Below, piece after piece: positions 1-64,000 of a stretch of DNA of 64,000 nt. The first letter of the stretch is position 1. Each line of letters starts with the position of its first letter. A program made the position numbers and the translations under genes. A model generated the notes under the pieces. That model was not told where the DNA came from. It saw nothing but the letters and a program-made list of their open reading frames with translations, and did no database searches. Source of the stretch: Stutzerimonas stutzeri (GTDB lineage: Bacteria > Pseudomonadota > Gammaproteobacteria > Pseudomonadales > Pseudomonadaceae); contig NZ_JAMOIC010000003.1 in NCBI RefSeq assembly GCF_024448895.1, positions 289,793 through 353,792 of the forward strand, given 5' to 3'.

Positions 1-1
1 G

Positions 2-574
2 CGATTGGCCAAAAGCAGCGGTCGAATCAGTGAGTCACACATTCAGGCCGCTCGGAGCGAAATGCAGCGCCTGCGTCTCACCCCTGACCAGCAGCGAGCT
101 GCTATCGACGCGTTCTACCGAGGGAAGTCCACTGGCGATGGCTTGCGCGAACCACTGCAGCGCTTGCGTGGGCGCGATAACGAGGCGAAGGCGGTGCTTC
201 AGGCGTGCTGGCGAATGGCGAGAGCGCAGGGCCACATCGATGCACGGGAGCATGAACTGATCATGCTCTGGGGCAAATGGATGGGCTGGGACTCGGTTGC
301 GATCGCTGCACTGGACCAGCACAGCAGCCGTCGGCAGGGCGCTCCGAGCAACCTGGGAGGTGCTTATGAGCAGGCTCTGCGGCTTTTAGATGTGCGCCCC
401 GACAGCGAGCCGCAGGCCATCAAGCGGGCCTATCGACGCTTGCTCAGCAAACACCATCCTGACAAGCAGGCCGGAGCTGGCGCAACGGTTGCTCAGGTGC
501 GTGACGCGACCGAACGAACGCGTGAACTGCACAGCGCCTACACCTTGATACGTGAGCGGCGAGGGTTTCGCTAA
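2..574 (+). CDS. djlA: DjlA-like J-domain co-chaperone, 5' truncated by window edge
   Basis: The reading frame is open from the first full codon and lacks its beginning, so the true start lies outside the window. The visible part begins at RLAKSSGRIS, which matches the TerB-like region of DjlA. It ends with a C-terminal J domain holding the HPD tripeptide (SKHHPDKQAG), where J proteins stimulate the DnaK ATPase. DjlA proteins normally have an N-terminal membrane segment followed by TerB and J domains, about 250-270 residues; about 190 are seen here. The next gene downstream is on the other strand. Identity rests on domain order and the HPD motif. Confidence 0.8.
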   Translation, partial: RLAKSSGRISESHIQAARSEMQRLRLTPDQQRAAIDAFYRGKSTGDGLREPLQRLRGRDNEAKAVLQACWRMARAQGHIDAREHELIMLWGKWMGWDSVAIAALDQHSSRRQGAPSNLGGAYEQALRLLDVRPDSEPQAIKRAYRRLLSKHHPDKQAGAGATVAQVRDATERTRELHSAYTLIRERRGFR

Positions 575-605
575 CGCGCCGGCCATGCTGCGATTCAAGA
601 TTCCA

Positions 606-1646
606 TCAAGTTTCCTTGTCCAGCCAGCCGCGAACCCGACGCAGTAGTTGTTCCTGGTCTACCTTTCGGTCTCCGGTATGCGGAGGCAACCCGACTTGAC
701 GGTAGGCCGGATGATCGAGGCGCCGGCTCGCATTCAATCGCTCTCGCGCCGCAGACTGACTGCCGACTCCATCCTTATAGTAGAAGTCACCGATTGCCAG
801 CTTGAGCGTGGGGACCAGCTGTGCAAGCGGCTCCTCCTGGCCATCAGGCTGCTGTGGTCTTACCAGGACAAGCTGCCTGACATCCGCCGGCCCTTGTTGC
901 TGAACAAATCGCGCCGCCCAGTAGCCACCGGTTCGCTGGCCGAGAAACACGATGACCTTTGGCTGCTTGCTGCGCGCGAAGGCCAGTGCTGCCTCGATGC
1001 GTTCAGCAATTCGCTCGGGTTGGTCTGGCTGAGGGCGCTCCTCATCTTCGGGGGTGGTGACATCACGCGCTGCCTCCGAATCATCCGATTCCAAGGGAAG
1101 CTCAGCAGGCGGCGCAGCAGTTTCTTCCGGCAGATAGCCCGCCTCATTGGGTGCTTCGGCAGGTTCAGCGGGCTCGGCCTCGATGTCGGGCTCAGCGCCC
1201 GGCGCTTCGGGCGCTTGCTCCACCGCTGCCGCGGTGGGCGGCAGGATCAAGGCAGGCGAGTCCGGAAGGCTCAGGCTCAACGTGTGCCAGCCGTGATCTG
1301 GTAGGCCGCGACGCAGCGGGCCAATGCCGCTCGGCCAGTCAGCACTCTCACCTTCCCCCGGCAGCAGAATGATGATTCCTTTGGGCGCGCCAACATTGGC
1401 CGGACGCCAGAGCGCAACGAAATCAGCATCGCCCTCCTTGAGGCTGACGAATTCGCTGGCGGACAGCTGGCGCACCAGGTCTGCGGCCATAGCATCGCCA
1501 CGAGACGGCGTAGGCGGGCGCTCGACCGCGACCGGGACGGGTGCTGACGACTCCGCGGCGGCGGGCTCGTTCGCCCCGCTGGCCCACGGCACCACACTCA
1601 CGACCAAACTGGCCGCCAAACAAAATGAAACGCGAAGTCGATGCAT
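606..1646 (-). CDS. DUF3530 family exported protein (alpha/beta-hydrolase-like)
   Basis: A protein of 346 residues. The start is placed at the ATG at 1646 because translation from there gives a good signal peptide (MHRLRVSFCLAASLVVSVVPWASGA), whereas the longer frame upstream has no such feature. The body has a hydrolase-like core (GIIILLPGEGESADWP; VIVFLGQRTGGYWAARF) interrupted by a Pro/Glu/Ala-rich acidic stretch (about residues 120-215) that looks disordered. This matches the DUF3530 family, common in Pseudomonas and of unknown function. It is probably periplasmic. It converges on djlA from the opposite strand. Confidence 0.65.
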   Translation of the reverse strand: MHRLRVSFCLAASLVVSVVPWASGANEPAAAESSAPVPVAVERPPTPSRGDAMAADLVRQLSASEFVSLKEGDADFVALWRPANVGAPKGIIILLPGEGESADWPSGIGPLRRGLPDHGWHTLSLSLPDSPALILPPTAAAVEQAPEAPGAEPDIEAEPAEPAEAPNEAGYLPEETAAPPAELPLESDDSEAARDVTTPEDEERPQPDQPERIAERIEAALAFARSKQPKVIVFLGQRTGGYWAARFVQQQGPADVRQLVLVRPQQPDGQEEPLAQLVPTLKLAIGDFYYKDGVGSQSAARERLNASRRLDHPAYRQVGLPPHTGDRKVDQEQLLRRVRGWLDKET

Positions 1647-2056
1647 TGAAGTTCCTGATATGCAACTGCTCGGTTGTATCGATGCTGGCACACGCATTAC
1701 AGATGCACTACAACAGCGTTTCGGCTCAACTGCCGATCTCGTGAGGGTCATGGTGGCATTTGTGCGTTGTTGCCCGCGCTTGCCCGAAAGGACAGCGGCA
1801 GCCGCTGGCTGCAAGCGACTATCCAGGCGGTGCAAGGCGCGAAGTACGGTCTACATAAGCACGTGGAAATCAAATATCTGTGCCGGGGCGGTATCTGACC
1901 AGACGGCCCCAAATCAGACGTGCAAAATAATGCACGGAGTTTTACTGTAATCCGAACGCCCCGGATGGTGTGGCAGTCGATCATCGTATGCTGCCGCACC
2001 CGCTTCATGGCGTTCTTTCCGACCCGTGCCGACGATGAGCGGCTACCGAGGAGCCT
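1647..2056. other. intergenic region between DUF3530 gene and gabT
   Basis: About 410 bases with no convincing gene. It must carry the divergent promoters of the two flanking genes. The only site I can place is a ribosome binding site (GAGGAG, about 2047-2052) ahead of the gabT ATG. Confidence 0.5.
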
Positions 2057-3337
2057 ATGAGCAAGACCAACGAATCCCTTATGCAACGCCGTGTCGCCGC
2101 CGTCCCCCGTGGCGTCGGCCAGATCCATCAGATATTTGCCGATCACGCGAAGAACAGCAGCGTGGTTGACGTCGAAGGCCGCGAGTTCATCGATTTCGCC
2201 GGTGGCATCGCCGTGCTGAATACCGGTCACCTGCACCCGAAAATCATTAAGGCGGTCGAGGACCAGCTGCACAAGCTGACCCACACCTGCTTCCAGGTGC
2301 TGGCCTACGAGCCTTACGTCGAGCTGTGCGAGAAGATCAACGCGCGGGTGCCGGGCGATTTCGCCAAGAAGACGTTGCTGGTCACCACCGGCTCCGAGGC
2401 GGTGGAAAATGCAGTAAAGATCGCCCGCGCCGCTACCGGCCGCGCCGGGGTGATCGCCTTCACCGGCGCCTATCACGGCCGCACCATGATGACCCTCGGT
2501 TTGACCGGTAAGGTCGCGCCGTACTCGGCGGGCATGGGCCTGATGCCCGGCGGCATATTCCGTGCGCAGTACCCCTGTTCCATTCACGGCGTCAGCGTCG
2601 ATGAGTCGATTGCCAGCATCGAGCGCATCTTCAAGAACGACGCCGAGCCGCGCGACATTGCTGCGATCATTATCGAGCCGGTGCAGGGCGAGGGCGGCTT
2701 CAACGTCGCGCCGAAGGATTTCATGGCTCGCCTGCGTGCGCTGTGCGACGAGCACGGCATCCTGCTGATCGCCGATGAAGTCCAGACCGGCGCCGGGCGC
2801 ACCGGCACCTTCTTCGCCATGGAGCAGATGGGCGTGGTTGCTGACCTCACTACCTTTGCCAAATCCGTTGGCGGCGGCTTCCCGATTGCCGGCGTGTGCG
2901 GCAAGGCCGAGATTATGGATGCCATCGCCCCGGGCGGGCTTGGCGGCACCTATGCCGGCAATCCGCTGTCCTGTGCAGCTGCGCTGGCGGTGATGGAGAT
3001 CTTCGAGGAAGAGAAGCTGCTTGACCGCTGCAAGGTGGTAGCCGAGAAACTCACCGCCGGGCTCAAGGCCATCCAGGTACGGCACAAGGAGATTGGCGAG
3101 GTGCGAGGCCTCGGCGCGATGATCGCCATCGAGTTGTTCGAGGACGGCGATCATGCGCGACCGGCCGCGGCGCTGACGTCGCAGATCGTCGCCCGGGCGC
3201 GGGATAAGGGGCTGATCCTGCTGTCCTGCGGCACCTACTACAACGTGCTGCGGGTGCTGGTGCCGCTGACCGTCGAGGACGAGTTGCTCGAGCGCGGACT
3301 GGCCATCATCGGCGAGTGCTTCGACGAACTGACCTGA
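2057..3337 (+). CDS. gabT: 4-aminobutyrate--2-oxoglutarate aminotransferase
   Basis: A full-length class-III PLP aminotransferase (426 residues; GabT proteins are about 425). It moves the amino group of GABA (or related omega-amino acids) to 2-oxoglutarate, giving succinic semialdehyde and glutamate. Visible motifs are the phosphate-binding TGSEAVENA (about 111-119), the acidic PLP-contact DEVQTG (240-245) and the Schiff-base lysine in TFAKSVGGGFP (K269). A GAGGAG ribosome site precedes the ATG. No gabD lies next to it here, so the precise substrate (GABA versus 5-aminovalerate) is inferred from the family. Confidence 0.88.
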   Translation: MSKTNESLMQRRVAAVPRGVGQIHQIFADHAKNSSVVDVEGREFIDFAGGIAVLNTGHLHPKIIKAVEDQLHKLTHTCFQVLAYEPYVELCEKINARVPGDFAKKTLLVTTGSEAVENAVKIARAATGRAGVIAFTGAYHGRTMMTLGLTGKVAPYSAGMGLMPGGIFRAQYPCSIHGVSVDESIASIERIFKNDAEPRDIAAIIIEPVQGEGGFNVAPKDFMARLRALCDEHGILLIADEVQTGAGRTGTFFAMEQMGVVADLTTFAKSVGGGFPIAGVCGKAEIMDAIAPGGLGGTYAGNPLSCAAALAVMEIFEEEKLLDRCKVVAEKLTAGLKAIQVRHKEIGEVRGLGAMIAIELFEDGDHARPAAALTSQIVARARDKGLILLSCGTYYNVLRVLVPLTVEDELLERGLAIIGECFDELT

Positions 3338-3439
3338 TCCGACCTGGCGCGCCGGCATTCGTGGCGGATGTCAGGCGCGCCGCAACCCTGACCCCTCGGG
3401 TACAATGCGCGGCATTCCGCCGTGCTACCCGAGGTCGTC

Positions 3440-4114
3440 ATGCAGCCGTTCGCCATCGCCCCTTCGATTCTTTCCGCCAATTTCGCCCGTCTGGGTGAGG
3501 AAGTGGACAATGTGCTGGCCGCCGGCGCCGACATCGTCCATTTCGATGTGATGGACAACCACTACGTACCCAACCTGACTATCGGTCCCATGGTCTGCTC
3601 CGCGCTGCGCAAGCATGGCGTCACCGCGCCCATCGACGTGCATCTGATGGTCAAACCAGTGGACCGCATGATTGGCGATTTCCTTGAAGCCGGCGCCAGC
3701 TACATCACTTTCCACCCCGAAGCCTCTGAGCACATCGACCGCTCGCTGCAGCTGATCAAGGACGGCGGCGCCAAGGCCGGTCTCGTGTTCAACCCGGCCA
3801 CTCCGCTGGACGTGCTCAAGTACGTCATGGACAAGGTCGACATGATCTTGCTGATGAGCGTCAACCCCGGGTTCGGCGGACAGAAGTTCATTCCCAATAC
3901 CCTCGACAAGCTGCGCGAAGCGCGTGCTCTGATAGATGCCAGTGGCCGCGAGATTCGCCTGGAGATCGATGGTGGCGTGAACCCTAAGAACATCCGCGAA
4001 ATCGCTGCGGCGGGCGCCGATACCTTCGTCGCCGGTTCGGCGATCTTCAACCAGTCGGACTACAAGGCCGTGATCGACCAGATGCGCGCCGAACTTGCGC
4101 TGGCGCGCCCATGA
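3440..4114 (+). CDS. rpe: ribulose-phosphate 3-epimerase
   Basis: 224 residues, the usual size. It interconverts ribulose 5-phosphate and xylulose 5-phosphate in the pentose phosphate pathway. Family signatures are present: [10 protein letters not shown] at the N-terminus, [15 protein letters not shown] (metal/catalytic Asp), [16 protein letters not shown] and EIDGGVN near the end. The ATG at 3440 is chosen over an upstream GTG because the conserved N-terminus starts at [12 protein letters not shown]. It overlaps gph by ATGA, so the two are translationally coupled, as in other pseudomonads. Confidence 0.95.
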
Positions 4115-4812
4115 CCCTTCTGGAGCAGCTATTCGACGGCAAGCTCCCGCGGCTGGCGATGTTCGACCTGGACGGCACCCTGATGGATTCGGTGCCAGAC
4201 CTGGCCGCAGCAGTAGACAAGATGCTGATGCTGCTCGGCCGTGAGCCGGCCGGCATTGCCCAGGTACGCGACTGGGTCGGAAACGGATCGCGCGTCCTGG
4301 TACGTCGCGCATTGGCCGGCGGGCTTGAACATGAAGGTGTAGCGTACGAGCTGGCCGACGAGGCCCTGGCGCTGTTCATGCAGGCCTATGCTGGCGGCCA
4401 CGAACTGACAACGGTCTACCCGGGTGTTCGCGAGTGTCTGGACTGGCTGCGCGAGCGCGAGGTGAAGCTGGCGATCATCACCAACAAACCGGCGCAGTTC
4501 ATCGAGCCGCTGCTGGAAGAGAAGGGCCTTACCGGGTATTTCCAGTGGCTGGTCGGCGGCGATACCTTGCCGCAGCAGAAGCCTGACCCGGCGGCACTGT
4601 TATATGTAATGGACAAGGCGGACGTTGTGCCAGAAGAGTCGCTGTTCGTGGGTGACTCGCGCAATGACGTGCGGGCTGCCAAGGCGGCGGCAGTGCCTTG
4701 CGTTGCCCTGACCTACGGCTATAACCACGGCGAGTCCATCGCGGATGAGCAGCCGGCGTTGGTCGTCGACGACCTGCGCGAGCTGGTTGCTTCGGTTTCG
4801 GGGCTGCGCTAG
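4111..4812 (+). CDS. gph: phosphoglycolate phosphatase
   Basis: A 233-residue HAD-superfamily phosphatase. The nucleophile motif [13 protein letters not shown] is at the N-terminus, motif II is IITNKP, and the C-terminal motif is [15 protein letters not shown]. It hydrolyses 2-phosphoglycolate formed during DNA repair or metabolism. The start overlaps the rpe stop by 4 bp. Gph in Pseudomonas sits between rpe and trpE, as here. Confidence 0.92.
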
Positions 4813-4877
4813 TGTGGCCTCTGTCCCGTAACGCCCCAAAACGAGATCAGATCGTGGTGGTCACCCGCAAACAATGG

Positions 4878-4922
4878 ATGAATGTCATCAAGGCCCTTGC
4901 CCGTTGGCGCTGGCGCGCCTGA
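4878..4922 (+). CDS. trpL: trpE leader peptide (host Trp-sensing leader)
   Basis: A 14-codon ORF encoding [14 protein letters not shown], ending 71 bp before the trpE start. Two Trp codons sit near the end, separated by one Arg, as expected of a leader peptide that senses charged tRNA-Trp. Control of trpE and of trpGDC by attenuation is established in P. putida. The leader Leu/Ala codons CTTGCC can pair with GGCAAG downstream of the stop, but I do not see a clear hairpin followed by a T-run, so the way the signal is read out is uncertain. A very similar peptide occurs at 47911-47955, inside the prophage. Confidence 0.75.
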
Positions 4923-4993
4923 CATTTCCTGCCGGCAAGTCCGGTACGTTTGCACGATTCGACCCAGCTATTCCCTCCGACCACGAGGCTGAC

Positions 4994-6478
4994 ATGACCC
5001 GCGAAGAATTCTTGCGTTTGGCCGCTGAAGGCCACAACCGCATCCCCCTGTCGTTCGAGACCCTCGCCGACTTCGATACACCGTTAACGCTCTATCTCAA
5101 ACTCGCCGACGCACCCAATTCCTACTTGCTCGAGTCGGTACAGGGCGGGGAAAAGTGGGGCCGCTATTCGATCATCGGCCTGCCATGCCGCACCGTGCTG
5201 AGGGTGCAGGATCATGACATCAGCGTCACCACCGACGGTGTCGAGATCGAACGCTGCCAGGTCGAAGACCCGCTGGCTTTTGTCGAGGCCTTTCAGCAGC
5301 GTTATCGCGTAGCGCCGGTCGACGGCCTGCCGCGCTTCAACGGTGGCCTGGTGGGCTATTTCGGTTATGACAGCGTGCGTTACGTCGAACGCAAGCTGGC
5401 GACCTGTCCCAACCCCGACCCGCTGGGCACGCCCGATATCCTGCTGATGGTGTCCGATGCGGTGGTGGTGTTCGACAATCTTGCCGGCAAGCTGCACTGC
5501 ATCGTGCTGGTCGATCCGTCGCAGCCTGACGCCTACGAGGCGGGGCAGGCGAAGCTGCAAGCGCTGCGGGAAAAGCTGCGTCAGCCGATCACGCCGCGCC
5601 TCGGCCTTGATTTCGAGGCAGGCGCTGGCGTCGAGCCGACGTTCCGCTCCAGCTTCAGTCGTGACGACTATGAGCAGGCAGTCCACCGTATCAAGGACTA
5701 CATCCTCGCCGGCGATTGCATGCAGGTAGTGATCTCCCAGCGCATGTCGATCCCGTTCAAGGCGGCGCCGATCGACTTGTACCGTGCGCTGCGCTGCTTC
5801 AATCCGACGCCCTATATGTACTTTTTCAACTTCGGCGATTTCCACGTGGTGGGATCGTCGCCGGAAGTACTGGTGCGAGTTGAGGAGGGCCTGGTCACGG
5901 TTCGCCCCATCGCCGGCACCCGCCCGCGGGGCGCCAACGAGGAAGCCGACCTGGCGCTGGAGCAGGATCTGCTCAGCGACGCCAAGGAGCTGGCCGAACA
6001 CCTGATGCTGATCGATCTGGGGCGCAACGACGTCGGGCGCGTGGCTGAGCATGGTTCCGTGCGGCTGACTGAAAAGATGATCATCGAGCGCTATTCCAAC
6101 GTCATGCACATCGTCTCCAACGTCACCGGTCAGCTCAAAGCGCCGCTGACGGCCATGGATGCGCTGCGCGCGATTCTTCCAGCCGGCACCTTGTCCGGTG
6201 CGCCGAAGATCCGCGCGATGGAAATCATCGACGAGCTGGAACCTGTAAAGCGCGGCGTATACGGCGGCGCAGTTGGCTATCTGGCCTGGAACGGCAACAT
6301 GGACACGGCGATCGCGATACGTACCGCGGTAATCAAGGATGGCGAGCTTCACGTTCAAGCCGGCGCCGGCATCGTTGCTGATTCGCAGCCAGCACTGGAA
6401 TGGGAAGAAACGCTCAATAAACGCCGCGCCATGTTCCGCGCGGTGGCCCTGGCCGAATGCGACCAGCAGGAGAACTGA
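4994..6478 (+). CDS. trpE: anthranilate synthase component I
   Basis: 494 residues, the normal length. It makes anthranilate from chorismate with TrpG supplying ammonia. The N-terminal domain holds the LLES tryptophan-feedback motif (45-48). The C-terminal chorismate-binding domain has [31 protein letters not shown] and [17 protein letters not shown]. The ATG at 4994 is preferred over an upstream in-frame ATG because conserved TrpE sequence begins there ([10 protein letters not shown]). AGGAGA close to its stop is the ribosome site for the gene that originally followed (trpG), now cut off by the prophage. Confidence 0.96.
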
Positions 6479-6480
6479 TC

Positions 6481-6500
6481 ATGTTGCTGATGCTCGATAA
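6481..6500 (+). other. attL core (first 20 bases of trpG)
   Basis: ATGTTGCTGATGCTCGATAA, identical to 48082-48101. It directly follows the trpE stop (TGA, two bases, then ATG), with the native trpG ribosome site AGGAGA still in place on the left. A short hybrid frame (22 codons, beginning MLLMLDNHHW, stop at 6547-6549) now starts here from that strong site; it is a by-product of integration. Confidence 0.9.
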
Positions 6501-6617
6501 TCATCATTGGCTTCCGCACTTGTCCGCGTCTGTCCGGTTTCTTAAGTGATCACCCCGGTTTTTCTCGTCTGAGCAGCCATCGGCGTCCGCCGTCCTCCGG
6601 GGACATCCTTGTAAAAA

Positions 6618-6663
6618 GCGGGTATCGTTGCGGGTATCAACCGAATGATACCCGCATACCCGC
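6618..6663. repeat. putative integrase arm-type sites, left side
   Basis: GCGGGTATC occurs at 6618-6626 and 6630-6638, and its inverse at 6647-6655 and (8 of 9 bases) 6656-6663. The two direct copies are 12 bp apart. The same motif pair with the same 12-bp spacing lies near attR (48009-48029). Repeats of this type beside P4-family integrase att sites usually bind the integrase N-terminal domain. The block runs up to the int start codon and leaves no room for a normal ribosome site, so Int may also control its own gene. This role is inference. Confidence 0.6.
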
Positions 6664-6666
6664 ACC

Positions 6667-7842
6667 ATGCCCCTAACCGACGTAAAGATCAGGCAGGCCA
6701 AGCCAGGTGCTGCTGCGCTCAAGCTCACCGACAGCGGCGGGCTCTATCTCGAGGTTCGCCCGAACGGTTCGAAGCTGTGGCGGTACCGCTATCGTATTGC
6801 CGGAAAGGAAAACGTCTTTGCGCTAGGTGCGTACCCGCAAGTCACCTTGGCTGACGCGCGTACGGAGCGCGACGTTGCTCGTGAGCACGTGAAAGCCGGA
6901 CGGCACCCTTCGCATGTACGCCAGACGGAGAAAGCGCAGCAGCTGGCCTCGAACCGCAACACGTTTAAGGCGGTGGCTGAAGAGTGGATCGATGAGCGGC
7001 TGGCAGCTCGGACAGAGGCCTATAGGCGCCAGGCGCGGCGGGTATTCGAAGCGGAGGTGTACCCGCGCATTGGGCGTTTGCCGATGCGGGAGATTACGGC
7101 AGCGCATGTGTTGGACATCCTGACTCGGATGAGCAAGCGCGGTGCCACTGCGTACGCATTGCTTGTGCGGCAATGGATCTCCGCCGTGTTCCGGTTCGGT
7201 GTCGCGACGCTGCGCGCTGATGCTGACCCAGCCGCGGCGCTGAAAGGTGCGATTCAGCGGAAGCCGGTAAATCACTCAAAGCCGATGGCTGAGGCTGATC
7301 TCGCTAAGTTTTATCGCGCGTTGGCCGACTATAAAGGGCATCGAGTCACAGTGATCGCTCTGTACTTGCTACCAATGCTGTTTACTCGCACGGTGGAGCT
7401 GCGTTGCGCCAGGTGGTCAGAGTTCGATTTGGACGGCGCGGTTTGGGAGATACCAGCGGAGCGGATGAAGATGCGGCGCAAGCACCTAGTGCCTTTGCCG
7501 CGCCAGGCGGTGGATCTGTTGCGGGAGCTTCGGCGAATTACAGCGGGTGAGCTGTTATTTCCTGGGCTGCGTCATCCAGACAAACCGATCAGTGCGACAA
7601 CCCTGAATAGGGCGCTGGAGTACCTCGGCATGGAGGGCTGGCATTGTCATGACTTCCGCGCTACGGCCTCGACGCATCTTTACGAGTCGGGCCGCTGGCG
7701 AGGCGAGGTGATCGAGCTGCAGCTTGCGCATGTGGAACGGAGCAGCGCCCGTGCGGCGTATAACCATGCGCAGTACTTGGAGGAGCGAGGTGCATTGATG
7801 CAGCTTTGGGCAGACTACCTGGCATCTTTCGCTGCCGCTTAA
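6667..7842 (+). CDS. int: tyrosine-type integrase, P4 family
   Basis: 391 residues. The N-terminal arm-binding domain (LTDVKIRQAKPG..LTDSGGLYLEV) is typical of P4-like integrases. The catalytic set is visible: R241 (FTRTVELR), H328 and R331 in HCHDFR, H355 in LAH, and Tyr365 in AAYNHAQY. It should recombine attP with the start of trpG. The ATG at 6667 fits the family N-terminus although no Shine-Dalgarno is seen; the upstream bases are taken by GCGGGTATC repeats. Most P4-like integrases use tRNA genes, so a protein-coding target is less common. Confidence 0.95.
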   Translation: MPLTDVKIRQAKPGAAALKLTDSGGLYLEVRPNGSKLWRYRYRIAGKENVFALGAYPQVTLADARTERDVAREHVKAGRHPSHVRQTEKAQQLASNRNTFKAVAEEWIDERLAARTEAYRRQARRVFEAEVYPRIGRLPMREITAAHVLDILTRMSKRGATAYALLVRQWISAVFRFGVATLRADADPAAALKGAIQRKPVNHSKPMAEADLAKFYRALADYKGHRVTVIALYLLPMLFTRTVELRCARWSEFDLDGAVWEIPAERMKMRRKHLVPLPRQAVDLLRELRRITAGELLFPGLRHPDKPISATTLNRALEYLGMEGWHCHDFRATASTHLYESGRWRGEVIELQLAHVERSSARAAYNHAQYLEERGALMQLWADYLASFAAA

Positions 7843-8112
7843 GGGATTGCAATTGATTGCAATTTATCAAGGCGATAGCGTCTGCTATGGATTGGTTGTA
7901 GCGTTTGGTGTCGTAAAGTCTACGAAACTACAGAGCTGTGAGCCAGTCTACGATATGTGTGCCGAACGTCTGACGACACGTTCAGAGACGCATAAATAGC
8001 TAGCGTGACTGTCACGCGTATTGTTAAATACGCAACGTACAACGAGTTCTAGCTTGTGTGAGAAGGGTCTTCTCAGAGCTACAAACGTTGAAAACTGGCC
8101 TTTTTTCTCACC
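7843..8112. other. non-coding stretch downstream of int with ATTGCAATT repeat
   Basis: No gene seen. Right after the int stop there are two tandem copies of ATTGCAATT (7846-7854 and 7856-7864), which also read as a 7-bp inverted repeat TTGCAAT-TG-ATTGCAA. It could be a small operator, but nothing nearby tells what would bind it. The rest is somewhat A+T-rich compared with the phage genes. Confidence 0.35.
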
Positions 8113-8136
8113 AACCACGCATCGTCGTGGTTTTTT
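8113..8136 (+). terminator. intrinsic terminator after int
   Basis: Stem ACCACG/CGTGGT (8114-8119 with 8126-8131), six-base loop, followed by a run of T. It lies between int and the toxin pair, on the strand of both. Confidence 0.75.
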
Positions 8137-8228
8137 GCGCCCTGATCAAAGGGCTATAGTGAATTTAGGGCTGGGATCCAGCGGTGCTGGATCATGAGCA
8201 AACCGGCTGTGCCGGAAAGGAGAGAGTC

Positions 8229-8399
8229 ATGGGCAATGCATTACCGAAAGCTGACCGTGTTTATATACCGCCGCGCGACAAGTCTCGTGTAGCAAAGGCG
8301 CGTCCGGCGGAAGGCTATTACGACGTCCAGCTAAACAAGGCTTTTTGCGTTGCTTTCCATCGTTATGAGAAAGCAATGGATGACCTATCCAAGGTTTGA
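8229..8399 (+). CDS. small protein, probable antitoxin of the Doc-type toxin
   Basis: 56 residues, starting MGNALPKADRVYIPPRDKSR. The ATG at 8229 follows a strong ribosome site (GGAAAGGAGAGAG). I do not recognise a domain; it is not an obvious Phd. It ends 4 bp before the Doc-family gene, which suggests an antitoxin role by position only. The sequence is basic at the N-terminus and may bind DNA or the toxin. Confidence 0.55.
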   Translation: MGNALPKADRVYIPPRDKSRVAKARPAEGYYDVQLNKAFCVAFHRYEKAMDDLSKV

Positions 8400-8403
8400 G
8401 TGA

Positions 8404-8907
8404 ATGAAAGGTAGCGGAGCACACATCGAGGTCTTCGAAGGTATCCGTTACCTAAACGTTGACGCGCTCATTCACATCAACGAACAGCTGATCCTCCAGC
8501 AGACGCCGGATGAGCGAATTGGGGTGCTGAAAAGGGGAGAACTGTCCTCTTCTCAGCAGCGGCCCGCGCAGCATCGCTACTATGCGCAAGAAGACGATAT
8601 GTTTGTTCTTGCTGCCGTGCTGATCGAAAGCCTGATCCAAAATCACCCATTTGAAAATGCAAATAAGCGCACCGCCGCGATGGCAGGTGCTATTTTTTTG
8701 CTGATCAATGGTTACGAGTTAACTGCTCCCGAGCATGAGCTTGTAGAGATCATGGTTGGCGTAGCGCGTCATGAATACACCGTTGAGGAGCTTGAGAGCT
8801 GGCTTGCAATGTGGAGTCGGGACTTCGACACTGCGCTTCTCAATGAGCGCAACGCCTGGGTTAGCCTCTTTGGCGACGTCAATCTGGTTGCAGCGTCGGA
8901 CAGCTGA
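8404..8907 (+). CDS. Fic/Doc family toxin
   Basis: 167 residues. The Fic core motif is HPFENANKRTAA (81-92), with the ANKR form seen in Doc, the P1 kinase toxin that phosphorylates EF-Tu, rather than the GNGR form of AMP-transferases. In Doc the residue after x is acidic (HxFxDANKR); here that place is Asn, with Glu just before it, so the metal-binding residue may be shifted or lost. It lies directly after a 56-residue gene, giving a two-gene cassette between int and the AlpA-like gene that could stabilise the prophage or act against other phages. Confidence 0.8.
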   Translation: MKGSGAHIEVFEGIRYLNVDALIHINEQLILQQTPDERIGVLKRGELSSSQQRPAQHRYYAQEDDMFVLAAVLIESLIQNHPFENANKRTAAMAGAIFLLINGYELTAPEHELVEIMVGVARHEYTVEELESWLAMWSRDFDTALLNERNAWVSLFGDVNLVAASDS

Positions 8908-8924
8908 TACCGACGTGTGACGAA

Positions 8925-9125
8925 TCAGGCCGCCTTTCTGGCGGCCTTTTGCATTTCTACCCATCCCTGAATCTCCGACTGCGACCAGCGTGAGTACCGG
9001 CCCAGCTTGATCGGCGCCGGGAATGCCTCGGCGGCAATCATTTCGTAGATCGCTGACTTACCCAGCCCCACTTGGCGGCACACTTCTGGCAGCTTTATCA
9101 GAATGTCGATTGCTGGCTGGTTCAT
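8925..9125 (-). CDS. AlpA-family regulator / putative excisionase
   Basis: 66 residues with a MerR-like helix-turn-helix: LIKLPEVCRQVGLGKSAIYEMIAAEAFPAPIKLGRYSRWSQSEIQGWVEMQ. This is the AlpA/Xis type, widely paired with P4-like integrases as directionality factor or int regulator. The start overlaps the stop of the gene upstream by 4 bp (ATGA). Its closeness to int fits a recombination role; regulator alone is also possible. Confidence 0.8.
   Translation of the reverse strand: MNQPAIDILIKLPEVCRQVGLGKSAIYEMIAAEAFPAPIKLGRYSRWSQSEIQGWVEMQKAARKAA
8928..8950 (+). terminator. intrinsic terminator after the Doc-type gene
   Basis: Stem GGCCGCC/GGCGGCC (8928-8934 with 8940-8946), loop TTTCT, then TTTT. 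It overlaps the last codons of the convergent AlpA-like gene. Confidence 0.75.
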
Positions 9126-9415
9126 CGCCGGGCTCTCCGCTTACTGCTGCCGCCTCGGGCGGTGGCTCGCCAGCTGACGAAGCTGGCGATGTTGCCGGCC
9201 TCGTCCCCGATCGCGCCGATGGTGTGGTCCATGACTTCGCGCAGCTCTTCGAAGGTGGCGCGCTGTATGGTTTTGGTATTCTCGACCAAGGTGCGGCCGT
9301 CCGGTGTTTTCACCAAGTACTCAACAGCCCAGCGCATTGGCTTACGCGGCGGGGTGCCGCTGACCTTAGCCTGCTCGTTTGGCATTTCGGTGGTGTAGAA
9401 GATGGTGCAGGTCAT
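9122..9415 (-). CDS. hypothetical phage protein
   Basis: 97 residues from the ATG at 9415 (MTCTIFYTTEMPNEQAKVSG), which has a GAGAGGG ribosome site; an upstream GTG frame lacks one. No family recognised. It has a short conserved-looking core (MRWAVEYLVKTPDGRTLVENTKTIQRATFEELREVMDHTIG) and a basic tail. It is translationally coupled to the AlpA-like gene. Confidence 0.55.
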   Translation of the reverse strand: MTCTIFYTTEMPNEQAKVSGTPPRKPMRWAVEYLVKTPDGRTLVENTKTIQRATFEELREVMDHTIGAIGDEAGNIASFVSWRATARGGSSKRRARR

Positions 9416-9561
9416 ACAGATACCCTCTCTAGCCACCGCCGAGTAACCTCGGTCCCAAATAGGTCTGGCGTCGTTTCACAACGGAGGGCGATCACATCGT
9501 TTGTCGGCGAGAGCGAATACGCTTCGAAGTCAAAGTAGATATTCAGAGTGGAGAGGCAAGG

Positions 9562-10110
9562 ATGATTTATAGAGAACTGGTATCGCGAAGGATTGCAATC
9601 GGTGTGCTCTGGATGGGGGCTGTGGTCCTGCTTCTGATCGTATTGCCGTTCTCTTGGAATGCCGCTCTGTCGAGCTGGGTGCAGGCGATTGGTACGATTA
9701 TGGCGGTTTTGTTCGCAGCAGATATTGCGAGATCCCAGCATGAGGCGCAGGTTGCTGCTCAGGAGACGGAAAGACTTTTGGCAGATTCGGTTTATCGAAC
9801 GCGCTTCGTCTTTTCCTGCACTGAGCTGATTCATTTGATTGACAGGCTGACCAAGGAGCCGGCGCCTGTTCAAGCTAAAAAGCAGGATAGATACCGCTTT
9901 ATGCTTGATGAGTTTCTGCGCCGCATTGGTGATGCCCATCTCAATGACTTGCATACCGGGCGTCTTGGCCACCTGCAAACCTTGCGGATGGAGGTCATGG
10001 CTATATTCGATGTTCTCGATGATCCATACGCGCTCGGAACATTTTCTCCAGCCAAGCTCAGGGATATCAGGGCGCGGGTTAGTGCTGTACAGGCTGCAGC
10101 CGCTTCGTAG
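9562..10110 (+). CDS. membrane-anchored hypothetical protein
   Basis: 182 residues with a GGAGAGG ribosome site. Two N-terminal hydrophobic segments (about 11-30 and 38-53), then a soluble helical region starting QHEAQVAAQETERLLADSV. No family recognised. It stands alone on the plus strand between two leftward gene groups, as lysogenic-conversion genes often do, so expression from a prophage and a role at the host membrane are plausible but unproven. Confidence 0.55.
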   Translation: MIYRELVSRRIAIGVLWMGAVVLLLIVLPFSWNAALSSWVQAIGTIMAVLFAADIARSQHEAQVAAQETERLLADSVYRTRFVFSCTELIHLIDRLTKEPAPVQAKKQDRYRFMLDEFLRRIGDAHLNDLHTGRLGHLQTLRMEVMAIFDVLDDPYALGTFSPAKLRDIRARVSAVQAAAAS

Positions 10111-10130
10111 CTTTATTGTTTGCATTTTGC

Positions 10131-10730
10131 TCACATGCACTGCGGCGCAGCTGCGCCGGCGTGTGCTTCGTCGATCCGTTCCCAGGTGCCGAGTGCGCGA
10201 GCGCGGTGGTGGGTTTGCATGAGCTCGAGCAGCTTGCTGTGGTACTGAATGGACGCGTGGTCGCTGGTCCATCGGGGCAGGGTGGCCGGTAGCGGGGTGA
10301 CGCCTGAAAGGCAGGGCCATTTTTCACCGTGTTCGGGCATGAGGTCGCGGCGCTCGGTGGCGAGGGCGATCATGTCGGCTTCGTGAATGCTGGCAGGCAG
10401 GACAGGATCAAGGTTGAAGCGGTCGCAGATGGCGAGCCAGATGCCGTGCTCGATCTCGCTGTAGTCGGGTAGCAGTGCCTTGAGCGGTCGCACCAGATCA
10501 CCCACATAGGCTTCAGTGGCGTCGTGCAGCAGTGCAACCAGCTGTAGGCCGGGCGGGACGATGCTAGCGACCACCAGGCTGTGCTGCGCTACCGAGTAAT
10601 GATGGCGGGTGTGACCACCAAAGCGGCAGACGTGTGCCAAGGCATGGGCGATGTCGATGGTGGTGATCAGCTCCGCGCGCGGTGCGAGCAGGTCGAAGCG
10701 TTGGCCGGTATAGGTGAGTATCCAGCTCAT
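10131..10730 (-). CDS. HD-domain phosphohydrolase
   Basis: 199 residues. The metal-binding pattern of HD hydrolases is visible: H in HTRHHYSVAQHS, HD in LLHDATEAYVGDLVRPLK, and a later Asp (HEADMIALATERRDLMP). Similar proteins (YfbR-like) hydrolyse nucleoside monophosphates and are common in phages of this group, where they may adjust nucleotide pools. The start overlaps the upstream gene by 4 bp. It is the last gene of the leftward early operon. Confidence 0.7.
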   Translation of the reverse strand: MSWILTYTGQRFDLLAPRAELITTIDIAHALAHVCRFGGHTRHHYSVAQHSLVVASIVPPGLQLVALLHDATEAYVGDLVRPLKALLPDYSEIEHGIWLAICDRFNLDPVLPASIHEADMIALATERRDLMPEHGEKWPCLSGVTPLPATLPRWTSDHASIQYHSKLLELMQTHHRARALGTWERIDEAHAGAAAPQCM

Positions 10731-11239
10731 GCCACTTGCTCCTGTGTCAGGCGTGGCTGAGCGCTCCAGTAGCGTTCGAACAGGGCGGTGGCGAAGCTGG
10801 AAAGCTTGCGGCAGCTTTCCGCCTGGTCTCGGGCGTTGAGGTTGCTGAAGGTTTGCGCGGCAAGGCTGAGCTTGGCGGCGATGGCCGTCATATTCGCGGC
10901 GTCGTCTTCGGTGAGCGCGACGGCTGAATAGATGCGCACAGCGGCCAGGGCGTTCGCGGTCTGCTCACGCAGCCGGACCAGTTCGTCAATGCGCTGGTCT
11001 GATTCGGTTGTCATGTTTTCAATCGCCTGAGCGGCGTTGAGGCGGCTGAGGGTGTGTTCGTGCTTGGCACGGTCGAGCTGGTGGCGGATCGTGGCGAGCT
11101 CCTCAAGGTGCTCGGTGCGGATGCGGTCAAACTGTTCGCGGCGGCTGCGGCGACCCTCGACGAAGCCAAGGCCGAAGACGATGACCATCCCGGCCATGCT
11201 GCCGATAAACGCAATGATCTGGTAAGTGGTGAAGTTCAT
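10727..11239 (-). CDS. membrane-anchored coiled-coil phage protein
   Basis: 170 residues: one N-terminal membrane segment (QIIAFIGSMAGMVIVFGLGFVEG), then a long helical, probably coiled-coil region (about 30-110). No family recognised. One copy of the CACTTACCA repeat (11220-11228) falls in codons 4-7, just after the start, and a second lies 34 bp upstream. Coupled to the HD gene. Confidence 0.55.
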   Translation of the reverse strand: MNFTTYQIIAFIGSMAGMVIVFGLGFVEGRRSRREQFDRIRTEHLEELATIRHQLDRAKHEHTLSRLNAAQAIENMTTESDQRIDELVRLREQTANALAAVRIYSAVALTEDDAANMTAIAAKLSLAAQTFSNLNARDQAESCRKLSSFATALFERYWSAQPRLTQEQVA

Positions 11240-11314
11240 GCTGTGTCTCCCCTGATGCCCGCCGCAGAGCCGTGGTAAGTGGCTGCGACGGGCAGGTGCT
11301 GGTGATGTTTCTAG

Positions 11315-12151
11315 TTACTTGCCAAGCGCGAAGGTGCCGATGGTGAGCGGTACGAAGCCGCCGACCTGCTGCTCGAGCACGGCTTTGAACTCCCGGGCGA
11401 ACTCTTCCCGCTGGGCCTCTTCCCCGACCCATCGCAGTTTGAGCATCGGCTCGTCGCGGCCGGTGATGACCGACAGGCGCAGGGTGATGTTCGCCGGCTG
11501 CAGGCCTTCGAACGGCACGGTGGTGAAAATGAAGGCGGAGGGCAGGGTGTCCTGACTCCTGGCCTCGATCTCGTCCATGGCCGACCGGCTGCTGGAGAAG
11601 TCGCCCACGTTGCTGTCACGCTGGCTGGTGGCCTTGATGATCATGCGGCGGATGGCGTTGATGGCCTGCAGCATAGGCAGATCGGATTCGCCAGCGACGG
11701 CTTGCAGATTGGGCAGCCAGTCTTCCAGCCATTCGGCCAGTGCTTGCTGGGCGAGCGGCTTGCCGACATTGGCCTGCATTGCGGCATAGGCGGCGGTGGG
11801 CTTGAGCGTCAGCATGGCGGTGTCGTCGCCGTGGCCAGCGGCACCGGGTGCGCCCAGGTTGAAGATGATGGTGGCGCGCATGGCGTCCTGATCGATGAAG
11901 CCGCGCGGGTCTACTGGCGCCGCGTCATCGGTTTCGTGCGCCTTGACGTACTTGGCGAAGTCCTCAATCGAATGGGTAACCATGGCGCCCCGGAAACGGT
12001 CGCGCAGCGGCTGGAACACTTCCATCGTGTGGAGGCGGATGTTTTCGGGAAGTACGGCAACGGTGGTGCCGCCTTCAACGGTGATGGGCTTAGCTGCAGC
12101 GATGACGGCCTGGGACTCGATGTGCTGAATGGCTTCTTTGCTCAGTGGCAT
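11315..12151 (-). CDS. DUF2303 family protein (YfdQ-like)
   Basis: 278 residues matching the DUF2303/YfdQ family found in many temperate phages of Proteobacteria (LPENIRLHTMEVFQPLRDRFRGAMVTHSIEDFAKYV near the N-terminus; LRWVGEEAQREEFAREFKAVL near the C-terminus). The function is unknown. It has an AAGGA ribosome site, with a CCACTTACCA repeat (12168-12176) 16 bp before the start codon. It is in the leftward early operon. Confidence 0.7.
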   Translation of the reverse strand: MPLSKEAIQHIESQAVIAAAKPITVEGGTTVAVLPENIRLHTMEVFQPLRDRFRGAMVTHSIEDFAKYVKAHETDDAAPVDPRGFIDQDAMRATIIFNLGAPGAAGHGDDTAMLTLKPTAAYAAMQANVGKPLAQQALAEWLEDWLPNLQAVAGESDLPMLQAINAIRRMIIKATSQRDSNVGDFSSSRSAMDEIEARSQDTLPSAFIFTTVPFEGLQPANITLRLSVITGRDEPMLKLRWVGEEAQREEFAREFKAVLEQQVGGFVPLTIGTFALGK

Positions 12152-12192
12152 GGTGTTGCTTCCTTGTTGGTAAGTGGGTTTTGCTACTGCGG

Positions 12193-12540
12193 TCAGACTT
12201 CGCGCGCGTTAACGGGCGCATCCTCGCGGCTGAACATCTGCGGCGTGGGGTCGGTCTGGAACAGGGTGAGGCCGCTCTCAGTCACGTACATGGGCGTATC
12301 GAGGCTGGTGTCTTCGCGCTTTTTGCCGCGCTTGGTCGGCTGGACGAAATCCAGCGTGTGACTGACCGCCACCTGGTGGCTCTGGCCGATCTGCTTGAGC
12401 TTGAACTTCAGCGTGACTTCGCCTGGCTTGCCGTGGTCGACAACGCCAGCGGCGACATCGGACAAGGCGCGGCCTACCTGGCTTGCGAATACGCCGGCGT
12501 TGAGTGAGCCGAGAAAGTCATTTACGTCGGTGGGTTTCAT
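12193..12540 (-). CDS. hypothetical phage early protein
   Basis: 115 residues. No named domain; a basic central part (GEVTLKFKLKQIGQSHQVAVSHTLDFVQPTKRGKKRED) resembles small proteins that accompany DUF2303 genes in phages. A GGGAGACA ribosome site lies before the ATG. The pairing with DUF2303 suggests they work together; that is inference from neighbourhood. Confidence 0.55.
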   Translation of the reverse strand: MKPTDVNDFLGSLNAGVFASQVGRALSDVAAGVVDHGKPGEVTLKFKLKQIGQSHQVAVSHTLDFVQPTKRGKKREDTSLDTPMYVTESGLTLFQTDPTPQMFSREDAPVNAREV

Positions 12541-12561
12541 GCTGTGTCTCCCTTTGCTGCG

Positions 12562-12840
12562 TTATGCCGCTTGGTGGGCGGCGGTTGGTTGTTGCTCGTT
12601 GTTCGGGTCTTGCGCGTCCAGCCACTTGGCCAGGTCGTGCAGGTACACCACGGGTGGGGCTTTGCGGCTGCCATGCAGGCGCACGTAGCGCAGGCGGATG
12701 GCGCCCTTGCGGATCTCTTCAAGCAGGTGATCCATGCTGCTGATGTGCGGCAGGTACTCGGCGCGCACGTCGTCAAGCGGCAGGCAGGGCCGGTCGTAGC
12801 GGCGCAGCAATTGCTGGTAGGTGCTGGTTGCGATGATCAC
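12562..12840 (-). CDS. PrtN-like pyocin activator family protein
   Basis: 92 residues from a GTG at 12840, chosen because GGGAGG stands 7 bp ahead and the codon overlaps the upstream stop by 4 bp. The pattern TYQQLLRRYDRPCLPLDDVRAEYLPHI..IRKGAIRLRYVRLHGSRKAPPVVYLHDLAKWLDA fits the pyocin activator PrtN family. In P. aeruginosa PrtN switches on pyocin genes after DNA damage, and those genes occupy the same trpE-trpG gap. Here it is inside the early operon of a true phage, so it is more likely a phage regulator. Confidence 0.68.
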   Translation of the reverse strand: MIIATSTYQQLLRRYDRPCLPLDDVRAEYLPHISSMDHLLEEIRKGAIRLRYVRLHGSRKAPPVVYLHDLAKWLDAQDPNNEQQPTAAHQAA

Positions 12841-13202
12841 GCTACTGCCTCCCCGCACCCCGCCGGGAGGCGCATGCGGATCAGCATGGCGAGCCCGTCG
12901 ATGGTCTTGCCGGCGGCAGTAGCAATCAGCGCGCCGGCCGCGTCAGTAACGACGGCGCCATAGGGCCGCTCGGTGCAGGTGGTCGGCGTGACGTAGAGCG
13001 TTTGGCCTGGGGCCAGTTCTGCCGCGACCACCCGATACACCTCAGCCAGCTCAAGCGCGGCGGGGTCGATAGCCTGCAGGCGTTCTACGGCCTCTCTGGC
13101 TGCGCCCAGCATGGCGTCGGCGCTGACGATGTCCGGGTGGTAGTGAACGATCGGGACCAGTTTGAGCGCGCCGATGGCATCGGTAATGGGGTTGGACTTC
13201 AT
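12837..13202 (-). CDS. hypothetical phage protein
   Basis: 121 residues, no family recognised. Ala-rich, mixed helix and strand character, no membrane segment. It is linked by 4-bp overlaps to both neighbours (KilAC-like gene upstream, PrtN-like gene downstream), so it is clearly part of the leftward early operon. Confidence 0.5.
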   Translation of the reverse strand: MKSNPITDAIGALKLVPIVHYHPDIVSADAMLGAAREAVERLQAIDPAALELAEVYRVVAAELAPGQTLYVTPTTCTERPYGAVVTDAAGALIATAAGKTIDGLAMLIRMRLPAGCGEAVA

Positions 13203-13474
13203 GCGGCGGCTCCCTTCTGAGTCACGGTTTTATCGAGCTGCTTGGCGAGCCAGGCGATGCCGGCTTCGGTGCTCATCACCACCGGGTAGTGGCTGTAAGC
13301 GCCGATGCTGGTGTTCCAGCGCGAGCGGGTATCCACGAACAGGTAACCCTTGTCGCGGTGCGCACAGGCCAGTTCACCGTTCTGCTGGAGAATGCCCAGC
13401 TCACGCAGGCGGCGGCGCAGGATGCGCGGGCCCATGCCCAGCACGGCGGCGGTAGCGTCTAGGTTCCTGTTCAT
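13199..13474 (-). CDS. KilAC-like antirepressor fragment
   Basis: 91 residues. The N-terminal half (LDATAAVLGMGPRILRRRLRELGILQQNGELACAHRDKGYLFVDTR) resembles the KilAC DNA-binding domain at the C-terminus of phage antirepressors, and the end (MSTEAGIAWLAKQL) is typical of such domains. The usual N-terminal Bro/KilA-N part is missing; stand-alone KilAC proteins exist. It could counter or assist the CI-like repressor. Confidence 0.55.
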   Translation of the reverse strand: MNRNLDATAAVLGMGPRILRRRLRELGILQQNGELACAHRDKGYLFVDTRSRWNTSIGAYSHYPVVMSTEAGIAWLAKQLDKTVTQKGAAA

Positions 13475-13483
13475 GGGTGGCCC

Positions 13484-14389
13484 TCAGGCTGCTGCCGCGT
13501 CGTGCTGAGCAATCCAGCGCAGCCGCTCGGCTTCGCTCTTCAGCATTTCAAGGCAGGTGTCATAGGCGCCGCATTGCGCGGGACCGGCGATGATCAGCAT
13601 GCAGGCGCCGAAGGGGTGCGGTTCGTGAACAACGATCTCGCCCAGCGCCTCGCGTGCCTCTTCCGGTAGGGCGGGCTTGTCTGGATACGTCTCGTTGTGG
13701 CGGTTGACGTGCCAGATAGCCTGTTCAATGTTTTCCACCACGCTGCCGCACGCATTGCGGAGGTACAGGTACTTGAAGGCATTGCCCAGGCAGAACGGCA
13801 GGTGCTCGGCAACCTCGATGCACTCCACGCCGCTCGGGTGGCCGGTGTAGTGCGGTGGGTGGTTGACCATGTCGGTGCCTGTGGCGGGTTGCTCGTTCAG
13901 ATGCTCAAGCTGGATCTCGTTCCAGGCATCGCGCGCGATTGCGGGCGTGGGAGCGCCTTCCAGTGACTGGCAATCGCCGTGGCGGCATTTCACGCCGTTT
14001 AAGAAGACGTCGCCGGGGCCTGCGTAGTCGTAGGCGATGGCCTCGCTGCCGCATTTGCAGCAGGGCGATAGCTCGGCAGGGGCTGGGCGCTGCGGAATAC
14101 CCGCGGCTGTCTCCAGCGTGCCGTTGGCGATCGCTTCGACCCATTCCGTCAGGTGCTGGGCGTTGGCACTGTCGTCGCGCTGCAGCGTGATGCTGTGGCG
14201 CTGTTCGCGCAGCCAGAGCACCGCGTGGACCTGGCCGCCGCTTCGGTCGGCGAGGCCGCTCGGCTCGATGTTGATCTCGGCGCGCAGTTCGCGTGCGGGC
14301 TGGGTCAGTAGCAACTGCTCGGTACCGGCCCGGCGGGCCAGATAACCGAGGGCGGTTGAACTGCCCTTGGTGAGGGTGAAGATGCTCAT
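13484..14389 (-). CDS. Lar-like zinc ribbon fused to DUF3310
   Basis: 301 residues with three parts: an N-terminal region of unknown type (1-105), a Cys-rich segment SPCCKCGSEAIAYDYAGPG..VKCRHGDCQSLE..AIARDAWNEI resembling Lar restriction-alleviation zinc ribbons (about 107-163), and DUF3310 (about 172-235; MVNHPPHYTGHPSGVECIEVAEHLPFCLGNAFKYLYR, then AIWHVNRH). Lar weakens type I restriction; DUF3310 is found in phage nucleotide-metabolism proteins. The fused form suggests a host-defence or nucleotide-related task. It overlaps the upstream gene by 4 bp. Confidence 0.6.
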   Translation of the reverse strand: MSIFTLTKGSSTALGYLARRAGTEQLLLTQPARELRAEINIEPSGLADRSGGQVHAVLWLREQRHSITLQRDDSANAQHLTEWVEAIANGTLETAAGIPQRPAPAELSPCCKCGSEAIAYDYAGPGDVFLNGVKCRHGDCQSLEGAPTPAIARDAWNEIQLEHLNEQPATGTDMVNHPPHYTGHPSGVECIEVAEHLPFCLGNAFKYLYLRNACGSVVENIEQAIWHVNRHNETYPDKPALPEEAREALGEIVVHEPHPFGACMLIIAGPAQCGAYDTCLEMLKSEAERLRWIAQHDAAAA

Positions 14390-14583
14390 GCGGCGTCGCC
14401 TCCGAACGGACCGAAGTCTTCAAAGGCGGGCTGGGTGGGCTGCTGCTTGAGTTGCGGGCGGCCGCCGGTGAGCACGATCAATTGGCCGGTGGCGCGCTGA
14501 ATGCTGGCGACGGTGTTGGGGTTGGTTGCCGCTGCCGGGTGGAGGTAAACCGGGCAGCGGGTGGCGCTGTGCTGTGTCTGCAT
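14386..14583 (-). CDS. small phage protein, first gene of leftward early operon
   Basis: 65 residues, no family recognised, no cysteine motif. It follows a good promoter (14616-14644), and a CCACTTACCA repeat overlaps or abuts its ribosome site (ACCAAGG). Coupled by 4 bp to the Lar/DUF3310 gene. Confidence 0.45.
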   Translation of the reverse strand: MQTQHSATRCPVYLHPAAATNPNTVASIQRATGQLIVLTGGRPQLKQQPTQPAFEDFGPFGGDAA

Positions 14584-14615
14584 GACCGTAACCTTGGTAA
14601 GTGGGTACGGGAAGA

Positions 14616-14644
14616 AATATGTACTAGTGGTTCACTTCAGTCAA
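14616..14644 (-). promoter_or_regulatory. leftward early promoter with repressor operator
   Basis: On the minus strand TTGACT (14639-14644), a 17-bp spacer, then CATATT (14616-14621). The spacer contains TGAACCACTAGTACAT, whose plus-strand form ATATGTACT-AGT-GGTTCA matches ATATGTACT-TCA-GGTTCA in the CI-Cro control region. This indicates a pL-like promoter under the same repressor. Confidence 0.7.
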
Positions 14645-14690
14645 GTACCTACAGTTCATAATTCGGAGCGGCAGGTTCACGCTGATTGAA

Positions 14691-14951
14691 CTAGTTGTGT
14701 TCAATGCTCCGCCAGCGCACATGCACGGTGCCGTCTGCGCGGTGCGTCATGGCTACGCCGTCCGTTTGCTGGATCTCGTCCAGTAGGCGCTCCCAGTCTT
14801 CCGGGCGGTCGTCCGGATGCCGCGCGAGGTTCGCCTGGCGTTCGACCTGGGCACGGGGTGTGGTGATGAGGTGGTTGATACGGCGAACCAGCCGGCCATA
14901 GCTGGATGCCTGGCGCTGGTGGGTGATGCTTTGAGCCTGAGTCCGATTCAT
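14691..14951 (-). CDS. DUF1654 family protein
   Basis: 86 residues. YGRLVRRINHLITTPRAQVERQANLARHPDDRPEDWERLLDEIQQTDGVAMTHRADGTVHVRWR fits DUF1654, a small family almost confined to Pseudomonas and its phages, function unknown. It lies between the HicBA pair and the pL-like promoter, on the same strand as both. Confidence 0.7.
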   Translation of the reverse strand: MNRTQAQSITHQRQASSYGRLVRRINHLITTPRAQVERQANLARHPDDRPEDWERLLDEIQQTDGVAMTHRADGTVHVRWRSIEHN

Positions 14952-15186
14952 GGCTTCCTCCTTACTGCTGGATATCCGTACAGTAATAAGGGCTTAGCGA
15001 AAGTTCAATCGGAACGGAGTGGGAGGAATTTGATATGTAAAGTTTGAGGGCAAGTTGATAGCTGGCCCCGCAGAAACGGGGCTGAGAGGTCAGGATTGAC
15101 CGCGCGGTGAGGTTGGCTGGCCAAGGCATGTGCTTGAGTGACATACCCCGCGTCTGTGAAGCTCTGCACGACGATTGGGAGGGATA

Positions 15187-15214
15187 AAAGAAAAGCCCCG
15201 CTGAGTGCGGGGCT
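15187..15214 (-). terminator. intrinsic terminator after hicA
   Basis: Read on the minus strand: AGCCCCGC, loop ACTCA, GCGGGGCT, then a T-rich tail. It overlaps the hicA stop codon. Confidence 0.75.
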
Positions 15215-15449
15215 AGTCGAGCTTCGAGTAAAACTGCTTTTTCGTGACCCCTGCTTGGAGACACATGTATTTGATCAGGTCGCCGCAGAAAGGCTGCTTC
15301 GGCTTGTCGACAGTCACCTTTCGGAAGGGATTTCCTTCCCGCACCCACTGCTCGTGACTGCCCTCTTGGTTACGAAACGTGAAGCCAAGCTTTTTTAGGA
15401 CTCCTATCACTTCCTTGTAGGTTAGTGGTTTGTACCTCCCTGACCACAT
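15213..15449 (-). CDS. HicA-like toxin
   Basis: 78 residues. YKEVIGVLKKLGFTFRNQEGSHEQWVREG shows the double-stranded-RNA-binding-like fold of HicA, including the histidine used for RNA cleavage (GSH). HicA toxins are mRNA interferases neutralised by HicB. An AAGGA ribosome site precedes the ATG. The antitoxin gene stands before it, the reverse of the common order. Confidence 0.7.
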   Translation of the reverse strand: MWSGRYKPLTYKEVIGVLKKLGFTFRNQEGSHEQWVREGNPFRKVTVDKPKQPFCGDLIKYMCLQAGVTKKQFYSKLD

Positions 15450-15458
15450 TCTTTATCC

Positions 15459-15782
15459 TTAGCAGCCGACGTACTGTAGTGCTGGTTCCTGAAAGAAACG
15501 AATGCGTTTACGACTGCTGCGAGCTAGGTTGCAGACGAACGATAGCACTTGATAGCGCAGTCGCATGGCAAGCGGCGCTTGCCGGCTAAGCAGCTCTGCT
15601 GCGTGTGCGCGGTCAACGGTGAGCGCCTCGACAACGTAAGACTTTATCTGCGCCTCAAGCTTGCCCTTGGCCTCTTCAAAGCTATCTCCCTGAGCCGCCA
15701 GCGTAAACTGGGGGCACGCGGCTATCCACAAACCATCCTTCTTCTCTGCATAGCAGCGCAGAACGAAAGGGTTGCTAGACAT
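15459..15782 (-). CDS. HicB-like antitoxin
   Basis: 107 residues from the ATG at 15782, which has an AGAGGA ribosome site. The N-terminal half (FVLRCYAEKKDGLWIAACPQFTLAAQGDSFEEAKGKLEAQIKSYVVEAL) is the partial RNase-H-like fold of HicB. The C-terminal half (RAPLAMRLRYQVLSFVCNLARSSRKRIRFFQ) is basic and hydrophobic and does not look like the usual ribbon-helix-helix or HTH, so self-repression may work differently. Confidence 0.62.
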   Translation of the reverse strand: MSSNPFVLRCYAEKKDGLWIAACPQFTLAAQGDSFEEAKGKLEAQIKSYVVEALTVDRAHAAELLSRQAPLAMRLRYQVLSFVCNLARSSRKRIRFFQEPALQYVGC

Positions 15783-16008
15783 GGCGTATATCCTCTTATG
15801 TGTTGCGACATGCAATCGGTGGAGATTCACATGCTGTGACCTTCGAGATTCCTGAATTGTTCATCAGGCTACTCGAAAGGCGCGCGAGTATAGCGACTTG
15901 TACACTTAGAGTGTATAGCAACTGCTAACGATGCGAATACTGGCCGCTTGTACAGCCGACAGACGTAAACACGCGATTGTGCGGCGGATCATGCTTGGCT
16001 TGCCGCTA

Positions 16009-16215
16009 TCATGCTTCTTCCAGCTCGGCTCGAAGGATCTGCAGGTCCTGCGGGGCTTCTATCGCGATCTTTGCGCGGTTGCCATCAATGTCTTTCAGTT
16101 CGATCGTGATGCCTTCCAGCAACAGCTGAGCGAGTAGATCATCAGCCTCTGTGCCGGGCTGGACGCGCAGGGTGATCTTTTCACCTTCGCGGCGGGTGAG
16201 AACGAGGTAACTCAT
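16009..16215 (-). CDS. CsrA/RsmA-like RNA-binding protein, phage-encoded
   Basis: 68 residues. The N-terminal strand LVLTRREGE and the C-terminal GNRAKIAIEAPQDLQILRAEL match CsrA ([29 protein letters not shown]), including the RNA-contacting Arg pair at the front and the Arg equivalent to R44. Between them the loop is longer by about a dozen residues (RVQPGTEADDLLAQLLLEG). CsrA dimers bind GGA motifs near ribosome sites. It sits just downstream of the CI-like gene on the same strand, so it is probably made in the lysogen. Confidence 0.75.
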   Translation of the reverse strand: MSYLVLTRREGEKITLRVQPGTEADDLLAQLLLEGITIELKDIDGNRAKIAIEAPQDLQILRAELEEA

Positions 16216-16242
16216 GGTTTCGCTTCCTTGCGTTGTGTTGCG

Positions 16243-16932
16243 TTAGATTCTGACTTTACTTGGCGGGACGATGGCCCCGACGAAGTGTATTTGCTCGATG
16301 TCGTCGAAGGCGATGGTGCGCATGTCGTAGATCGGGTTGACCGAGAGCACGCCGACTTCGACGTCGTTGGCGTAGCCGAGCAGCTTTAGCATGCTTTCGC
16401 CGTCGCGCAGCCTGATCATGACGTACTCACCTGGTACCAGTCGGCCGTTTGGTTCACAGACTGCGATCCAGCCGCTGCGAATGGCTGGGGCCATTGAGTC
16501 GCCTTTCAATCGCAGCGCGTAAGCGCCTGGATCGCGAGAGGGGATATCGACCACGCCGTCGCCGTCGTCCAGCGCGTGCCAGTACCCTTCGGCGCCCATC
16601 TGCGCGGTGCCGACAATCTTTACCGCGCGATAGGGGCTGGCAATGTCTGGGCCCGGCTCGACGTTCGTTATGCGCTGGCCGGCCTCGGAAAGCATCGCGC
16701 CTTCGTCGAACTGAAGCCACTCGCGCCTGACGCCAAGTTCCCCAGCGATCGCAAGCATCTTGCTAGGACCTGGGATCGCCTCGCCATTGAGCCACTTACT
16801 GGCGGCTCTCGGTGTGACCCCTGCCACTTTGGCCAGGCGAGCGCCTGCGCCCCAAGCGTCTATGCCTTTAACGGCTAGTGCTGCTTTGAGGCGTTGCGAG
16901 AAAGCCTGTCGAAAATCGTCATGTTGAACCAT
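16243..16932 (-). CDS. CI-type repressor with S24 (LexA-like) peptidase domain
   Basis: 229 residues if it starts at 16932; an in-frame ATG at 16977 would add 15, but that codon lies in the likely promoter. The HTH is at the N-terminus (GARLAKVAGVTPRAASKWLNGEAIP). The C-terminal S24 domain has the Ser in LKGDSMAPAI and the Lys in SMLKLLGYA, used for RecA-stimulated self-cleavage. The linker reads GTAQMGAEGYW, as in PrtR-like repressors; there is no Ala-Gly at the usual cleavage place. A perfect 17-bp palindrome covers its start codon. Confidence 0.85.
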   Translation of the reverse strand: MVQHDDFRQAFSQRLKAALAVKGIDAWGAGARLAKVAGVTPRAASKWLNGEAIPGPSKMLAIAGELGVRREWLQFDEGAMLSEAGQRITNVEPGPDIASPYRAVKIVGTAQMGAEGYWHALDDGDGVVDIPSRDPGAYALRLKGDSMAPAIRSGWIAVCEPNGRLVPGEYVMIRLRDGESMLKLLGYANDVEVGVLSVNPIYDMRTIAFDDIEQIHFVGAIVPPSKVRI

Positions 16933-17019
16933 AGGTTCAATTTCGCATGCCCTTGCATGTACTTTCAGTTCCGTCATAATATGTACTTCAGGTTCACAGT
17001 TTTGCCGAGGAGGCTCGTA
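16924..17019. promoter_or_regulatory. CI-Cro control region with operators
   Basis: Contains the palindrome TTGAACC-ATA-GGTTCAA (16924-16940) and two related sites beginning ATGTACTT (about 16957-16973 and 16981-16997). A rightward promoter TTGCAT (16953-16958), 16-bp spacer, CATAAT (16975-16980) has one site between its hexamers and one just after. The third member of the set is at the leftward promoter (14616-14644). This is a three-site repressor switch in the lambda style. Confidence 0.65.
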
Positions 17020-17361
17020 ATGAGCACGATTAAAGAGGCAGTCCAATCGGTAGGCGGCGCCAAAGCGGCAGCGAAGGCTTGCGGCGTGAGCGTTAGGGCC
17101 GTCTACAAGTGGATTGCTGCTGATGCGTTGCCTCGTACCGAGTACACCGGGGAGACGACCTATGTCAGCCAGTTGGCCCGGGCGGCAGCGGAGCAGGGCA
17201 ATCCATTCGACATCAATCGCTTGAAGGCTATAGCCGCTCCACGTAAGGCGAGTGAGGCTGTTGATCACTCTTTCGCTAATCAGCCTGAGCGGCGCGCAAG
17301 CGACCGCCGGTCCGGCGAACGCCGCGCCTCAGAGCGCCGCGAAGCCGAACGCCGTACCTAA
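17020..17361 (+). CDS. Cro-like regulator with Arg-rich tail
   Basis: 113 residues with GAGGAG ahead of the ATG. The first 60 residues (STIKEAVQSVGGAKAAAKACGVSVRAVYKWIAADALPRTEYTG) are a Cro/YdaS-type HTH. The end is a low-complexity repeat of RRASDRR/GERRASERREAERR, likely to bind nucleic acid unspecifically. It is divergent from CI across the operator region, the place of cro. Confidence 0.75.
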   Translation: MSTIKEAVQSVGGAKAAAKACGVSVRAVYKWIAADALPRTEYTGETTYVSQLARAAAEQGNPFDINRLKAIAAPRKASEAVDHSFANQPERRASDRRSGERRASERREAERRT

Positions 17362-17529
17362 CCAATTACACCCGTCGCACACTTACCACCGCGCAGAGCG
17401 GGGCGGCGGAGCCGGTACCGGGAGGCTTACCACCAGACCGGTACCGGCAGGGCCAGAAAGGCCAGAGACACAACCTGTCGCCATGGCGGCAGGTGCAATA
17501 GAGGTCGAAAACTGGGGACCCACTTACCA

Positions 17530-17646
17530 ATGAAACCCCAGCTTCGACGGTCCGGTGAGCGGTTACCAGCCGATCACCTCAACAGTCAGCCCGACGAGAC
17601 ACAGCAAGTATTGCGACGGGCGACGACTGCTGTAGCCATAGAGTAG
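17530..17646 (+). CDS. possible small ORF between cro-like and CII-like genes
   Basis: 38 codons, starting MKPQLRRSGERL. The ATG directly abuts a CCCACTTACCA repeat and overlaps by ATGA the stop of another frame running from 17252 or 17483, a pattern seen in coupled genes. No good ribosome site and no homology recognised. Real translation is uncertain; the stretch may instead be a regulatory leader. Confidence 0.3.
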   Translation: MKPQLRRSGERLPADHLNSQPDETQQVLRRATTAVAIE

Positions 17647-17650
17647 GCAA

Positions 17651-18190
17651 ATGCCCGACGAATGGCTACAGCGTTACCGGGGCTTTAAAACCATGAGTCG
17701 GAAAGACCTTTTGCCGGCCGCCGGGCCGGTGTTGAACACTCGCCAGGCGCTATACCGCGCTACCCGCGATGCGGTAGGCGGGCAGAACTGCATTGCGCTG
17801 ACGATCGGGATTGACCCGGACGAGCTGAGCAAGCGCCTGAACCCTACGAACAACCGCCCCATCCATCCCGAATTGATCGAGGAAATCGTTGCTGCAACGC
17901 GTGACCCGCGCCTGCTGGCGGCTTTGGTGCGCCCGGCCGGTGCGGTGGTGTTCGTACCCAGGCCGGTACCGGCGACGCGCGATGCGTTGAAGGCGCTGGG
18001 CGAGCTGCTGAAAGCCGAGGGAGAGTTTGTCGGCAGCCTGCACGCGGGCGCGGCGGACAACGTATGGGAGCACCACGAGGTGGAAACGCTGCGTTACCAC
18101 GCGAACAAGATGATCGGCGAGATCATCGGCATTGTCGCCGGTGCGGAGCAGGCAATGGAGCAAGCGTTGGAGGAGGTGGCTCATGGATGA
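17651..18190 (+). CDS. CII-like phage regulatory protein
   Basis: 179 residues. The central part (LNTRQALYRATRDAVGGQNCIALTIGIDPDELSKRLNPTNNRPIHPELIEEIVAATRDPRLLAALVR) fits the phage regulatory protein CII/CP76 family, a DNA-binding group sitting after cro in many Pseudomonas and P2-related phages. Its stop overlaps the next gene. It probably tunes the lysis-lysogeny choice. Confidence 0.65.
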   Translation: MPDEWLQRYRGFKTMSRKDLLPAAGPVLNTRQALYRATRDAVGGQNCIALTIGIDPDELSKRLNPTNNRPIHPELIEEIVAATRDPRLLAALVRPAGAVVFVPRPVPATRDALKALGELLKAEGEFVGSLHAGAADNVWEHHEVETLRYHANKMIGEIIGIVAGAEQAMEQALEEVAHG

Positions 18191-18404
18191 ACACATCATC
18201 GAGATGGCCGAGCGGGCCATGGCCGAGCAGTTGCAGCGCAGCATCGATAACCGCGTGCAGTACCAGGGCGTAAGCCTGGCCGAGTGCGAGGAGTGTGGTG
18301 ATGACATTCCGAAGGAGCGGCAGGAGGCGGTGAAGGGGTGCCGGTTGTGTGTGCCGTGCCAGAACCTGATCGACCTGCGGGCGAAGGGGGTGCGTCGTGG
18401 TTGA
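18183..18404 (+). CDS. TraR/DksA-type C4 zinc finger protein
   Basis: 73 residues. CEECGDDIPKERQEAVKGCRLCVPCQ carries four conserved cysteines in the DksA/TraR pattern. Short TraR-like proteins bind the RNA polymerase secondary channel and shift host promoter use. The start lies inside the end of the CII-like gene, and the stop overlaps the next gene, so it is firmly part of the rightward early operon. Confidence 0.8.
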   Translation: MDEHIIEMAERAMAEQLQRSIDNRVQYQGVSLAECEECGDDIPKERQEAVKGCRLCVPCQNLIDLRAKGVRRG

Positions 18405-18546
18405 AAACGATGCAGAGCGAATCATTGCGGGCTTGCGCGAGGAGGTCCTCCGGCAGCGCGAGCGGCATCGCAATACATGGCGCAAGCTTGAACAAGCACT
18501 GGCCGAGCTGGCGGCGCTAAAGGCGGGAGGGCCGGCCAATGGCTGA
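18397..18546 (+). CDS. small coiled-coil protein in early operon
   Basis: 49 residues from a GTG at 18397 with AAGGGGG 8 bp ahead. The sequence (ERIIAGLREEVLRQRERHRNTWRKLEQALAELAALK) is one long amphipathic helix. It overlaps both neighbours by a few bases, which supports translation. Function unknown. Confidence 0.55.
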   Translation: MVENDAERIIAGLREEVLRQRERHRNTWRKLEQALAELAALKAGGPANG

Positions 18547-19576
18547 GCAAATCCCTCTTACGCTGCTCGATCTGGCCGAACTGCTGACCTTTATCGATGC
18601 CGATAACCGCGACACCTGGCTGGCGATGGCGATGGGTGTGAAGGCGGAGTTCGGTGAAGCCGGGTTCGATATCTGGAACGCGTGGAGCCAGACGGGTGAC
18701 GGTTACAACTCGGCGGATGCGAAGAGCGTGTGGAAGTCGTGCCGCAAGCGCGGGACTGGCATGGGCACGGTGATCAAGCTGGCAAAGGACAATGGCTGGT
18801 CGCCCCGCCGTGAGCCGATCACGGCCGAAGAGAAGCGCAGGCTGAGTGCCGAGGCTGAACAGCGCCGCGCCACGCGGCAGGCGGAGATTGAGGCCGACGA
18901 AGCGCGGCTGGGCGTAATGCGCGAGGCTGTTGCCCAGGCCTGCGAGCAGATCTGGACGAAGCACTGCAAGCCCGACGGCACGAGCCCCTACCTTGAGCGT
19001 AAGCAGGTAGGGGCTTTTGGTGTGGGCTTCTTTCATTACACGGTGGTGCTCGCCATCGATGACGCGCGGCAGCGGTGTGACGTGTGGGTGGGCAGTGAGA
19101 CGAAGGCCTTCTTCGAGAACCTGCCGAAGCCGAGGCCGGATTCGATCAGCTTCATGATGTTCAAGGCCGGGACCCTTGCGGTGCCGCTGCGCGACGCGGC
19201 GGGCAAGTTGTGGAGCCTGCAGGCGATCAATGAGCAGGGCACGAAGCTCTTCCCGAAGTACGGGCGCAAGGGTGGTTGCTTCCATCTGATCAGCGAACCG
19301 CTGTTTGCTCAGCCTTTGTATGTGGCTGAGGGCTATGCGACGGCAGCGAGCGTGCATCACGCGACGTCCTGCGCCGTTGCGGTTGCCATTGATTCGGGGA
19401 ATCTCCTACCGGTCGCTCGCGCGATCCGTGCAGCTCACCCCGATCGTTATCTGGTGATTGCTGGCGATGATGACCCGACCGTGAAGAACAACCCCGGGCG
19501 AGTAAAGGCGGAGGCCGCTGCTGCGGAGGTTGGCGGCTATGCCGTGTTCCCGGTGATGCCAGGGGAGGCTGCCTGA
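18539..19576 (+). CDS. phage primase (PriCT-2 plus Toprim)
   Basis: 345 residues. The N-terminus (LAELLTFIDADNRDTWLAMAMGVKAEFGEAGFDIWNAWSQTGDGYNSADAKSVWKSCRKRGTGMGTVIKLAKDNGW) is a PriCT-2-like domain. The C-terminal half is a Toprim fold with YVAEGYATAASVH (acidic residue) and VIAGDDDPTVKNNPG (DxD-type metal site). It makes primers for phage replication together with the helicase encoded next; the two overlap by 1 bp. Confidence 0.8.
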   Translation: MAEQIPLTLLDLAELLTFIDADNRDTWLAMAMGVKAEFGEAGFDIWNAWSQTGDGYNSADAKSVWKSCRKRGTGMGTVIKLAKDNGWSPRREPITAEEKRRLSAEAEQRRATRQAEIEADEARLGVMREAVAQACEQIWTKHCKPDGTSPYLERKQVGAFGVGFFHYTVVLAIDDARQRCDVWVGSETKAFFENLPKPRPDSISFMMFKAGTLAVPLRDAAGKLWSLQAINEQGTKLFPKYGRKGGCFHLISEPLFAQPLYVAEGYATAASVHHATSCAVAVAIDSGNLLPVARAIRAAHPDRYLVIAGDDDPTVKNNPGRVKAEAAAAEVGGYAVFPVMPGEAA

Positions 19577-21237
19577 TGGATTGGAATGATCTGCATGTGA
19601 GCTGGGGGCCTGAGGCCGTCCAGCAGCAGCTGTCGGCTGCGCTGGCTGATGGTGGGCCTTCCCGGACCCCATCCGAGGCCGAAGCCGCGGCGCCGGGCGG
19701 CTCCTCCGACAACGGGGGGCAGGGGGCGGGGCTGACCAGTGAACAGGTGTTGCGGCGCTTTGCTCTGGTGGAAGGCACCACGCAGGTGTGGGACCAGGAC
19801 AAGAAGACCGTGATGAAGAAGACGGCCTTCGAGGCGCTGGTGAGCAAGCCGCTGGCGAAAACATGGCTGGATGACACGGCGAAGAAACTGATCGGCGCCG
19901 ATGCGGTGCGCGAGATCGAGCAGGCGCGGCGTATGGCGGGCAAGAAGGCCGGCGCGCTGGGTATGCCGCCGACCGAGCGCTATGTGTATATCGACGGCAC
20001 CAAGGATGTGTGGGACCGCGAGAAGAAGCGGCGCATTCCGGAAGGCGCGGTGAAGATGGCGCTGGGTGACGCCTATGCGCTGTGGCTGAACTCAGCCGAG
20101 CGGCGGACGGTGGATGTGGATCACATCGTGTTCGACCCGGCGATGCGGTTGGATCCGGCCGTGTACATCAATACGTTTGAAGGTTTGCCGCTGGAACCTG
20201 TGCGGGACGATGAGGCGTGCGCGAACCTGCGTTGGTTGATCTCGTTTCTGTGCAACCACGATGAAGAGGCCTTCAACTGGCTGAAGAAGTGGTTGGCCTA
20301 CCCGCTGCAGCACCCGGGCGCGAAGATGGATACGGCGGTGCTGGCCCATTCGATCACTGAGGGCTCGGGCAAGTCGCTGCTGTTTGCCGATGCGTTCGGG
20401 CAGTTGTTTGGGCCGTATGCGGCGACGGTGGGGCAGACGCAGTTGGAGTCGTCGTTCAACGCGTGGCAGAGCCGGAAGCTGTGGGCCGTGTTCGAGGAGG
20501 TTGTCTCGCGTGACCAGCGTTATAACCAGGTGGGCAAGATCAAGCATCTGATCACCGGCAAGACGGTGCGGATGGAATCGAAGTTCATCAACGGGTGGGA
20601 AGAGGCGAACCATATGAATGCGGTGTTCCTCTCGAATGAGATCCTGCCGTGGCCGATCAGCGACAGTGACCGGCGCATGCTGGTGGTGTGGCCGCAGGAG
20701 ACGTTGCCGCCTGCACGACAGAAGGCGATCGGCGCGGAGTTGAAGGGCAACGGGGTGGCAGCGCTGTATGGCTGGCTGCTGTCGTTGGACCTGGGCGAGT
20801 TCGATCAGCGCACGCGACCACCGCACACCGATGCGCGACAGCGGCTGGTGGCGTTGAGCCGGGCAGGGTGGCAGACCTTCCTCTATCAATGGCAGAGCGG
20901 TGAGCTTGGGCTGGACCTGTGGGGCGCGTGCCTGTCGACGGACCTGTATGCGTTGTTCCTCGAGTGGTGCCAGCGCAACAAGGAACACGCGATGAGCCAG
21001 ACGAAGTTCAGCCTGTTCATCAGTGCCGAGGTGGAGAAGACGCGCTCGATCCCCTGGACGAATGGCAGCAATCGAAGCTTTGGGGCGTTCTTCTTCCCCA
21101 GCGACCCGGGATCTTCCCTGCCCCCATCTCTATCCGCAGCTGCGCTTGGCCAGCACGTGGCGGAGTGGCGCGGGAAGGCGCGCAAGGCGGGCTGGGACGT
21201 GGACGGGTGGGACCACCTGAAGGCGGCTGCAGCATGA
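19576..21237 (+). CDS. phage replicative helicase / D5-like primase-helicase
   Basis: 553 residues. Walker A is TEGSGKSLLF (261-270), followed by an acidic Walker-B-like WAVFEEV and RRMLVVWP later, the layout of SF3/DUF5906 viral-type helicases. It probably unwinds the origin and works with the primase upstream. The C-terminus is overlapped by the ATG of the repeat-rich ORF, which may be the origin it acts on. Confidence 0.78.
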   Translation: MDWNDLHVSWGPEAVQQQLSAALADGGPSRTPSEAEAAAPGGSSDNGGQGAGLTSEQVLRRFALVEGTTQVWDQDKKTVMKKTAFEALVSKPLAKTWLDDTAKKLIGADAVREIEQARRMAGKKAGALGMPPTERYVYIDGTKDVWDREKKRRIPEGAVKMALGDAYALWLNSAERRTVDVDHIVFDPAMRLDPAVYINTFEGLPLEPVRDDEACANLRWLISFLCNHDEEAFNWLKKWLAYPLQHPGAKMDTAVLAHSITEGSGKSLLFADAFGQLFGPYAATVGQTQLESSFNAWQSRKLWAVFEEVVSRDQRYNQVGKIKHLITGKTVRMESKFINGWEEANHMNAVFLSNEILPWPISDSDRRMLVVWPQETLPPARQKAIGAELKGNGVAALYGWLLSLDLGEFDQRTRPPHTDARQRLVALSRAGWQTFLYQWQSGELGLDLWGACLSTDLYALFLEWCQRNKEHAMSQTKFSLFISAEVEKTRSIPWTNGSNRSFGAFFFPSDPGSSLPPSLSAAALGQHVAEWRGKARKAGWDVDGWDHLKAAAA

Positions 21238-21575
21238 GTACGCTCAAGCGTGTGTTGGGTTGTGTTGGGTTGTGTCGGGTTGGTTTTGCGAACCCAACAC
21301 AGGCGCACGGCATGAACGGCGGGGCTTTGCGGGTGCTGTGTGGGGTGTGTTGGGTTTGGCATCGCGCGCGCGCATGCGCTGCGGTTTCGCTTGTTCCTTC
21401 TGACGGTGAAGCAAAAATTCTCTATGCGAGGACTGAAAAACCCAACAAACCCAACACACTCAACACAGATGCTTCGAAAGCACTGATCTATATGGGTTTT
21501 AACTGTGTTGGGTTTGTGTTGGGTTGGGGTTTTTGTGTTGGGTTGGGTTCGGCGGGGGAGAAGAGCCATGATTGA
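21234..21575 (+). CDS. repeat-encoded ORF overlapping the putative origin
   Basis: 113 codons, coupled by ATGA to the helicase stop and overlapping the next start. The protein is dominated by VLGCVGL, GVCWVWH and FVLGWGFCVGLG, simply the translation of TGTTGGGTT repeats. No domain recognised. Both ends being coupled argues that it is at least translated through; whether the product matters, or only keeps ribosomes moving across an origin, is open. Confidence 0.45.
   Translation: MSTLKRVLGCVGLCRVGFANPTQAHGMNGGALRVLCGVCWVWHRARACAAVSLVPSDGEAKILYARTEKPNKPNTLNTDASKALIYMGFNCVGFVLGWGFCVGLGSAGEKSHD
21253..21544. repeat. TGTTGGGTT iteron-like repeats, putative replication origin
   Basis: Six exact direct copies (starting 21253, 21263, 21348, 21506, 21517, 21536) and three exact inverted copies (21291-21299, 21439-21447, 21448-21456), plus near copies. 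They are placed just after the primase-helicase genes, the usual site of a phage origin. They form two clusters around a more A+T-rich middle (about 21400-21500). Confidence 0.7.
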
Positions 21576-22056
21576 GGCGGTGGAGGCGTTGATGATGCAT
21601 TGGGCTGAGCGGTGCCGTGGCGGCCTGGGTGGTCCGGGCGCGGGTAGTTCGTCGCCGCTGGCGGTGGCGATGCAGTACGGGATGATCCCTACTGGCAGCC
21701 GTTCCACGGTGGGGCTGGCTGGGGCTGAGGATCGGGCGGCTGAGGAAGTGGACGCGGCAATCGGCAGCATCAAGCAGGCGGGCATCGTGCAGGACCGTAA
21801 GCTGGCGAAGGCGTGGCGGCTGGCGGGCAACACCACCCGCCCACCGTTCTGCCTGGAGACGCAGCTGGTGAAGCTGGCGATGGTGCGCTATCTGCCGGAC
21901 CCGATCCCAACCGTTGCACAGCAGATGCGGCGCGTGCGGATCGGCTCTGAGCGGACCTATCACGAGCGGGTGCAAAAGCTGCACGAGCTAGTGAAGGCTG
22001 AGCTGGAACGCCGTTCACGGATGCAGCGGGTGCATGGTGGGCGTTACGTCGCGTAA
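21568..22056 (+). CDS. putative Q-like late gene regulator
   Basis: 162 residues. The outline resembles antitermination protein Q of the PF06530 type: an N-terminal helix with Trp (LMMHWAERC), a SSPLAVAM segment, an acidic AAEEVDAAIGSIK region, and a C-terminal helix-turn-helix (IPTVAQQMRRVRIGSERTYHERVQKLHELV). Position supports it: last early gene, followed by about 200 non-coding bases and a strong terminator before the lysis and head genes. Similarity is by pattern only. Confidence 0.55.
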   Translation: MIEAVEALMMHWAERCRGGLGGPGAGSSSPLAVAMQYGMIPTGSRSTVGLAGAEDRAAEEVDAAIGSIKQAGIVQDRKLAKAWRLAGNTTRPPFCLETQLVKLAMVRYLPDPIPTVAQQMRRVRIGSERTYHERVQKLHELVKAELERRSRMQRVHGGRYVA

Positions 22057-22262
22057 ATGTCGGTCTGGTGTTCGCCCGGTATAGAGCTAGGATTCAGGCA
22101 GGATTAAGCCGACATTCGGCAGCGGCGTTAAATCGCTGTTTACGCCTCCGCAGTTGGGGGGTACAAAGCGCATAACAGGTCAGAGCAGCGCCAAGGCGAT
22201 GACCGAAACGAGCCTAACTTGCTGTGTCAGGCAAAGGCCGGTTCCCCCGCCGGTCACCCCTC
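22057..22262. other. non-coding region after Q-like gene (candidate late promoter)
   Basis: About 206 bases with no gene, then a terminator. In lambda this place holds pR', the Q binding site and tR'. I could not pick a convincing promoter. A short GC hairpin CCGG...CCGG (about 22236-22251) lies near the end. Confidence 0.35.
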
Positions 22263-22294
22263 AAAGCCCCGCCATCGTGCGGGGCTTTGTCTTT
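22263..22294 (+). terminator. strong terminator, tR'-like
   Basis: AAAGCCCCGC (22263-22272), loop CATCGT, GCGGGGCTTT (22279-22288), then GTCTTTTT. It stands between the Q-like gene and the late genes. Confidence 0.8.
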
Positions 22295-22297
22295 TTC

Positions 22298-22657
22298 TTA
22301 GGCCGCCGCAGAACCATCGGAATCTAACTTGGGCTTCGCCTTTGAAAAGGGCGCGAGTATTAAACCTGGAACGATGGCGCCGTAGAAAATGGCGTCGATG
22401 ATGTAAACGAACAGCATCACCACTTCTTTGCGTGTGATTGGGTCGGGGCTGACGTAGAACGCTTGGATTTGCCAGATCGATATGGCACATACAGCGATGG
22501 CGAAGAGCGTGAACAATACATAAAGGGTTGGACCAACCACACCTTTTACCCAGCCGACCAGCAGCTTCCTTTGCTCTGCATTGGTGTGCCGCATAGCGAC
22601 GTCAATGATCATCGCAACTGCGCCAAGCGCCCCTAGCAGTTTTAAAACGAGTTCCAT
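22298..22657 (-). CDS. small membrane protein, opposite to late genes
   Basis: 119 residues with about three membrane segments (LVLKLLGALGAVAMIIDVAM; VGPTLYVLFTLFAIAVCAISIW; VVMLFVYIIDAIFYGAIVPGLILAPF). It runs against the late operon and is divergent from the holin gene. No family recognised. Orientation and membrane nature suggest a lysogenically expressed gene, for example superinfection exclusion, but this is only a guess from context. Confidence 0.55.
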   Translation of the reverse strand: MELVLKLLGALGAVAMIIDVAMRHTNAEQRKLLVGWVKGVVGPTLYVLFTLFAIAVCAISIWQIQAFYVSPDPITRKEVVMLFVYIIDAIFYGAIVPGLILAPFSKAKPKLDSDGSAAA

Positions 22658-22733
22658 CTCTACGAGCTCCGCATGGTTGAGCTTGCATCTTAAACGGCTC
22701 GGTCTGACGGGCACCACTGGCGAAACACACCTG

Positions 22734-23066
22734 ATGAACGATAACCACCAGACGCTGGCGGATGCGCCGCTGTGGGCTGTAATCCTGGGATTCGTCTTGG
22801 CTGCACTCAGCGGTGAGATGTGGCGCGGTGACAAGGCTGGCCTGTCGGGCTGGGCGTTGATCAAGCGGATCGTGCTGCGCGCAGGCGCTTCTGCCGTCTT
22901 TGGCATGGCGACGTTTCTGCTACTGCTCGCCATGGGTAGCGCGATGCTGGCAGCCGTCGCGATTGGTTGTGTCATCGCCACGATGGGCGCGGACATGGCG
23001 AGCAGCCTATATGAGCAGTGGCTGAAGCGCAGGGCGGGCATTAGCGATGCGCCAAGGGCAGAGTGA
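22734..23066 (+). CDS. phage holin
   Basis: 110 residues, starting MNDNHQTLADAPLWAVILGFVLAALSG. Membrane segments at about 13-31, a middle amphipathic part, and AGASAVFGMATFLLLLAMGSAMLAAVAIGCVIATMG; the C-terminus is charged (LYEQWLKRRAGISDAPRAE). This is the size and layout of holins that precede the terminase genes in Pseudomonas phages. The endolysin is at the far end of the late operon. Confidence 0.65.
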   Translation: MNDNHQTLADAPLWAVILGFVLAALSGEMWRGDKAGLSGWALIKRIVLRAGASAVFGMATFLLLLAMGSAMLAAVAIGCVIATMGADMASSLYEQWLKRRAGISDAPRAE

Positions 23067-23424
23067 TAAGCGCCGGGGCAGCAGCACGGCGCGCGGTTAC
23101 GGATACCGCTGGCAGCTGGCTCGTGAGGATCACTTACGGCGGCAGCCGTTCTGCTCGATGTGCAGCACTAATACCAGGCCAGTCCTGGCACTGATCGTTG
23201 ACCACGTCATCGCGCCGCGGCTGAAGGAAGCCAAGGCAAGCGGTGATGCTGAGCAGCTCGCGCGTGCCTGGAAGCTGTTCTGGTCTCGGGACAACTGGCA
23301 GTCGCTGTGCAAGCACTGTCACGACTCGGTCAAGCAGCGCCTTGAGAAATCGGGGCGGCTCGCCGGGTGTGACTCGACCGGCCGCCCGCTGGACCCCCGC
23401 CACCACTGGCACCGCCCTGGGTAG
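23047..23424 (+). CDS. HNH endonuclease
   Basis: 125 residues. FCSMCSTNTRPVLALIVDHVIAPRL and FWSRDNWQSLCKHCHDSVKQ carry the HNH residues and two CxxC zinc pairs. In HK97-like phages an HNH protein next to terminase is needed for cos cleavage. Overlaps the holin end by 20 bp. Confidence 0.85.
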   Translation: MRQGQSDKRRGSSTARGYGYRWQLAREDHLRRQPFCSMCSTNTRPVLALIVDHVIAPRLKEAKASGDAEQLARAWKLFWSRDNWQSLCKHCHDSVKQRLEKSGRLAGCDSTGRPLDPRHHWHRPG

Positions 23425-23541
23425 GGGGGGCGAAAACATTCGCGCCCGCATCCTTCTAGACCGTTCCCCCATCTCCGTTCGCAACGGCGGGAAAAATGGA
23501 GAGGGGGGGTATAGGCCGAAAAGACCCCTTCGAGGTTTTAT
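23425..23541. other. candidate cos region
   Basis: 117 non-coding bases between the HNH and small-terminase genes, with G/C runs and an imperfect inverted repeat (CCCCCATCTCC about 23465 against GGAGAGGGGGG about 23500). Position is that of cos in HK97-like phages. No direct proof. Confidence 0.35.
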
Positions 23542-24066
23542 ATGTCCGGAAATGCTAACTCGGGTCGCTCGGGCCATCCGCCGCACCTGCACTTGCTGCA
23601 AGGAAACCCGAGCAAGAAGAACACCAGCCAGTTGCTTGCGGAAGTGCAGGAGCCGGCAGTGCCGGTCGCGGCGCCGCCGAAGCCGGAGTGGCTCAGTGCA
23701 GAGGCTGCAGCCGAATGGGATCGCGTCGTTGAAGACCTGCTTACCCTCGGCTGGATCAGCAAACTGGACATGATGGCGCTGGCCACCTACTGCGAAGCGG
23801 TAGCCGATTGGCAGCGCTTCCGCCGCTTGATCGCGGATCAGAACGCTAAGGCCGATTGCAGTGGCGACGTTCAAACCTTCGCTACCGGCGCCAAGCAAAT
23901 AAGCGTCTGGCGGCAGCTCGCCAACGATGCAGAGAAGCGAGCCAACGCCGCCGGCGCTCTGTTTGGTTTCTCGCCGATGGCCCGCCGCAACATGAAGGCG
24001 GCGGCCCCGCAAGGTGAGTTATTCCCAAATGAACAACGAGACGCAGCCGCCAAGTACTTCAGTTGA
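23542..24066 (+). CDS. terminase small subunit (P27 family)
   Basis: 174 residues. Typical start SGRSGHPPHLHLLQGNPSKK, then PEWLSAEAAAEWDRVVEDLLTLGWISKLDMMALATYCEAVADWQRFRR, as in P27-type small terminases that recognise the packaging site. It overlaps the large subunit gene. Confidence 0.88.
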   Translation: MSGNANSGRSGHPPHLHLLQGNPSKKNTSQLLAEVQEPAVPVAAPPKPEWLSAEAAAEWDRVVEDLLTLGWISKLDMMALATYCEAVADWQRFRRLIADQNAKADCSGDVQTFATGAKQISVWRQLANDAEKRANAAGALFGFSPMARRNMKAAAPQGELFPNEQRDAAAKYFS

Positions 24067-25852
24067 TCGCGTCACCGCCTTCTCCCATGCGGTGCTGGCC
24101 GGTGAGATTGTCGCCGGGCCGGATGTGCGCAACGCCTGCAAGCGCCATCTGCGCGACCGGGACGCCGCCGAACTGCGCGGGCTGGTGTGGGATCAGGAAG
24201 CCGCGGAAAAGGCCATCGGCTTCTTCGAAGAAGTGCTCTGCCTCAACGGCGGAGAATACGAGGGCGAGCCCTTCGTGCTCGCGCCCTGGCAGGCGTTCGT
24301 GATCGGTAGCCTGTTCGGCTGGTACACGGTCGACGGCTACCGTCGCTTTCGGATGGCCTATATCGAGACCGGAAAGGGGTCGGGCAAGTCGCCTCTAGTG
24401 GGAGGCATTGGGCTTTACGGATTGGTCGCCGACGGCGAGCAGCGCGCCGAGGTCTATGCCGCCGCCACCAAACGCGACCAGGCGATGATCCTGTTCCGCG
24501 ATGCGGTGAGCATGGTCAACATGTCGCCGGCCCTGGTGCGGCGGTTGGTCCAGTCGGGCCGGGACGAAAAGGTCTGGAACCTGTTCTACCCGAACACGAA
24601 TAGCTTCTTCCGGCCGATCAGCTCGGACGATGGCCAGTCAGGGCCACGCCCGCACATCGGCCTGCTCGACGAGCTGCACGAGCACAAGAGCGCGACCGCA
24701 GTGAACATGATGCGCGCCGGTACCAAGAACCGGCGGCGCGCAATGATCGTGATGATCACCAACAGCGGGAGCGACAAGAACAGCGTTTGCGGGCAATACC
24801 ACGAGCTGGGCAAACGCATCTGTGCCGGCATCGAGGACAACGACAGCCTGTTCGCCTTCATCTGCTCATTAGATGATGGTGACGACCCGCTTACCGATGA
24901 GAGCTGCTGGGCGAAGGTCAACCCCTCGCTCGATTTCGTGGCCGATCCGGAGCGGCAGACAGAGGGCATCCCAGGCCGCAAATACCTGCGTGAACAGGTG
25001 GCGGAGGCACGAGGCCTGCCGGCGAAAGAAGCGGTGGTGCGGCGCCTGAACTTCTGCCAGTGGACGCAGGCAGACAACCCCTGGATTGGCTGGGACGTGT
25101 GGAGTGCTGCCGAAGAGCGCGTGCCCATGCGGCTGCTGCGCGATCGCCCAGCGGTGGCGGGGCTCGACCTCTCCAGTACGACCGACCTCACGGCTTTCTC
25201 GCTGCTGTTCTACCCGACCGAGGCCGACCCGCACTGGCGGCTGCTGCCGTACTTCTGGATTCCTGAGTATCAGCTTGAAGATCGCGAGCGGCGCGACAAG
25301 GTGCCGTACAGCGTATGGATCAAGGACGGGCATTTGGAAACCACCCCGGGCAAGGCCATCAGCAAGCTGCATGTGCTGCGCCGGTTGCAGACCATCTGCG
25401 ATTACTTCCAGGTGCACCAAATTGCCTATGACCGCTGGCGGATCGAGGACTTGCGCGAGCTGATGAACGAGCACGGCATCACCCTCCCTGAGCTCACGCC
25501 GTTCGGCCAAGGCTTCAAGGACATGGGCCCGGCGGTAGACGAGTTCGAGCGGCGCCTGCTGGGCACCGTTCCGGATGAGGAGGTGATAGACCTCGACCCG
25601 GCCGACTACCAGCTGATATCCACCGAGACGGCTGAGGTGGAAACCCTCCGGCACGACGGCAATCCCGTTTTGACCTGGAACGCCGGCAACGCCATCACCG
25701 TCTCCGACCCGGCCGGCAACCGAAAGGTAGACAAACAGAAGGCCATTGGCCGCATAGACGGCATCGTCGCCGCGATCATGGCAACTGGTATCAGCGGTGC
25801 GGGCACGCTGCACAGCGGCACCTCAATCTACGAAGAAGGCGCAGGTATATGA
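24029..25852 (+). CDS. terminase large subunit
   Basis: 607 residues from the ATG at 24029. ATPase domain with Walker A GKGSGKS (115-121) and Walker B LLDE (212-215); nuclease domain with the first Asp in AGLDLSSTTD (377-386) and the last acidic part near RIDGIVAAIMA. It packages DNA into proheads as a motor with TerS. HK97/P27-type. Confidence 0.95.
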   Translation: MNNETQPPSTSVDRVTAFSHAVLAGEIVAGPDVRNACKRHLRDRDAAELRGLVWDQEAAEKAIGFFEEVLCLNGGEYEGEPFVLAPWQAFVIGSLFGWYTVDGYRRFRMAYIETGKGSGKSPLVGGIGLYGLVADGEQRAEVYAAATKRDQAMILFRDAVSMVNMSPALVRRLVQSGRDEKVWNLFYPNTNSFFRPISSDDGQSGPRPHIGLLDELHEHKSATAVNMMRAGTKNRRRAMIVMITNSGSDKNSVCGQYHELGKRICAGIEDNDSLFAFICSLDDGDDPLTDESCWAKVNPSLDFVADPERQTEGIPGRKYLREQVAEARGLPAKEAVVRRLNFCQWTQADNPWIGWDVWSAAEERVPMRLLRDRPAVAGLDLSSTTDLTAFSLLFYPTEADPHWRLLPYFWIPEYQLEDRERRDKVPYSVWIKDGHLETTPGKAISKLHVLRRLQTICDYFQVHQIAYDRWRIEDLRELMNEHGITLPELTPFGQGFKDMGPAVDEFERRLLGTVPDEEVIDLDPADYQLISTETAEVETLRHDGNPVLTWNAGNAITVSDPAGNRKVDKQKAIGRIDGIVAAIMATGISGAGTLHSGTSIYEEGAGI

Positions 25853-26022
25853 AACTGGTAGTGCTTTCGTGGCTCGCCGGGCTGATGGGCTTCGGCCTGC
25901 TGGTAGCCGGTGTTGCTCTGCTGAATATCCCCGCAGCCTTCATCGTGGCGGGACTCGGGCTGCTCGGCTGGGCATACCTGGCCGATCGCGCAGCCGCTCA
26001 ACTCAAAACCAAAGGGGGCTGA
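25849..26022 (+). CDS. small membrane protein between terminase and portal
   Basis: 57 residues with two hydrophobic helices (VVLSWLAGLMGFGLLVAGVALL; AAFIVAGLGLLGWAYLA). It overlaps the terminase stop by 4 bp, and its stop lies just before the portal start. Similar tiny membrane proteins occur at this place in other HK97-like phages; role unknown. Confidence 0.65.
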   Translation: MKLVVLSWLAGLMGFGLLVAGVALLNIPAAFIVAGLGLLGWAYLADRAAAQLKTKGG

Positions 26023-26023
26023 C

Positions 26024-27298
26024 ATGTTTTTTTCCAGCCTTCTTGGCGCTGGTACCGGCGGTAGCGTTACCGAAACAAATGATTGGTGGCGCGGCCTCAT
26101 CGGTCGCGGCAAAAACAGCAGCGGCACGGTTGTGACACCTGAATCGGCGCTGGGCATTCCTGTCCTGCAGAACTGCGTCACGCTGCTGGCTGAATCCATC
26201 GGCCAGCTGCCGCTGGAACTGTACCGCCGGCAGGGCCAAGGCCAGCGCGAGGCAGCCATCAGTCATCCGCTGTACGACGTGCTGCGCTACCAGCCGAACG
26301 GCTTCCAGACGCCGTACGAGCTGCGCGAATGCACCCAGCTATCAGCTGGCCTTCGTGGCAATGGGTTCCAGCTGATTGACCGTCGCGACGATGGCAACGT
26401 TGTTGCTCTCTGGCCGCTCGATACCGGCAAGGTGGTGACCTACAAAGGCTCTGACATGCTGCCTTGTTACCAGGTCGGCAGCCATCCAGAGCGGCTACCG
26501 ATGCGCATGGTTCACCATGTGCGTTGGCACACCTTAAACCACTACACCGGCGTATCGCCGATTGAGCTGCATGCCGAGGCAGTAGGTCTGGCGCAGGCGG
26601 TGCGGCAGTACACCGGCAAGAGCTTTGCCAACGGCGCCGCGGTATCGGGTGTTATCGAGCGTCCGCGCGAGGCGGTAGCGCTGAAGGACCAAGCCAGCAT
26701 TGACCGCATCACCGAGCAGTGGGGCGACAAGTACAGCGGGATCGATAACGCTAAGAAAGTCGCGCTGCTGCAAGAAGGTATGACATTCAAGCCGATCAGC
26801 ATGAGCCACGTAGACGCTGACATCGTCAACGTCCTGAAACTCAGCGGCACCGACGTGGCGCGGATTTACAAGATCCCGCTGCCTATGGTCAACGACCTGG
26901 AAAAGTCGAACTACAACACGCTGGAACAGCTGCTGATCCAGTTCGTGGTTTTCGCGCTGCTGCCGTGGGTCAAGCGTCACGAGCAATCGATGATGCGCGA
27001 CTTCCTGCTTCCCAAGGATCGGCGCGACCACTTCATAGAATTCAACCTTTCGGGCCTGCTGCGCGGCGACCAGAAGAGCCGCTACGAGTCGTACGCGATT
27101 GGCCGGCAGTGGGGTTGGCTCAGCGTCAATGACATCCGCCGGTTGGAGAACATGCCGCCGGTAGCCGGTGGTGATGTGTACCTGCAGCCGCTGAATATGG
27201 TCGATGCCGGCAAAGGCATGCCGGACCTGAACAACCCCAACGTACGCGCTCAGCTAGAGCTGCAGCACGCTGAAATCGAGAGGATCCTGGCGCAATGA
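26024..27298 (+). CDS. portal protein (HK97 family)
   Basis: 424 residues with AAGGGGG as ribosome site. Signature portions: GIPVLQNCVTLLAESIGQLPLELYRR at the N-terminus and HVDADIVNVLKLSGTDVARIYKIPLPMVNDLEKSNYNTLEQLLIQFV in the core. It forms the dodecameric DNA gate of the head. The end overlaps the protease gene by 4 bp. Confidence 0.94.
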   Translation: MFFSSLLGAGTGGSVTETNDWWRGLIGRGKNSSGTVVTPESALGIPVLQNCVTLLAESIGQLPLELYRRQGQGQREAAISHPLYDVLRYQPNGFQTPYELRECTQLSAGLRGNGFQLIDRRDDGNVVALWPLDTGKVVTYKGSDMLPCYQVGSHPERLPMRMVHHVRWHTLNHYTGVSPIELHAEAVGLAQAVRQYTGKSFANGAAVSGVIERPREAVALKDQASIDRITEQWGDKYSGIDNAKKVALLQEGMTFKPISMSHVDADIVNVLKLSGTDVARIYKIPLPMVNDLEKSNYNTLEQLLIQFVVFALLPWVKRHEQSMMRDFLLPKDRRDHFIEFNLSGLLRGDQKSRYESYAIGRQWGWLSVNDIRRLENMPPVAGGDVYLQPLNMVDAGKGMPDLNNPNVRAQLELQHAEIERILAQ

Positions 27299-28242
27299 AA
27301 GCCTATCTGCGAGCGGCCAGCCTGCTCTTCAATCAGCCGCTGCTGATCACCCCTGACATGCTCGAGCTTGGCGTGCGCTGGGCCAATCAGGCGATGAGCC
27401 TGAACATTATCAACATCGGCGCCGTCGACGGTGCGCGCATGATGGAAGACGAGGGCTACAGCGACCGCCTGGCTCTGGCCGAAGAGAATCGTCGTCAGGC
27501 CATCGCGCAGACCGGGATACAGGTGGTGGACGTGCACGGCGTGTTGGTCAGCCGCGGTGCTCACCTGCAGCCATGCGAAACCATGACCAGCTACGAAGGC
27601 CTTCGCCAGCAACTGCGCCAAGCGGTGGCCGATCCGATGGTCCAGCATGTCGTGCTGGATATCGACAGCCCGGGCGGATCAGCCACCGGCGCGTTCGAAC
27701 TCGCTGCTGATATCCGTGCGATGGCGCAGCAAAAGCCCATCACGGGCGTGGTGAATTTTGGTGCCTACAGCGGCGGATACATCATCGCTGCTGCCTGTAC
27801 TGACATTGTCGTCAGCCAGACCAGCGGAGTGGGGTCCATCGGCGTCATCGCCAGCCACTACGACCGCAGCCAGATGAATGAAAAGCTCGGCATCAAGGTG
27901 ACCACCGTTTATGCCGGTACGCACAAGAACGACCTGACGCCACATGAGCCAATCAGCGACCAGTCGCTGAAGGTGCTGAATGATCTGGTGCAGGAAAGCT
28001 ATCAACTGTTCGTGAACGTGGTGGCCGACTACCGAGGGCTTTCCGTACAGCAGGTCATCGACACGCAGGCCGGCCTCTATCGCGGCAAGGCGGGTATCAG
28101 CGCAGGGCTTGCTGACCGACTGCAAAGCCCGCAACAGGCTGTCGATGATATTTCCCAAGCCATAGCGCAGGCACGCAGCCAGCGCAGCCCCTCGCGTATC
28201 GGTATGCGCGCAGCCGCCGCCAACTTGCAAACCCGATTCTGA
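27295..28242 (+). CDS. head maturation protease, S49 family
   Basis: 315 residues. SppA-like core: LDIDSPGGSATGAFELAADIRA, the nucleophile Ser in FGAYSGGYIIAAACTDIVVSQTSGVGSIGV, and a catalytic Lys region in YAGTHKNDLTP. It cuts the scaffold part of the capsid protein during head maturation. No separate scaffold gene is seen; the capsid N-terminus probably serves. Confidence 0.92.
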   Translation: MKAYLRAASLLFNQPLLITPDMLELGVRWANQAMSLNIINIGAVDGARMMEDEGYSDRLALAEENRRQAIAQTGIQVVDVHGVLVSRGAHLQPCETMTSYEGLRQQLRQAVADPMVQHVVLDIDSPGGSATGAFELAADIRAMAQQKPITGVVNFGAYSGGYIIAAACTDIVVSQTSGVGSIGVIASHYDRSQMNEKLGIKVTTVYAGTHKNDLTPHEPISDQSLKVLNDLVQESYQLFVNVVADYRGLSVQQVIDTQAGLYRGKAGISAGLADRLQSPQQAVDDISQAIAQARSQRSPSRIGMRAAAANLQTRF

Positions 28243-28267
28243 CCGCGTTCGCGGCAGCTAAACCCGA

Positions 28268-28289
28268 GCCCGCCGCGTGCGGGCTTTTT
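28268..28289 (+). terminator. hairpin with T-run ahead of capsid gene
   Basis: GCCCGC, loop CGCGT, GCGGGC, TTTTT, about 20 bp before the capsid ATG. Looks like an intrinsic terminator, but the late transcript must pass it, so it may act as a partial stop or as an mRNA 5' end after processing. Confidence 0.65.
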
Positions 28290-28308
28290 CATGCCCAGGA
28301 GACACCCG

Positions 28309-29625
28309 ATGTCCAAAGTACTTCAACTGCGAAGCGAACGCGCCCAGCTCAATACCGAGCTGCAAGCGTTGGCGAAACTCGAGGCTGACGGCACGAGCCT
28401 CAGCGCCGACCAGCTGGCCATGTTCGGCGAGCTCGAAGCGCAGATCAACACCCTGTCCGATAAGCTCAGCCGCGCGGAAATTGCCGAGCGCTCGGCCTCG
28501 GCCGCTGCGGTACCGGTAAACGAAAGCGCCCAGGGCATCAATAGCCCACCGGCGGGCGGCATTTCCGGCCCGTTCAACAATCCGACCAAGCCCGACGTGG
28601 CAATGGCGCAGATGGTGCGCCTCCTTGTTCAGGCCCAAGGCAACCAGCAGCAGGCTGCAGAGCTCGCCAAGGTCAACGGCTTCGGTGCTGACGTGCACAT
28701 GGCGCTGTCCACCGTCTCCGCAGGCGCGGGTGGCGTGCTGGTTCCGGAAAACTTCAGCTCCGGCGTGATCGAGTCGCTGCGGCCGAAGTCCGTGGTTCGT
28801 CGCATGGGTGCTGTCAGCCTGCCGCTGAACAACGGCAACATGACTCTGCCGCGCATCAACGGCAACACCTCGGTCAGCTACATCGGGACGGAGCAGGATA
28901 TTCCCCTGACCGAAATGACGTTCGCCGACCTCAAGCTGTCGGCCAAGAAAGCAGCGGCCATCGTTCCGATCTCCAACGACCTGCTGGCCTTCTCCGGCGT
29001 GAACCCTCGCGTGGATTCGTTGGTGAGCAGCGATCTTGCCACCAGCATGGGCCTGTCCGAGGACCTGCACTTCATCCGTGGCTCCGGCGTCGACCCGCTG
29101 CCCAAAGGTCTGCGCAACTGGGCGCCGGCCGGTCACATAGTGGCGCAGCCTGCCGGGGTCACGCTGACAGATATCGATACGTTCCTGGGCGGCCTGATGC
29201 TGCGTCTGGAGGTCGCCAACGTCGACCTGTCCGCTTGCGGCTGGCTGATGCACCCCCGGACCATCCGCTGGTTGCAATCGCTGCGCGACGGCAACGGCAA
29301 CAAGGCATACCCCGAGATCGATGCGGGCCTGCTCAAGGGCTACAAGTGGGCACTCTCCACTCAGATCCCGACAAACCTGGGCGCTGGCGGCAACGAGTCC
29401 GAGATCTACTTCGTTAACTTCGCCGACTGCTACATCGGTGAAGTCGAGCAGCTCGCGATCGCGATCAGCACTGAGGCTTCCTACAAGGACGGCGAGGGCA
29501 ATGTGGTCAGTGCCTTCCAGCGCGACCAGACGCTGATCCGCGTGATCAGCAAGCACGACTTCGGCCCGCGCCATGTCGAGTCGATCGCCATCGGTACCGG
29601 CCTCACTTGGGGTGCCGGTATGTAA
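28309..29625 (+). CDS. major capsid protein (HK97 fold)
   Basis: 438 residues from the ATG at 28309 (AGGAG ahead). A helical N-terminal delta domain (about 1-100; LRSERAQLNTELQALAKLEADG..LGELEAQINTLSDKLSRAEIAER) is expected to be removed. The rest has GAGGVLVPENFSSGVIESLRPKSVVRRMG and KKAAAIVPISNDLLAFS, hallmarks of HK97-type capsids. Confidence 0.95.
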   Translation: MSKVLQLRSERAQLNTELQALAKLEADGTSLSADQLAMFGELEAQINTLSDKLSRAEIAERSASAAAVPVNESAQGINSPPAGGISGPFNNPTKPDVAMAQMVRLLVQAQGNQQQAAELAKVNGFGADVHMALSTVSAGAGGVLVPENFSSGVIESLRPKSVVRRMGAVSLPLNNGNMTLPRINGNTSVSYIGTEQDIPLTEMTFADLKLSAKKAAAIVPISNDLLAFSGVNPRVDSLVSSDLATSMGLSEDLHFIRGSGVDPLPKGLRNWAPAGHIVAQPAGVTLTDIDTFLGGLMLRLEVANVDLSACGWLMHPRTIRWLQSLRDGNGNKAYPEIDAGLLKGYKWALSTQIPTNLGAGGNESEIYFVNFADCYIGEVEQLAIAISTEASYKDGEGNVVSAFQRDQTLIRVISKHDFGPRHVESIAIGTGLTWGAGM

Positions 29626-29678
29626 CTGACTGCCCCGTCATCAGGCGGGGCGTCCCTTGAATCCAGCGAGACCCCATC

Positions 29679-29936
29679 ATGAGCAAACCGAGCATCATCA
29701 AGTTCAAGAAGTCCTGGCAGGGCTACGGCCCGAACGAAGTTGCCGGGTTCCCCAAGGAAAAGGCCGATAAATTGATTGAAGGCGGAGTGGCCGAATCGTT
29801 TACCAAGGGCAAAGCCACAACAACCCCGCCGAGTTCAGGTGCCAAAACCGGAGCTGCGACTACGGAAAACACTGCCGCGTCCACCAGCCAGACCCCCGCC
29901 GACGACGAAGCCGTCGACGAAGACAAGAAGCCCTAA
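29679..29936 (+). CDS. small protein after capsid gene
   Basis: 85 residues. A short ordered part (IIKFKKSWQGYGPNEVAGFPKEKADKLIEGGVAE) resembles the small proteins with an FxxxxxGYxxGEVAGF pattern that follow capsid genes; then a Thr/Ala/Ser-rich disordered tail ending acidic. Could be a head decoration or assembly factor; not proven. Confidence 0.6.
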   Translation: MSKPSIIKFKKSWQGYGPNEVAGFPKEKADKLIEGGVAESFTKGKATTTPPSSGAKTGAATTENTAASTSQTPADDEAVDEDKKP

Positions 29937-29939
29937 CCT

Positions 29940-30491
29940 ATGGCCAAGCGAATCGCCTACACCGGGCAGCCGGTTCTGACGCTCCAGGAGGTCGCGCGGC
30001 AGTGTCGGGTCGAGGTCGAAGACCTGCAGCCGGAACTCATCGAGCAGATCATCATTCCCGGCATAACGGCCCAGTGTGAGGCCCGGACCGGCGCGGCGAT
30101 TCGCGAAGCTACCTATGAAGAGGACTGGCCCGAGGCCTACGGCTCCGGTCATGCCCTGGACGTAGGGCAGGTCAAGGAAGTGCAGTCGGTCAGCCGCCGC
30201 GAAGCGGATGGCTCGCTGACTCTCCTGCAGGTGCCACGCATGCTTCAGCACAGTTGCCGCGAAAGCTTCCTCATCTTTCCTACTGGTCGTCCTTCCGGGC
30301 GGCTGGTGATTAGCTACACCGCGGGCGCCGATCTGACGGCATACCCAGGCCTTAAAAGCTGGATGCTGATGCATGCAGCGACCGCGTTTGAGTTCCGGGA
30401 GACGCTGCTAAGCGGGACGATTCTCAATGAATTGCCGTCCTCATTCATGGATTCACTGCTAGCGGAAATCACTGTGCCGCCGAGGTTCTAA
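29940..30491 (+). CDS. head-tail connector protein (gp6-like)
   Basis: 183 residues, helical N-terminus LTLQEVARQCRVEVEDLQPELIEQIIIPGITAQCEARTGAAI and a later strand region, the pattern of phiE125 gp8/HK97 gp6 connector proteins that sit under the portal. Order (after capsid, before head closure) agrees. Confidence 0.78.
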   Translation: MAKRIAYTGQPVLTLQEVARQCRVEVEDLQPELIEQIIIPGITAQCEARTGAAIREATYEEDWPEAYGSGHALDVGQVKEVQSVSRREADGSLTLLQVPRMLQHSCRESFLIFPTGRPSGRLVISYTAGADLTAYPGLKSWMLMHAATAFEFRETLLSGTILNELPSSFMDSLLAEITVPPRF

Positions 30492-30492
30492 T

Positions 30493-30810
30493 ATGCGAGC
30501 TGGATCATTGCGGAACCGGGTGCAGATTCTCCAGCTCGGGCCGCGCCGCAGCAGCACGGGCGCGACAGTAGAAGAGTGGGGCGTCGTGTGCACAGTTTGG
30601 GCCGACGTAAAAGGCATATCGGGTCGTACGTTTGTTGCCGCAAGTGGCGAGCAATCAGAAGTCACTACCGAGATTCGCGTGCGGTTTCGATCCGATGTTC
30701 ACGCGCGCATGCGTGTCCGATCGAAAGGCCAGGAATATGAGGTGGTAGCGCCTTTGCCTGACACCAGACGGACAACGCTTTTGCTCATGTGCAAAACGGT
30801 GAAAGTCTGA
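30493..30810 (+). CDS. head closure / head-tail joining protein
   Basis: 105 residues. MRAGSLRNRVQILQLGPRRSSTGATVEEWGVVCTVWADVKGISGRTFVAASGEQSEVTTEIRVRFR is the common pattern of PF05521 head-tail joining proteins (SPP1 gp16-like). The stop overlaps the next start. Confidence 0.85.
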   Translation: MRAGSLRNRVQILQLGPRRSSTGATVEEWGVVCTVWADVKGISGRTFVAASGEQSEVTTEIRVRFRSDVHARMRVRSKGQEYEVVAPLPDTRRTTLLLMCKTVKV

Positions 30811-31226
30811 TGGACATATCGCTAGACATCATCGGCCTCGAAGCCCTGGGCGCAGACTTCCTGCAGCTGGGCGACGCCATGCAGCGCAAGATTGCTCGCC
30901 CGGCCGTGCTAGCGGGTGCGCGGATCGGGCGTGACGCATTGCGCGAGGCGGCACCGGTGCGAACCGGCAAGCTCAAGCGCAGCGCGGTGGCCACGGTGGC
31001 CCGCCGCTCGGACACCCCCGGCGAGGTAGTGGCCGGCGTGAGGATCAGCGCGCCCCGTGGCGACAGCCAAGCGGCGTTCTACTGGAAGTTCATCGAGTTG
31101 GGTACCCGGCATATGCCACCCGCTCCGTTCATCCGTCCCTCTTGGGATGGCGCCCTGCAGAAGATCGAGGGCGCTGTTATCAACCGCTTGGCCGAAGGCA
31201 TCGACAAGGCCATCACCGGCCTCTGA
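30810..31226 (+). CDS. HK97 gp10-family tail/neck protein
   Basis: 138 residues from the ATG at 30810 (overlaps the stop before it by 1 bp). REAAPVRTGKLKRSAVATVARR..FYWKFIELGTRHMPPAPFIRPSWD is the HK97 gp10 signature. It takes part in the neck between head and tail. Confidence 0.88.
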   Translation: MDISLDIIGLEALGADFLQLGDAMQRKIARPAVLAGARIGRDALREAAPVRTGKLKRSAVATVARRSDTPGEVVAGVRISAPRGDSQAAFYWKFIELGTRHMPPAPFIRPSWDGALQKIEGAVINRLAEGIDKAITGL

Positions 31227-31234
31227 GGCGTTCC

Positions 31235-31588
31235 ATGTTTCTCGAAGAATCGCTGTATGCCCGCCTTGGGCCGCTCGCGGCTGGGCGGGTGTTTCCTGGC
31301 GTCGCCCCTGAAGGCACCGCGCGCCCATATATCACGTACACCATTGTTAGCGGCTCCGAGGGTTTCACCTTCGGCGGGCCGGATGGTTCCGAGAAGGCCC
31401 AGGTGCAAGTCGATGTATGGGCCGCCGATCACCTGCAAAGCCTGCAGCTGGCCAAAGACACCGCTGACGAGCTGACCCGAGAGCCCGCGCCGGGCTTTGG
31501 CTGTTCCGGCGTCCAGCGCCTGCCAGATGACCGCGAAGGCGGCGTTTATGGCATCCGCCGCGAATTCACCCTTCACCCCCAAGAGTAA
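31235..31588 (+). CDS. tail terminator-type protein (DUF3168)
   Basis: 117 residues: MFLEESLYARLGPLAAGRVFPGVAPEGTARPYITYTIVSG..QVQVDVWAADHLQSLQLAKDTADEL fits DUF3168, thought to be the tail completion/terminator protein (lambda gpU-like place in the order). Confidence 0.82.
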   Translation: MFLEESLYARLGPLAAGRVFPGVAPEGTARPYITYTIVSGSEGFTFGGPDGSEKAQVQVDVWAADHLQSLQLAKDTADELTREPAPGFGCSGVQRLPDDREGGVYGIRREFTLHPQE

Positions 31589-31593
31589 GCGCC

Positions 31594-32055
31594 ATGACCG
31601 CAAAGAAATCGAAAAGCCAATCCGCCCTTGGCCTCAACCTGGGCATGACCGACACCGCGCAGACCGACCCGGCCACGCCCGATCTTTCCTATATCGAGCT
31701 GAACGTAATTATTAAAGACATCGACCTGCAGGACGGGCAGACCGACGAGCACGAAACCACCACCTTTGCCAGTGATGCCAAGGAATACGAAGGCGGCCTG
31801 TCTGACAGCGCCAACGTCACCCTGGCCGGCAACTGGGCGCAGACAGACCCAGCGCATAAAGCCGTGATGAAAGCCAAGGACGACGCCGCGTTGCGCGCCT
31901 TCCAGATCAAGCATAAGGACGGCTCAACTGGCAAGTTCCTGGGATTCGTCAAGCAGTACACCTACAAGGCCTCGGCCGGCGGCGTGCTCGCTGCGACCTT
32001 CATGGTTCGCGTTAGCGGGAAGGTGGCCTGGGCTGACGCACCGGTGGCGCCATAA
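31594..32055 (+). CDS. major tail tube protein
   Basis: 153 residues, placed between the tail terminator and the tail chaperones, as the tube gene is in siphophages. The middle (GQTDEHETTTFASDAKEYEGGLSDSANVTLAGNWAQTDPAHKAVMKAKDD) is a typical tube-protein pattern. It overlaps the next start by 1 bp. Confidence 0.82.
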   Translation: MTAKKSKSQSALGLNLGMTDTAQTDPATPDLSYIELNVIIKDIDLQDGQTDEHETTTFASDAKEYEGGLSDSANVTLAGNWAQTDPAHKAVMKAKDDAALRAFQIKHKDGSTGKFLGFVKQYTYKASAGGVLAATFMVRVSGKVAWADAPVAP

Positions 32056-32513
32056 TGGCCGCCCGTAAAAAGCCAGTAGATGGCGGCCTGCGCGCCGCCA
32101 TCATTGACCCGTGGCGCAACCTGCGACATGAAATCATCGACGTGCCCGAGTGGGGCGCCAAAGTGGTGCTGCGCGGCCTGACTATCGCCGAATGGCGCGA
32201 GTACAACCGCATGGCCGTGACGCTGGCCACTGCTGCCGAAACCCCCGCCGACGAAGCGGAGCCCCGCGAGCCTGCCCCGTGGGAAGCGCACGGTGACCGC
32301 GCGTTGTTTGCCTTCCTGCTGGTGTGCGCCCTGCACGACGAAAACCGCCAGCGCATTTTCGGCGTTGACCCGGCGCAGATCCGCAACGACGTGGCGGAAG
32401 TCGCGGCCAGTTACACCGGCGTGCATGACGGCCTCGCGGGGCGCGTGTTCGAGCTTAGCGGCATGACTGCCGCAAAGGACGCTGATCCGGTAGCCGAAGC
32501 GGGAAACGCCTAG
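32055..32513 (+). CDS. tail assembly chaperone, short form (gpG-like)
   Basis: 152 residues. It follows the tube gene and ends at a TAG just after a GGGAAAC slippery site. WRNLRHEIIDVPEWGAKVVLRGLTIAEWREYNRMA resembles siphophage tail chaperones. The product coats the tape measure during tail assembly together with the longer frameshifted form. Confidence 0.8.
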   Translation: MAARKKPVDGGLRAAIIDPWRNLRHEIIDVPEWGAKVVLRGLTIAEWREYNRMAVTLATAAETPADEAEPREPAPWEAHGDRALFAFLLVCALHDENRQRIFGVDPAQIRNDVAEVAASYTGVHDGLAGRVFELSGMTAAKDADPVAEAGNA

Positions 32514-32857
32514 AGGCGGAGCCAGGGTTAGCCTTTCAGCTGGCCCTGTGCCTTCGCCTGGGCAAGACCCTGGGCGAGCTGGACGACATGCCCGCCGAAG
32601 AATTCATGCTTTGGCGCGCGTATGACCGCATATCGCCCATCAGCGACATGCGCCACGACGTGCTGGCGTCCATCATCGCCGCGGCACCTCTGCAGGCTGC
32701 AGGCGCCAAGGTCACCGCTTTGGACATGCTGCCGCCCTGGTCGCGCCTCAAGGCCAGCGACCCCGAGCAAGTCGAGGAAGACGACGCCGACCCGGCAGAA
32801 ACCTTCTTTGCGTTCCTACGTGGAAAGGCGGCCTCCGGCGAAACCGAGCAATGTTAG
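32055..32857 (+). CDS. tail assembly chaperone, -1 frameshift product (gpGT-like)
   Basis: A -1 slip at GGGAAAC (32501-32507) reads from the G frame into RLEAEPGLAFQLALCLRLGKTLGELDDMPAEEFMLWRAYD and on to the stop at 32855-32857, giving about 267 residues. The T frame is open from before the slip and has no convincing start of its own near it; its sequence is a typical T-type segment. This is the lambda G/GT arrangement. Confidence 0.85.
32501..32507 (+). promoter_or_regulatory. programmed -1 frameshift slippery heptamer
   Basis: G GGA AAC in the zero frame, becoming GGG AAA after slipping. It is four codons or fewer before the zero-frame stop and almost the lambda heptamer (GGGAAAG). Confidence 0.85.
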
Positions 32858-32881
32858 AGTGCCACCTTTTTGGAGGTATCT

Positions 32882-33304
32882 ATGCGTGCATTGAATGGTT
32901 TCTCCGCCGTATTGTTGGCGGGAAGTTTAACGGCGTGTGGCTCGCACGACATGTACAGCGATATGCGGCACAACGACTTTCCAAATATTCGAGCCGTAGC
33001 GCCGCCTGCGGCGATGGTCGGGACGTGGACCGGCAGCATGGGGCCGTACCTGGCAACGCTTCGGCTGGAGCCGTCTGGCTCCGGCTTGCTATGTAGTAGC
33101 TGGAACGGGCGCGATACGGTTGCCAGAGCCAAATACGACGGCCAGCAAATCCGTGCTCAGGATGGTAGCCGGCTAGATGTGGTTCGCATTGACTCGGATG
33201 CAATGGAGGTGAGTGCTCCGTACTACGGAGGCGCGGATTACATGCTTCGTCGAGATGACGCGCTCGGGGAAGCAGCCATCTACTGCGCGCAACAGCTTAA
33301 ATAA
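32882..33304 (+). CDS. phage-encoded lipoprotein (moron)
   Basis: 140 residues from the ATG at 32882 (GGAGG 7 bp ahead). The signal peptide MRALNGFSAVLLAGSLTAC ends in lipobox LTAC with Cys19 as the lipid site. The remainder (VGTWTGSMGPYLATLRLEPSGSGLLCSSWNGRDTVARAKYDG) looks like a small beta-rich domain. It stands between the chaperone and tape-measure genes and is closed by its own terminator. HK97 carries a superinfection-exclusion gene (gp15) near its tape-measure gene; a similar job is plausible. Confidence 0.65.
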   Translation: MRALNGFSAVLLAGSLTACGSHDMYSDMRHNDFPNIRAVAPPAAMVGTWTGSMGPYLATLRLEPSGSGLLCSSWNGRDTVARAKYDGQQIRAQDGSRLDVVRIDSDAMEVSAPYYGGADYMLRRDDALGEAAIYCAQQLK

Positions 33305-33320
33305 TTATCTTTTTACTAAT

Positions 33321-33344
33321 GCCCGCTTTGAGCGGGCTTTTTTT
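33321..33344 (+). terminator. terminator after lipoprotein gene
   Basis: GCCCGCT, TTG, AGCGGGC, then seven T. It separates the moron from the tape-measure gene while lying inside the late operon. Confidence 0.75.
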
Positions 33345-33361
33345 CGCCCGGAGAACGCTTG

Positions 33362-36300
33362 ATGGCTGGACAAACCCTGCGTTCGCTGGTGGTCAGCGTA
33401 TCCGCTGAAACCAGTGCGTATCAGCGGGAAATGGCACGGGCCAGCCGCATGGGCGCGAACTACATGCGCACCATTGGCGACGGCAACCGCCAGGCCGCCA
33501 GTGGCTGGCGAGCGCAACAGGCTGCGATTCAGGCGCAGAACGGCGCACTGTCGCAGCTGACTGCAGGTGCTGGCAATTACGCCCGCGCCATGCTGGGCGC
33601 CCTGGCCGTAGGCAATGCCGTGGCCGAGGCTGACAACTGGGGGCAAGTGGCCTCGCGGTTGAAGATGGCCACCAGCTCGCAAGAGGAATACCGGGCCGTA
33701 TCCGAAAAGCTGATGGAAATCAGCGACCGGACCTATAAGCGTTACAGCGACCAAGCCGAGCTGTTCATTACCTCGGCTAAACGCATGAAAGACCTGGGTT
33801 ACTCGACCGAGGTCACCACCGCATTCGTCGACGTGCTGGCCTCTGGCTTGACCGTCAGCGCGGCGAACGCCGAAGACACCGCCAGCGTCATCAAATCTAT
33901 GTCCGAGGCCATCGGAATCGGCAAGCTGCAGGGCGATCAGTGGCAAGCCACCCTGACCAAGGCCCCGGCCGTGATCGAGGCCATGGCCAGCGCCCTGGGC
34001 GTCACTCAAGCCCAGCTTGAGAAGATGGCCCGCAGCGGCGAGCTGGTGACCAGCAAATGGCTGCCGGCTCTGATCAGCAAGCAGCAGGAACTCGCCGACA
34101 AAACCGAGTCAATGCCCACCACCGTGGGTGATGCCTTCCAACGCATGGGCAACCATTACGCCCGCTGGCTAGGCGAGCAGAACGAAGCGGCCGGCGTGAC
34201 GCAGAATCTCGCCGACCTGATCAACCTGCTGACTGACAACCTCGACGCCATGGCGGTCGCCGTGGTGGGCGTCGCCGCCGGTGGCTTGACTAAGTACGCC
34301 GCCGAAAGCGCTAAAGCCGTGCTGGCTGAAATCATGGCTGTGCGGGCATCCATTGCCGCCAACATTGGCCGCGCCAAGGCTCAGGCCGACGTTGCGGCCG
34401 CGGCGGTGCGCCTGACGCAGGCCGAACTCGCCAGTGCTCAGGCGCACGCCCAGGCGGCGCGCCACACCGACGCACACACTGCCGCGCTAAGCCGTCTCCG
34501 TCTGGCCAAGTTGGCCGACAAAGAAGCGAGCCTGGCCCAGGCAGCCGCGCAGGCCGCGCAGACCCGTGCCGCGTCATTGGGCGCCCGTGCTGCTGCTGGC
34601 ATTGCCGGCGTACTGAGCGGCCCGGCCGGGCTTGCCTTGCTGGCTGCTGGAACCGCTGCCAGCTTCCTGCTGTTTGCGGATAACAGCGAGAAAGCCAGCA
34701 CCGCGGCGGTCGACCTGAAACGGCCCATCACCGAGCTGCGCGAGGAATGGGAAAAGCTCGACGCCGTACAGCGTCGCCCGGTACTGAACGCCCTGGTGAT
34801 GCAACAGGCCGAGGCGAAGAAAGCGGCCACCAGTGCATTGGCTGAAATCGGGCGGCTGTCGTCGGCGCCCGACAAGTGGGGCCAGAACTACGGCGCGGGC
34901 CGAAACACCCGCGTCGCTGCCACGCAGCAATTCGGCACCCGCGTGCGTGGCGGCATGGACATTGACCAAGCCACGCAGCAGCTGATTGCAGCGGTCCAGC
35001 CGACCGAAGCCCTGCGGCAAAAGATCGAGGAATGGGCCGCCGCCTATGCCGAGGCCGTGCGCAATGGCCACGCCTCTGGCGAGCAGCTGGGCACGCTAAC
35101 CGACGTAATGAATCAGGGCGCGGCAGCAGCTGGCACCCTGGCTGCTGGCTTGAGCGGCATACAAAGCCTTTCGCCCGACATGGCCGGCGCCTGGGAAAAG
35201 AAAATCGACGCGCTGGCCGAGCGCGCCGCGAAGCTCAAAGACGCCACCGCCCTGGGCGAAGTGAATCGCGGCATTACCACTGACGGCCTGGAAGCCACGC
35301 CGGAAGGCAAAGCCCTGGCCGACCGCGCCCGCGCTGCAGCTGCAGCAGCGGACGCCCAGGACAAGGCCAACAAGGCCGCCGAGGAAGCGGCGCGGATCGC
35401 CAAGCAGCGCACCGAGGAAGCCAAGCGAAACGCCCAGCAGCTGCAGGACGCGCACACGCGCACGCTGTCGACGCTGCAGCAGCAGGTGGCCATGTATGGC
35501 AAAACCACCGAGCTGGCCAAGGTTCGCTATGACACCACCATGGGCGAGCTTAAAGGCCTGTCCGCGGCGCAGAAAACGGAGCTTGAGCGCGCGGCTGCGG
35601 CTAAAGATGCGCTCGATGCGCAGCAGGCTTACAAAGCGCTGATGGACGGCGCGCAGACGGCAGAGGAACGGCTCGTTTCGCAGATGCGCGAACGGGTGCG
35701 GTTGCTCAACGAAGCCCGCGCCGCTGGCGGCGTAACGCCCGAGCAGTACCGCGCCGCAACGGACAAATTCAGCAAGGCGAGCGTTACCAAGGCGCCGAGC
35801 TTTGGCGGGATCGATGCGAGCGTTGGCGGTGCGGCTGGTGAGTTGATCAAGGTCGCCGAGGCCGGCAAGGAACTGGAGAAGTGGCGCAGCGATGAATTGG
35901 AGCGGCAGCGCGCCTTTCTCGATGAAAAACTGATCAACGAGGAACAGCACGCCGCGCGCGTTGCGGAAATCACCGAGGAAAACAACACCAAGCTGGCCAG
36001 CCTGGGCGATGCCTATCGGTCGGCCACGCTGGGCATGTTTTCCGATGTGACGGGCCAGGCAGCGGACATGATGAAGCAGCTCGCCGGCGAGGGTTCAGCG
36101 GCTTACAAAATCATGTTTATAGCCAGCAAGGCGGCGGCTATCGCCCAGGCGGTGGTTAACACCGAAGTGGCAGCCACTAAGGCCCTGTCTATCGATTCGA
36201 CCGGTGTCATGGCTGGCATTGTTCGCGGCCTGGGCTATGCCTCGGTCGGCATGATCGCCGCGACCACCATCGCCGGTATCGCGCATGACGGTATTGACAA

Positions 36301-36610
36301 CATCCCGCGAGAGGGCACATGGCTGCTCGATCAGGGCGAGCGCGTCGTTGATCGGCGCACTAATGGCGACTTGAAAGCGTTCCTGGCCAAACAGCCGGCG
36401 GCCAACGATGGCGGCGGCGGTAGCGGCCCGCGCGTGCAGGTCAGCATCCATATCAGCAGCGACGGCGGCGCCCAGGTGGAAACCCCGCCAGGGCTTGAGC
36501 AGTTCGGCGCCGAGCTGGGCCAGTACGTGGAAACCCAATACCGGAAGCTAGAGGCGGCCAGCCTGCGGCCCGGCGGCACGATTTACCGGCAGATGAAAGG
36601 GAGGGGCTAA
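33362..36610 (+). CDS. tape measure protein
   Basis: 1082 residues from the ATG at 33362 (CCGGAGAA ahead). Long Ala/Gln-rich coiled-coil stretches, a hydrophobic zone (about 415-440; GARAAAGIAGVLSGPAGLALLAAGTAASFLLF) and a C-terminal membrane-like segment (GIVRGLGYASVGMIAATTIAGIAHDG). The N-terminal part (SLVVSVSAETSAYQREMARASRMGANYM) is usual for this family. Length predicts a tail of roughly 160 nm by the 0.15 nm per residue rule. Confidence 0.93.
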   Translation: MAGQTLRSLVVSVSAETSAYQREMARASRMGANYMRTIGDGNRQAASGWRAQQAAIQAQNGALSQLTAGAGNYARAMLGALAVGNAVAEADNWGQVASRLKMATSSQEEYRAVSEKLMEISDRTYKRYSDQAELFITSAKRMKDLGYSTEVTTAFVDVLASGLTVSAANAEDTASVIKSMSEAIGIGKLQGDQWQATLTKAPAVIEAMASALGVTQAQLEKMARSGELVTSKWLPALISKQQELADKTESMPTTVGDAFQRMGNHYARWLGEQNEAAGVTQNLADLINLLTDNLDAMAVAVVGVAAGGLTKYAAESAKAVLAEIMAVRASIAANIGRAKAQADVAAAAVRLTQAELASAQAHAQAARHTDAHTAALSRLRLAKLADKEASLAQAAAQAAQTRAASLGARAAAGIAGVLSGPAGLALLAAGTAASFLLFADNSEKASTAAVDLKRPITELREEWEKLDAVQRRPVLNALVMQQAEAKKAATSALAEIGRLSSAPDKWGQNYGAGRNTRVAATQQFGTRVRGGMDIDQATQQLIAAVQPTEALRQKIEEWAAAYAEAVRNGHASGEQLGTLTDVMNQGAAAAGTLAAGLSGIQSLSPDMAGAWEKKIDALAERAAKLKDATALGEVNRGITTDGLEATPEGKALADRARAAAAAADAQDKANKAAEEAARIAKQRTEEAKRNAQQLQDAHTRTLSTLQQQVAMYGKTTELAKVRYDTTMGELKGLSAAQKTELERAAAAKDALDAQQAYKALMDGAQTAEERLVSQMRERVRLLNEARAAGGVTPEQYRAATDKFSKASVTKAPSFGGIDASVGGAAGELIKVAEAGKELEKWRSDELERQRAFLDEKLINEEQHAARVAEITEENNTKLASLGDAYRSATLGMFSDVTGQAADMMKQLAGEGSAAYKIMFIASKAAAIAQAVVNTEVAATKALSIDSTGVMAGIVRGLGYASVGMIAATTIAGIAHDGIDNIPREGTWLLDQGERVVDRRTNGDLKAFLAKQPAANDGGGGSGPRVQVSIHISSDGGAQVETPPGLEQFGAELGQYVETQYRKLEAASLRPGGTIYRQMKGRG

Positions 36611-36612
36611 CC

Positions 36613-36948
36613 GTGGCGATTGAACAATTCACATGGTCGGCCCGTATCGGCGGCGTGGGCACCTTTGACGACCGCACCCGAAAGGCGCAGCTCGGCGACG
36701 GGTATGCGCAGATGGTCGGCGACGGCATCAACAGCGAGTCCCAGTCCTGGGCGCTGTCGTTCAGCGGCACGCGCGAATACGTGCTGCCGATTCGCGACTT
36801 TCTGCGGCGCCATGGCAAGGCCAAGGCCTTCGCCTGGACGCCGCCCCTCGGCGAGCTGGGGCTGTACCGCCGCAGCGAATTCACCCTGACGGGGCTTGGC
36901 CGGGTTTACACCTTGGCTGTCACCTTCGAGCAAGCCTTTCACCCTTAG
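36613..36948 (+). CDS. minor tail protein (lambda M-like)
   Basis: 111 residues from a GTG start. FTWSARIGGVGTFDDRTRKAQLGDGYAQMVGDGINSESQSWALSFSG..FLRRHGKAKAFAWTPPLGELGLYR is the PF05939 minor tail pattern. It lies straight after the tape measure as in lambda. Confidence 0.88.
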   Translation: MAIEQFTWSARIGGVGTFDDRTRKAQLGDGYAQMVGDGINSESQSWALSFSGTREYVLPIRDFLRRHGKAKAFAWTPPLGELGLYRRSEFTLTGLGRVYTLAVTFEQAFHP

Positions 36949-36957
36949 AGGTAAACC

Positions 36958-37773
36958 ATGGCACTGCAAACAATCAACCTAGGCGTGGCCCCTGGCGGCG
37001 CCGGTGGGGATGCCGCGCGCACGGCGTTCGATAAGATCAATAAGAATTTCAGCGACCCCACGCATGCGGCCAGCAAGTTGGCGCAGACCTCCGCAACCGA
37101 TACCACTGCCGGGGCGCTGATGGCGGCGGGGGCGTTTGGGCTTGGCTCCAGCAATAACGTTCTGCTGCCAGGGGGCAATTTAAACGCTACCGACATAGCT
37201 TCGGGTGAATATCGGGTGGTAGGGAGCCACACAGGCACGAAGCCGCCGGGCATGACGGATGGTGTGGTAAAGGTCTTGCGGTACAACACCACCGATAGCG
37301 TACAAGCATTCTATTGGGTGGTAGGGGCCAGAACGTTTTACCGCGCAAGCCTCAATGGTATTTGGGGGGCTTGGGTCGAGGCTTTCAGCACCGGCAACAT
37401 CCTCGGCACAGTCTCCCAATCCGGTGGCGTGCCTACTGGCGCGATCATCGAGCGCGGCAAAAATGCCAACGGTGAATACACTAAATATGCGGACGGCACG
37501 CTGGAATGCTGGGGCTCTATGATTTTGCCCGACCTGCCCATTAACGGCGCCCATTTTGGGGGGTTTCGTGCGGCTTCTCAAATATGGAGCTATCCCGCAG
37601 CTTTCGCGGCGCCGCCCTCCGCAATAGCCAATTGCGATTCGGTAACAGCTTTTTCGGTTGATGTAGTGGTTCCCAGCCTGTTTTCCTGCAATTTTTGCTT
37701 TACAGCTATTGCCGCGCAACCCGCCGCAGAGCGCCGGGTAAGCCTTTTCGCTAAGGGCCGCTGGTTCCTATAG
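36958..37773 (+). CDS. tail fibre-like protein with pyocin-knob domain
   Basis: 271 residues. The N-terminus (ALQTINLGVAPGGAGGDAARTAFDKINKNF) is a common virion-attachment start; the middle (SGEYRVVGSHTGTKPPGMTDGVVKVLRYNTTDSVQAFYWVVGARTFYRASLNGIWGAWVEAFST) is a pyocin-knob type domain. It is more A+T-rich than its neighbours and inserted between the M-like and L-like genes, where lambda has none. Probably a host-range determinant gained by exchange. Confidence 0.72.
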   Translation: MALQTINLGVAPGGAGGDAARTAFDKINKNFSDPTHAASKLAQTSATDTTAGALMAAGAFGLGSSNNVLLPGGNLNATDIASGEYRVVGSHTGTKPPGMTDGVVKVLRYNTTDSVQAFYWVVGARTFYRASLNGIWGAWVEAFSTGNILGTVSQSGGVPTGAIIERGKNANGEYTKYADGTLECWGSMILPDLPINGAHFGGFRAASQIWSYPAAFAAPPSAIANCDSVTAFSVDVVVPSLFSCNFCFTAIAAQPAAERRVSLFAKGRWFL

Positions 37774-37781
37774 GACGCCGC

Positions 37782-38138
37782 ATGAAAATCAATTATTCAC
37801 CCCTCCGCATGGATACCACAGTGGTGGCCTCCCTGGCCGGCGACGTCCTGACCCTCGACGGCGAGGCGTTCGATTTCTCCCAACTGCCCGAAGGCGCCAC
37901 GCTGCCCACCGAGGCCATCGCATCCGACTGGATCACCGGCCCCGTCTCGCGCATCAATGGCGAGCTGCACTTGACCTTGCGCCTGCCGCATGGCCCTAGC
38001 CCATCTCGCGCCGTGGCGTTCCCTGAGCCCGTGACGGTCACGCAAGATGGCCCGATCCCGCTGCCGTTCGATCCTGAGCCGGAACCCGAGCCTATGCCGG
38101 AACTGGAACCCGAAGCCGTCGAGGAACTGCCCGCATGA
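37782..38138 (+). CDS. hypothetical protein of tail fibre cassette
   Basis: 118 residues. MKINYSPLRMDTTVVASLAGDVLTLDGEAFDFSQLPEGATL is a start seen in small proteins beside Pseudomonas tail fibres; the end is a Pro-Glu repeat. Overlaps the next gene by 4 bp. May assist fibre assembly. Confidence 0.6.
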   Translation: MKINYSPLRMDTTVVASLAGDVLTLDGEAFDFSQLPEGATLPTEAIASDWITGPVSRINGELHLTLRLPHGPSPSRAVAFPEPVTVTQDGPIPLPFDPEPEPEPMPELEPEAVEELPA

Positions 38139-38467
38139 AAATCGACTTTAGCCAAGTAATCACCGCCGAGCACAAAGCCCAGCAGGCCGCCGTCGCTGCC
38201 CGCGAAAGTTGGAAGGGCAAGCGCGCCGCGGCGGTGGAGCGCATCAAGGTGACCACCACCAGCGGCCGCGAGTTCGACGGTGACGAAGCCAGTCAGGGCC
38301 GTATGGCCCGCGCCATTCTCGGCCTGCAGGAAGCGGGCGAGGGCGAGACTGTCACCTGGGTGCTGGCCGACAATACGCCGGTGGCCGTCACGGCCGCCGA
38401 GTTGGGCGAAGCCTTGAAACTCGCCGGCGCCGAACAGGCCCGTTTGTGGGTGGCCGACCATGAATAA
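38135..38467 (+). CDS. DUF4376-like protein
   Basis: 110 residues. RIKVTTTSGREFDGDEASQGRMARAILGLQEAGEGETVTWVLADNTPVAVTAAELGEAL fits DUF4376, found in or next to tail fibre proteins. Overlaps both neighbours by several bases. Confidence 0.65.
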   Translation: MKIDFSQVITAEHKAQQAAVAARESWKGKRAAAVERIKVTTTSGREFDGDEASQGRMARAILGLQEAGEGETVTWVLADNTPVAVTAAELGEALKLAGAEQARLWVADHE

Positions 38468-38831
38468 GCTGGACGCCGAGGCCTACCAAGCGCGCCACGG
38501 CCGCCGGCCCTACTGGCTGTCGTTGCTGATCGCCCTGGACCAGCTGGCCAACGCGCTGCTGTGGGGGTACGTCGACGAAACGCTGTCGAGCCGTGCCTAC
38601 CGCAGCGCACAGCTGCGCATCCCTGCCAAGCGCCGTTGGCGGCTCGCTGAGCGGCTGATTAATCGGCTGTTCTGGCGTGACCGCCTGGGCGAGCTGCGGC
38701 ATTGCCAGCTGGCTTACCTGGGCGAGCTGGCCCGCGAGCATTCACCGTCGCCGCCACGAACACCGCCACCCCCCGAAACCCCGCCCCGTGCGGGGTTTGT
38801 TGTTTTTGGACTTCCTGTTTCTGGAGAGTGA
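38460..38831 (+). CDS. hypothetical protein of tail fibre cassette
   Basis: 123 residues. The first part (KLDAEAYQARHGRRPYWLSLLIALDQLANALLWGYVDETLSSRAYR) has a hydrophobic helix; the Pro-rich end runs through a hairpin-plus-T module. Similar proteins next to fibre genes are known; their role is not. Confidence 0.55.
   Translation: MNKLDAEAYQARHGRRPYWLSLLIALDQLANALLWGYVDETLSSRAYRSAQLRIPAKRRWRLAERLINRLFWRDRLGELRHCQLAYLGELAREHSPSPPRTPPPPETPPRAGFVVFGLPVSGE
38776..38810 (+). terminator. hairpin with T-rich tail inside gene end
   Basis: AAACCCCGC, loop CCCGT, GCGGGGTTT, then GTTGTTTTT. It lies in the last codons of the gene before the L-like gene. Confidence 0.6.
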
Positions 38832-38834
38832 CAA

Positions 38835-39584
38835 ATGAGCATTAACGCCGACGTGCAGCTGTTGGAGCCAGGCAGCGAGGTGCGGCTATTCGAGGTCGAT
38901 TGCACAGCGTTCGGCGGTGACGTGCTCTGTTTTCACGGCCACAACGTTGCGCACACCCCGGCCGAGATACAGGCCGCGCTTGATGCCGGCACCGAGCTGG
39001 AAGCCAAGCCGATCTGGTGGCAGGGCGTGAAATACAGCGCCTGGCCGGTCGGGGTCGAAGGGCTGGAAGTTAACGGCGAGGGCACCGCCCCCAGCCCCAC
39101 GCTGAGCGTCGGCAACCTTGACGGCTCAATCACCGCGCTTTGCATGGTGCTCGATGACCTGGCGCAGGCGAAGGTAATCATTCGCACCACCTTTGCCCAC
39201 TACCTGGATGCGGCGAACTTCGAGGCCGGCAACCCCACCGCCGACCCGACGCAGGAAAAAGTCGAAACCTGGTACATCGACCAGAAGACCGGCGAGAACG
39301 GCGAAATCGTGCAGTTCTCTCTCAGCTCCCCCGCGGACGTTGAGGGGCAGCAGATCCCCGCCCGGCAGATTCACGGCCTGTGCAACTGGGCCATGTGCAA
39401 CGAGTACCGCGGCGCCGACTGCGGCTACACCGGCCCGGCGGTGGCTGATCTGGACGGCAACCCCACCGACGACCCCGCCAAAGACCGCTGCGGCGGCCTG
39501 CTGAGCGACTGCAAATTGCGCTTCGGCGCAAACAACCCGCTATCCCACGGCGGGTTCCCCGGCGCGGCCCTGTTGAGGCGATAA
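38835..39584 (+). CDS. minor tail protein (lambda L-like)
   Basis: 249 residues. Conserved end [33 protein letters not shown] with the Cys set that in lambda gpL holds a [4Fe-4S] cluster. It takes part in tail-tip assembly. Confidence 0.9.
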
Positions 39585-39585
39585 C

Positions 39586-40296
39586 ATGCGAAAACACATT
39601 CTGGATGCGGTGCGCAAACATGCGGCCGCCGAGTACCCGCGCGAGTGCTGCGGCCTGGTGGTCAAGGCCGGGCGCCGCCATCAGTACGTGCCATGCCGTA
39701 ACCTGGCCACCGATGGGCAGGATCGCTTCGAGCTGGCCCCCGAGGACTACGCCGCGGCCGAGGACTTGGGCGCAGTCATTGGCGTGGTGCATTCACACCC
39801 CGACGCCACCAGCCGCGCCAGTGCCGCCGACGTAGCGCTGTGCAATGCCGGCGACGTGCCTTGGCACATTCTCAGCTGGCCGGAAGGCGACCTGAACACC
39901 ATTTTGCCCGCCGAGGGCGTGCCGCCACTGATCGGCCGACCCTTCGTGCATGGCACTGACTTTGACTGTTACGGCCTGATTCGCGGCTTCTATCAGCTCG
40001 AATATGGCGTGACCCTGCCCGACTACCCGCGCGCGGATGAATGGTGGGCGAAGGGCGAAGACCTCTATCTGCAGCTGTTTCGCGACGCAGGGTTCGAGCC
40101 GGCCACCGGCCCGCTGCAGCGCGGCGACGTGGTGCTGATGCAGGTGCGCGCCGAGAAGACCAACCACGGCGGCATCTACCTCGGCGACGGGCAGCTGCTG
40201 CACCACCTTTACGGGCAGCTAAGCACGCCGGTCGCTTATGGCGGCTATTGGCTGGACCGCACCATGCTGGTGGTTCGCTACAAGGGGGCGGCATGA
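39586..40296 (+). CDS. tail tip protease/hydrolase (lambda K-like)
   Basis: 236 residues. N-terminal JAB/MPN metalloprotease part (ECCGLVV..VIGVVHSHPDATSRASAADVALC) and C-terminal NlpC/P60 part with Cys in HGTDFDCYGLIRG and His in KTNHGGIYLGDG. Probably opens peptidoglycan during DNA entry. Confidence 0.9.
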   Translation: MRKHILDAVRKHAAAEYPRECCGLVVKAGRRHQYVPCRNLATDGQDRFELAPEDYAAAEDLGAVIGVVHSHPDATSRASAADVALCNAGDVPWHILSWPEGDLNTILPAEGVPPLIGRPFVHGTDFDCYGLIRGFYQLEYGVTLPDYPRADEWWAKGEDLYLQLFRDAGFEPATGPLQRGDVVLMQVRAEKTNHGGIYLGDGQLLHHLYGQLSTPVAYGGYWLDRTMLVVRYKGAA

Positions 40297-40859
40297 ATCA
40301 GGTTCGAACCGTGCGCCTCTACGGCGTCCTGGGCGCACGCTTTGGCCGGGTGTTCCGGCTGGCAGTGAGCAGCCCGGCCGAAGCCATCCGCGCGCTGTGT
40401 TCGCAACTGCCGGGCCTGGAACAGTACCTGGCCACCAGCAAGCAGCGCGGCTTGACCTATGCGGTATTTCAAGGCCGCCGCAACGTGGGCGAAGACGAAC
40501 TGCGCCTGGCCGGTGGCGCGGCAGATATCCGCATCGCACCGGTGGTGATCGGCAGCAAGAAGGGCGGCGTCTTTCAAACCATCCTTGGCGCGGTGCTGGT
40601 GGTGGTGGGTGCCTACTTCGGCCAACCCTGGCTGGTGGCTATGGGTGCCGGCATGGTGGCCGGCGGTGTGGCGCAGATGCTCGCGCCCCAGGCCAAGGGC
40701 CTAAGCGGCCGCGAAGACCCCGCCAACGCCCCTAGCTATGCCTTTGGCGGCCCGGTCAATACCACCGCCATGGGCAACCCCGTGGGCGTGCTGTACGGCA
40801 AACGCCGCATCGGCGGCGCCATCATTTCCGGCGGCATCTACGCCGAAGACCAGCTTTAA
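40293..40859 (+). CDS. tail assembly protein (lambda I-like)
   Basis: 188 residues, ATGA overlap with the K-like gene. TVRLYGVLGARFGRVFRLAVSSPAEAIRALCSQLPG then a Gly-rich hydrophobic stretch (TILGAVLVVVGAYFGQPWLVAMGAGMVAGGVAQML) and GNPVGVLYGKRRIGGAIISGGIYAEDQ, the standard I-type layout. Confidence 0.9.
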   Translation: MNQVRTVRLYGVLGARFGRVFRLAVSSPAEAIRALCSQLPGLEQYLATSKQRGLTYAVFQGRRNVGEDELRLAGGAADIRIAPVVIGSKKGGVFQTILGAVLVVVGAYFGQPWLVAMGAGMVAGGVAQMLAPQAKGLSGREDPANAPSYAFGGPVNTTAMGNPVGVLYGKRRIGGAIISGGIYAEDQL

Positions 40860-40878
40860 CCCCGACCTACCCACCCTG

Positions 40879-40904
40879 AGCCCGGCCAAGTGCCGGGCTT
40901 TTTT
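40879..40904 (+). terminator. hairpin with T-run before J-like gene
   Basis: AGCCCGGC, loop CAAGT, GCCGGGCT, TTTTT. About 20 bp before the start of the J-like gene. Confidence 0.7.
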
Positions 40905-40925
40905 ATGCCCGAAGGAAACGCAGCA

Positions 40926-43900
40926 ATGACCGCAGCCGTGCTTGATAACACCACCGGCCAAGTGCGCCGCATTGCCGGCCGCAAGGGTGGCGAGAAGACC
41001 CCGCGCAGCCCGGTGATCGCGCCCGACAGCGTGCGTTCGACCGCATATGCCAAGGTGCTGCTGGCCCTGGGCGAAGGCGAGTTTGCCGCCGATGCTAATG
41101 GCCAGCTTGATGGCCGGAATATCTATCTCGACGGCACCCCGCTGCTGGCGGCTGACGGGACCGAGAACTTTCCGGGCGTCAAATGGGAGTTTCGCCCCGG
41201 CACGCCGCATCAGGAGCATATCGCTGGGCTGCCCGCGGTCGAGAACGAAACCGCCCTGGGTGTCGAGCTGCGCAGCGGTGCGCCCCTGGTGCGAGCGATC
41301 AGCAATTCGCAGCTGTCGGCGGTACGGGTTCGCGTGTCATGGCCCATGCTGCAGCAGCAGCAAAGCAATGGCGACGTGGTGGGCTATCGCATCGACTACG
41401 CCATCGACCTGGCCACCGATGGCGGCAGCTATGTCGAGGTGGCCACCTACACGCTGAACGACAAGGTAACAAGCAAGTACGAGCGCACCCACCGCATCGA
41501 CCTACCCACCAGCGCCACCGGCTGGCAGCTGCGCGTGCGTCGCTTGACGGCCAACCAGAACAACCCGGCCATTGCCGACACCATGCGCGTCGAGGCCATC
41601 ACCGAGGTCATCGACGCAAAGCTGCGTTACCCCAACACGGCGCTGCTGTTCGTGCAGTTCGATGCCTCGCAGTTTTCCGGCATCCCCCAAGTGGCGGTCG
41701 AGACGCGCGGGCGTATCGTGCGCGTGCCGTCCAACTATGAACCCTCGACCCGCAGCTATTCGGGAATCTGGGACGGCACGTTTAAATGGGCCTGGACCGA
41801 TAACCCCGCCTGGGTCTGGTACGACATTCTGCTGGGGCCGCGCTTCGGCCTGGGCCGCCGCCTAAACGCCGCCCAGGTTGACAAGTGGGAGCTGTACCGC
41901 ATCGCGCAGTATTGCGACCAGCTTGTTCCTGACGGCAAGGGCGGCACCGAGCCGCGCTTTACCTGCAACGTCTATTTTCAAAAGAAGGCTGACGCCTGGG
42001 TCGTGCTGCGCGACCTGGCGGCGATCTTTCGCGGCATGGGCTATTGGGCCAATTCGCAGATGGTCGCCATGGCCGACATGCCGCGCGACGTCGACTACCA
42101 GTTCACCCGCGCGAACGTCGTCGACGGCAAATTCAGCTACACCGGCGGGTCACAGAAAGCCCGGCACAGCATGGCGCTGGTCAGCTTTGACGACCCCGAA
42201 AACGGCTATCAAAGCGACGTTGAGCCGGTGGCCAATAACGCCCTGGTGCGCCGCTACGGCGTCAATCAGGTGGAAGTGTCGGCCATCGGCTGCACCCGCC
42301 GCAGCGAGGCGAACCGCCGCGGGCAGTGGCTGCTACTGACGAACAAGGCCGACCGATCGGTTAACTTCCGCGTGGGGCTGGACGGGATTATCCCGCTGCC
42401 TGGCCGCATCATTGCGGTGGCCGACGAGCTGTTGGCAGGGCGCGTCCTGGGCGGTCGCATCAGCGCCGTGGCAGGGCGGCAGATCACTCTCGACCGTGAC
42501 GCCCTGGTCAACCCCGGTGACCGTCTGGTGTTGAACCTGCCCAACGGCACCGCCGAGGGCCGCACCGTGGAAAGCGTCGCGGCCCGCGTCGTGACCGTCA
42601 CGACGGCTTATAGCCAGGTGCCGCGCGCGCAATCGGCGTGGACGCTGGACGCCGCCGACCTGACGTTTCAGCAATACCGCGTATTGCGCGTGGGCCGCCC
42701 TGAGCCTGGGCAGTTCGAAATCAGCGCAGTGCAGCACGACCCGGCGAAGTATGCCGCCATCGACACCGGCGCGCGGCTGGAGGATCGCCCGATTTCCGTG
42801 CGCCCTGCAGGCGTGCAGGTGGCCCCGGCAAACGTCACCGTGACCAGCACCACCCGCGTGGTGCAGGGCCTTGCAGTCACCACCCTGCGCGCCGGCTGGG
42901 ACGCTGCGCCCGGCGCGGTCGCCTATGAAGCCGAATGGCGCAAGGATGACGGCCAGTGGCTTGCTGTTCCGCGTGGTTCGGCTCAGGGCTTCGAGGTGCC
43001 GGGCATCTATGCCGGGCGCTATCTGGTACGGGTGCGGGCCATCAACCCGATGGACGTGGCTTCGCTGCCGGCGTACAGCCAGGAAACCCAACTCAACGGC
43101 AAGGAAGGCGCACCGCCTGCGGTGGCCTTCCTGACGGCCACGCCGTTGCTGTTCGGCATTGGCCTGGCCTGGGGCTTTCCGCCCGAAGGCGCGGCCGATA
43201 CCCAGCGAACCGAAATCCAATACAACACCAGCCCCGCGGTAGAGGGGGCCATGCACCTGGGTGATTACGCCTACCCGGCCAACGGCCACACCATGCTGGG
43301 CCTAAAGGCGGGCGTGACCTTCCATTTCCGCGCGCGCCTGGTGGATCGCACCGGCAACGTGGGGCCGTGGTCGGACTGGGTGATGGGGCAGTCGAGCAGT
43401 GACGCCACGCCGATTCTGGAAGCCGTCGCCGGGCAGATAGGCGACACCGAACTGGGGCAGCACATAAAGGACCGGTTAGACCTGATCGACGGCACTGGCC
43501 CCGGCTCGGTTAACGAGCGCCTGCAAAGCGTGGTCGACGTGCTGGCCTATGTGTCGACGAAGGCCTACGCCAGCGGCGAGACGGTGCGCCAGGGTCAGCG
43601 CTTGTATCAGGCCACCCAGGCCGTGCCAGTCGAAACCCCACCGCCGAACGCCGCTTATTGGCTCGACATTGGCCAGGTTGTGCAGCAAGCCAACGCCCTG
43701 GCCGGGCAGGTATCGCAGAACACCACCGCCATCGAGCAGACCGAACAGGGCTTGCAAGCCCAGTCCGAACGGCTCGACGGCGTGTTTGCCCAGGTCAACC
43801 CGCCCCTGGCGGGTGATACCAGCTGGAACGCCGGCAGCACCACGGTGATGGCCGGGGTGTGGTCGGAGCAATCCGCCCGTGCCAGTGAGGATATGGCCCT

Positions 43901-44525
43901 CGGTCGGCGCATCGACACGGTGACCGCCCAGGTGGGCGACAACACTGCATTGATTCGTTCCGAGCAGACGGCCCGCGCCGATGCAGTCAGCGCCCTGGCA
44001 AAGCGAGTCGATACCGTCGTCGCAGAGCTGGGCGAAGACCTGCGCGCCACGGTCGAGCAAACCAGCGAAGTAGTGGCGGGGCTCGATGGCAAGCTGCAGG
44101 CCATGTATTCGGTGAAGTTGGGCGTGACCAGTGGCGGGCAGTATTACGCCGCCGGCATGGGCATCGGCATCGAGAACACCCCGGAAGGCATGCAGAGCCA
44201 GGTGCTGTTTCAGGCTGACCGCTTTGCTGTCATCAACGTGGCAAATGGGCAGATCACCACGCCGTTCGTGATTCAGGGCGGGCAGGTGTTCATCAACTCG
44301 GCGGTGATCGGCGAAGGCACCATCGGAATGGCCCAGATTGCCACCGCACTGCAGTCGACCGACTACGTGGCCGGTTCGCAGGGCTGGCGGCTGGACAAGG
44401 CCGGCACCTTCGAAATCAACGGCAGCGTGCCGGGCCAGGGGCGCATGCAGATGACGCACCGGGCGTTGAAGTTTTGGGACGGCAACAACGTGTTGCGCGT
44501 GCAGGCAGGAGACCTAACAGCATGA
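40926..44525 (+). CDS. tail tip host-specificity protein (lambda J-like)
   Basis: 1199 residues from the ATG at 40926 (AAGGAAACG ahead). N-terminal J core (SVRSTAYAKVLLALGEGEFA..FPGVKWEFRPGTPHQEHIAG), fibronectin-type repeats in the middle (GLAVTTLRAGWDAAPGAVAYEAEWRKDDGQW), a coiled-coil part (about 930-1060) and a C-terminal domain common to J proteins (SVKLGVTSGGQYYAAGMGIGIENTPEGMQSQVLFQADRFAVIN). It recognises the receptor. Confidence 0.94.
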   Translation: MTAAVLDNTTGQVRRIAGRKGGEKTPRSPVIAPDSVRSTAYAKVLLALGEGEFAADANGQLDGRNIYLDGTPLLAADGTENFPGVKWEFRPGTPHQEHIAGLPAVENETALGVELRSGAPLVRAISNSQLSAVRVRVSWPMLQQQQSNGDVVGYRIDYAIDLATDGGSYVEVATYTLNDKVTSKYERTHRIDLPTSATGWQLRVRRLTANQNNPAIADTMRVEAITEVIDAKLRYPNTALLFVQFDASQFSGIPQVAVETRGRIVRVPSNYEPSTRSYSGIWDGTFKWAWTDNPAWVWYDILLGPRFGLGRRLNAAQVDKWELYRIAQYCDQLVPDGKGGTEPRFTCNVYFQKKADAWVVLRDLAAIFRGMGYWANSQMVAMADMPRDVDYQFTRANVVDGKFSYTGGSQKARHSMALVSFDDPENGYQSDVEPVANNALVRRYGVNQVEVSAIGCTRRSEANRRGQWLLLTNKADRSVNFRVGLDGIIPLPGRIIAVADELLAGRVLGGRISAVAGRQITLDRDALVNPGDRLVLNLPNGTAEGRTVESVAARVVTVTTAYSQVPRAQSAWTLDAADLTFQQYRVLRVGRPEPGQFEISAVQHDPAKYAAIDTGARLEDRPISVRPAGVQVAPANVTVTSTTRVVQGLAVTTLRAGWDAAPGAVAYEAEWRKDDGQWLAVPRGSAQGFEVPGIYAGRYLVRVRAINPMDVASLPAYSQETQLNGKEGAPPAVAFLTATPLLFGIGLAWGFPPEGAADTQRTEIQYNTSPAVEGAMHLGDYAYPANGHTMLGLKAGVTFHFRARLVDRTGNVGPWSDWVMGQSSSDATPILEAVAGQIGDTELGQHIKDRLDLIDGTGPGSVNERLQSVVDVLAYVSTKAYASGETVRQGQRLYQATQAVPVETPPPNAAYWLDIGQVVQQANALAGQVSQNTTAIEQTEQGLQAQSERLDGVFAQVNPPLAGDTSWNAGSTTVMAGVWSEQSARASEDMALGRRIDTVTAQVGDNTALIRSEQTARADAVSALAKRVDTVVAELGEDLRATVEQTSEVVAGLDGKLQAMYSVKLGVTSGGQYYAAGMGIGIENTPEGMQSQVLFQADRFAVINVANGQITTPFVIQGGQVFINSAVIGEGTIGMAQIATALQSTDYVAGSQGWRLDKAGTFEINGSVPGQGRMQMTHRALKFWDGNNVLRVQAGDLTA

Positions 44526-45538
44526 TCGGCGGCTTTAGAACATGGGACGGCCAAGGACGGCTGCAGCTGGATACGTCGACGTTTACCTATCAGATCGTGG
44601 CTAACGTCTATGTGAACTTTGCAGCCACCGCCGTGCTGAATATCCCGATAACGGGCGACGCGAGCAATCATTGCGCTGTGGTGCTACCGCTGAGCGGCAC
44701 GAAAGATAACAGCTTCATGCCGCATATCGTGGTGCAAGCCAACAACGTGCAGCTGACGCGGTATCACCCAGCCAGCCCTGGCGCCAACACCACCACCAAC
44801 ACCGCGCGCGTTCTGGTGTTCAAGTTTCGCCCGGCGGCCGGGGCGCCCGGCCCTTCTGGCTCCTACGGCTTTCGGGCGACCAACGATGCAAACTATGTGC
44901 AGATTGACACCGAGGCGCCGCGGCTGTCGGTGCTGTGCAGCGGCAGTTATCAGGGCGCCTCATACACGGTGACGGTTGGTTTTCCGGCTGCGATCACCAC
45001 CGCCGAGCCCCCGTGCGTGTTTATCCGGCCATCGACCACCACCGCGACGGAGCTGTACGGGCAGGTGTTGATTCTAGGCAGCTCGGGCAACTGGACGGGC
45101 TTTCAGATCACCACCCGAAACGTGGGCTTCTTGCCCAGTGGCAAATGGTTCGCGGCGGTGTTCGCGCCTACGCCAAGCGCCACCTATGGGCTGCGGCTGT
45201 CCGATGGCGCCGCAAAGGTCACGTATGACTCTGGCGCCGCGCCGGCGGTGGTCACCAGCGTGGTGCAGGGCTGGACTTATTCCGGCGCGGTAGCCGGCGC
45301 CCTGGCTGGGCACTACTACTGGCGTTCGCCCTACATGGTGCGCGAGGACGAATACGTAATGATTAACCCCTTCACGCTGCCGGCCTTGTCGGCCACATCG
45401 GCAACCGCTTCGCCTACTGCCATCAGCCTTAACTATGCCGGCCAGTACGCCGAGATTTACCAGCAAGGCCCTGGCGGCACGGTGTTTATGGACAAGGGCA
45501 ACATTCCGGCTGTATTCGCGCGGCTGTTCATTGCCTGA
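44522..45538 (+). CDS. tail tip-associated protein
   Basis: 338 residues, ATGA overlap with the J-like gene. Start MIGGFRTWDGQGRLQLDTSTFTYQIV is common in proteins placed after J in Pseudomonas phages. Predicted beta-rich. Likely part of the tail tip or an adaptor for a fibre; no enzyme motif seen. Confidence 0.65.
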   Translation: MIGGFRTWDGQGRLQLDTSTFTYQIVANVYVNFAATAVLNIPITGDASNHCAVVLPLSGTKDNSFMPHIVVQANNVQLTRYHPASPGANTTTNTARVLVFKFRPAAGAPGPSGSYGFRATNDANYVQIDTEAPRLSVLCSGSYQGASYTVTVGFPAAITTAEPPCVFIRPSTTTATELYGQVLILGSSGNWTGFQITTRNVGFLPSGKWFAAVFAPTPSATYGLRLSDGAAKVTYDSGAAPAVVTSVVQGWTYSGAVAGALAGHYYWRSPYMVREDEYVMINPFTLPALSATSATASPTAISLNYAGQYAEIYQQGPGGTVFMDKGNIPAVFARLFIA

Positions 45539-45562
45539 TCGCCTAGTTAAGAAACCTGTCTG

Positions 45563-45585
45563 CCCGCTTATTGCGGGTTTTTTTT
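45563..45585 (+). terminator. hairpin with T-run before endolysin gene
   Basis: CCCGC, loop TTATT, GCGGG, then eight T. Ends the tail module; the endolysin ATG follows in about 17 bp. Confidence 0.75.
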
Positions 45586-45601
45586 ATCTGGAGAAAAGAC
45601 G

Positions 45602-46153
45602 ATGCAGATAACAGAGCAGCAGCTGCTGCATGTGATGCCTAACGTCCGCCGAAACGCGGGCGTTTTTGTTTCCGCTATCAACGCGATGTGCCATCGCTGG
45701 CAAATCAACACGCCCAAGCGCATGGCTGCATTTCTGGCGCAGATCGGTCATGAGTCGGGGCAGTTGCGTTATGTAAGAGAGCTAGGAAGCGATGCCTACC
45801 TGACGAAGTACGACACGGGACCATTGGCGTTGCGCCTCGGCAACACACCGGAGGCAGACGGAGATGGGCAGCGGTACCGCGGACGTGGGCTGATTCAGAT
45901 AACTGGCCGCTTCAACTACCTCAAGTGCAGCGTTGGCCTGTTCGGCGATGACCGCCTGATCAATGAGCCCGAGCTGTTGGAGCAACCACACTGGGCGGCA
46001 GAGTCGGCCGGCTGGTTCTGGTTCGTCAAAGGCCTCAACGTCAAAGCCGATGCGCTCGACTTCGTGGGTATCACCCGAACCATCAACGGTGGGACCAACG
46101 GCCTGGCCGATCGACGAGAGCTGTGGGCTAGAGCGCGCGAGGTAATCGTATGA
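45602..46153 (+). CDS. endolysin, glycoside hydrolase family 19
   Basis: 183 residues. GH19 chitinase-like lysozyme: catalytic Glu in AQIGHESGQLRYV, GRGLIQITGRFNY, and the end FVGITRTINGGTNGLADR. No signal peptide, so it needs the holin to reach the cell wall. The stop overlaps the Rz start. Confidence 0.9.
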   Translation: MQITEQQLLHVMPNVRRNAGVFVSAINAMCHRWQINTPKRMAAFLAQIGHESGQLRYVRELGSDAYLTKYDTGPLALRLGNTPEADGDGQRYRGRGLIQITGRFNYLKCSVGLFGDDRLINEPELLEQPHWAAESAGWFWFVKGLNVKADALDFVGITRTINGGTNGLADRRELWARAREVIV

Positions 46154-46713
46154 ACCTCGCCGATCTGATCCCGCCGCAGTATCGGCTCGTGCTTGCCATA
46201 GTCGCCGTTCTTGTCGGGCTGGGTGCGGCCGCAGCAGGCGGTGCGCTCGTGCAGAGTTGGCGGATGGGTGAGCAGATGGCCACGCTGCATGCGGAACACC
46301 AAACCCAGCTAAGGGTGACCGCTGAAACACACGCGGCCGTAATCCTTCAACAACAGGCAGACCGGCTAGCCCTTGAGGCGCGGCTGACCGATCTTGACAA
46401 CAATTCCACCGAGGATCTGACTCATGCTAAAGACGAAAACGAACGCTTGCGCCGGCTGTATGGTGCTGCTGATGATGAGCGCAAGCGGCTGCGCATCGAA
46501 GTCGTCGTTGCCCGTAACGACGCCACAGTGTCCGCCGCCACCGTCGCCGGCAGCGTGGGCGATGCAACCAGCGTCGAACTCAGTCCAGCAGCTGGATCAG
46601 CTGTTTGGGATATCCGAGGTGGAATGAAGGCTGATCAGGCTAAGATCGCCTACTTGCAGGGCTATGTCTGCCTAATCAAGCCTGACGCGCCAGGGTGCGG
46701 TAAAAGGAATTGA
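46150..46713 (+). CDS. i-spanin (Rz-like)
   Basis: 187 residues. One N-terminal inner-membrane segment (LVLAIVAVLVGLGAAAAGGAL) followed by long periplasmic helices (about 40-125). Placed after the endolysin and holding a nested lipoprotein frame, so it fits the Rz role in fusing the membranes at lysis. Confidence 0.82.
   Translation: MNLADLIPPQYRLVLAIVAVLVGLGAAAAGGALVQSWRMGEQMATLHAEHQTQLRVTAETHAAVILQQQADRLALEARLTDLDNNSTEDLTHAKDENERLRRLYGAADDERKRLRIEVVVARNDATVSAATVAGSVGDATSVELSPAAGSAVWDIRGGMKADQAKIAYLQGYVCLIKPDAPGCGKRN
46424..46627 (+). CDS. o-spanin (Rz1-like) nested in Rz
   Basis: 67 residues in the +1 frame wholly inside the Rz gene. Lipoprotein signal ending in MSASGC, then a Pro-rich short body (PQCPPPPSPAAW), the usual features of Rz1. 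Confidence 0.8.
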   Translation: MLKTKTNACAGCMVLLMMSASGCASKSSLPVTTPQCPPPPSPAAWAMQPASNSVQQLDQLFGISEVE

Positions 46714-46733
46714 TTTCGATCAGATCCAAAAGA

Positions 46734-47033
46734 TCAGTTCACCGACTGGCAGAGCCAAGACTGGGCATAGGCAACACCGTCCACGATCTCGATGCCGCTC
46801 AGCGTGAATCCGTTCGTGGCCATGCTGTACAGGCTGACATCCATCAACGGCGGAATGACGCTGCTCTCGAGCGGATTATCAAAGACAAGGTTGGCAACCT
46901 GTGACGGCCTGCCGAGCTCTGGCGGGTTTTGATGCACGATTCGTACGTCACCGTAGATGGGCTGCACTCGGCTCAGCTCACGGTTATCTATCGACTTGCC
47001 AAGTACTCGCCTGCGCCTGACGTTGAAATACAT
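46734..47033 (-). CDS. hypothetical protein behind SRAP gene
   Basis: 99 residues, starting MYFNVRRRRVLGKSIDNRELS. It begins 2 bp after the SRAP stop, so both form one leftward operon against the late genes. No domain recognised. Proteins of this kind beside SRAP genes occur in Pseudomonas prophages. Confidence 0.55.
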   Translation of the reverse strand: MYFNVRRRRVLGKSIDNRELSRVQPIYGDVRIVHQNPPELGRPSQVANLVFDNPLESSVIPPLMDVSLYSMATNGFTLSGIEIVDGVAYAQSWLCQSVN

Positions 47034-47035
47034 GG

Positions 47036-47737
47036 CTACAGCACCGGGTCGCTGATCCGCTCAATGAGGCGAGCCCCTTCGTTCCGCACATTGCCGACTG
47101 CTGCTGGAACGGGATACCAGTCGAACTCATCGACCGCCAGGCCATGCTCGATCGCGATATCTTCAGCCTCGTTCGGATCAAGCTCGGGGTCCAGCCAATG
47201 CGCGGCGCAGTCAGGGGATAGCACAAGCGGACGCCGGTCGTGAATGTCCAGCATTCCGGCACCGCTGCTCGCCGTGATGATTACGAACCCGTCACCGTCG
47301 CGTGGCTCAGCCATACCGCCGCGCTGGAACTGGCCGATCGCTGCGAAGAAGCAGGGCTCGTCCGTCTTCAGCTTGATCAGGTAGGGCTGCTTGATCTTCG
47401 GATTGGCCTCGTCCTTCTTCCATTCATACCAGCCATCAGCCGGCACGATCGCACGGCCGCTCTTCCAAACGTCGCGGAAGAACTTCGAGGTGGCTGCAGT
47501 CTCTACCCTGGCGTTGATCGCCGGCGGCCTTTTCCCCTGCGCCCAGAACGGGGCGTATCCCCACTTGACCGGCTCCATGCGCAGCCCGTCGTCGTCCTGA
47601 TGCAGCAGCTGGACCCGGGATTGTGGCGGCACGTTGTAGCGCCCGAGTGGTTCAGGGCTCAGCCCGCCGATAGTCATCTGCCCCAGCGCTTCCATATATT
47701 CGACTGGGTACCGGTACTGCGTGATTCTTCCGCACAT
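47036..47737 (-). CDS. SOS response-associated peptidase (YedK/HMCES, SRAP)
   Basis: 233 residues from the ATG at 47737 so that Cys is residue 2 (MCGRITQY), which crosslinks to abasic sites in single-stranded DNA after Met removal. Other SRAP residues: Asn in INARVET, Glu in PADGWYEWKK, His in DIHDRRPLVLS. It could guard phage or host DNA during replication, or interfere with abasic-site-forming defence. No LexA box seen upstream. It lies against attR, away from the lytic genes. Confidence 0.88.
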   Translation of the reverse strand: MCGRITQYRYPVEYMEALGQMTIGGLSPEPLGRYNVPPQSRVQLLHQDDDGLRMEPVKWGYAPFWAQGKRPPAINARVETAATSKFFRDVWKSGRAIVPADGWYEWKKDEANPKIKQPYLIKLKTDEPCFFAAIGQFQRGGMAEPRDGDGFVIITASSGAGMLDIHDRRPLVLSPDCAAHWLDPELDPNEAEDIAIEHGLAVDEFDWYPVPAAVGNVRNEGARLIERISDPVL

Positions 47738-47910
47738 TAGGTTTTCTCGCCGAGGTGTCCTGCCAACTGAGAAATTCAAACCGAGCAGTCGTTCGTTTCT
47801 GGTGAGGCTTTGGGCGTGAACGGTATAGTGATAATGTACCGATCAGCCTGAGTACCCTCTACGCAGGTCCGTTAACGAGATATCCAGTGAAGTTCAGCGA
47901 CTCCCTCCTA
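47738..47910. other. intergenic region upstream of prophage trp leader
   Basis: About 170 bases between the divergent SRAP gene and the leader peptide; must hold the promoter that now drives trpGDC. Best guess: TTGGGC (47810-47815), 16 bp, TAATGT (47832-47837), with TATAGT and GATAAT close by. None is ideal. Confidence 0.35.
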
Positions 47911-47955
47911 ATGCGAGTGATTAAAGGGCATGCCCGTTGGCGATGGCGTGCGTGA
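47911..47955 (+). CDS. prophage-borne trp leader peptide ahead of trpGDC
   Basis: A 14-codon ORF encoding MRVIKGHARWRWRA. Same length as the trpE leader at 4878-4922 ([14 protein letters not shown]), 11 of 14 residues the same, both with the Trp-Arg-Trp end and TGA. 33 of 45 bases match. Three codons differ in amino acid; the other six differing codons change only the third base, so the peptide has been kept while the DNA drifted. It lies inside the prophage, 126 bp before the trpG ATG. A GGGCATGCCC palindrome is within it. Confidence 0.78.
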   Translation: MRVIKGHARWRWRA

Positions 47956-48008
47956 CTCATTGCTCCGAAGACTGCATTGCTTTGACGCTAAGCCCAGCTA
48001 CAAAAATA

Positions 48009-48029
48009 GCGGGTACTTAAGCGGGTATC
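48009..48029 (+). repeat. putative integrase arm-type sites, right side
   Basis: GCGGGTAC(T) at 48009 and GCGGGTATC at 48021-48029, 12 bp apart, as on the left (6618/6630). They lie between the leader peptide and trpG and overlap a small hairpin (CCC-A-GCTA / TAGCGGG, 47993-48013). Confidence 0.6.
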
Positions 48030-48081
48030 AGGAACAGGCGATTGCAGAGAAGTCTTTGTATATCAATAGGTTGGTGTGAAT

Positions 48082-48101
48082 ATGTTGCTGATGCTCGATA
48101 A
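48082..48101 (+). other. attR core (first 20 bases of trpG)
   Basis: ATGTTGCTGATGCTCGATAA, same as attL. It gives the ATG and next six codons of the restored trpG, so the protein is unchanged by integration. Confidence 0.9.
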
Positions 48102-48675
48102 CTACGATTCCTTTACCTACAACGTGGTGCAGTACCTCGGCGAACTGGGCGCGGATGTCAAAGTGGTGCGCAACGATGAGCTGAGCGTGGCGGAAATCGA
48201 AGCGCTGAACCCCGAACGCATCGTCGTTTCGCCCGGTCCCTGCACGCCGAACGAGGCGGGCGTATCACTGGAACTGATCCGTCACTTCGCTGGCAAACTG
48301 CCGATTCTTGGGGTCTGCCTTGGCCACCAGAGCATCGGCCAGGCTTTTGGCGGTGATGTGGTGCGTGCCCGGCAGGTGATGCACGGCAAGACCAGCCCGG
48401 TTCTACATGAGAACGCGGGTGTTTTTGCCGGATTGAACAATCCCCTGACCGTCACCCGTTACCACTCCCTGGTGGTCAAGCGCGAAACGCTACCTGACTG
48501 CCTGGAGATTACGGCGTGGACGCGCAAGGACGACGGCAGTGTCGATGAGATCATGGGGCTGCGGCATAAGACGCTGAACGTTGAGGGTGTCCAGTTTCAC
48601 CCCGAATCGATCATGACCGAGCAGGGCCACGAACTGTTCGCCAACTTTTTGAAGCAGACCGGAGGCGTGCGCTGA
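48082..48675 (+). CDS. trpG: anthranilate synthase component II (glutamine amidotransferase)
   Basis: 197 residues. Class I amidotransferase with Cys79 in GVCLGHQ and the His/Glu of [13 protein letters not shown]. It delivers ammonia from glutamine to TrpE. The ATG at 48082 is the att core; the in-frame GTG at 48076 is phage DNA and not needed. The ribosome site is now AGGTTGGTG from the prophage, weaker looking than the AGGAGA left beside trpE, and the distance to trpE is over 41 kb, so TrpE and TrpG are no longer made from one transcript. Confidence 0.96.
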
Positions 48676-49721
48676 TGGATATCAAGGAAGCCCTCAATCG
48701 CGTCGTTGGTCAGCTGGATCTGAGCACCGACGAAATGAAGGCGGTCATGCGCCAGATCATGACCGGTCAATGCACCGATGCCCAGATTGGCGCATTCCTT
48801 ATGGGCATGCGCATGAAGAGCGAAACAATCGATGAAATCGTCGGTGCTGTGCAGGTCATGCGCGAGCTTGCGGCACCTGTGCACTTCGATACCCATCGCC
48901 TGGTGGACACGTGTGGCACTGGTGGCGATGGGATGAACATTTTCAACGTGTCGACTGCTGCGGCCTTCGTGGTCGCTGCCGCGGGCGGCAAGGTCGCCAA
49001 GCATGGCAATCGCGCCGTATCGGGCAAGAGCGGTAGTGCTGATCTGCTTGAGGCTGCGGGCGTTTACCTTGATCTCACCCCTGAGCAGGTCGCACGTAGC
49101 GTCGATGCAGTCGGCGTCGGCTTCATGTTTGCGCCCGCGCATCACGGCGCAATGAAATTTGCCGCTGGCCCGCGACGAGAGTTGGGGCTTCGCACCCTGT
49201 TCAATATTCTTGGCCCGATGTCCAACCCGGCAGGGGTCAAGCACCAGGTACTTGGAGTGTTCAGCAAGGAACTGTGCCGGCCCATGGCTGAAGTGCTGGC
49301 CCGCCTGGGTAGCGAGCATGTACTGGTCGTGCACGCGCAGGATGGACTGGACGAAATCAGTCTGGCCGCGCCGACTTATGTTGCCGAATTGAACAAGGGC
49401 GAGATCAGCGAATACCGCATTCAGCCGGAGGACTTCGGCATCAAGAGCCAGAGCCTGATCGGTCTCAACGTAGAAGATGCGCAGGGCTCGCTGGTGTTGA
49501 TCCGAGATGCGTTGGGCCGGCGCAAGACCGAGAACGGTCAGAAAGCCGCAGACCTGATCGTCCTCAACGCCGGTGCTGCGCTTTATGCGGCGGATGTCGC
49601 GAGCAGCCTGAAGCAAGGCATCGAGATTGCTCATGATGCGCTGCACACGGGGCTGGCGCGCGACAAGCTCGAAGAATTGGTGTCCTTTACCGTGGTGTTC
49701 AAGCAGGAGAGTTCGCAATGA
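48675..49721 (+). CDS. trpD: anthranilate phosphoribosyltransferase
   Basis: 348 residues. [20 protein letters not shown] (PRPP-binding), [19 protein letters not shown] and [12 protein letters not shown] are the standard TrpD motifs. It joins anthranilate to PRPP. Start overlaps the trpG stop by 1 bp, end overlaps trpC by 4 bp. Confidence 0.97.
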
Positions 49722-50551
49722 GCGTGCCGACGGTTCTGGAAAAGATCATCACGCGCAAGCGTGAGGAAGTGAGTGAGCGCCGCGGTCGCATCGGATTGGC
49801 TGAGCTCGAAACAATGGCGGCCTCGGCGGACCCCGTTCGTGGTTTTGCGCAGAAGATTCAAGAGCAGGTTCGCAGCAAAAAACCGGCGGTCATTGCCGAG
49901 GTCAAGAAAGCCTCGCCTAGCAAGGGGGTGCTGCGCGAGGTTTTTCTGCCTGCTGACATCGCCAGAAGCTACGAGGCGGGCGGAGCGACCTGCCTGTCAG
50001 TGCTTACTGATATCGATTTCTTTCAGGGCGCCGATGAATACCTGCAGCAAGCTCGTGCAGCCTGCAAGCTACCAGTGATCCGCAAGGATTTCATGGTCGA
50101 TCCCTATCAGGTGATCGAGGCGAGGGCGCTAGGTGCGGATTGCATCCTGTTGATCGTTGCGGCGTTGGAAGATGGGCAGATGGCCGAACTGGCCGAGGTA
50201 GCGAAGGCCCAGGGGCTGGATGTGCTGGTGGAGGTGCATGATGGCGCGGAACTGGAACGGGCCATGCGTCTTGAGACGCCGCTCATCGGTATCAACAACC
50301 GTAACCTTCACACTTTTGAATTGAGCCTGGAGACCACGCTCGACCTGCTGCCGCGTATTCCCCGCGACCGACTGGTAGTGACTGAAAGCGGCATCCTTCA
50401 TCGCGCCGACGTGGAGCTGATGGAAATCAACGAAGTGCACGCATTCCTGGTCGGCGAGGCCTTCATGCGGGCTGAGCAGCCTGGAGTCGAGTTGCAGCGC
50501 CTGTTCTTCCCAGGCCGCGCAACGTCGCGGCCGGTGGCTGATCCAGACTGA
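49718..50551 (+). CDS. trpC: indole-3-glycerol phosphate synthase
   Basis: 277 residues. TIM-barrel motifs: [63 protein letters not shown]. Stand-alone TrpC without TrpF fusion, as in other pseudomonads. It is the last gene of trpGDC, followed by a terminator. Confidence 0.97.
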
Positions 50552-50568
50552 TTGATCTGAACAAAATG

Positions 50569-50594
50569 AAAAAGCCGGCATGCGCCGGCTTTTT
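50569..50594. terminator. bidirectional terminator between trpC and vfr
   Basis: AAAAAGCCGGC, loop ATGC, GCCGGCTTTTT; symmetrical, so it can serve both convergent genes. Confidence 0.85.
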
Positions 50595-50612
50595 CATTGA
50601 TGCTCTGGTAAC

Positions 50613-51257
50613 TTAGCGAGTACCGAAGACCACCATGGTCTTACCCTTCACATGTACCAGGCCTTGAGCTTCCAGGCTCTTCAGAACACGTCCAACCATC
50701 TCTCTTGAACAGCCAACGATGCGGCCGATCTCTTGACGCGTGATCTTGATCTGCATGCCATCAGGGTGTGTCATTGCATCGGGCTGCTTGCAGAGGTCAA
50801 GGAGCGTCCGCGCTACGCGGCCGGTCACGTCAAGGAACGCCAGGTCACCGACTTTGCGTGTGGTGTTGCGCAGGCGTTCGGCCATCTGGCTGCCGAGTGC
50901 ATAAAGAATGTCTGGGTCCTGCTGCGTCAGTTCACGGAATTTGGCATAGCTCAGTTCCGCTACTTCGCATTCAGTCTTGGCTCGAACCCAGGCGCTGCGT
51001 TCCTTTTCCGAACCTTCCTTCTCAAACAGTCCCATCTCGCCGAAGAAATCTCCGGAGTTGAGATAGGCGATGATCATTTCGCGGCCATCATCATCCTCGA
51101 TCAGGATGGTGACCGAGCCTTTAACGATGAAGAAAAGGGTTTCGCTCCGATCACCCGCATAGATGATGGTGCTCTTGGCGGTATAACGCCGACGATGGCA
51201 ATGAGCGAGTAGTTTGTCGATGTTCTTGATCTTGGGCGTGAGTGTAATAGCGACCAT
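50613..51257 (-). CDS. vfr: cAMP-responsive regulator Vfr (CRP family)
   Basis: 214 residues, the exact Vfr length. cAMP pocket [33 protein letters not shown]-terminal [33 protein letters not shown]. In Pseudomonas it controls virulence, twitching and carbon genes. Next to trpC as in P. aeruginosa. Confidence 0.95.
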
Positions 51258-51475
51258 GCTTTAGTCCCGGAAGATGTGTCCAATAGAAGGCAGTTCTTAT
51301 TATGTATGACTGAGTTCAAGTTAACAGGCAAAGGGAGCTTAACAGACCCGTCCGGATCGACAACAAAACTGCGACACGAATATCAACTTCGATGCATTCA
51401 TTTCGTCGGATTGCTGTGTCCAGGTATTGCCAATCGGCGTGATAAGCTTCGTTCCTTTTCAATCGGAGTCTATTG

Positions 51476-51898
51476 ATGAAAGCACGCATTCAGTGGGCCG
51501 GCGAAGCGATGTTTCTCGGCGAGTCGGGAAGTGGCCACGTTGTGGTCATGGATGGTCCGCCAGAAAACGGTGGGCGCAACCTAGGTGTTCGCCCTATGGA
51601 GATGCTGCTGTTGGGCCTAGGTGGTTGCAGTAACTTTGATGTGGTAAGCATTCTCAAGAAGTCTCGCCAGCCGGTGGAGAGCTGCGAGGCCTTTCTCGAG
51701 GCAGAGCGCGCCGATGAGGATCCAAAAGTGTTTACCAGGATCCATCTGCGGTTTGTCGTCAAGGGTCGAGGTCTGAAGGACGCGCAGGTCAAGCGGGCCG
51801 TGGAGCTGTCGGCCGAGAAATACTGCTCGGCATCCATTATGCTCGGGCGTGCAGGTGTGGAGATTACTCATGCGTATGAGATCGTCGAGCTGGGCTGA
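51476..51898 (+). CDS. OsmC family protein
   Basis: 140 residues; the ATG at 51476 is taken rather than the TTG one codon earlier. The two conserved cysteines are in LLGLGGCSNFDV and EKYCSASIML, needed for peroxide reduction in the OsmC/Ohr group. Placed between vfr and speD as in other Pseudomonas. Confidence 0.88.
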   Translation: MKARIQWAGEAMFLGESGSGHVVVMDGPPENGGRNLGVRPMEMLLLGLGGCSNFDVVSILKKSRQPVESCEAFLEAERADEDPKVFTRIHLRFVVKGRGLKDAQVKRAVELSAEKYCSASIMLGRAGVEITHAYEIVELG

Positions 51899-51987
51899 GT
51901 AGGCTGCTTGGCGCTATCTGCAGGGCATCGCCCATGTAATCGAGTTCGTGAACACTGGAACCGAGCGTCACCAATCTGCATAATGCG

Positions 51988-52011
51988 CGCCCCGTTTTTA
52001 ACGGGGCGTTT
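51988..52011 (+). terminator. terminator after OsmC-family gene
   Basis: CGCCCCGT, loop TTTTA, ACGGGGCG, then TTT. About 90 bp after the stop. Confidence 0.65.
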
Positions 52012-52131
52012 CGTAAGAACAGCACAGCCAAGGTCGCAATTGCGAAGAGGTGTCTACGGTCCTACGCAGGTACACAGGTATCTGACGGGCATGCTCAATC
52101 ACGCGGTAAGCCGCATCGAAGAGAGTCTCCA

Positions 52132-52929
52132 ATGGTGAAAAGCAAACTCAAGCTCCACGGGTTCAACAACCTGACGAAGTCCTTGAGCTTCAATATCTAC
52201 GACATCTGCTATGCCGAAACTCAAGAAGACCAGCAGGCGTACGTACAGTACATCGATGAACAGTATGACGCGGAACGGTTAACGCAGATTCTCACCGATG
52301 TTGTCGACATCATTGGCGCAAATATCCTGAATATCGCCCGGCAAGATTACGAGCCGCAGGGTGCAAGTGTGACGATTCTGATCTCCGAGCAGCCGGTGAC
52401 GCCAACCGACAGTCAGATCGAGGAGTCGCCTGGTCCGTTGCCAGATACCATCCTGGCGCACCTTGATAAGAGCCACATCACTGTTCACACCTATCCCGAG
52501 ATTCATCCCGTAGAAGGTATCGCAACCTTTCGAGTTGATATCGATGTATCAACCTGTGGCGTCATTTCGCCACTAAAAGCGCTGAACTATCTCATTCATC
52601 AGTTCGACTCGGATATTGTCACTGTCGACTACCGTGTTCGCGGATTCACGCGAGATGTCGAAGGCAAGAAACACTTCATTGATCATGAGATCAACTCGAT
52701 CCAGAACTATCTTTCCGAAGATACGCGCTCGGCCTATCAGATGACCGACGTAAACGTATATCAGGAGAATTTGTTCCACACCAAGATGCTGCTGAAGGAA
52801 TTCGAGCTGGAGAATTATCTCTTCGGTGACGCCACCAGCAATTTATCCCCGGAGCAACGCGATCAGGTTGAAGATCGCCTGCGTCACGAGATGCTGGAAA
52901 TATTTTACGCGCGTAACATGCCGGGCTGA
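52132..52929 (+). CDS. speD: S-adenosylmethionine decarboxylase proenzyme
   Basis: 265 residues, E. coli type. Self-cleavage site [13 protein letters not shown]: cleavage before Ser114 produces the pyruvoyl group. It makes the aminopropyl donor for spermidine. Confidence 0.95.
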
Positions 52930-52945
52930 GCACTGCTCAAACAAG

Positions 52946-52972
52946 AAGGGCGCCAACATGGCGCCCTTTTTT
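52946..52972 (+). terminator. terminator after speD
   Basis: AAGGGCGCC, loop AACAT, GGCGCCCTT, TTTT. On the minus strand it can also serve coq7. Confidence 0.8.
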
Positions 52973-52983
52973 ATTAAAGTCGG

Positions 52984-53631
52984 TCAAATCCGGTAAGTGG
53001 TTTTGGTCATCACCTTGGCCATCAGACTCATGCCGAATTTGATTGGCGCCGGAAAGCGCAACCCTCCTGCATCGAGAGCGGCCGTTGAGTGCTGTGCCTC
53101 ATCGGTACGCATCTGCTCCAAAATAGCCCGCGATTTTTCATCACTGGGTGGGATCTGCTCTAGATGTTCGTCCAGATGCCTGCAGACCTGATCTTCGGTG
53201 GCGGCGACGAACCCCAGGCTGATGCGATCGCTGATCAAGCCGGCGGTTGCACCAATGCCGAATGACAATCCGTAGAACACTGGATTGAGCACACTGGTAT
53301 GACTGCCAAGCTGGTGAATGCGCTGCTCGCACCAGGCCAAATGATCAATTTCTTCGTCTGCGGCACGCTCCATCGCCTCGCGCACTCGTGGCAGTCGCGC
53401 CGTCAGTGCCTGCCCCTGATACAACGCCTGGGCGCAGACCTCACCGGTGTGGTTGATCCGCATGAGGCCGGCAACGTGACGCGCTTCGCTGTCGCTAAGC
53501 TCTGTCTCGTTCTTCAATACTGCAGGCGTCGGCCGATGCGGTTGGCCGCTGAACGGCAGCAACGTTCTGAGTGCGGCGTCGGCTTGCATCAGCAAGCGAT
53601 CGGCTGGGGAATATTCGCGATGGTTGGGCAT
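52984..53631 (-). CDS. coq7: 3-demethoxyubiquinol 3-hydroxylase (Coq7)
   Basis: 215 residues. Di-iron ligands in two repeats: NHTGEVCAQ and [18 protein letters not shown] and RTDEAQH. It carries out the last hydroxylation of ubiquinone. Aerobic respiration trait. Confidence 0.94.
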
Positions 53632-53693
53632 GTTTTCTCCAGGTGATACGGAGCGGCCGGGATGCTAGAGGCTGTCATGGAGCCTTCGGTTAA

Positions 53694-54035
53694 TTAGCCC
53701 GGAGGCCAATGCAACTGACGCTGCCCGAGTACGTGCATATGTATGTGGTAGACAGTCTGTCCGCCGAGGTCGTTGCAATTCATGACCACACGAAAGCCAT
53801 CCTGGCAGCCTTGCTCCACGGCGAGTCGCTGGGCAGTGAACAGTATGTGGCCGGCGAGGGCCTGGTCGTCTTCTTCACTGAGGTCGTTAAGGGTCGCGAT
53901 GTGCTTTCTTGGAATGACGAGAAAATGCACTGGTGCCTGAGGGGCAATGTCGTTGAATGCGATGACCTGATCGTCTTCGTAAATCTTGTGCGCGGGAATC
54001 TCCCCGGCCACGATCTTGCAGAACAGACAGTCCAT
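53694..54035 (-). CDS. HIT-family nucleotide-binding protein
   Basis: 113 residues. Start DCLFCKIVAGEIPAHKIYEDD and the histidine triad HIHMHVLG near the end. HinT-like purine nucleoside phosphoramidase. The two Cys near the start could bind zinc. Confidence 0.92.
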   Translation of the reverse strand: MDCLFCKIVAGEIPAHKIYEDDQVIAFNDIAPQAPVHFLVIPRKHIATLNDLSEEDDQALAGHILFTAQRLAVEQGCQDGFRVVMNCNDLGGQTVYHIHMHVLGQRQLHWPPG

Positions 54036-54115
54036 GGCGTATCTCCAGCGTTGGTACGATCGAAGCAGTGTAACAGGCCATTTTCCGGCTGGTCAGCTAG
54101 TACAGGACGTAGCGA

Positions 54116-55591
54116 ATGAAGAACGATATCCGAGACCTGGTTCTGGTGCTCGATTCCAGGACTCGACTGGTGGTGATTGAGTCTTGGGATGAGCAGCGAT
54201 TATTGGAAACACTCAGCGGCCTGGCTGTAAGGCGCGGGCTGGCGCTTCATCTCTGGTCCCTGACGGAAGGGCTCAGGCATCTTGCGTTTGGCGGTGAGGC
54301 GCTGGACGCTGGCGAGAGTTGTTCCGCGGAGGTTGCATTGAGGCGGGTCAAGCATGATCCGCTTGGCAATCTATATGTGTTCTGCGACCTGCATCCTTTT
54401 CTCGAGGATCCTTGCTTGGTGAGGCTGCTAAAGGAAATCGCCATGGCGCAGGGGCTGGCGGCGCCCACATTGGTGTTGGTCTCTCACGCGCTCAAGTTGC
54501 CACCCGAGGTTCAGCGTCATGCCTCGCGGTTCAGCCTGACTCTGCCGAGCGAAGAGGAGTTGCTGAGTATCGTGCGCGAAGAGGCAACCGTTTGGAGTGA
54601 TCGGAATCGGGGGGCACGGGTGCGCACCGACAACCGCACCTTGCAGCAGGTAGTGAAGAATCTTCGCGGCCTCAGCCATGCCGAAGCGCGCAGTCTGGCG
54701 CACAGCTTGATCTGCGACGACGGTGCTATTACCCAGGACGATTTACCGGAACTCAACCGCAAGAAGTTTGAGCTGCTGGATATGCAGGGAGTGGTCGGTT
54801 TCGAATACGAAACAGAGCGCTTCGCTGACGTCGGCGGTCTGCAGAACTTCAAGCGCTGGCTTGGGGAGCGACAAGCCGCATTTCTGAATCCTGGACAGGC
54901 TGATATGCCTCGGGGTGTGATGCTCGTCGGAGTACAGGGCGGCGGCAAAAGCATGGCAGCCAAAGCGGTCGCTGGATTGTGGGGGCTGCCGTTGCTGCGC
55001 TTGGATTTTGCCTGCTTGTACAACAAGTTTTTTGGGGAGACCGAGCGCAATCTGCGCGAAGCGCTGAAGCTTGCAGAGCAGATGGCACCGTGCGTCCTAT
55101 GGATGGACGAGCTGGAGAAAGGCCTTGCGACGGGGGAGATGGATGGAGGCGTCAGCCAGCGCGTATTGGGCACGTTGCTGACCTGGATGGCAGAGCGCGA
55201 GGCACCGGTGTTCATGGTCGCGACCGCCAATGCGGTGGACCGCCTGCCTCCGGAGCTGATACGCAAGGGGCGCTTCGACGAGCTGTTTTTCGTCGATTTG
55301 CCTGATGCACCGACCCGCGCCGAGATTTTCCGCATTCACCTTCTACGCCGCGAGCTGAAGGTGGATACTTTCGAGCTGGCTGCGCTGGCAAGTGCTGCAG
55401 ATGGATTTTCGGGCGCGGAGATCGAGCAGGTTGTGGTTTCAGTGGTCTATGCGGGGCAGGCGCAATCTCGTGAGCCCAGCCAGACGATGTTGCTGGATTG
55501 CATCAGGGCCACCGCGCCCCTCTCAGTCGTCATGGCCGAAAAGCTAGATGGTCTTCGCCGCTGGGCTTCAGGGCGGACCGTAGCAGCGTGA
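54116..55591 (+). CDS. AAA-family ATPase
   Basis: 491 residues. The N-terminal half (1-230) has no named domain; the AAA module starts about residue 240 with DVGGLQNFKRWLGERQ, Walker A GVQGGGKSMAAKAVAG, Walker B CVLWMDELEKGL, sensor and arginine finger VATANAVDRLPPELIRKGRFDELFFVDLP. FtsH/ycf46-like. Function not known. Divergent from the HIT gene. Confidence 0.82.
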   Translation: MKNDIRDLVLVLDSRTRLVVIESWDEQRLLETLSGLAVRRGLALHLWSLTEGLRHLAFGGEALDAGESCSAEVALRRVKHDPLGNLYVFCDLHPFLEDPCLVRLLKEIAMAQGLAAPTLVLVSHALKLPPEVQRHASRFSLTLPSEEELLSIVREEATVWSDRNRGARVRTDNRTLQQVVKNLRGLSHAEARSLAHSLICDDGAITQDDLPELNRKKFELLDMQGVVGFEYETERFADVGGLQNFKRWLGERQAAFLNPGQADMPRGVMLVGVQGGGKSMAAKAVAGLWGLPLLRLDFACLYNKFFGETERNLREALKLAEQMAPCVLWMDELEKGLATGEMDGGVSQRVLGTLLTWMAEREAPVFMVATANAVDRLPPELIRKGRFDELFFVDLPDAPTRAEIFRIHLLRRELKVDTFELAALASAADGFSGAEIEQVVVSVVYAGQAQSREPSQTMLLDCIRATAPLSVVMAEKLDGLRRWASGRTVAA

Positions 55592-55623
55592 GCGTAAATC
55601 CGCTCAGTCGTACAGAGCGAAAG

Positions 55624-56544
55624 TTATTGGAAGCTTGGTAGGGCGATAGCAGCCAGGATGCCGATGACCGGTACCAGAATCCAAAGCCCAGCGAGTATTT
55701 TTACCGCCCGGCTGTTGGGCGGTTGCGGTGCGCCGAAGCGGTTACCGCCGTTGTTGCCCGGCATGAGCAGCATGACTAGGGGAAAAAATGTACCTACTAC
55801 GGGCACTAGGTTTAACAGCATGAACCAGCCCGACCAGCCCAGATCGTGCAATCGCTGCACGCCGATCTGCACGCTGACGACCAGAAATCCCACGCCGAAT
55901 ATTCCTATGAGAATCACGCCGAGAGGAAAGAATACAGCCAGTGTCATGCTCGCAATCATCCACAGCCCGAAAGCCACAGTCATTAAACTCAATGACCAAG
56001 CCAGGTAGCGCAACCGGCCGATCCTGCCTTGAGTGGTGAATACTTTCAGCTCGCCGTGCTCGTCCATTGGCTCCCCAACTGGCGCGCGAGGTGGGGCGTA
56101 GGGCTGTGCCGTGGGTAGAGGATTGACTGTTTGCGTCGTTGCAGCTTGCTGTGCCTGTCTTGCCAGGTACTTCTCAATCACTACGCCACAACTGTTGCAT
56201 TGGATGGAAGTAGGCTGAGCGTGGCCACACTTGGGACATTCCATCGTAGAGATGGTGGCAGGCGTAAGGTTTGAGTCGTCCTCGACCAGAGTCAAGGTCA
56301 TTCCTGTGTCTTCCTCAAGCACCTTGCGAGCTCTTGCGCCAGAGCGTTCCAGCGCCTGCACGTATCGGTCAGCTTCGGAAGCGCTGAGGTTGCGCTTTAT
56401 ATTGATCGGGCCCGTGCCAAAGAGACGGTCGACTTTTGCTGAGTCGCTTTTGAACAACATCGCCAGATTGCTCCTGACCACGTCCGCAGACATTCCAGGA
56501 ACAAGCTCGCCGTCGAAGACGATTCTGTATTGCTCGGCGCTCAT
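55624..56544 (-). CDS. DUF805 membrane protein with zinc ribbon
   Basis: 306 residues. Three parts: a cytosolic N-terminal part (1-100), a CPKCGHAQPTSIQCNSCGVVIEKY zinc ribbon (about 102-125), and a DUF805-like membrane part with four helices and VQRLHDLGWSGWFMLLNLVPVVG. Role unknown; the fused ribbon is an unusual addition. Confidence 0.75.
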   Translation of the reverse strand: MSAEQYRIVFDGELVPGMSADVVRSNLAMLFKSDSAKVDRLFGTGPINIKRNLSASEADRYVQALERSGARARKVLEEDTGMTLTLVEDDSNLTPATISTMECPKCGHAQPTSIQCNSCGVVIEKYLARQAQQAATTQTVNPLPTAQPYAPPRAPVGEPMDEHGELKVFTTQGRIGRLRYLAWSLSLMTVAFGLWMIASMTLAVFFPLGVILIGIFGVGFLVVSVQIGVQRLHDLGWSGWFMLLNLVPVVGTFFPLVMLLMPGNNGGNRFGAPQPPNSRAVKILAGLWILVPVIGILAAIALPSFQ

Positions 56545-56651
56545 ACAACATCCTTGTTAGCGGGGTAAGTGCCTAGCGTAAAGGGACCCAGTTACACCAA
56601 CAAGCTGAGGCCGAGCGCTTGGCCTTGGGTCGCTGGGAAATGCGAGTCGCA

Positions 56652-57626
56652 TCACGTTTGCTTCACCCAGCACTCCGATAGTTGCGTGGCGCGAGCATGA
56701 GCTGCGCGGTATTCCCTATCGAGACGGGTGATCAATTCTTCCACGCCGGGGAGGTCATCTATCTCGCCCACACCTTGCCCCGCGGACCATACGGTTTTCC
56801 AGGCTTTGGCTTCTTCGCTCACCGGTTTGAGCTTCTCGCCGAAGTTCATCGTGCCAGTGCTTTTCAGGCGATCTTCGTCATAGCCCGCCTGCTGCAGGCT
56901 CTGGCGAAGAAAGCTAGCCGGGACCCCGGATACCGCAGCCGTGTGGACGATGTCGGCAGCACGTGCATCCAGCAGCATCTGTTTGTAGTCATCCGAAGCC
57001 TGGCTTTCCTGAGTGGCGATGAAACGGGTGCCCATGTAGGCCAAGTCAGCACCTATCAGCTGTGCTGCAAGAATTTCGCGACCATGGTTGAGGCATCCTG
57101 AAAGCAGTAGCGTTTTGTCGAAGAACTGTCGGATCTCGGCAATCAGAGCGAAGGGGCTCCAAGTGCCTGCATGACCGCCTGCGCCTGCCGCGACAGCAAT
57201 CAAACCATCAACACCCGTTTCGGCAGCTTTCTCGGCATGGCGGCGGGTGGTTACATCATGGAAAACCAGACCGCCGTAACTATGGACAGCATCTACAACT
57301 TCCTTCACGGCCCCTAGGCTAGTGATGACGATTGGCACCCGCTGCTCAATGCATATCGAGAGGTCTGCCTGCAGGCGCGGGTTGCTGTGATGAACGATCA
57401 GATTGACCGCGTACGGCGCAGGCCTGTGCACTTGGGAAAGACGCGCTTCGATTTCCTGTAACCAGTCCTTGAATCCACTGCTCTCTCGCTGATTCAGAGC
57501 TGGAAAGCTACCGATCACACCGTTGCGACAACACGCGGCCACGAGGGCAGGGTTGGAAACCAGAAACATCGGCGCCGCGACGAGGGGTAGGCGCAGGCGA
57601 TCTTGGAGGAGTGCAGGCAACGGCAT
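56652..57626 (-). CDS. nitronate monooxygenase
   Basis: 324 residues. FMN TIM barrel: LRLPLVAAPMFLVSNPALVAACCRNGVIGSFPALNQR; catalytic His region AVAAGAGGHAGTWSP; LIGADLAYMGTRFIATQES. It oxidises alkyl nitronates such as propionate 3-nitronate. Adjacent to hemJ. Confidence 0.9.
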   Translation of the reverse strand: MPLPALLQDRLRLPLVAAPMFLVSNPALVAACCRNGVIGSFPALNQRESSGFKDWLQEIEARLSQVHRPAPYAVNLIVHHSNPRLQADLSICIEQRVPIVITSLGAVKEVVDAVHSYGGLVFHDVTTRRHAEKAAETGVDGLIAVAAGAGGHAGTWSPFALIAEIRQFFDKTLLLSGCLNHGREILAAQLIGADLAYMGTRFIATQESQASDDYKQMLLDARAADIVHTAAVSGVPASFLRQSLQQAGYDEDRLKSTGTMNFGEKLKPVSEEAKAWKTVWSAGQGVGEIDDLPGVEELITRLDREYRAAHARATQLSECWVKQT

Positions 57627-57641
57627 GAGCGATTCCTTAGG

Positions 57642-58070
57642 TCAGAACGGTTTCACGACTACCAGGATGACGATAGCCAATAACAGCAGCACCGGGGCTT
57701 CGTTGAACCAGCGATAAAACACGTGGCTGTGCTTGTTTTCATTCCGCGCAAAACGCTTCATCTGTGCGCCGCAGGCGTGGTGATAGGCGATCAGCAGTAC
57801 AACCAGTGCAAGCTTGGCGTGCAGCCAGCCCCCAGTGCTGAAGAGTGCAGGGTTCAACGCAATCATGCCTATTCCGAAAACCAGCGTTGCGATCATCGAG
57901 GGAATCATAATTCCCCGATAGAGCTTGCGTTCCATGGTTTGGAATCGCTCCCGGCTGACAACGTCGTTGCTCATGGCGTGATAAACGAAGAGCCTCGGTA
58001 AATAGAAGAGCCCAGCGAACCAGCAGACAATTGCAACGATGTGTAGCGCTTTAAGCCAAAGATAGAGCAT
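57642..58070 (-). CDS. hemJ: protoporphyrinogen IX oxidase HemJ
   Basis: 142 residues from the ATG at 58070, which gives the family start LYLWLKALHIVAIVCWFAGLFYLPRLFVYH. Four membrane helices and YHHACGAQMKRFARNENKHSHVFYRWFNEAP. It performs the penultimate step of heme synthesis in bacteria without HemG/HemY. Confidence 0.9.
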   Translation of the reverse strand: MLYLWLKALHIVAIVCWFAGLFYLPRLFVYHAMSNDVVSRERFQTMERKLYRGIMIPSMIATLVFGIGMIALNPALFSTGGWLHAKLALVVLLIAYHHACGAQMKRFARNENKHSHVFYRWFNEAPVLLLLAIVILVVVKPF

Positions 58071-58203
58071 TCGGAAATTCCTTGATGGCGGTTCGGACTG
58101 ATAGTAGTGGCTCAGACGGCCAAGCGTCATCTGAGAGGTTGGCCCTGACGGCAGCCGCCTTTATCATCGGCGGTATTTATCGTTCCACTGCGCGAGGCAG
58201 CTC

Positions 58204-59238
58204 ATGATCAAGGTCGGAATCGTTGGCGGCACAGGCTACACCGGTGTCGAATTGCTGCGCCTGCTGGCACAACACCCCCAGGCCGAGGTGGCCGTGATCA
58301 CTTCACGTTCCGAGAATGGCGTGAAAGTGACGGACATGTATCCGAACCTGCGCGGCCATTACGACGGACTGATCTTCAGCGTACCGGAGACTGCAACGCT
58401 CGGTTCTTGTGATGTGGTCTTTTTCGCAACTCCACATGGCGTGGCGCACGCGTTGGCAGCGGACCTACTTGAGGCGGGCACTCGGGTCATCGACCTTTCC
58501 GCTGACTTCCGCCTGCAGGACGCTGACGAGTGGGCCAGGTGGTACGGTCAGCCACATGGCGCTCCGGCACTTCTACCGGAAGCTGTCTATGGCTTGCCTG
58601 AAGTCAATCGTGAGCAGATTAAGGGCGCCCGGTTGATCGCTGTGCCGGGTTGCTATCCGACAGCTACTCAGCTGGGCTATCTCCCTTTGCTAGAGAGTGG
58701 GTTGGCTGACAAATCGAGGTTGATCGCGGATTGTAAATCGGGGGTGAGCGGCGCAGGGCGAGCGGCGAAAATCGGTTCCTTATTCACGGAGGCAGGTGAG
58801 AGCATGATGGCGTATGCCGTGAAAGGGCACCGCCATTTGCCTGAGATCACTCAGGGGCTGCGCCGCGCAGCGGGTGCTGATGTCGGGCTAACATTCGTCC
58901 CGCACCTGACGCCCATGATTCGCGGCATTCACGCCACGCTATACGCGACGGTTGCCGACAAGTCCGTAGATCTGCAGGCGCTCTATGAGCAGCGTTACGC
59001 CAGCGAGCCGTTCGTCGATGTGATGCCTGCTGGGAGTCACCCTGAAACCCGCAGTGTGCGCGGCGCAAATGTGTGTCGTATTGCGGTTCATCGACCTCAG
59101 GGTGGGGACCTTGTCGTCGTGCTGTCGGTCATTGATAACCTCGTCAAAGGTGCCTCCGGTCAGGCGATACAGAACATGAACATCCTTTTTGGCATGGATG
59201 AGCGTCTTGGGCTGGGCAATGTGGCCTTGTTGCCGTGA
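58204..59238 (+). CDS. argC: N-acetyl-gamma-glutamyl-phosphate reductase
   Basis: 344 residues. NADP-binding [17 protein letters not shown], catalytic Cys in [12 protein letters not shown], and HLPEITQGL. Third step of arginine synthesis. Confidence 0.96.
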
Positions 59239-59298
59239 CCGCTTTTATTGCGTCTGCAGCTTGGACATGCCGGCATTCGGTTGGCTGGTGATGAATAG

Positions 59299-59328
59299 TT
59301 GACCGATTTCGTAGGAGAAGCCGATAAT
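59299..59328 (+). promoter_or_regulatory. promoter candidate for erpA
   Basis: TTGACC (59299-59304), 18-bp spacer, GATAAT (59323-59328), 45 bp before the erpA ATG. Confidence 0.5.
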
Positions 59329-59373
59329 GCGCCGTCAACGCTGTAATGTGCGCTCCCGCGCCAGGAGAACCAA

Positions 59374-59724
59374 ATGAGTGTCGAATCCTTCACGCCCACC
59401 GCGATTCAGTTCAGTCAGGGTGCCGCGAGCAAGGTGAAGAGTCTGGTCGATGAAGAGGGCAACCCGCGATTGAAGTTGCGCGTATTCGTCACGGGCGGCG
59501 GTTGCTCTGGTTTCCAATACGGTTTCACCTTCGATGAGGATCTGGCCGAAGATGACACCATCATCGAGCGAGAGGGTGTAAGCCTGGTGGTCGACCCGAT
59601 GAGCTACCAGTATCTCGCCGGCGCTGAGGTCGATTATCAGGAAGGTCTGGAAGGTTCTCGTTTCATCATCAAGAATCCAAACGCCACGACGACTTGTGGC
59701 TGCGGTCAGTCTTTCTCGATCTGA
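59374..59724 (+). CDS. erpA: iron-sulfur cluster insertion protein ErpA
   Basis: 116 residues. A-type carrier with three cysteines: [11 protein letters not shown] and [11 protein letters not shown]. It passes Fe-S clusters to targets such as IspG/IspH. An AGGAGAACC ribosome site precedes the ATG. Confidence 0.95.
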
Positions 59725-59744
59725 TTCCTTCGCTGCAAATAAAA

Positions 59745-59772
59745 ACACCGTGCTCGTGCACGGTGTTCTTTT
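59745..59772. terminator. terminator between erpA and anmK
   Basis: ACACCGTGC, loop TCGT, GCACGGTGT, then TCTTTT; upstream AAAAA lets it work in the other direction too. Confidence 0.8.
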
Positions 59773-59796
59773 ATATGAATGGCGGTAGCGGGAAGG

Positions 59797-60888
<1,092 letters not shown>

Positions 60889-62289
60889 TTATTCGGACTT
60901 CATGGCCAGCATCGTTGCTCGTTCTTCATCCATGCGGGCCATCAGCGGCTTGCTCAACTGCATGAAGCGTTGTGTTTCGCCTTTTGCGATGGGGTCGGCC
61001 ATGGGCAGCTTCAGACCCAGGGGGTCGACATGGACACCGTCTACCTGGAATTCGTAATGCAGGTGTGGGCCGGTTGAAAGGCCTGTAGTACCGATGTAGC
61101 CAATGATCTGACCTTGCTTGACGGAGGACCCGTTGCGGACACCTTTCGCGAATCCTTGCATATGAGCGTAGAGCGTGCGGTAGCGATTACCGTGCTGAAT
61201 GACCACCGTGTTGCCATAACCGCCTTTTCGTCCAGCGAGGAGAACCTTGCCGTCGCCTGCACTTTTGATAGGGGTGCCGTGTGGGGCGGCATAGTCCACG
61301 CCTTTATGAGCACGAATTTTGTTCAGGATCGGGTGCTTGCGGCCATTGGAAAAGCGGGAGCTGATACGTGCAAAATCGACTGGCGTACGAATGAACGCCT
61401 TACGCATGCTCTTTCCGTCAGCTGTGTAGTAGCTGCTAGTGCCCTGCTTGTTGGTATAGCGTACTGCCGTATAGCTCTTACCACGGTTGGTGAAACGTGC
61501 CGCGAGGATGTTGCCGGTACCAACTGGCTCCCCGGCAATCGTCTTCTGTTCGTACACGACCTCGAAAGTATCGCCTTTGCGTATGTCCATGGCGAAGTCA
61601 ATGTCGTAGCCGAATACATTGGCCAGATCCATGGTCAGGTTATGCGTGAGGCCTGCCCGCTTCGCAGCAAGAAAGAGGCTGCTATCTATTCGTCCATAGG
61701 CATACGCTGTGTTTACGTCTGGCTTGAGCTGCTCCTTCTTGAATACGTATCCAGTACTGGATCGTTCAAGCTGCACGTTCTCAAGCTTGTTTAATGGGCT
61801 GCGCAGTCTGGCCAAACCGCCTTGCTCGTCCAGCTCAAACTCAAGACGTTGACCAACCTTGAGACGAGCTAGCTGCTTCGCTTCTTTACTGCTAGCGAGC
61901 ACATCGTGAACAGTCGTTTGTGGAAGGCCCACTTTTGCGAATACGGTTGATAGGGTATCTCCATTAGAAACCACCACTTCTTTCAGGAGAGGATTTGCTG
62001 CGGCTTCAGCCTCCTCCACTTCTTCAAGCGCTGAAGATTGGGAGGTCAGCTCCTGAGCGGCTTGATTGAGATCGAACGGGGCTTCAGCTAAAGGGGTCTT
62101 CAGCGGTTCTTCAATCGCTGCTGCGATCTCGGCTGCGGTATCGAGGCGAAGATCTAGAAAGGTCTTTTTCGCTTCGACTTCACGAGATGGAAATACAAGG
62201 AGTGCCAGGCTCAGAAGCGCAGCTACACCGCTTGCAGCCAGCAGATGGCTTTTCGGGTAGAGAGGTGCTTTAGACTTTGATTTGATCAT
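60889..62289 (-). CDS. M23 family metallopeptidase (OapA/LysM-like plus peptidase)
   Basis: 466 residues from the ATG at 62289. N-terminal membrane anchor ([20 protein letters not shown]), an OapA/LysM-type wall-binding region ([45 protein letters not shown]), then the M23 domain with [22 protein letters not shown] and [13 protein letters not shown]-endopeptidase of the MepM type; coupled to anmK, linking wall cutting and recycling. Confidence 0.92.
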
Positions 62290-62474
62290 TAGATATCTTG
62301 AAAATGACTGGCGATATTTTGTACAAGGAAAATATCTGTCTAAAATATAACCAAAGCCAAGATGAGGCAACCCTTGAGTTCCGCAGTTCGGGTTCTGGTT
62401 CGCGTTCGATTGCGTTGAAATTTCCTGGCTTTCTTGTAAGGTTGGCCGCCTTTATTTCCTCTGTGGGGCCTCCA

Positions 62475-63674
62475 ATGAAGTCGGTTCAAGAGCAGTTGTC
62501 AGTGATCAAACGCGGCGCTGACGAGGTGCTGGTAGAGTCCGAATTGGTAAACAAGCTCGGCCGCGGCCGTCCGCTTCGGGTGAAGGCTGGCTTCGACCCT
62601 ACAGCCCCCGATCTTCACCTCGGCCATACCGTCCTTATTAATAAGCTGCGACAGCTGCAAGATCTAGGTCATCAGGTGGTCTTCCTTATAGGTGACTTCA
62701 CCGGGATGATTGGTGATCCCAGCGGCAAGAGTGCTACCCGGCCCCCGTTGACGCGGGATCAGGTATTGGAGAATGCAGAGACTTACAAGGCTCAGGTTTT
62801 CAAGATTCTTGATCCTAGTAAGACCGAGGTCGCGTTCAACTCCACTTGGATGGATCAGTTGACGCCGTCCGACTTCATCCGGCTGGCATCTCAGTACACC
62901 GTGGCGCGCATGCTGGAGCGGGATGATTTCAGTAATCGGTACTCCACCAACCAGCCAATCGCTATCCATGAGTTTCTATATCCATTGGTTCAGGGTTACG
63001 ACTCGGTGGCCCTGCGAGCGGACGTCGAGCTGGGTGGCACTGACCAGAAGTTCAACCTCCTCATGGGGCGTGAGTTGCAGCGCGCTTATGGGCAAGAATC
63101 ACAGTGCATCATCACCATGCCGCTCCTTGAGGGGCTTGATGGTGTCAAAAAGATGTCCAAGTCGCTCGGGAACTACGTCGGAATTCAGGAAGCACCGGGC
63201 TTGATGTACAGCAAGCTTGTCTCGATGCCTGATGCGCTGATGTGGCGCTACTTCGAGTTGCTGAGTTTCCGCGAAATGGCAGAGATCGAAGAGTTTCAGG
63301 CTGACGTGGCGGGCGGCGCCAACCCTCGTGACATCAAGATCAAGCTCGCCGAGGAGATTGTGGCTCGATTCCATGGCGAAGAGGCAGCGGCAACGGCACA
63401 CCGATCTGTTGGTAATAGAATGAAGGAAGGCGAGCTGCCGGAAGATATTCCGGAAGTTGAACTGCGCGCTGCTGAAGATATGCTTATTGCTTCGGTATTG
63501 AATCGCGCGGGTCTCGCAAAAAATGCGGCCGTTGCGCGTGATCTGCTCGCATCTGGCGGAGTGCGTGTAGACGGCGAGGTGATCGACAAGAGCTTCGTTT
63601 TCAAGCTTGGCGCGAGTCATGTTTGCCAGGCGGGGAAAAAATCATTTGGTCGAGTTTCCCTTAAACAGGAATAA
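62475..63674 (+). CDS. tyrS: tyrosyl-tRNA synthetase
   Basis: 399 residues from the ATG at 62475, matching the family start ([27 protein letters not shown]). HIGH-type motif [14 protein letters not shown] loop [13 protein letters not shown]-terminal S4 domain with [17 protein letters not shown]. The longer frame with an in-frame ATG at 62298 lacks similarity. It resembles the TyrZ type, which precedes an rRNA operon in P. aeruginosa. Confidence 0.95.
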
Positions 63675-63689
63675 ATCTTAAAACAAGCG

Positions 63690-63717
63690 TTGACGTGAGT
63701 TTTCCAGCACCTATAAT
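63690..63717 (+). promoter_or_regulatory. rrn promoter 1
   Basis: TTGACG (63690-63695), 16-bp spacer, TATAAT (63712-63717), directly after tyrS. Confidence 0.75.
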
Positions 63718-63786
63718 GCGCACCTTCTCCGGCGCAGGCCTTGATCGAAACCTTTTGTAAATCAAGAGGTTAGCGAAATTTAAGGC

Positions 63787-63814
63787 TTGCACGGATGGCA
63801 AATTCGAGTAGAAT
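63787..63814 (+). promoter_or_regulatory. rrn promoter 2 (candidate)
   Basis: TTGCAC (63787-63792), 16-bp spacer, TAGAAT (63809-63814). Confidence 0.55.
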
Positions 63815-63892
63815 TCGCCGGGCTGACAGGGTGGTGGTTTAGCGCTGTTGGTGGCTTCGGTCAGGTTGATCGGAGGCGGTTGAAAGAGGTGG

Positions 63893-63920
63893 TTGACAGC
63901 GGGTTTAGACGCTGTATGAT
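63893..63920 (+). promoter_or_regulatory. rrn promoter 3
   Basis: TTGACA (63893-63898), 16-bp spacer, TATGAT (63915-63920), with a GC-rich stretch after the -10 as in stringently controlled rRNA promoters. Confidence 0.75.
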
Positions 63921-64000
63921 TCGCCTCCCGCTGACGAGAGACGCTAGGTTGATCGGAAGCGCAAGCGGTTGAGAAGAAAGAAAAACTTCTTCAAAAACAG
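63921..64000 (+). other. rRNA operon leader (16S gene lies beyond the window)
   Basis: The last 80 bases follow the third promoter and resemble the 16S leader of Pseudomonas (GATCGGAAGCGCAAGCGGTT), with a GAAGAA/TTCTTC hairpin near the end. No mature rRNA in view. Confidence 0.65.

Follow-up and report, generated by a model that had tools for sequence, protein, structure and literature searches.

The window (the whole stretch of DNA that was analysed, 64,000 nt) is from a Stutzerimonas-like genome and holds a 41.6-kb tailed prophage inserted in the first codons of trpG. Genes for integration, packaging, head, tail and lysis are all found among its proteins (eight ORFs of the window were scanned), which identifies it as a temperate tailed phage. 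The features of the locus are as follows.

4854-4922, plus strand: host trpE leader ORF; GTG start likely, the ATG at 4878 not being conserved in relatives
4994-6478, plus strand: trpE
6481-48081, plus strand: tailed temperate prophage (primase, terminase, portal, head, tape measure, tail fibre J, Rz; att cores)
6481-6500, plus strand: attL core, the first 20 bp of trpG, 2 nt past the trpE stop
6618-6663, plus strand: repeats GCGGGTA (6618, 6630) and TACCCGC (6649, 6657) beside attL, putative integrase arm sites
6667-7842, plus strand: integrase (Arm-DNA-bind_3/tyrosine recombinase), co-directional with the trp genes
47036-47719, minus strand: SOS-response-associated peptidase (SRAP), last long phage ORF before the leader; the listed ORF reaches 47779
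47810-47886, plus strand: presumed promoter/5' UTR with GGTATAGTGATAATGTACCG and a dyad CCTG...CAGG, similar in L003, L007, L009 and L219
47887-47955, plus strand: phage-borne trp leader ORF, 22 aa (VKFSDSLLMRVIKGHARWRWRA, then stop), probable GTG start; ATG at 47911
47966-47984, plus strand: small possible hairpin CGAAG-N9-CTTTG, 10 nt past the leader stop
48009-48027, plus strand: two GCGGGTA repeats with a 12-bp period between leader and trpG, putative arm sites
48082-48101, plus strand: attR core, first codons of trpG
48082-48675, plus strand: trpG, coding sequence intact
48675-50551, plus strand: two genes that we take to be trpD and trpC

Both ends of the prophage have the same att core of exactly 20 bp (ATGTTGCTGATGCTCGATAA). 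It lies inside the start of trpG, the reading frame is preserved and the sequence upstream of it is element-borne, as in the elements that rebuild the 5' end of dusA. The trpE stop precedes the left core by 2 nt, in agreement with the first-pass annotation, which had read from attL that trpG once began 2 bp past trpE. All three domains of the integrase (PF13356, PF22022 and PF00589) score above the cut-off, and the GCGGGTA repeats, which flank the core on the integrase side as well as on the leader side, may be its arm sites. A Fic/Doc-family gene is found near the integrase (8404-8907), in a stretch that matches the cultured P. aeruginosa phages Sirocco and LPPA56 at ∼71%.

The leader ORF is on the phage side of attR, 5' of the repeats. 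The first-pass annotation had described it as the peptide MRVIKGHARWRWRA encoded at 47911-47955 and had compared it with the host trpE leader at 4878-4922; we obtained the same figures (11 out of 14 residues identical; nine codons different, six of them synonymous with only the third base changed). A degenerate pattern of the leader peptide, with up to three mismatches, matches the window at these two leaders and nowhere else (the maximum in 100 shuffles was zero), and the exact pattern matches the same two places alone in the whole 5.39-Mb genome. The place and sequence of the ORF as first described are right, but ATG 47911 is probably an internal codon: we prefer the in-frame GTG at 47887, eight codons further 5', as the start, because the place of this GTG is kept in 13 out of 14 distinct element leaders, while the ATG is missing from three of the 14 (L137, L269 and L270) and also from host leaders (the trpE leaders of L114, L115 and L117, with QWTNVIK..., and the trpG leader of L115, with LLICLFK...). 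The host trpE leader extends in frame as well, up to GTG 4854 or 4857.

One mark of a trp attenuation leader of the Pseudomonas type is a short ORF, placed before a trp gene, in which Trp codons stand close together towards the end, and the phage ORF has this form. Such leaders were reportedly described for trpE and trpGDC of P. putida by Olekhnovich and Gussin in 2001; the likeness extends to the end of the peptide, which before Pseudomonas trpG reads ARWRWRA and then stop, as in the phage leader. The difference is that here the leader is carried by a phage and delivered to an operon without a trpG leader. The accessible part of one study of azithromycin-treated P. aeruginosa biofilms describes premature 3' ends beside a potential GTG-start uORF at trpGDC (PMC8297930).

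We used the joined trpE-end/trpG-start sequence as a query against 56 genomes of the genus, and 42 of them match it as a single stretch. In 29 out of 30 joined sites that were fetched, trpG starts 2 nt past the trpE stop, and such sites leave no room for a leader before trpG; in G028 the spacer is ∼77 nt long and has no leader. Eight genomes (G008, G023, G032, G037, G038, G039, G051 and G053) have ∼2.6 kb between trpE and trpG, encoding in G023 a GGDEF/EAL-like protein (recognised by eye), and all five of these that were fetched have a host trpG leader behind the insert, with a different, MRLFKAHARWRWRA-like peptide. These five loci (L113, L114, L115, L116 and L117, in G023, G037, G051, G053 and G008) thus have a separate host trpG leader and no phage. 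In five further genomes trpE and trpG are split by larger DNA (G000, G027, G033, G040 and G045); for G027, G040 and G045 an insertion is deduced since the trpE and trpG halves are on different contigs. Across 43 genomes with trpE and trpG adjacent, the exact leader pattern has one match per genome, except for G002 and G014 (none). A second exact match is found in none of the 42 joined genomes, so the proposal that the phage brought the leader survives the comparison with prophage-free relatives.

The leader is also found joined to the integrase, away from trp genes. In the IMG/VR contig L017, leader (6806-6844, a pattern match), repeats, core (7002), repeats and integrase (7185-8348) follow each other on one strand, no trpE or trpG motif is present in the 10.7 kb read, and the whole 25-kb record has a single core. 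This arrangement would be seen in attP and equally where two prophages adjoin in tandem, and because both place the leader within the element, the leader belongs to the element, as expected if it is phage DNA. In a Piscinibacter genome the leader-repeat-core junction is present as a tandem pair, one copy preceding an integrase and the next preceding trpG.

Two cultured phages share the backbone of the prophage, not its integrase. Phage PG1 is 83.9% identical over 87% of window positions 20000-26000 and vB_PstS-pAN 84.0% over 26% of the same segment (72.7% and 72.5%, respectively, at the Rz-SRAP end), whereas their integrases are only 22% identical to that of the window. Their SRAP-integrase interval has no leader, no GCGGGTA repeat and no trpG core; it contains a tRNA end (by eye) and another ORF with two separated Trp residues (RRWKWL), unlike the leader. 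Since these phages lack leader, repeat and core, the leader travels with the trpG-integration module and not with the phage backbone. When the leader region was compared with cultured phages at the DNA level, the start of the SRAP gene alone was matched. No leader was seen at either trpG-type junction of seven large fluorescens-type provirus contigs, whose ends are uninformative because trpG is absent from them too.

When GCGGGTA repeats were searched for together with the trpG start, viral contigs yielded 15 stretches and species genomes 95 (80 given as loci). This gave 97 sites including G000 and G033, and 93 after four with <320 nt upstream were dropped; to count as a leader, a short ORF had to contain W.?W towards its end and to lie in the interval from 90 to 320 nt upstream. 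Such an ORF is found at 36 of the 93 sites (32 out of 87 distinct windows): 11 out of 15 viral sites, 23 out of 76 genome-contig sites, G000 and G033. The same test was positive for 2/79, 1/74, 1/73 and 1/69 of the control windows further upstream, and 40 rounds of dinucleotide shuffling gave a mean of 1.9 and a maximum of seven sites, versus 36. The match at L206 (TPSTWWNSG) is probably due to chance, though counted among the 36, and stray W.W ORFs at L155, L165, L182, L189 and L210 are not claimed as leaders. In a draw of 398 Pseudomonadaceae genomes, nine have an arm and core site and seven of these have the leader (the draw partly overlaps the 93-site set).

The remaining 57 of the 93 sites (in Xanthomonas, Rhodanobacter, Oceanimonas, Azoarcus, Marinobacter and others) have no W.?W ORF in the interval searched, and neither do L267 and L268 (the other two Pseudomonadaceae sites) or the viral contig L136, which indicates that the leader is unnecessary for using the trpG site. 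Most sites outside Pseudomonas and Burkholderiales lack it, and elements in Marinobacter and Azoarcus are without a leader while Trp-rich ORFs precede trpE in their hosts; together with the two Pseudomonadaceae sites, this makes the leader an add-on of part of the element group. In L136 the element precedes a Pseudomonas-like trpG and has a one-Trp ORF (GTG...RPIDRWRGYR, then stop) at the place of the leader, possibly a decayed leader.

The element peptides are of at least two kinds, one ending in ARWRWRA and the other in WRWRKPSA, with a possible third in two other trpG islands. Most element peptides in Betaproteobacteria end in WRWRKPSA or a like sequence and lie 133-164 nt 5' of trpG. Seven out of eight Burkholderiales hosts (L256, L258 and L260-L264; not L259) have, 5' of trpE, an ORF with GAWPWR at or near its end, so the element peptide was not copied from that host ORF. 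Among 16 host trpE loci, eight have the core within 90 nt past the trpE stop and the other eight do not; the eight are listed here by host.

Core 90 nt or less past the trpE stop: Methylibium (L259), Rubrivivax (L262, L264), P. fluvialis (L245)
The same: Pseudomonas sp. A-1 (L244), Marinobacter (L247), two Azoarcus (L252, L254)

The peptide of the window phage belongs to the trpG-leader class (S.LLMR...) and differs from the trpE leader next to it (KQWMN...), of which it is no copy. In two genomes the element's leader can be compared with a severed leader of its own host. In G259 (aeruginosa group) the host trpG leader, VIHSTRIITSLLKAFARWRWRA, is severed at attL and the element leader, VIHLRSIITSLIKAFARWRWRA, is at attR; the two are alike at 60 out of 69 nt and 18 out of 22 residues (two synonymous and four non-synonymous codon differences), versus 11-12 out of 22 residues for three other host leaders in the comparison. 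In those genomes of the aeruginosa group that were read, ∼18 kb separate the trpE leader from the host trpG leader that follows it, and the G259 element inserts downstream of this trpG leader. In G066, with a fluorescens-type host leader, the severed host leader is MRVIKAHARWRWRA and the element leader MRVIKAHARWRWRT. The leader thus appears to track the host's own leader in at least one lineage (G259). The window phage has no close host-clade match among the host leaders compared (17/22 and 15/22 residues for Stutzerimonas-like, 16/22 for fluorescens-type and 10/22 for aeruginosa-group hosts). The first-pass annotation had suggested capture from a Pseudomonas whose trpGDC is separate; the class of the peptide and the match in G259 speak for this, while the source of the window phage's own leader is not singled out by a close match. 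Uptake from a Pseudomonas with a separate, attenuated trpGDC is the most likely origin.

At the element end abutting trpG, a Trp-Arg-Trp leader ORF, GCGGGTA repeats and identical first trpG codons are found in this order, and the arrangement recurs in related elements; the core is formed by the first 20 bp of trpG and divides a trpE-trpG(DC) operon in which, in most relatives, the genes are 2 nt apart. We consider it likely that the attachment module of this temperate phage includes a replacement control region for the trpG that it interrupts. That the phage brings a replacement control unit had been proposed at first sight of the window, and the comparison with joined empty sites, L017 and related elements favours it. 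In the lysogen, transcription would start within the phage, upstream of 47887. When charged tRNA-Trp is scarce, the ribosome would stall at codons 18 and 20 and transcription would proceed into trpGDC; when Trp is plentiful, the ribosome would reach the stop and transcription would end early. With attenuation of this kind at the phage leader, trpGDC would stay Trp-responsive and the lysogen prototrophic.

A hairpin after the stop is possible in many of the leaders (mean fold energy -8.7 versus -6.7 in shuffles) and weak in the window. In 15 Betaproteobacterial elements it has six pairs, with 93% of cells paired, and four two-sided changes (0 out of 500 shuffles as high), over two pairs (25 out of 500). 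The post-stop hairpin is not followed by a U-tract, nor the leader by an intrinsic terminator; termination may depend on Rho or proceed in another way. Rfam has no Trp_leader match in the window (at the gathering score) or in eight loci (E up to 1), and the sole Rfam match at the gathering score in the window is a gabT RNA motif (RF01738) at 1954-2015. A scan of 47600-48140 for consensus promoters and terminators gave one candidate of each, both located away from the leader, and no sigma-70 promoter before the leader. Pseudomonadaceae element copies resemble host trpG leaders, and nine out of 14 also share their promoter-like boxes: TTGCACCG or TTGCATCG upstream, then TACTGT or TAATGT (by eye). 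Window-type leaders lack this box and have GGTATAGTGATAATGTACCG in its place. The imperfect dyad 5' of the window leader (47847-47867, CCTG...CAGG around GTACCCTCTAC) may be a 5'-UTR hairpin or an operator; in L009 both arms are changed together relative to L007 and L219 (CCGAC/GTCGG versus GCCTG/CAGGC, by eye).

The unit might instead serve mainly the phage, its promoter and leader in the circular form being read through the core into the co-directional integrase. L017, with leader, core and integrase in order on one strand, fits this, as does the window, where the integrase starts 166 nt past the core on the leader's strand; but service to the phage does not explain why a Trp leader is used rather than any promoter, nor the matching to the host, and we regard it as rather unlikely to be the main role. 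It is compatible with a replacement control region for trpG, and both can hold. A combination of the two, which we offer tentatively as a rather unlikely possibility, is a promoter swap: one Trp-sensing unit would drive the integrase in the circular phage and trpGDC once integrated, and trpG-targeting elements of Proteobacteria would, on two or perhaps three occasions at the least, have gained Trp leaders unrelated to each other, keeping the split operon under Trp control. If so, Trp supply would bias the integration decision, integration would silence int as trpG takes its place, and int in the lysogen, directly 3' of trpE, could follow the host's Trp control.

Alternatively, the leader could be a passive relic of imprecise excision, no longer under selection. 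The first-pass annotation had argued from the third-base changes that the peptide, not just the DNA, is kept, and this holds for part of the leader. Positions 1 and 2 of the final codons are set by the expression with which leaders were found, and figures of 1.4, 1.8 and 5.4 pairwise differences at codon positions 1 to 3 are therefore inflated. Over codons 9-15, which the expression leaves free, 14 distinct Pseudomonadaceae element leaders differ pairwise by 1.3, 1.6 and 3.2 at the three positions in turn, and over codons 2-15 five window-type leaders differ by 1.0, 0.4 and 3.2; codons 2-8 of the same 14 leaders have no third-position bias (3.2, 2.6 and 2.8), and 12 Burkholderiales-type leaders have a weak one (5.4, 4.2 and 6.2). 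The parts without bias would suit a relic, as would the persistence of leaderless elements, the one-Trp ORF of L136 and the single Trp codon of L170, L210, L211 and L176 where relatives have two. A relic is nevertheless quite improbable, given the third-position bias that codons 9-15 and the window-type clade show, the unrelated peptide types at similar distances from trpG, the host matching in G259 and the absence of the leader from a similar phage backbone with another integrase.

It is very improbable that the leader is the host's own trpG leader with the phage inserted 5' of it: separate trpGDC genes with their own leader do exist (in the five fetched genomes with the 2.6-kb insert and in fluorescens-type and aeruginosa-group hosts), but here the core copy 2 nt past trpE at attL makes attB a joined operon; 42 out of 56 relatives have a joined site without leader, none of the 56 is prophage-free with this leader and the repeat-bearing spacer before trpG, the repeats shared with the integrase side sit between leader and trpG, the leader of L017 adjoins an integrase without a trp gene, and G066 and G259 each hold a severed host leader plus the element's own.

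Integrative and conjugative elements of the SXT/R391 family enter the 5' end of prfC and supply a new start and promoter; we know of no attenuator or leader peptide in them. The pyocin clusters between trpE and trpG of P. aeruginosa are fixed, not mobile. As in our prophage, phage-derived DNA separates trpE and trpG there, according to the accessible parts of two reports on these pyocin (tailocin) clusters (PMC7344871, PMC11577772). The closest likeness in how the target is treated is with dusA-specific integrases and islands, which, in the accessible part of their description, insert in the 5' end of the gene and replace its coding start, with putative -10/-35 motifs before and after insertion, so that the element supplies a new 5' sequence and the target gene can stay functional (PMC4482086). 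By the same source, dusA islands restore promoter motifs and the gene start, whereas the trpG phage adds a Trp-rich leader ORF and cuts a biosynthetic operon in two. No described phage that mends the operon it breaks with an amino-acid leader was known to the first-pass annotation, and we found no phage or island with a trp leader in the openly licensed part of the literature. That integrative elements can patch their target gene, at its coding start or its promoter, is known; here the patch looks like an amino-acid-responsive leader, and the element seems to keep a biosynthetic pathway regulated as well as expressed. Joined, severed and patched sites, with leaderless elements as controls, make a natural experiment on the fitness value of attenuation, and they suggest a route for leader peptides between species and for the survival of split trp operons.

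The possible third kind of peptide is found in G040 and G045 (both Stutzerimonas-like), where MARTASINVAQWWRFQ and MNFSATSNLRWWWRFS, each followed by a stop, precede trpG without GCGGGTA repeats, and a second small ORF after each leader reaches or nears trpG (all by eye). These WW(W)RF ORFs, recognised by eye, look like Trp leaders. The integrase of G045 is 43% identical to that of the window. The two ORFs have no match, with up to three mismatches, in a separate draw of 398 genomes from the phylum (G040 and G045 are outside this draw) and none by exact pattern in the viral contigs. The islands at L109 (G040) and at L111, L128 and L129 (G045) have no phage genes in the parts read, and their WWRFQ/WWWRFS ORFs have a possible hairpin over the stop. 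The 97 arm and core sites, leader-bearing and leaderless together, share a consensus ..AaAtCAA.agG.Tag ∼10-22 nt before trpG (57 out of 97 fit the strict form), which could be a new ribosome-binding site or an integrase site.
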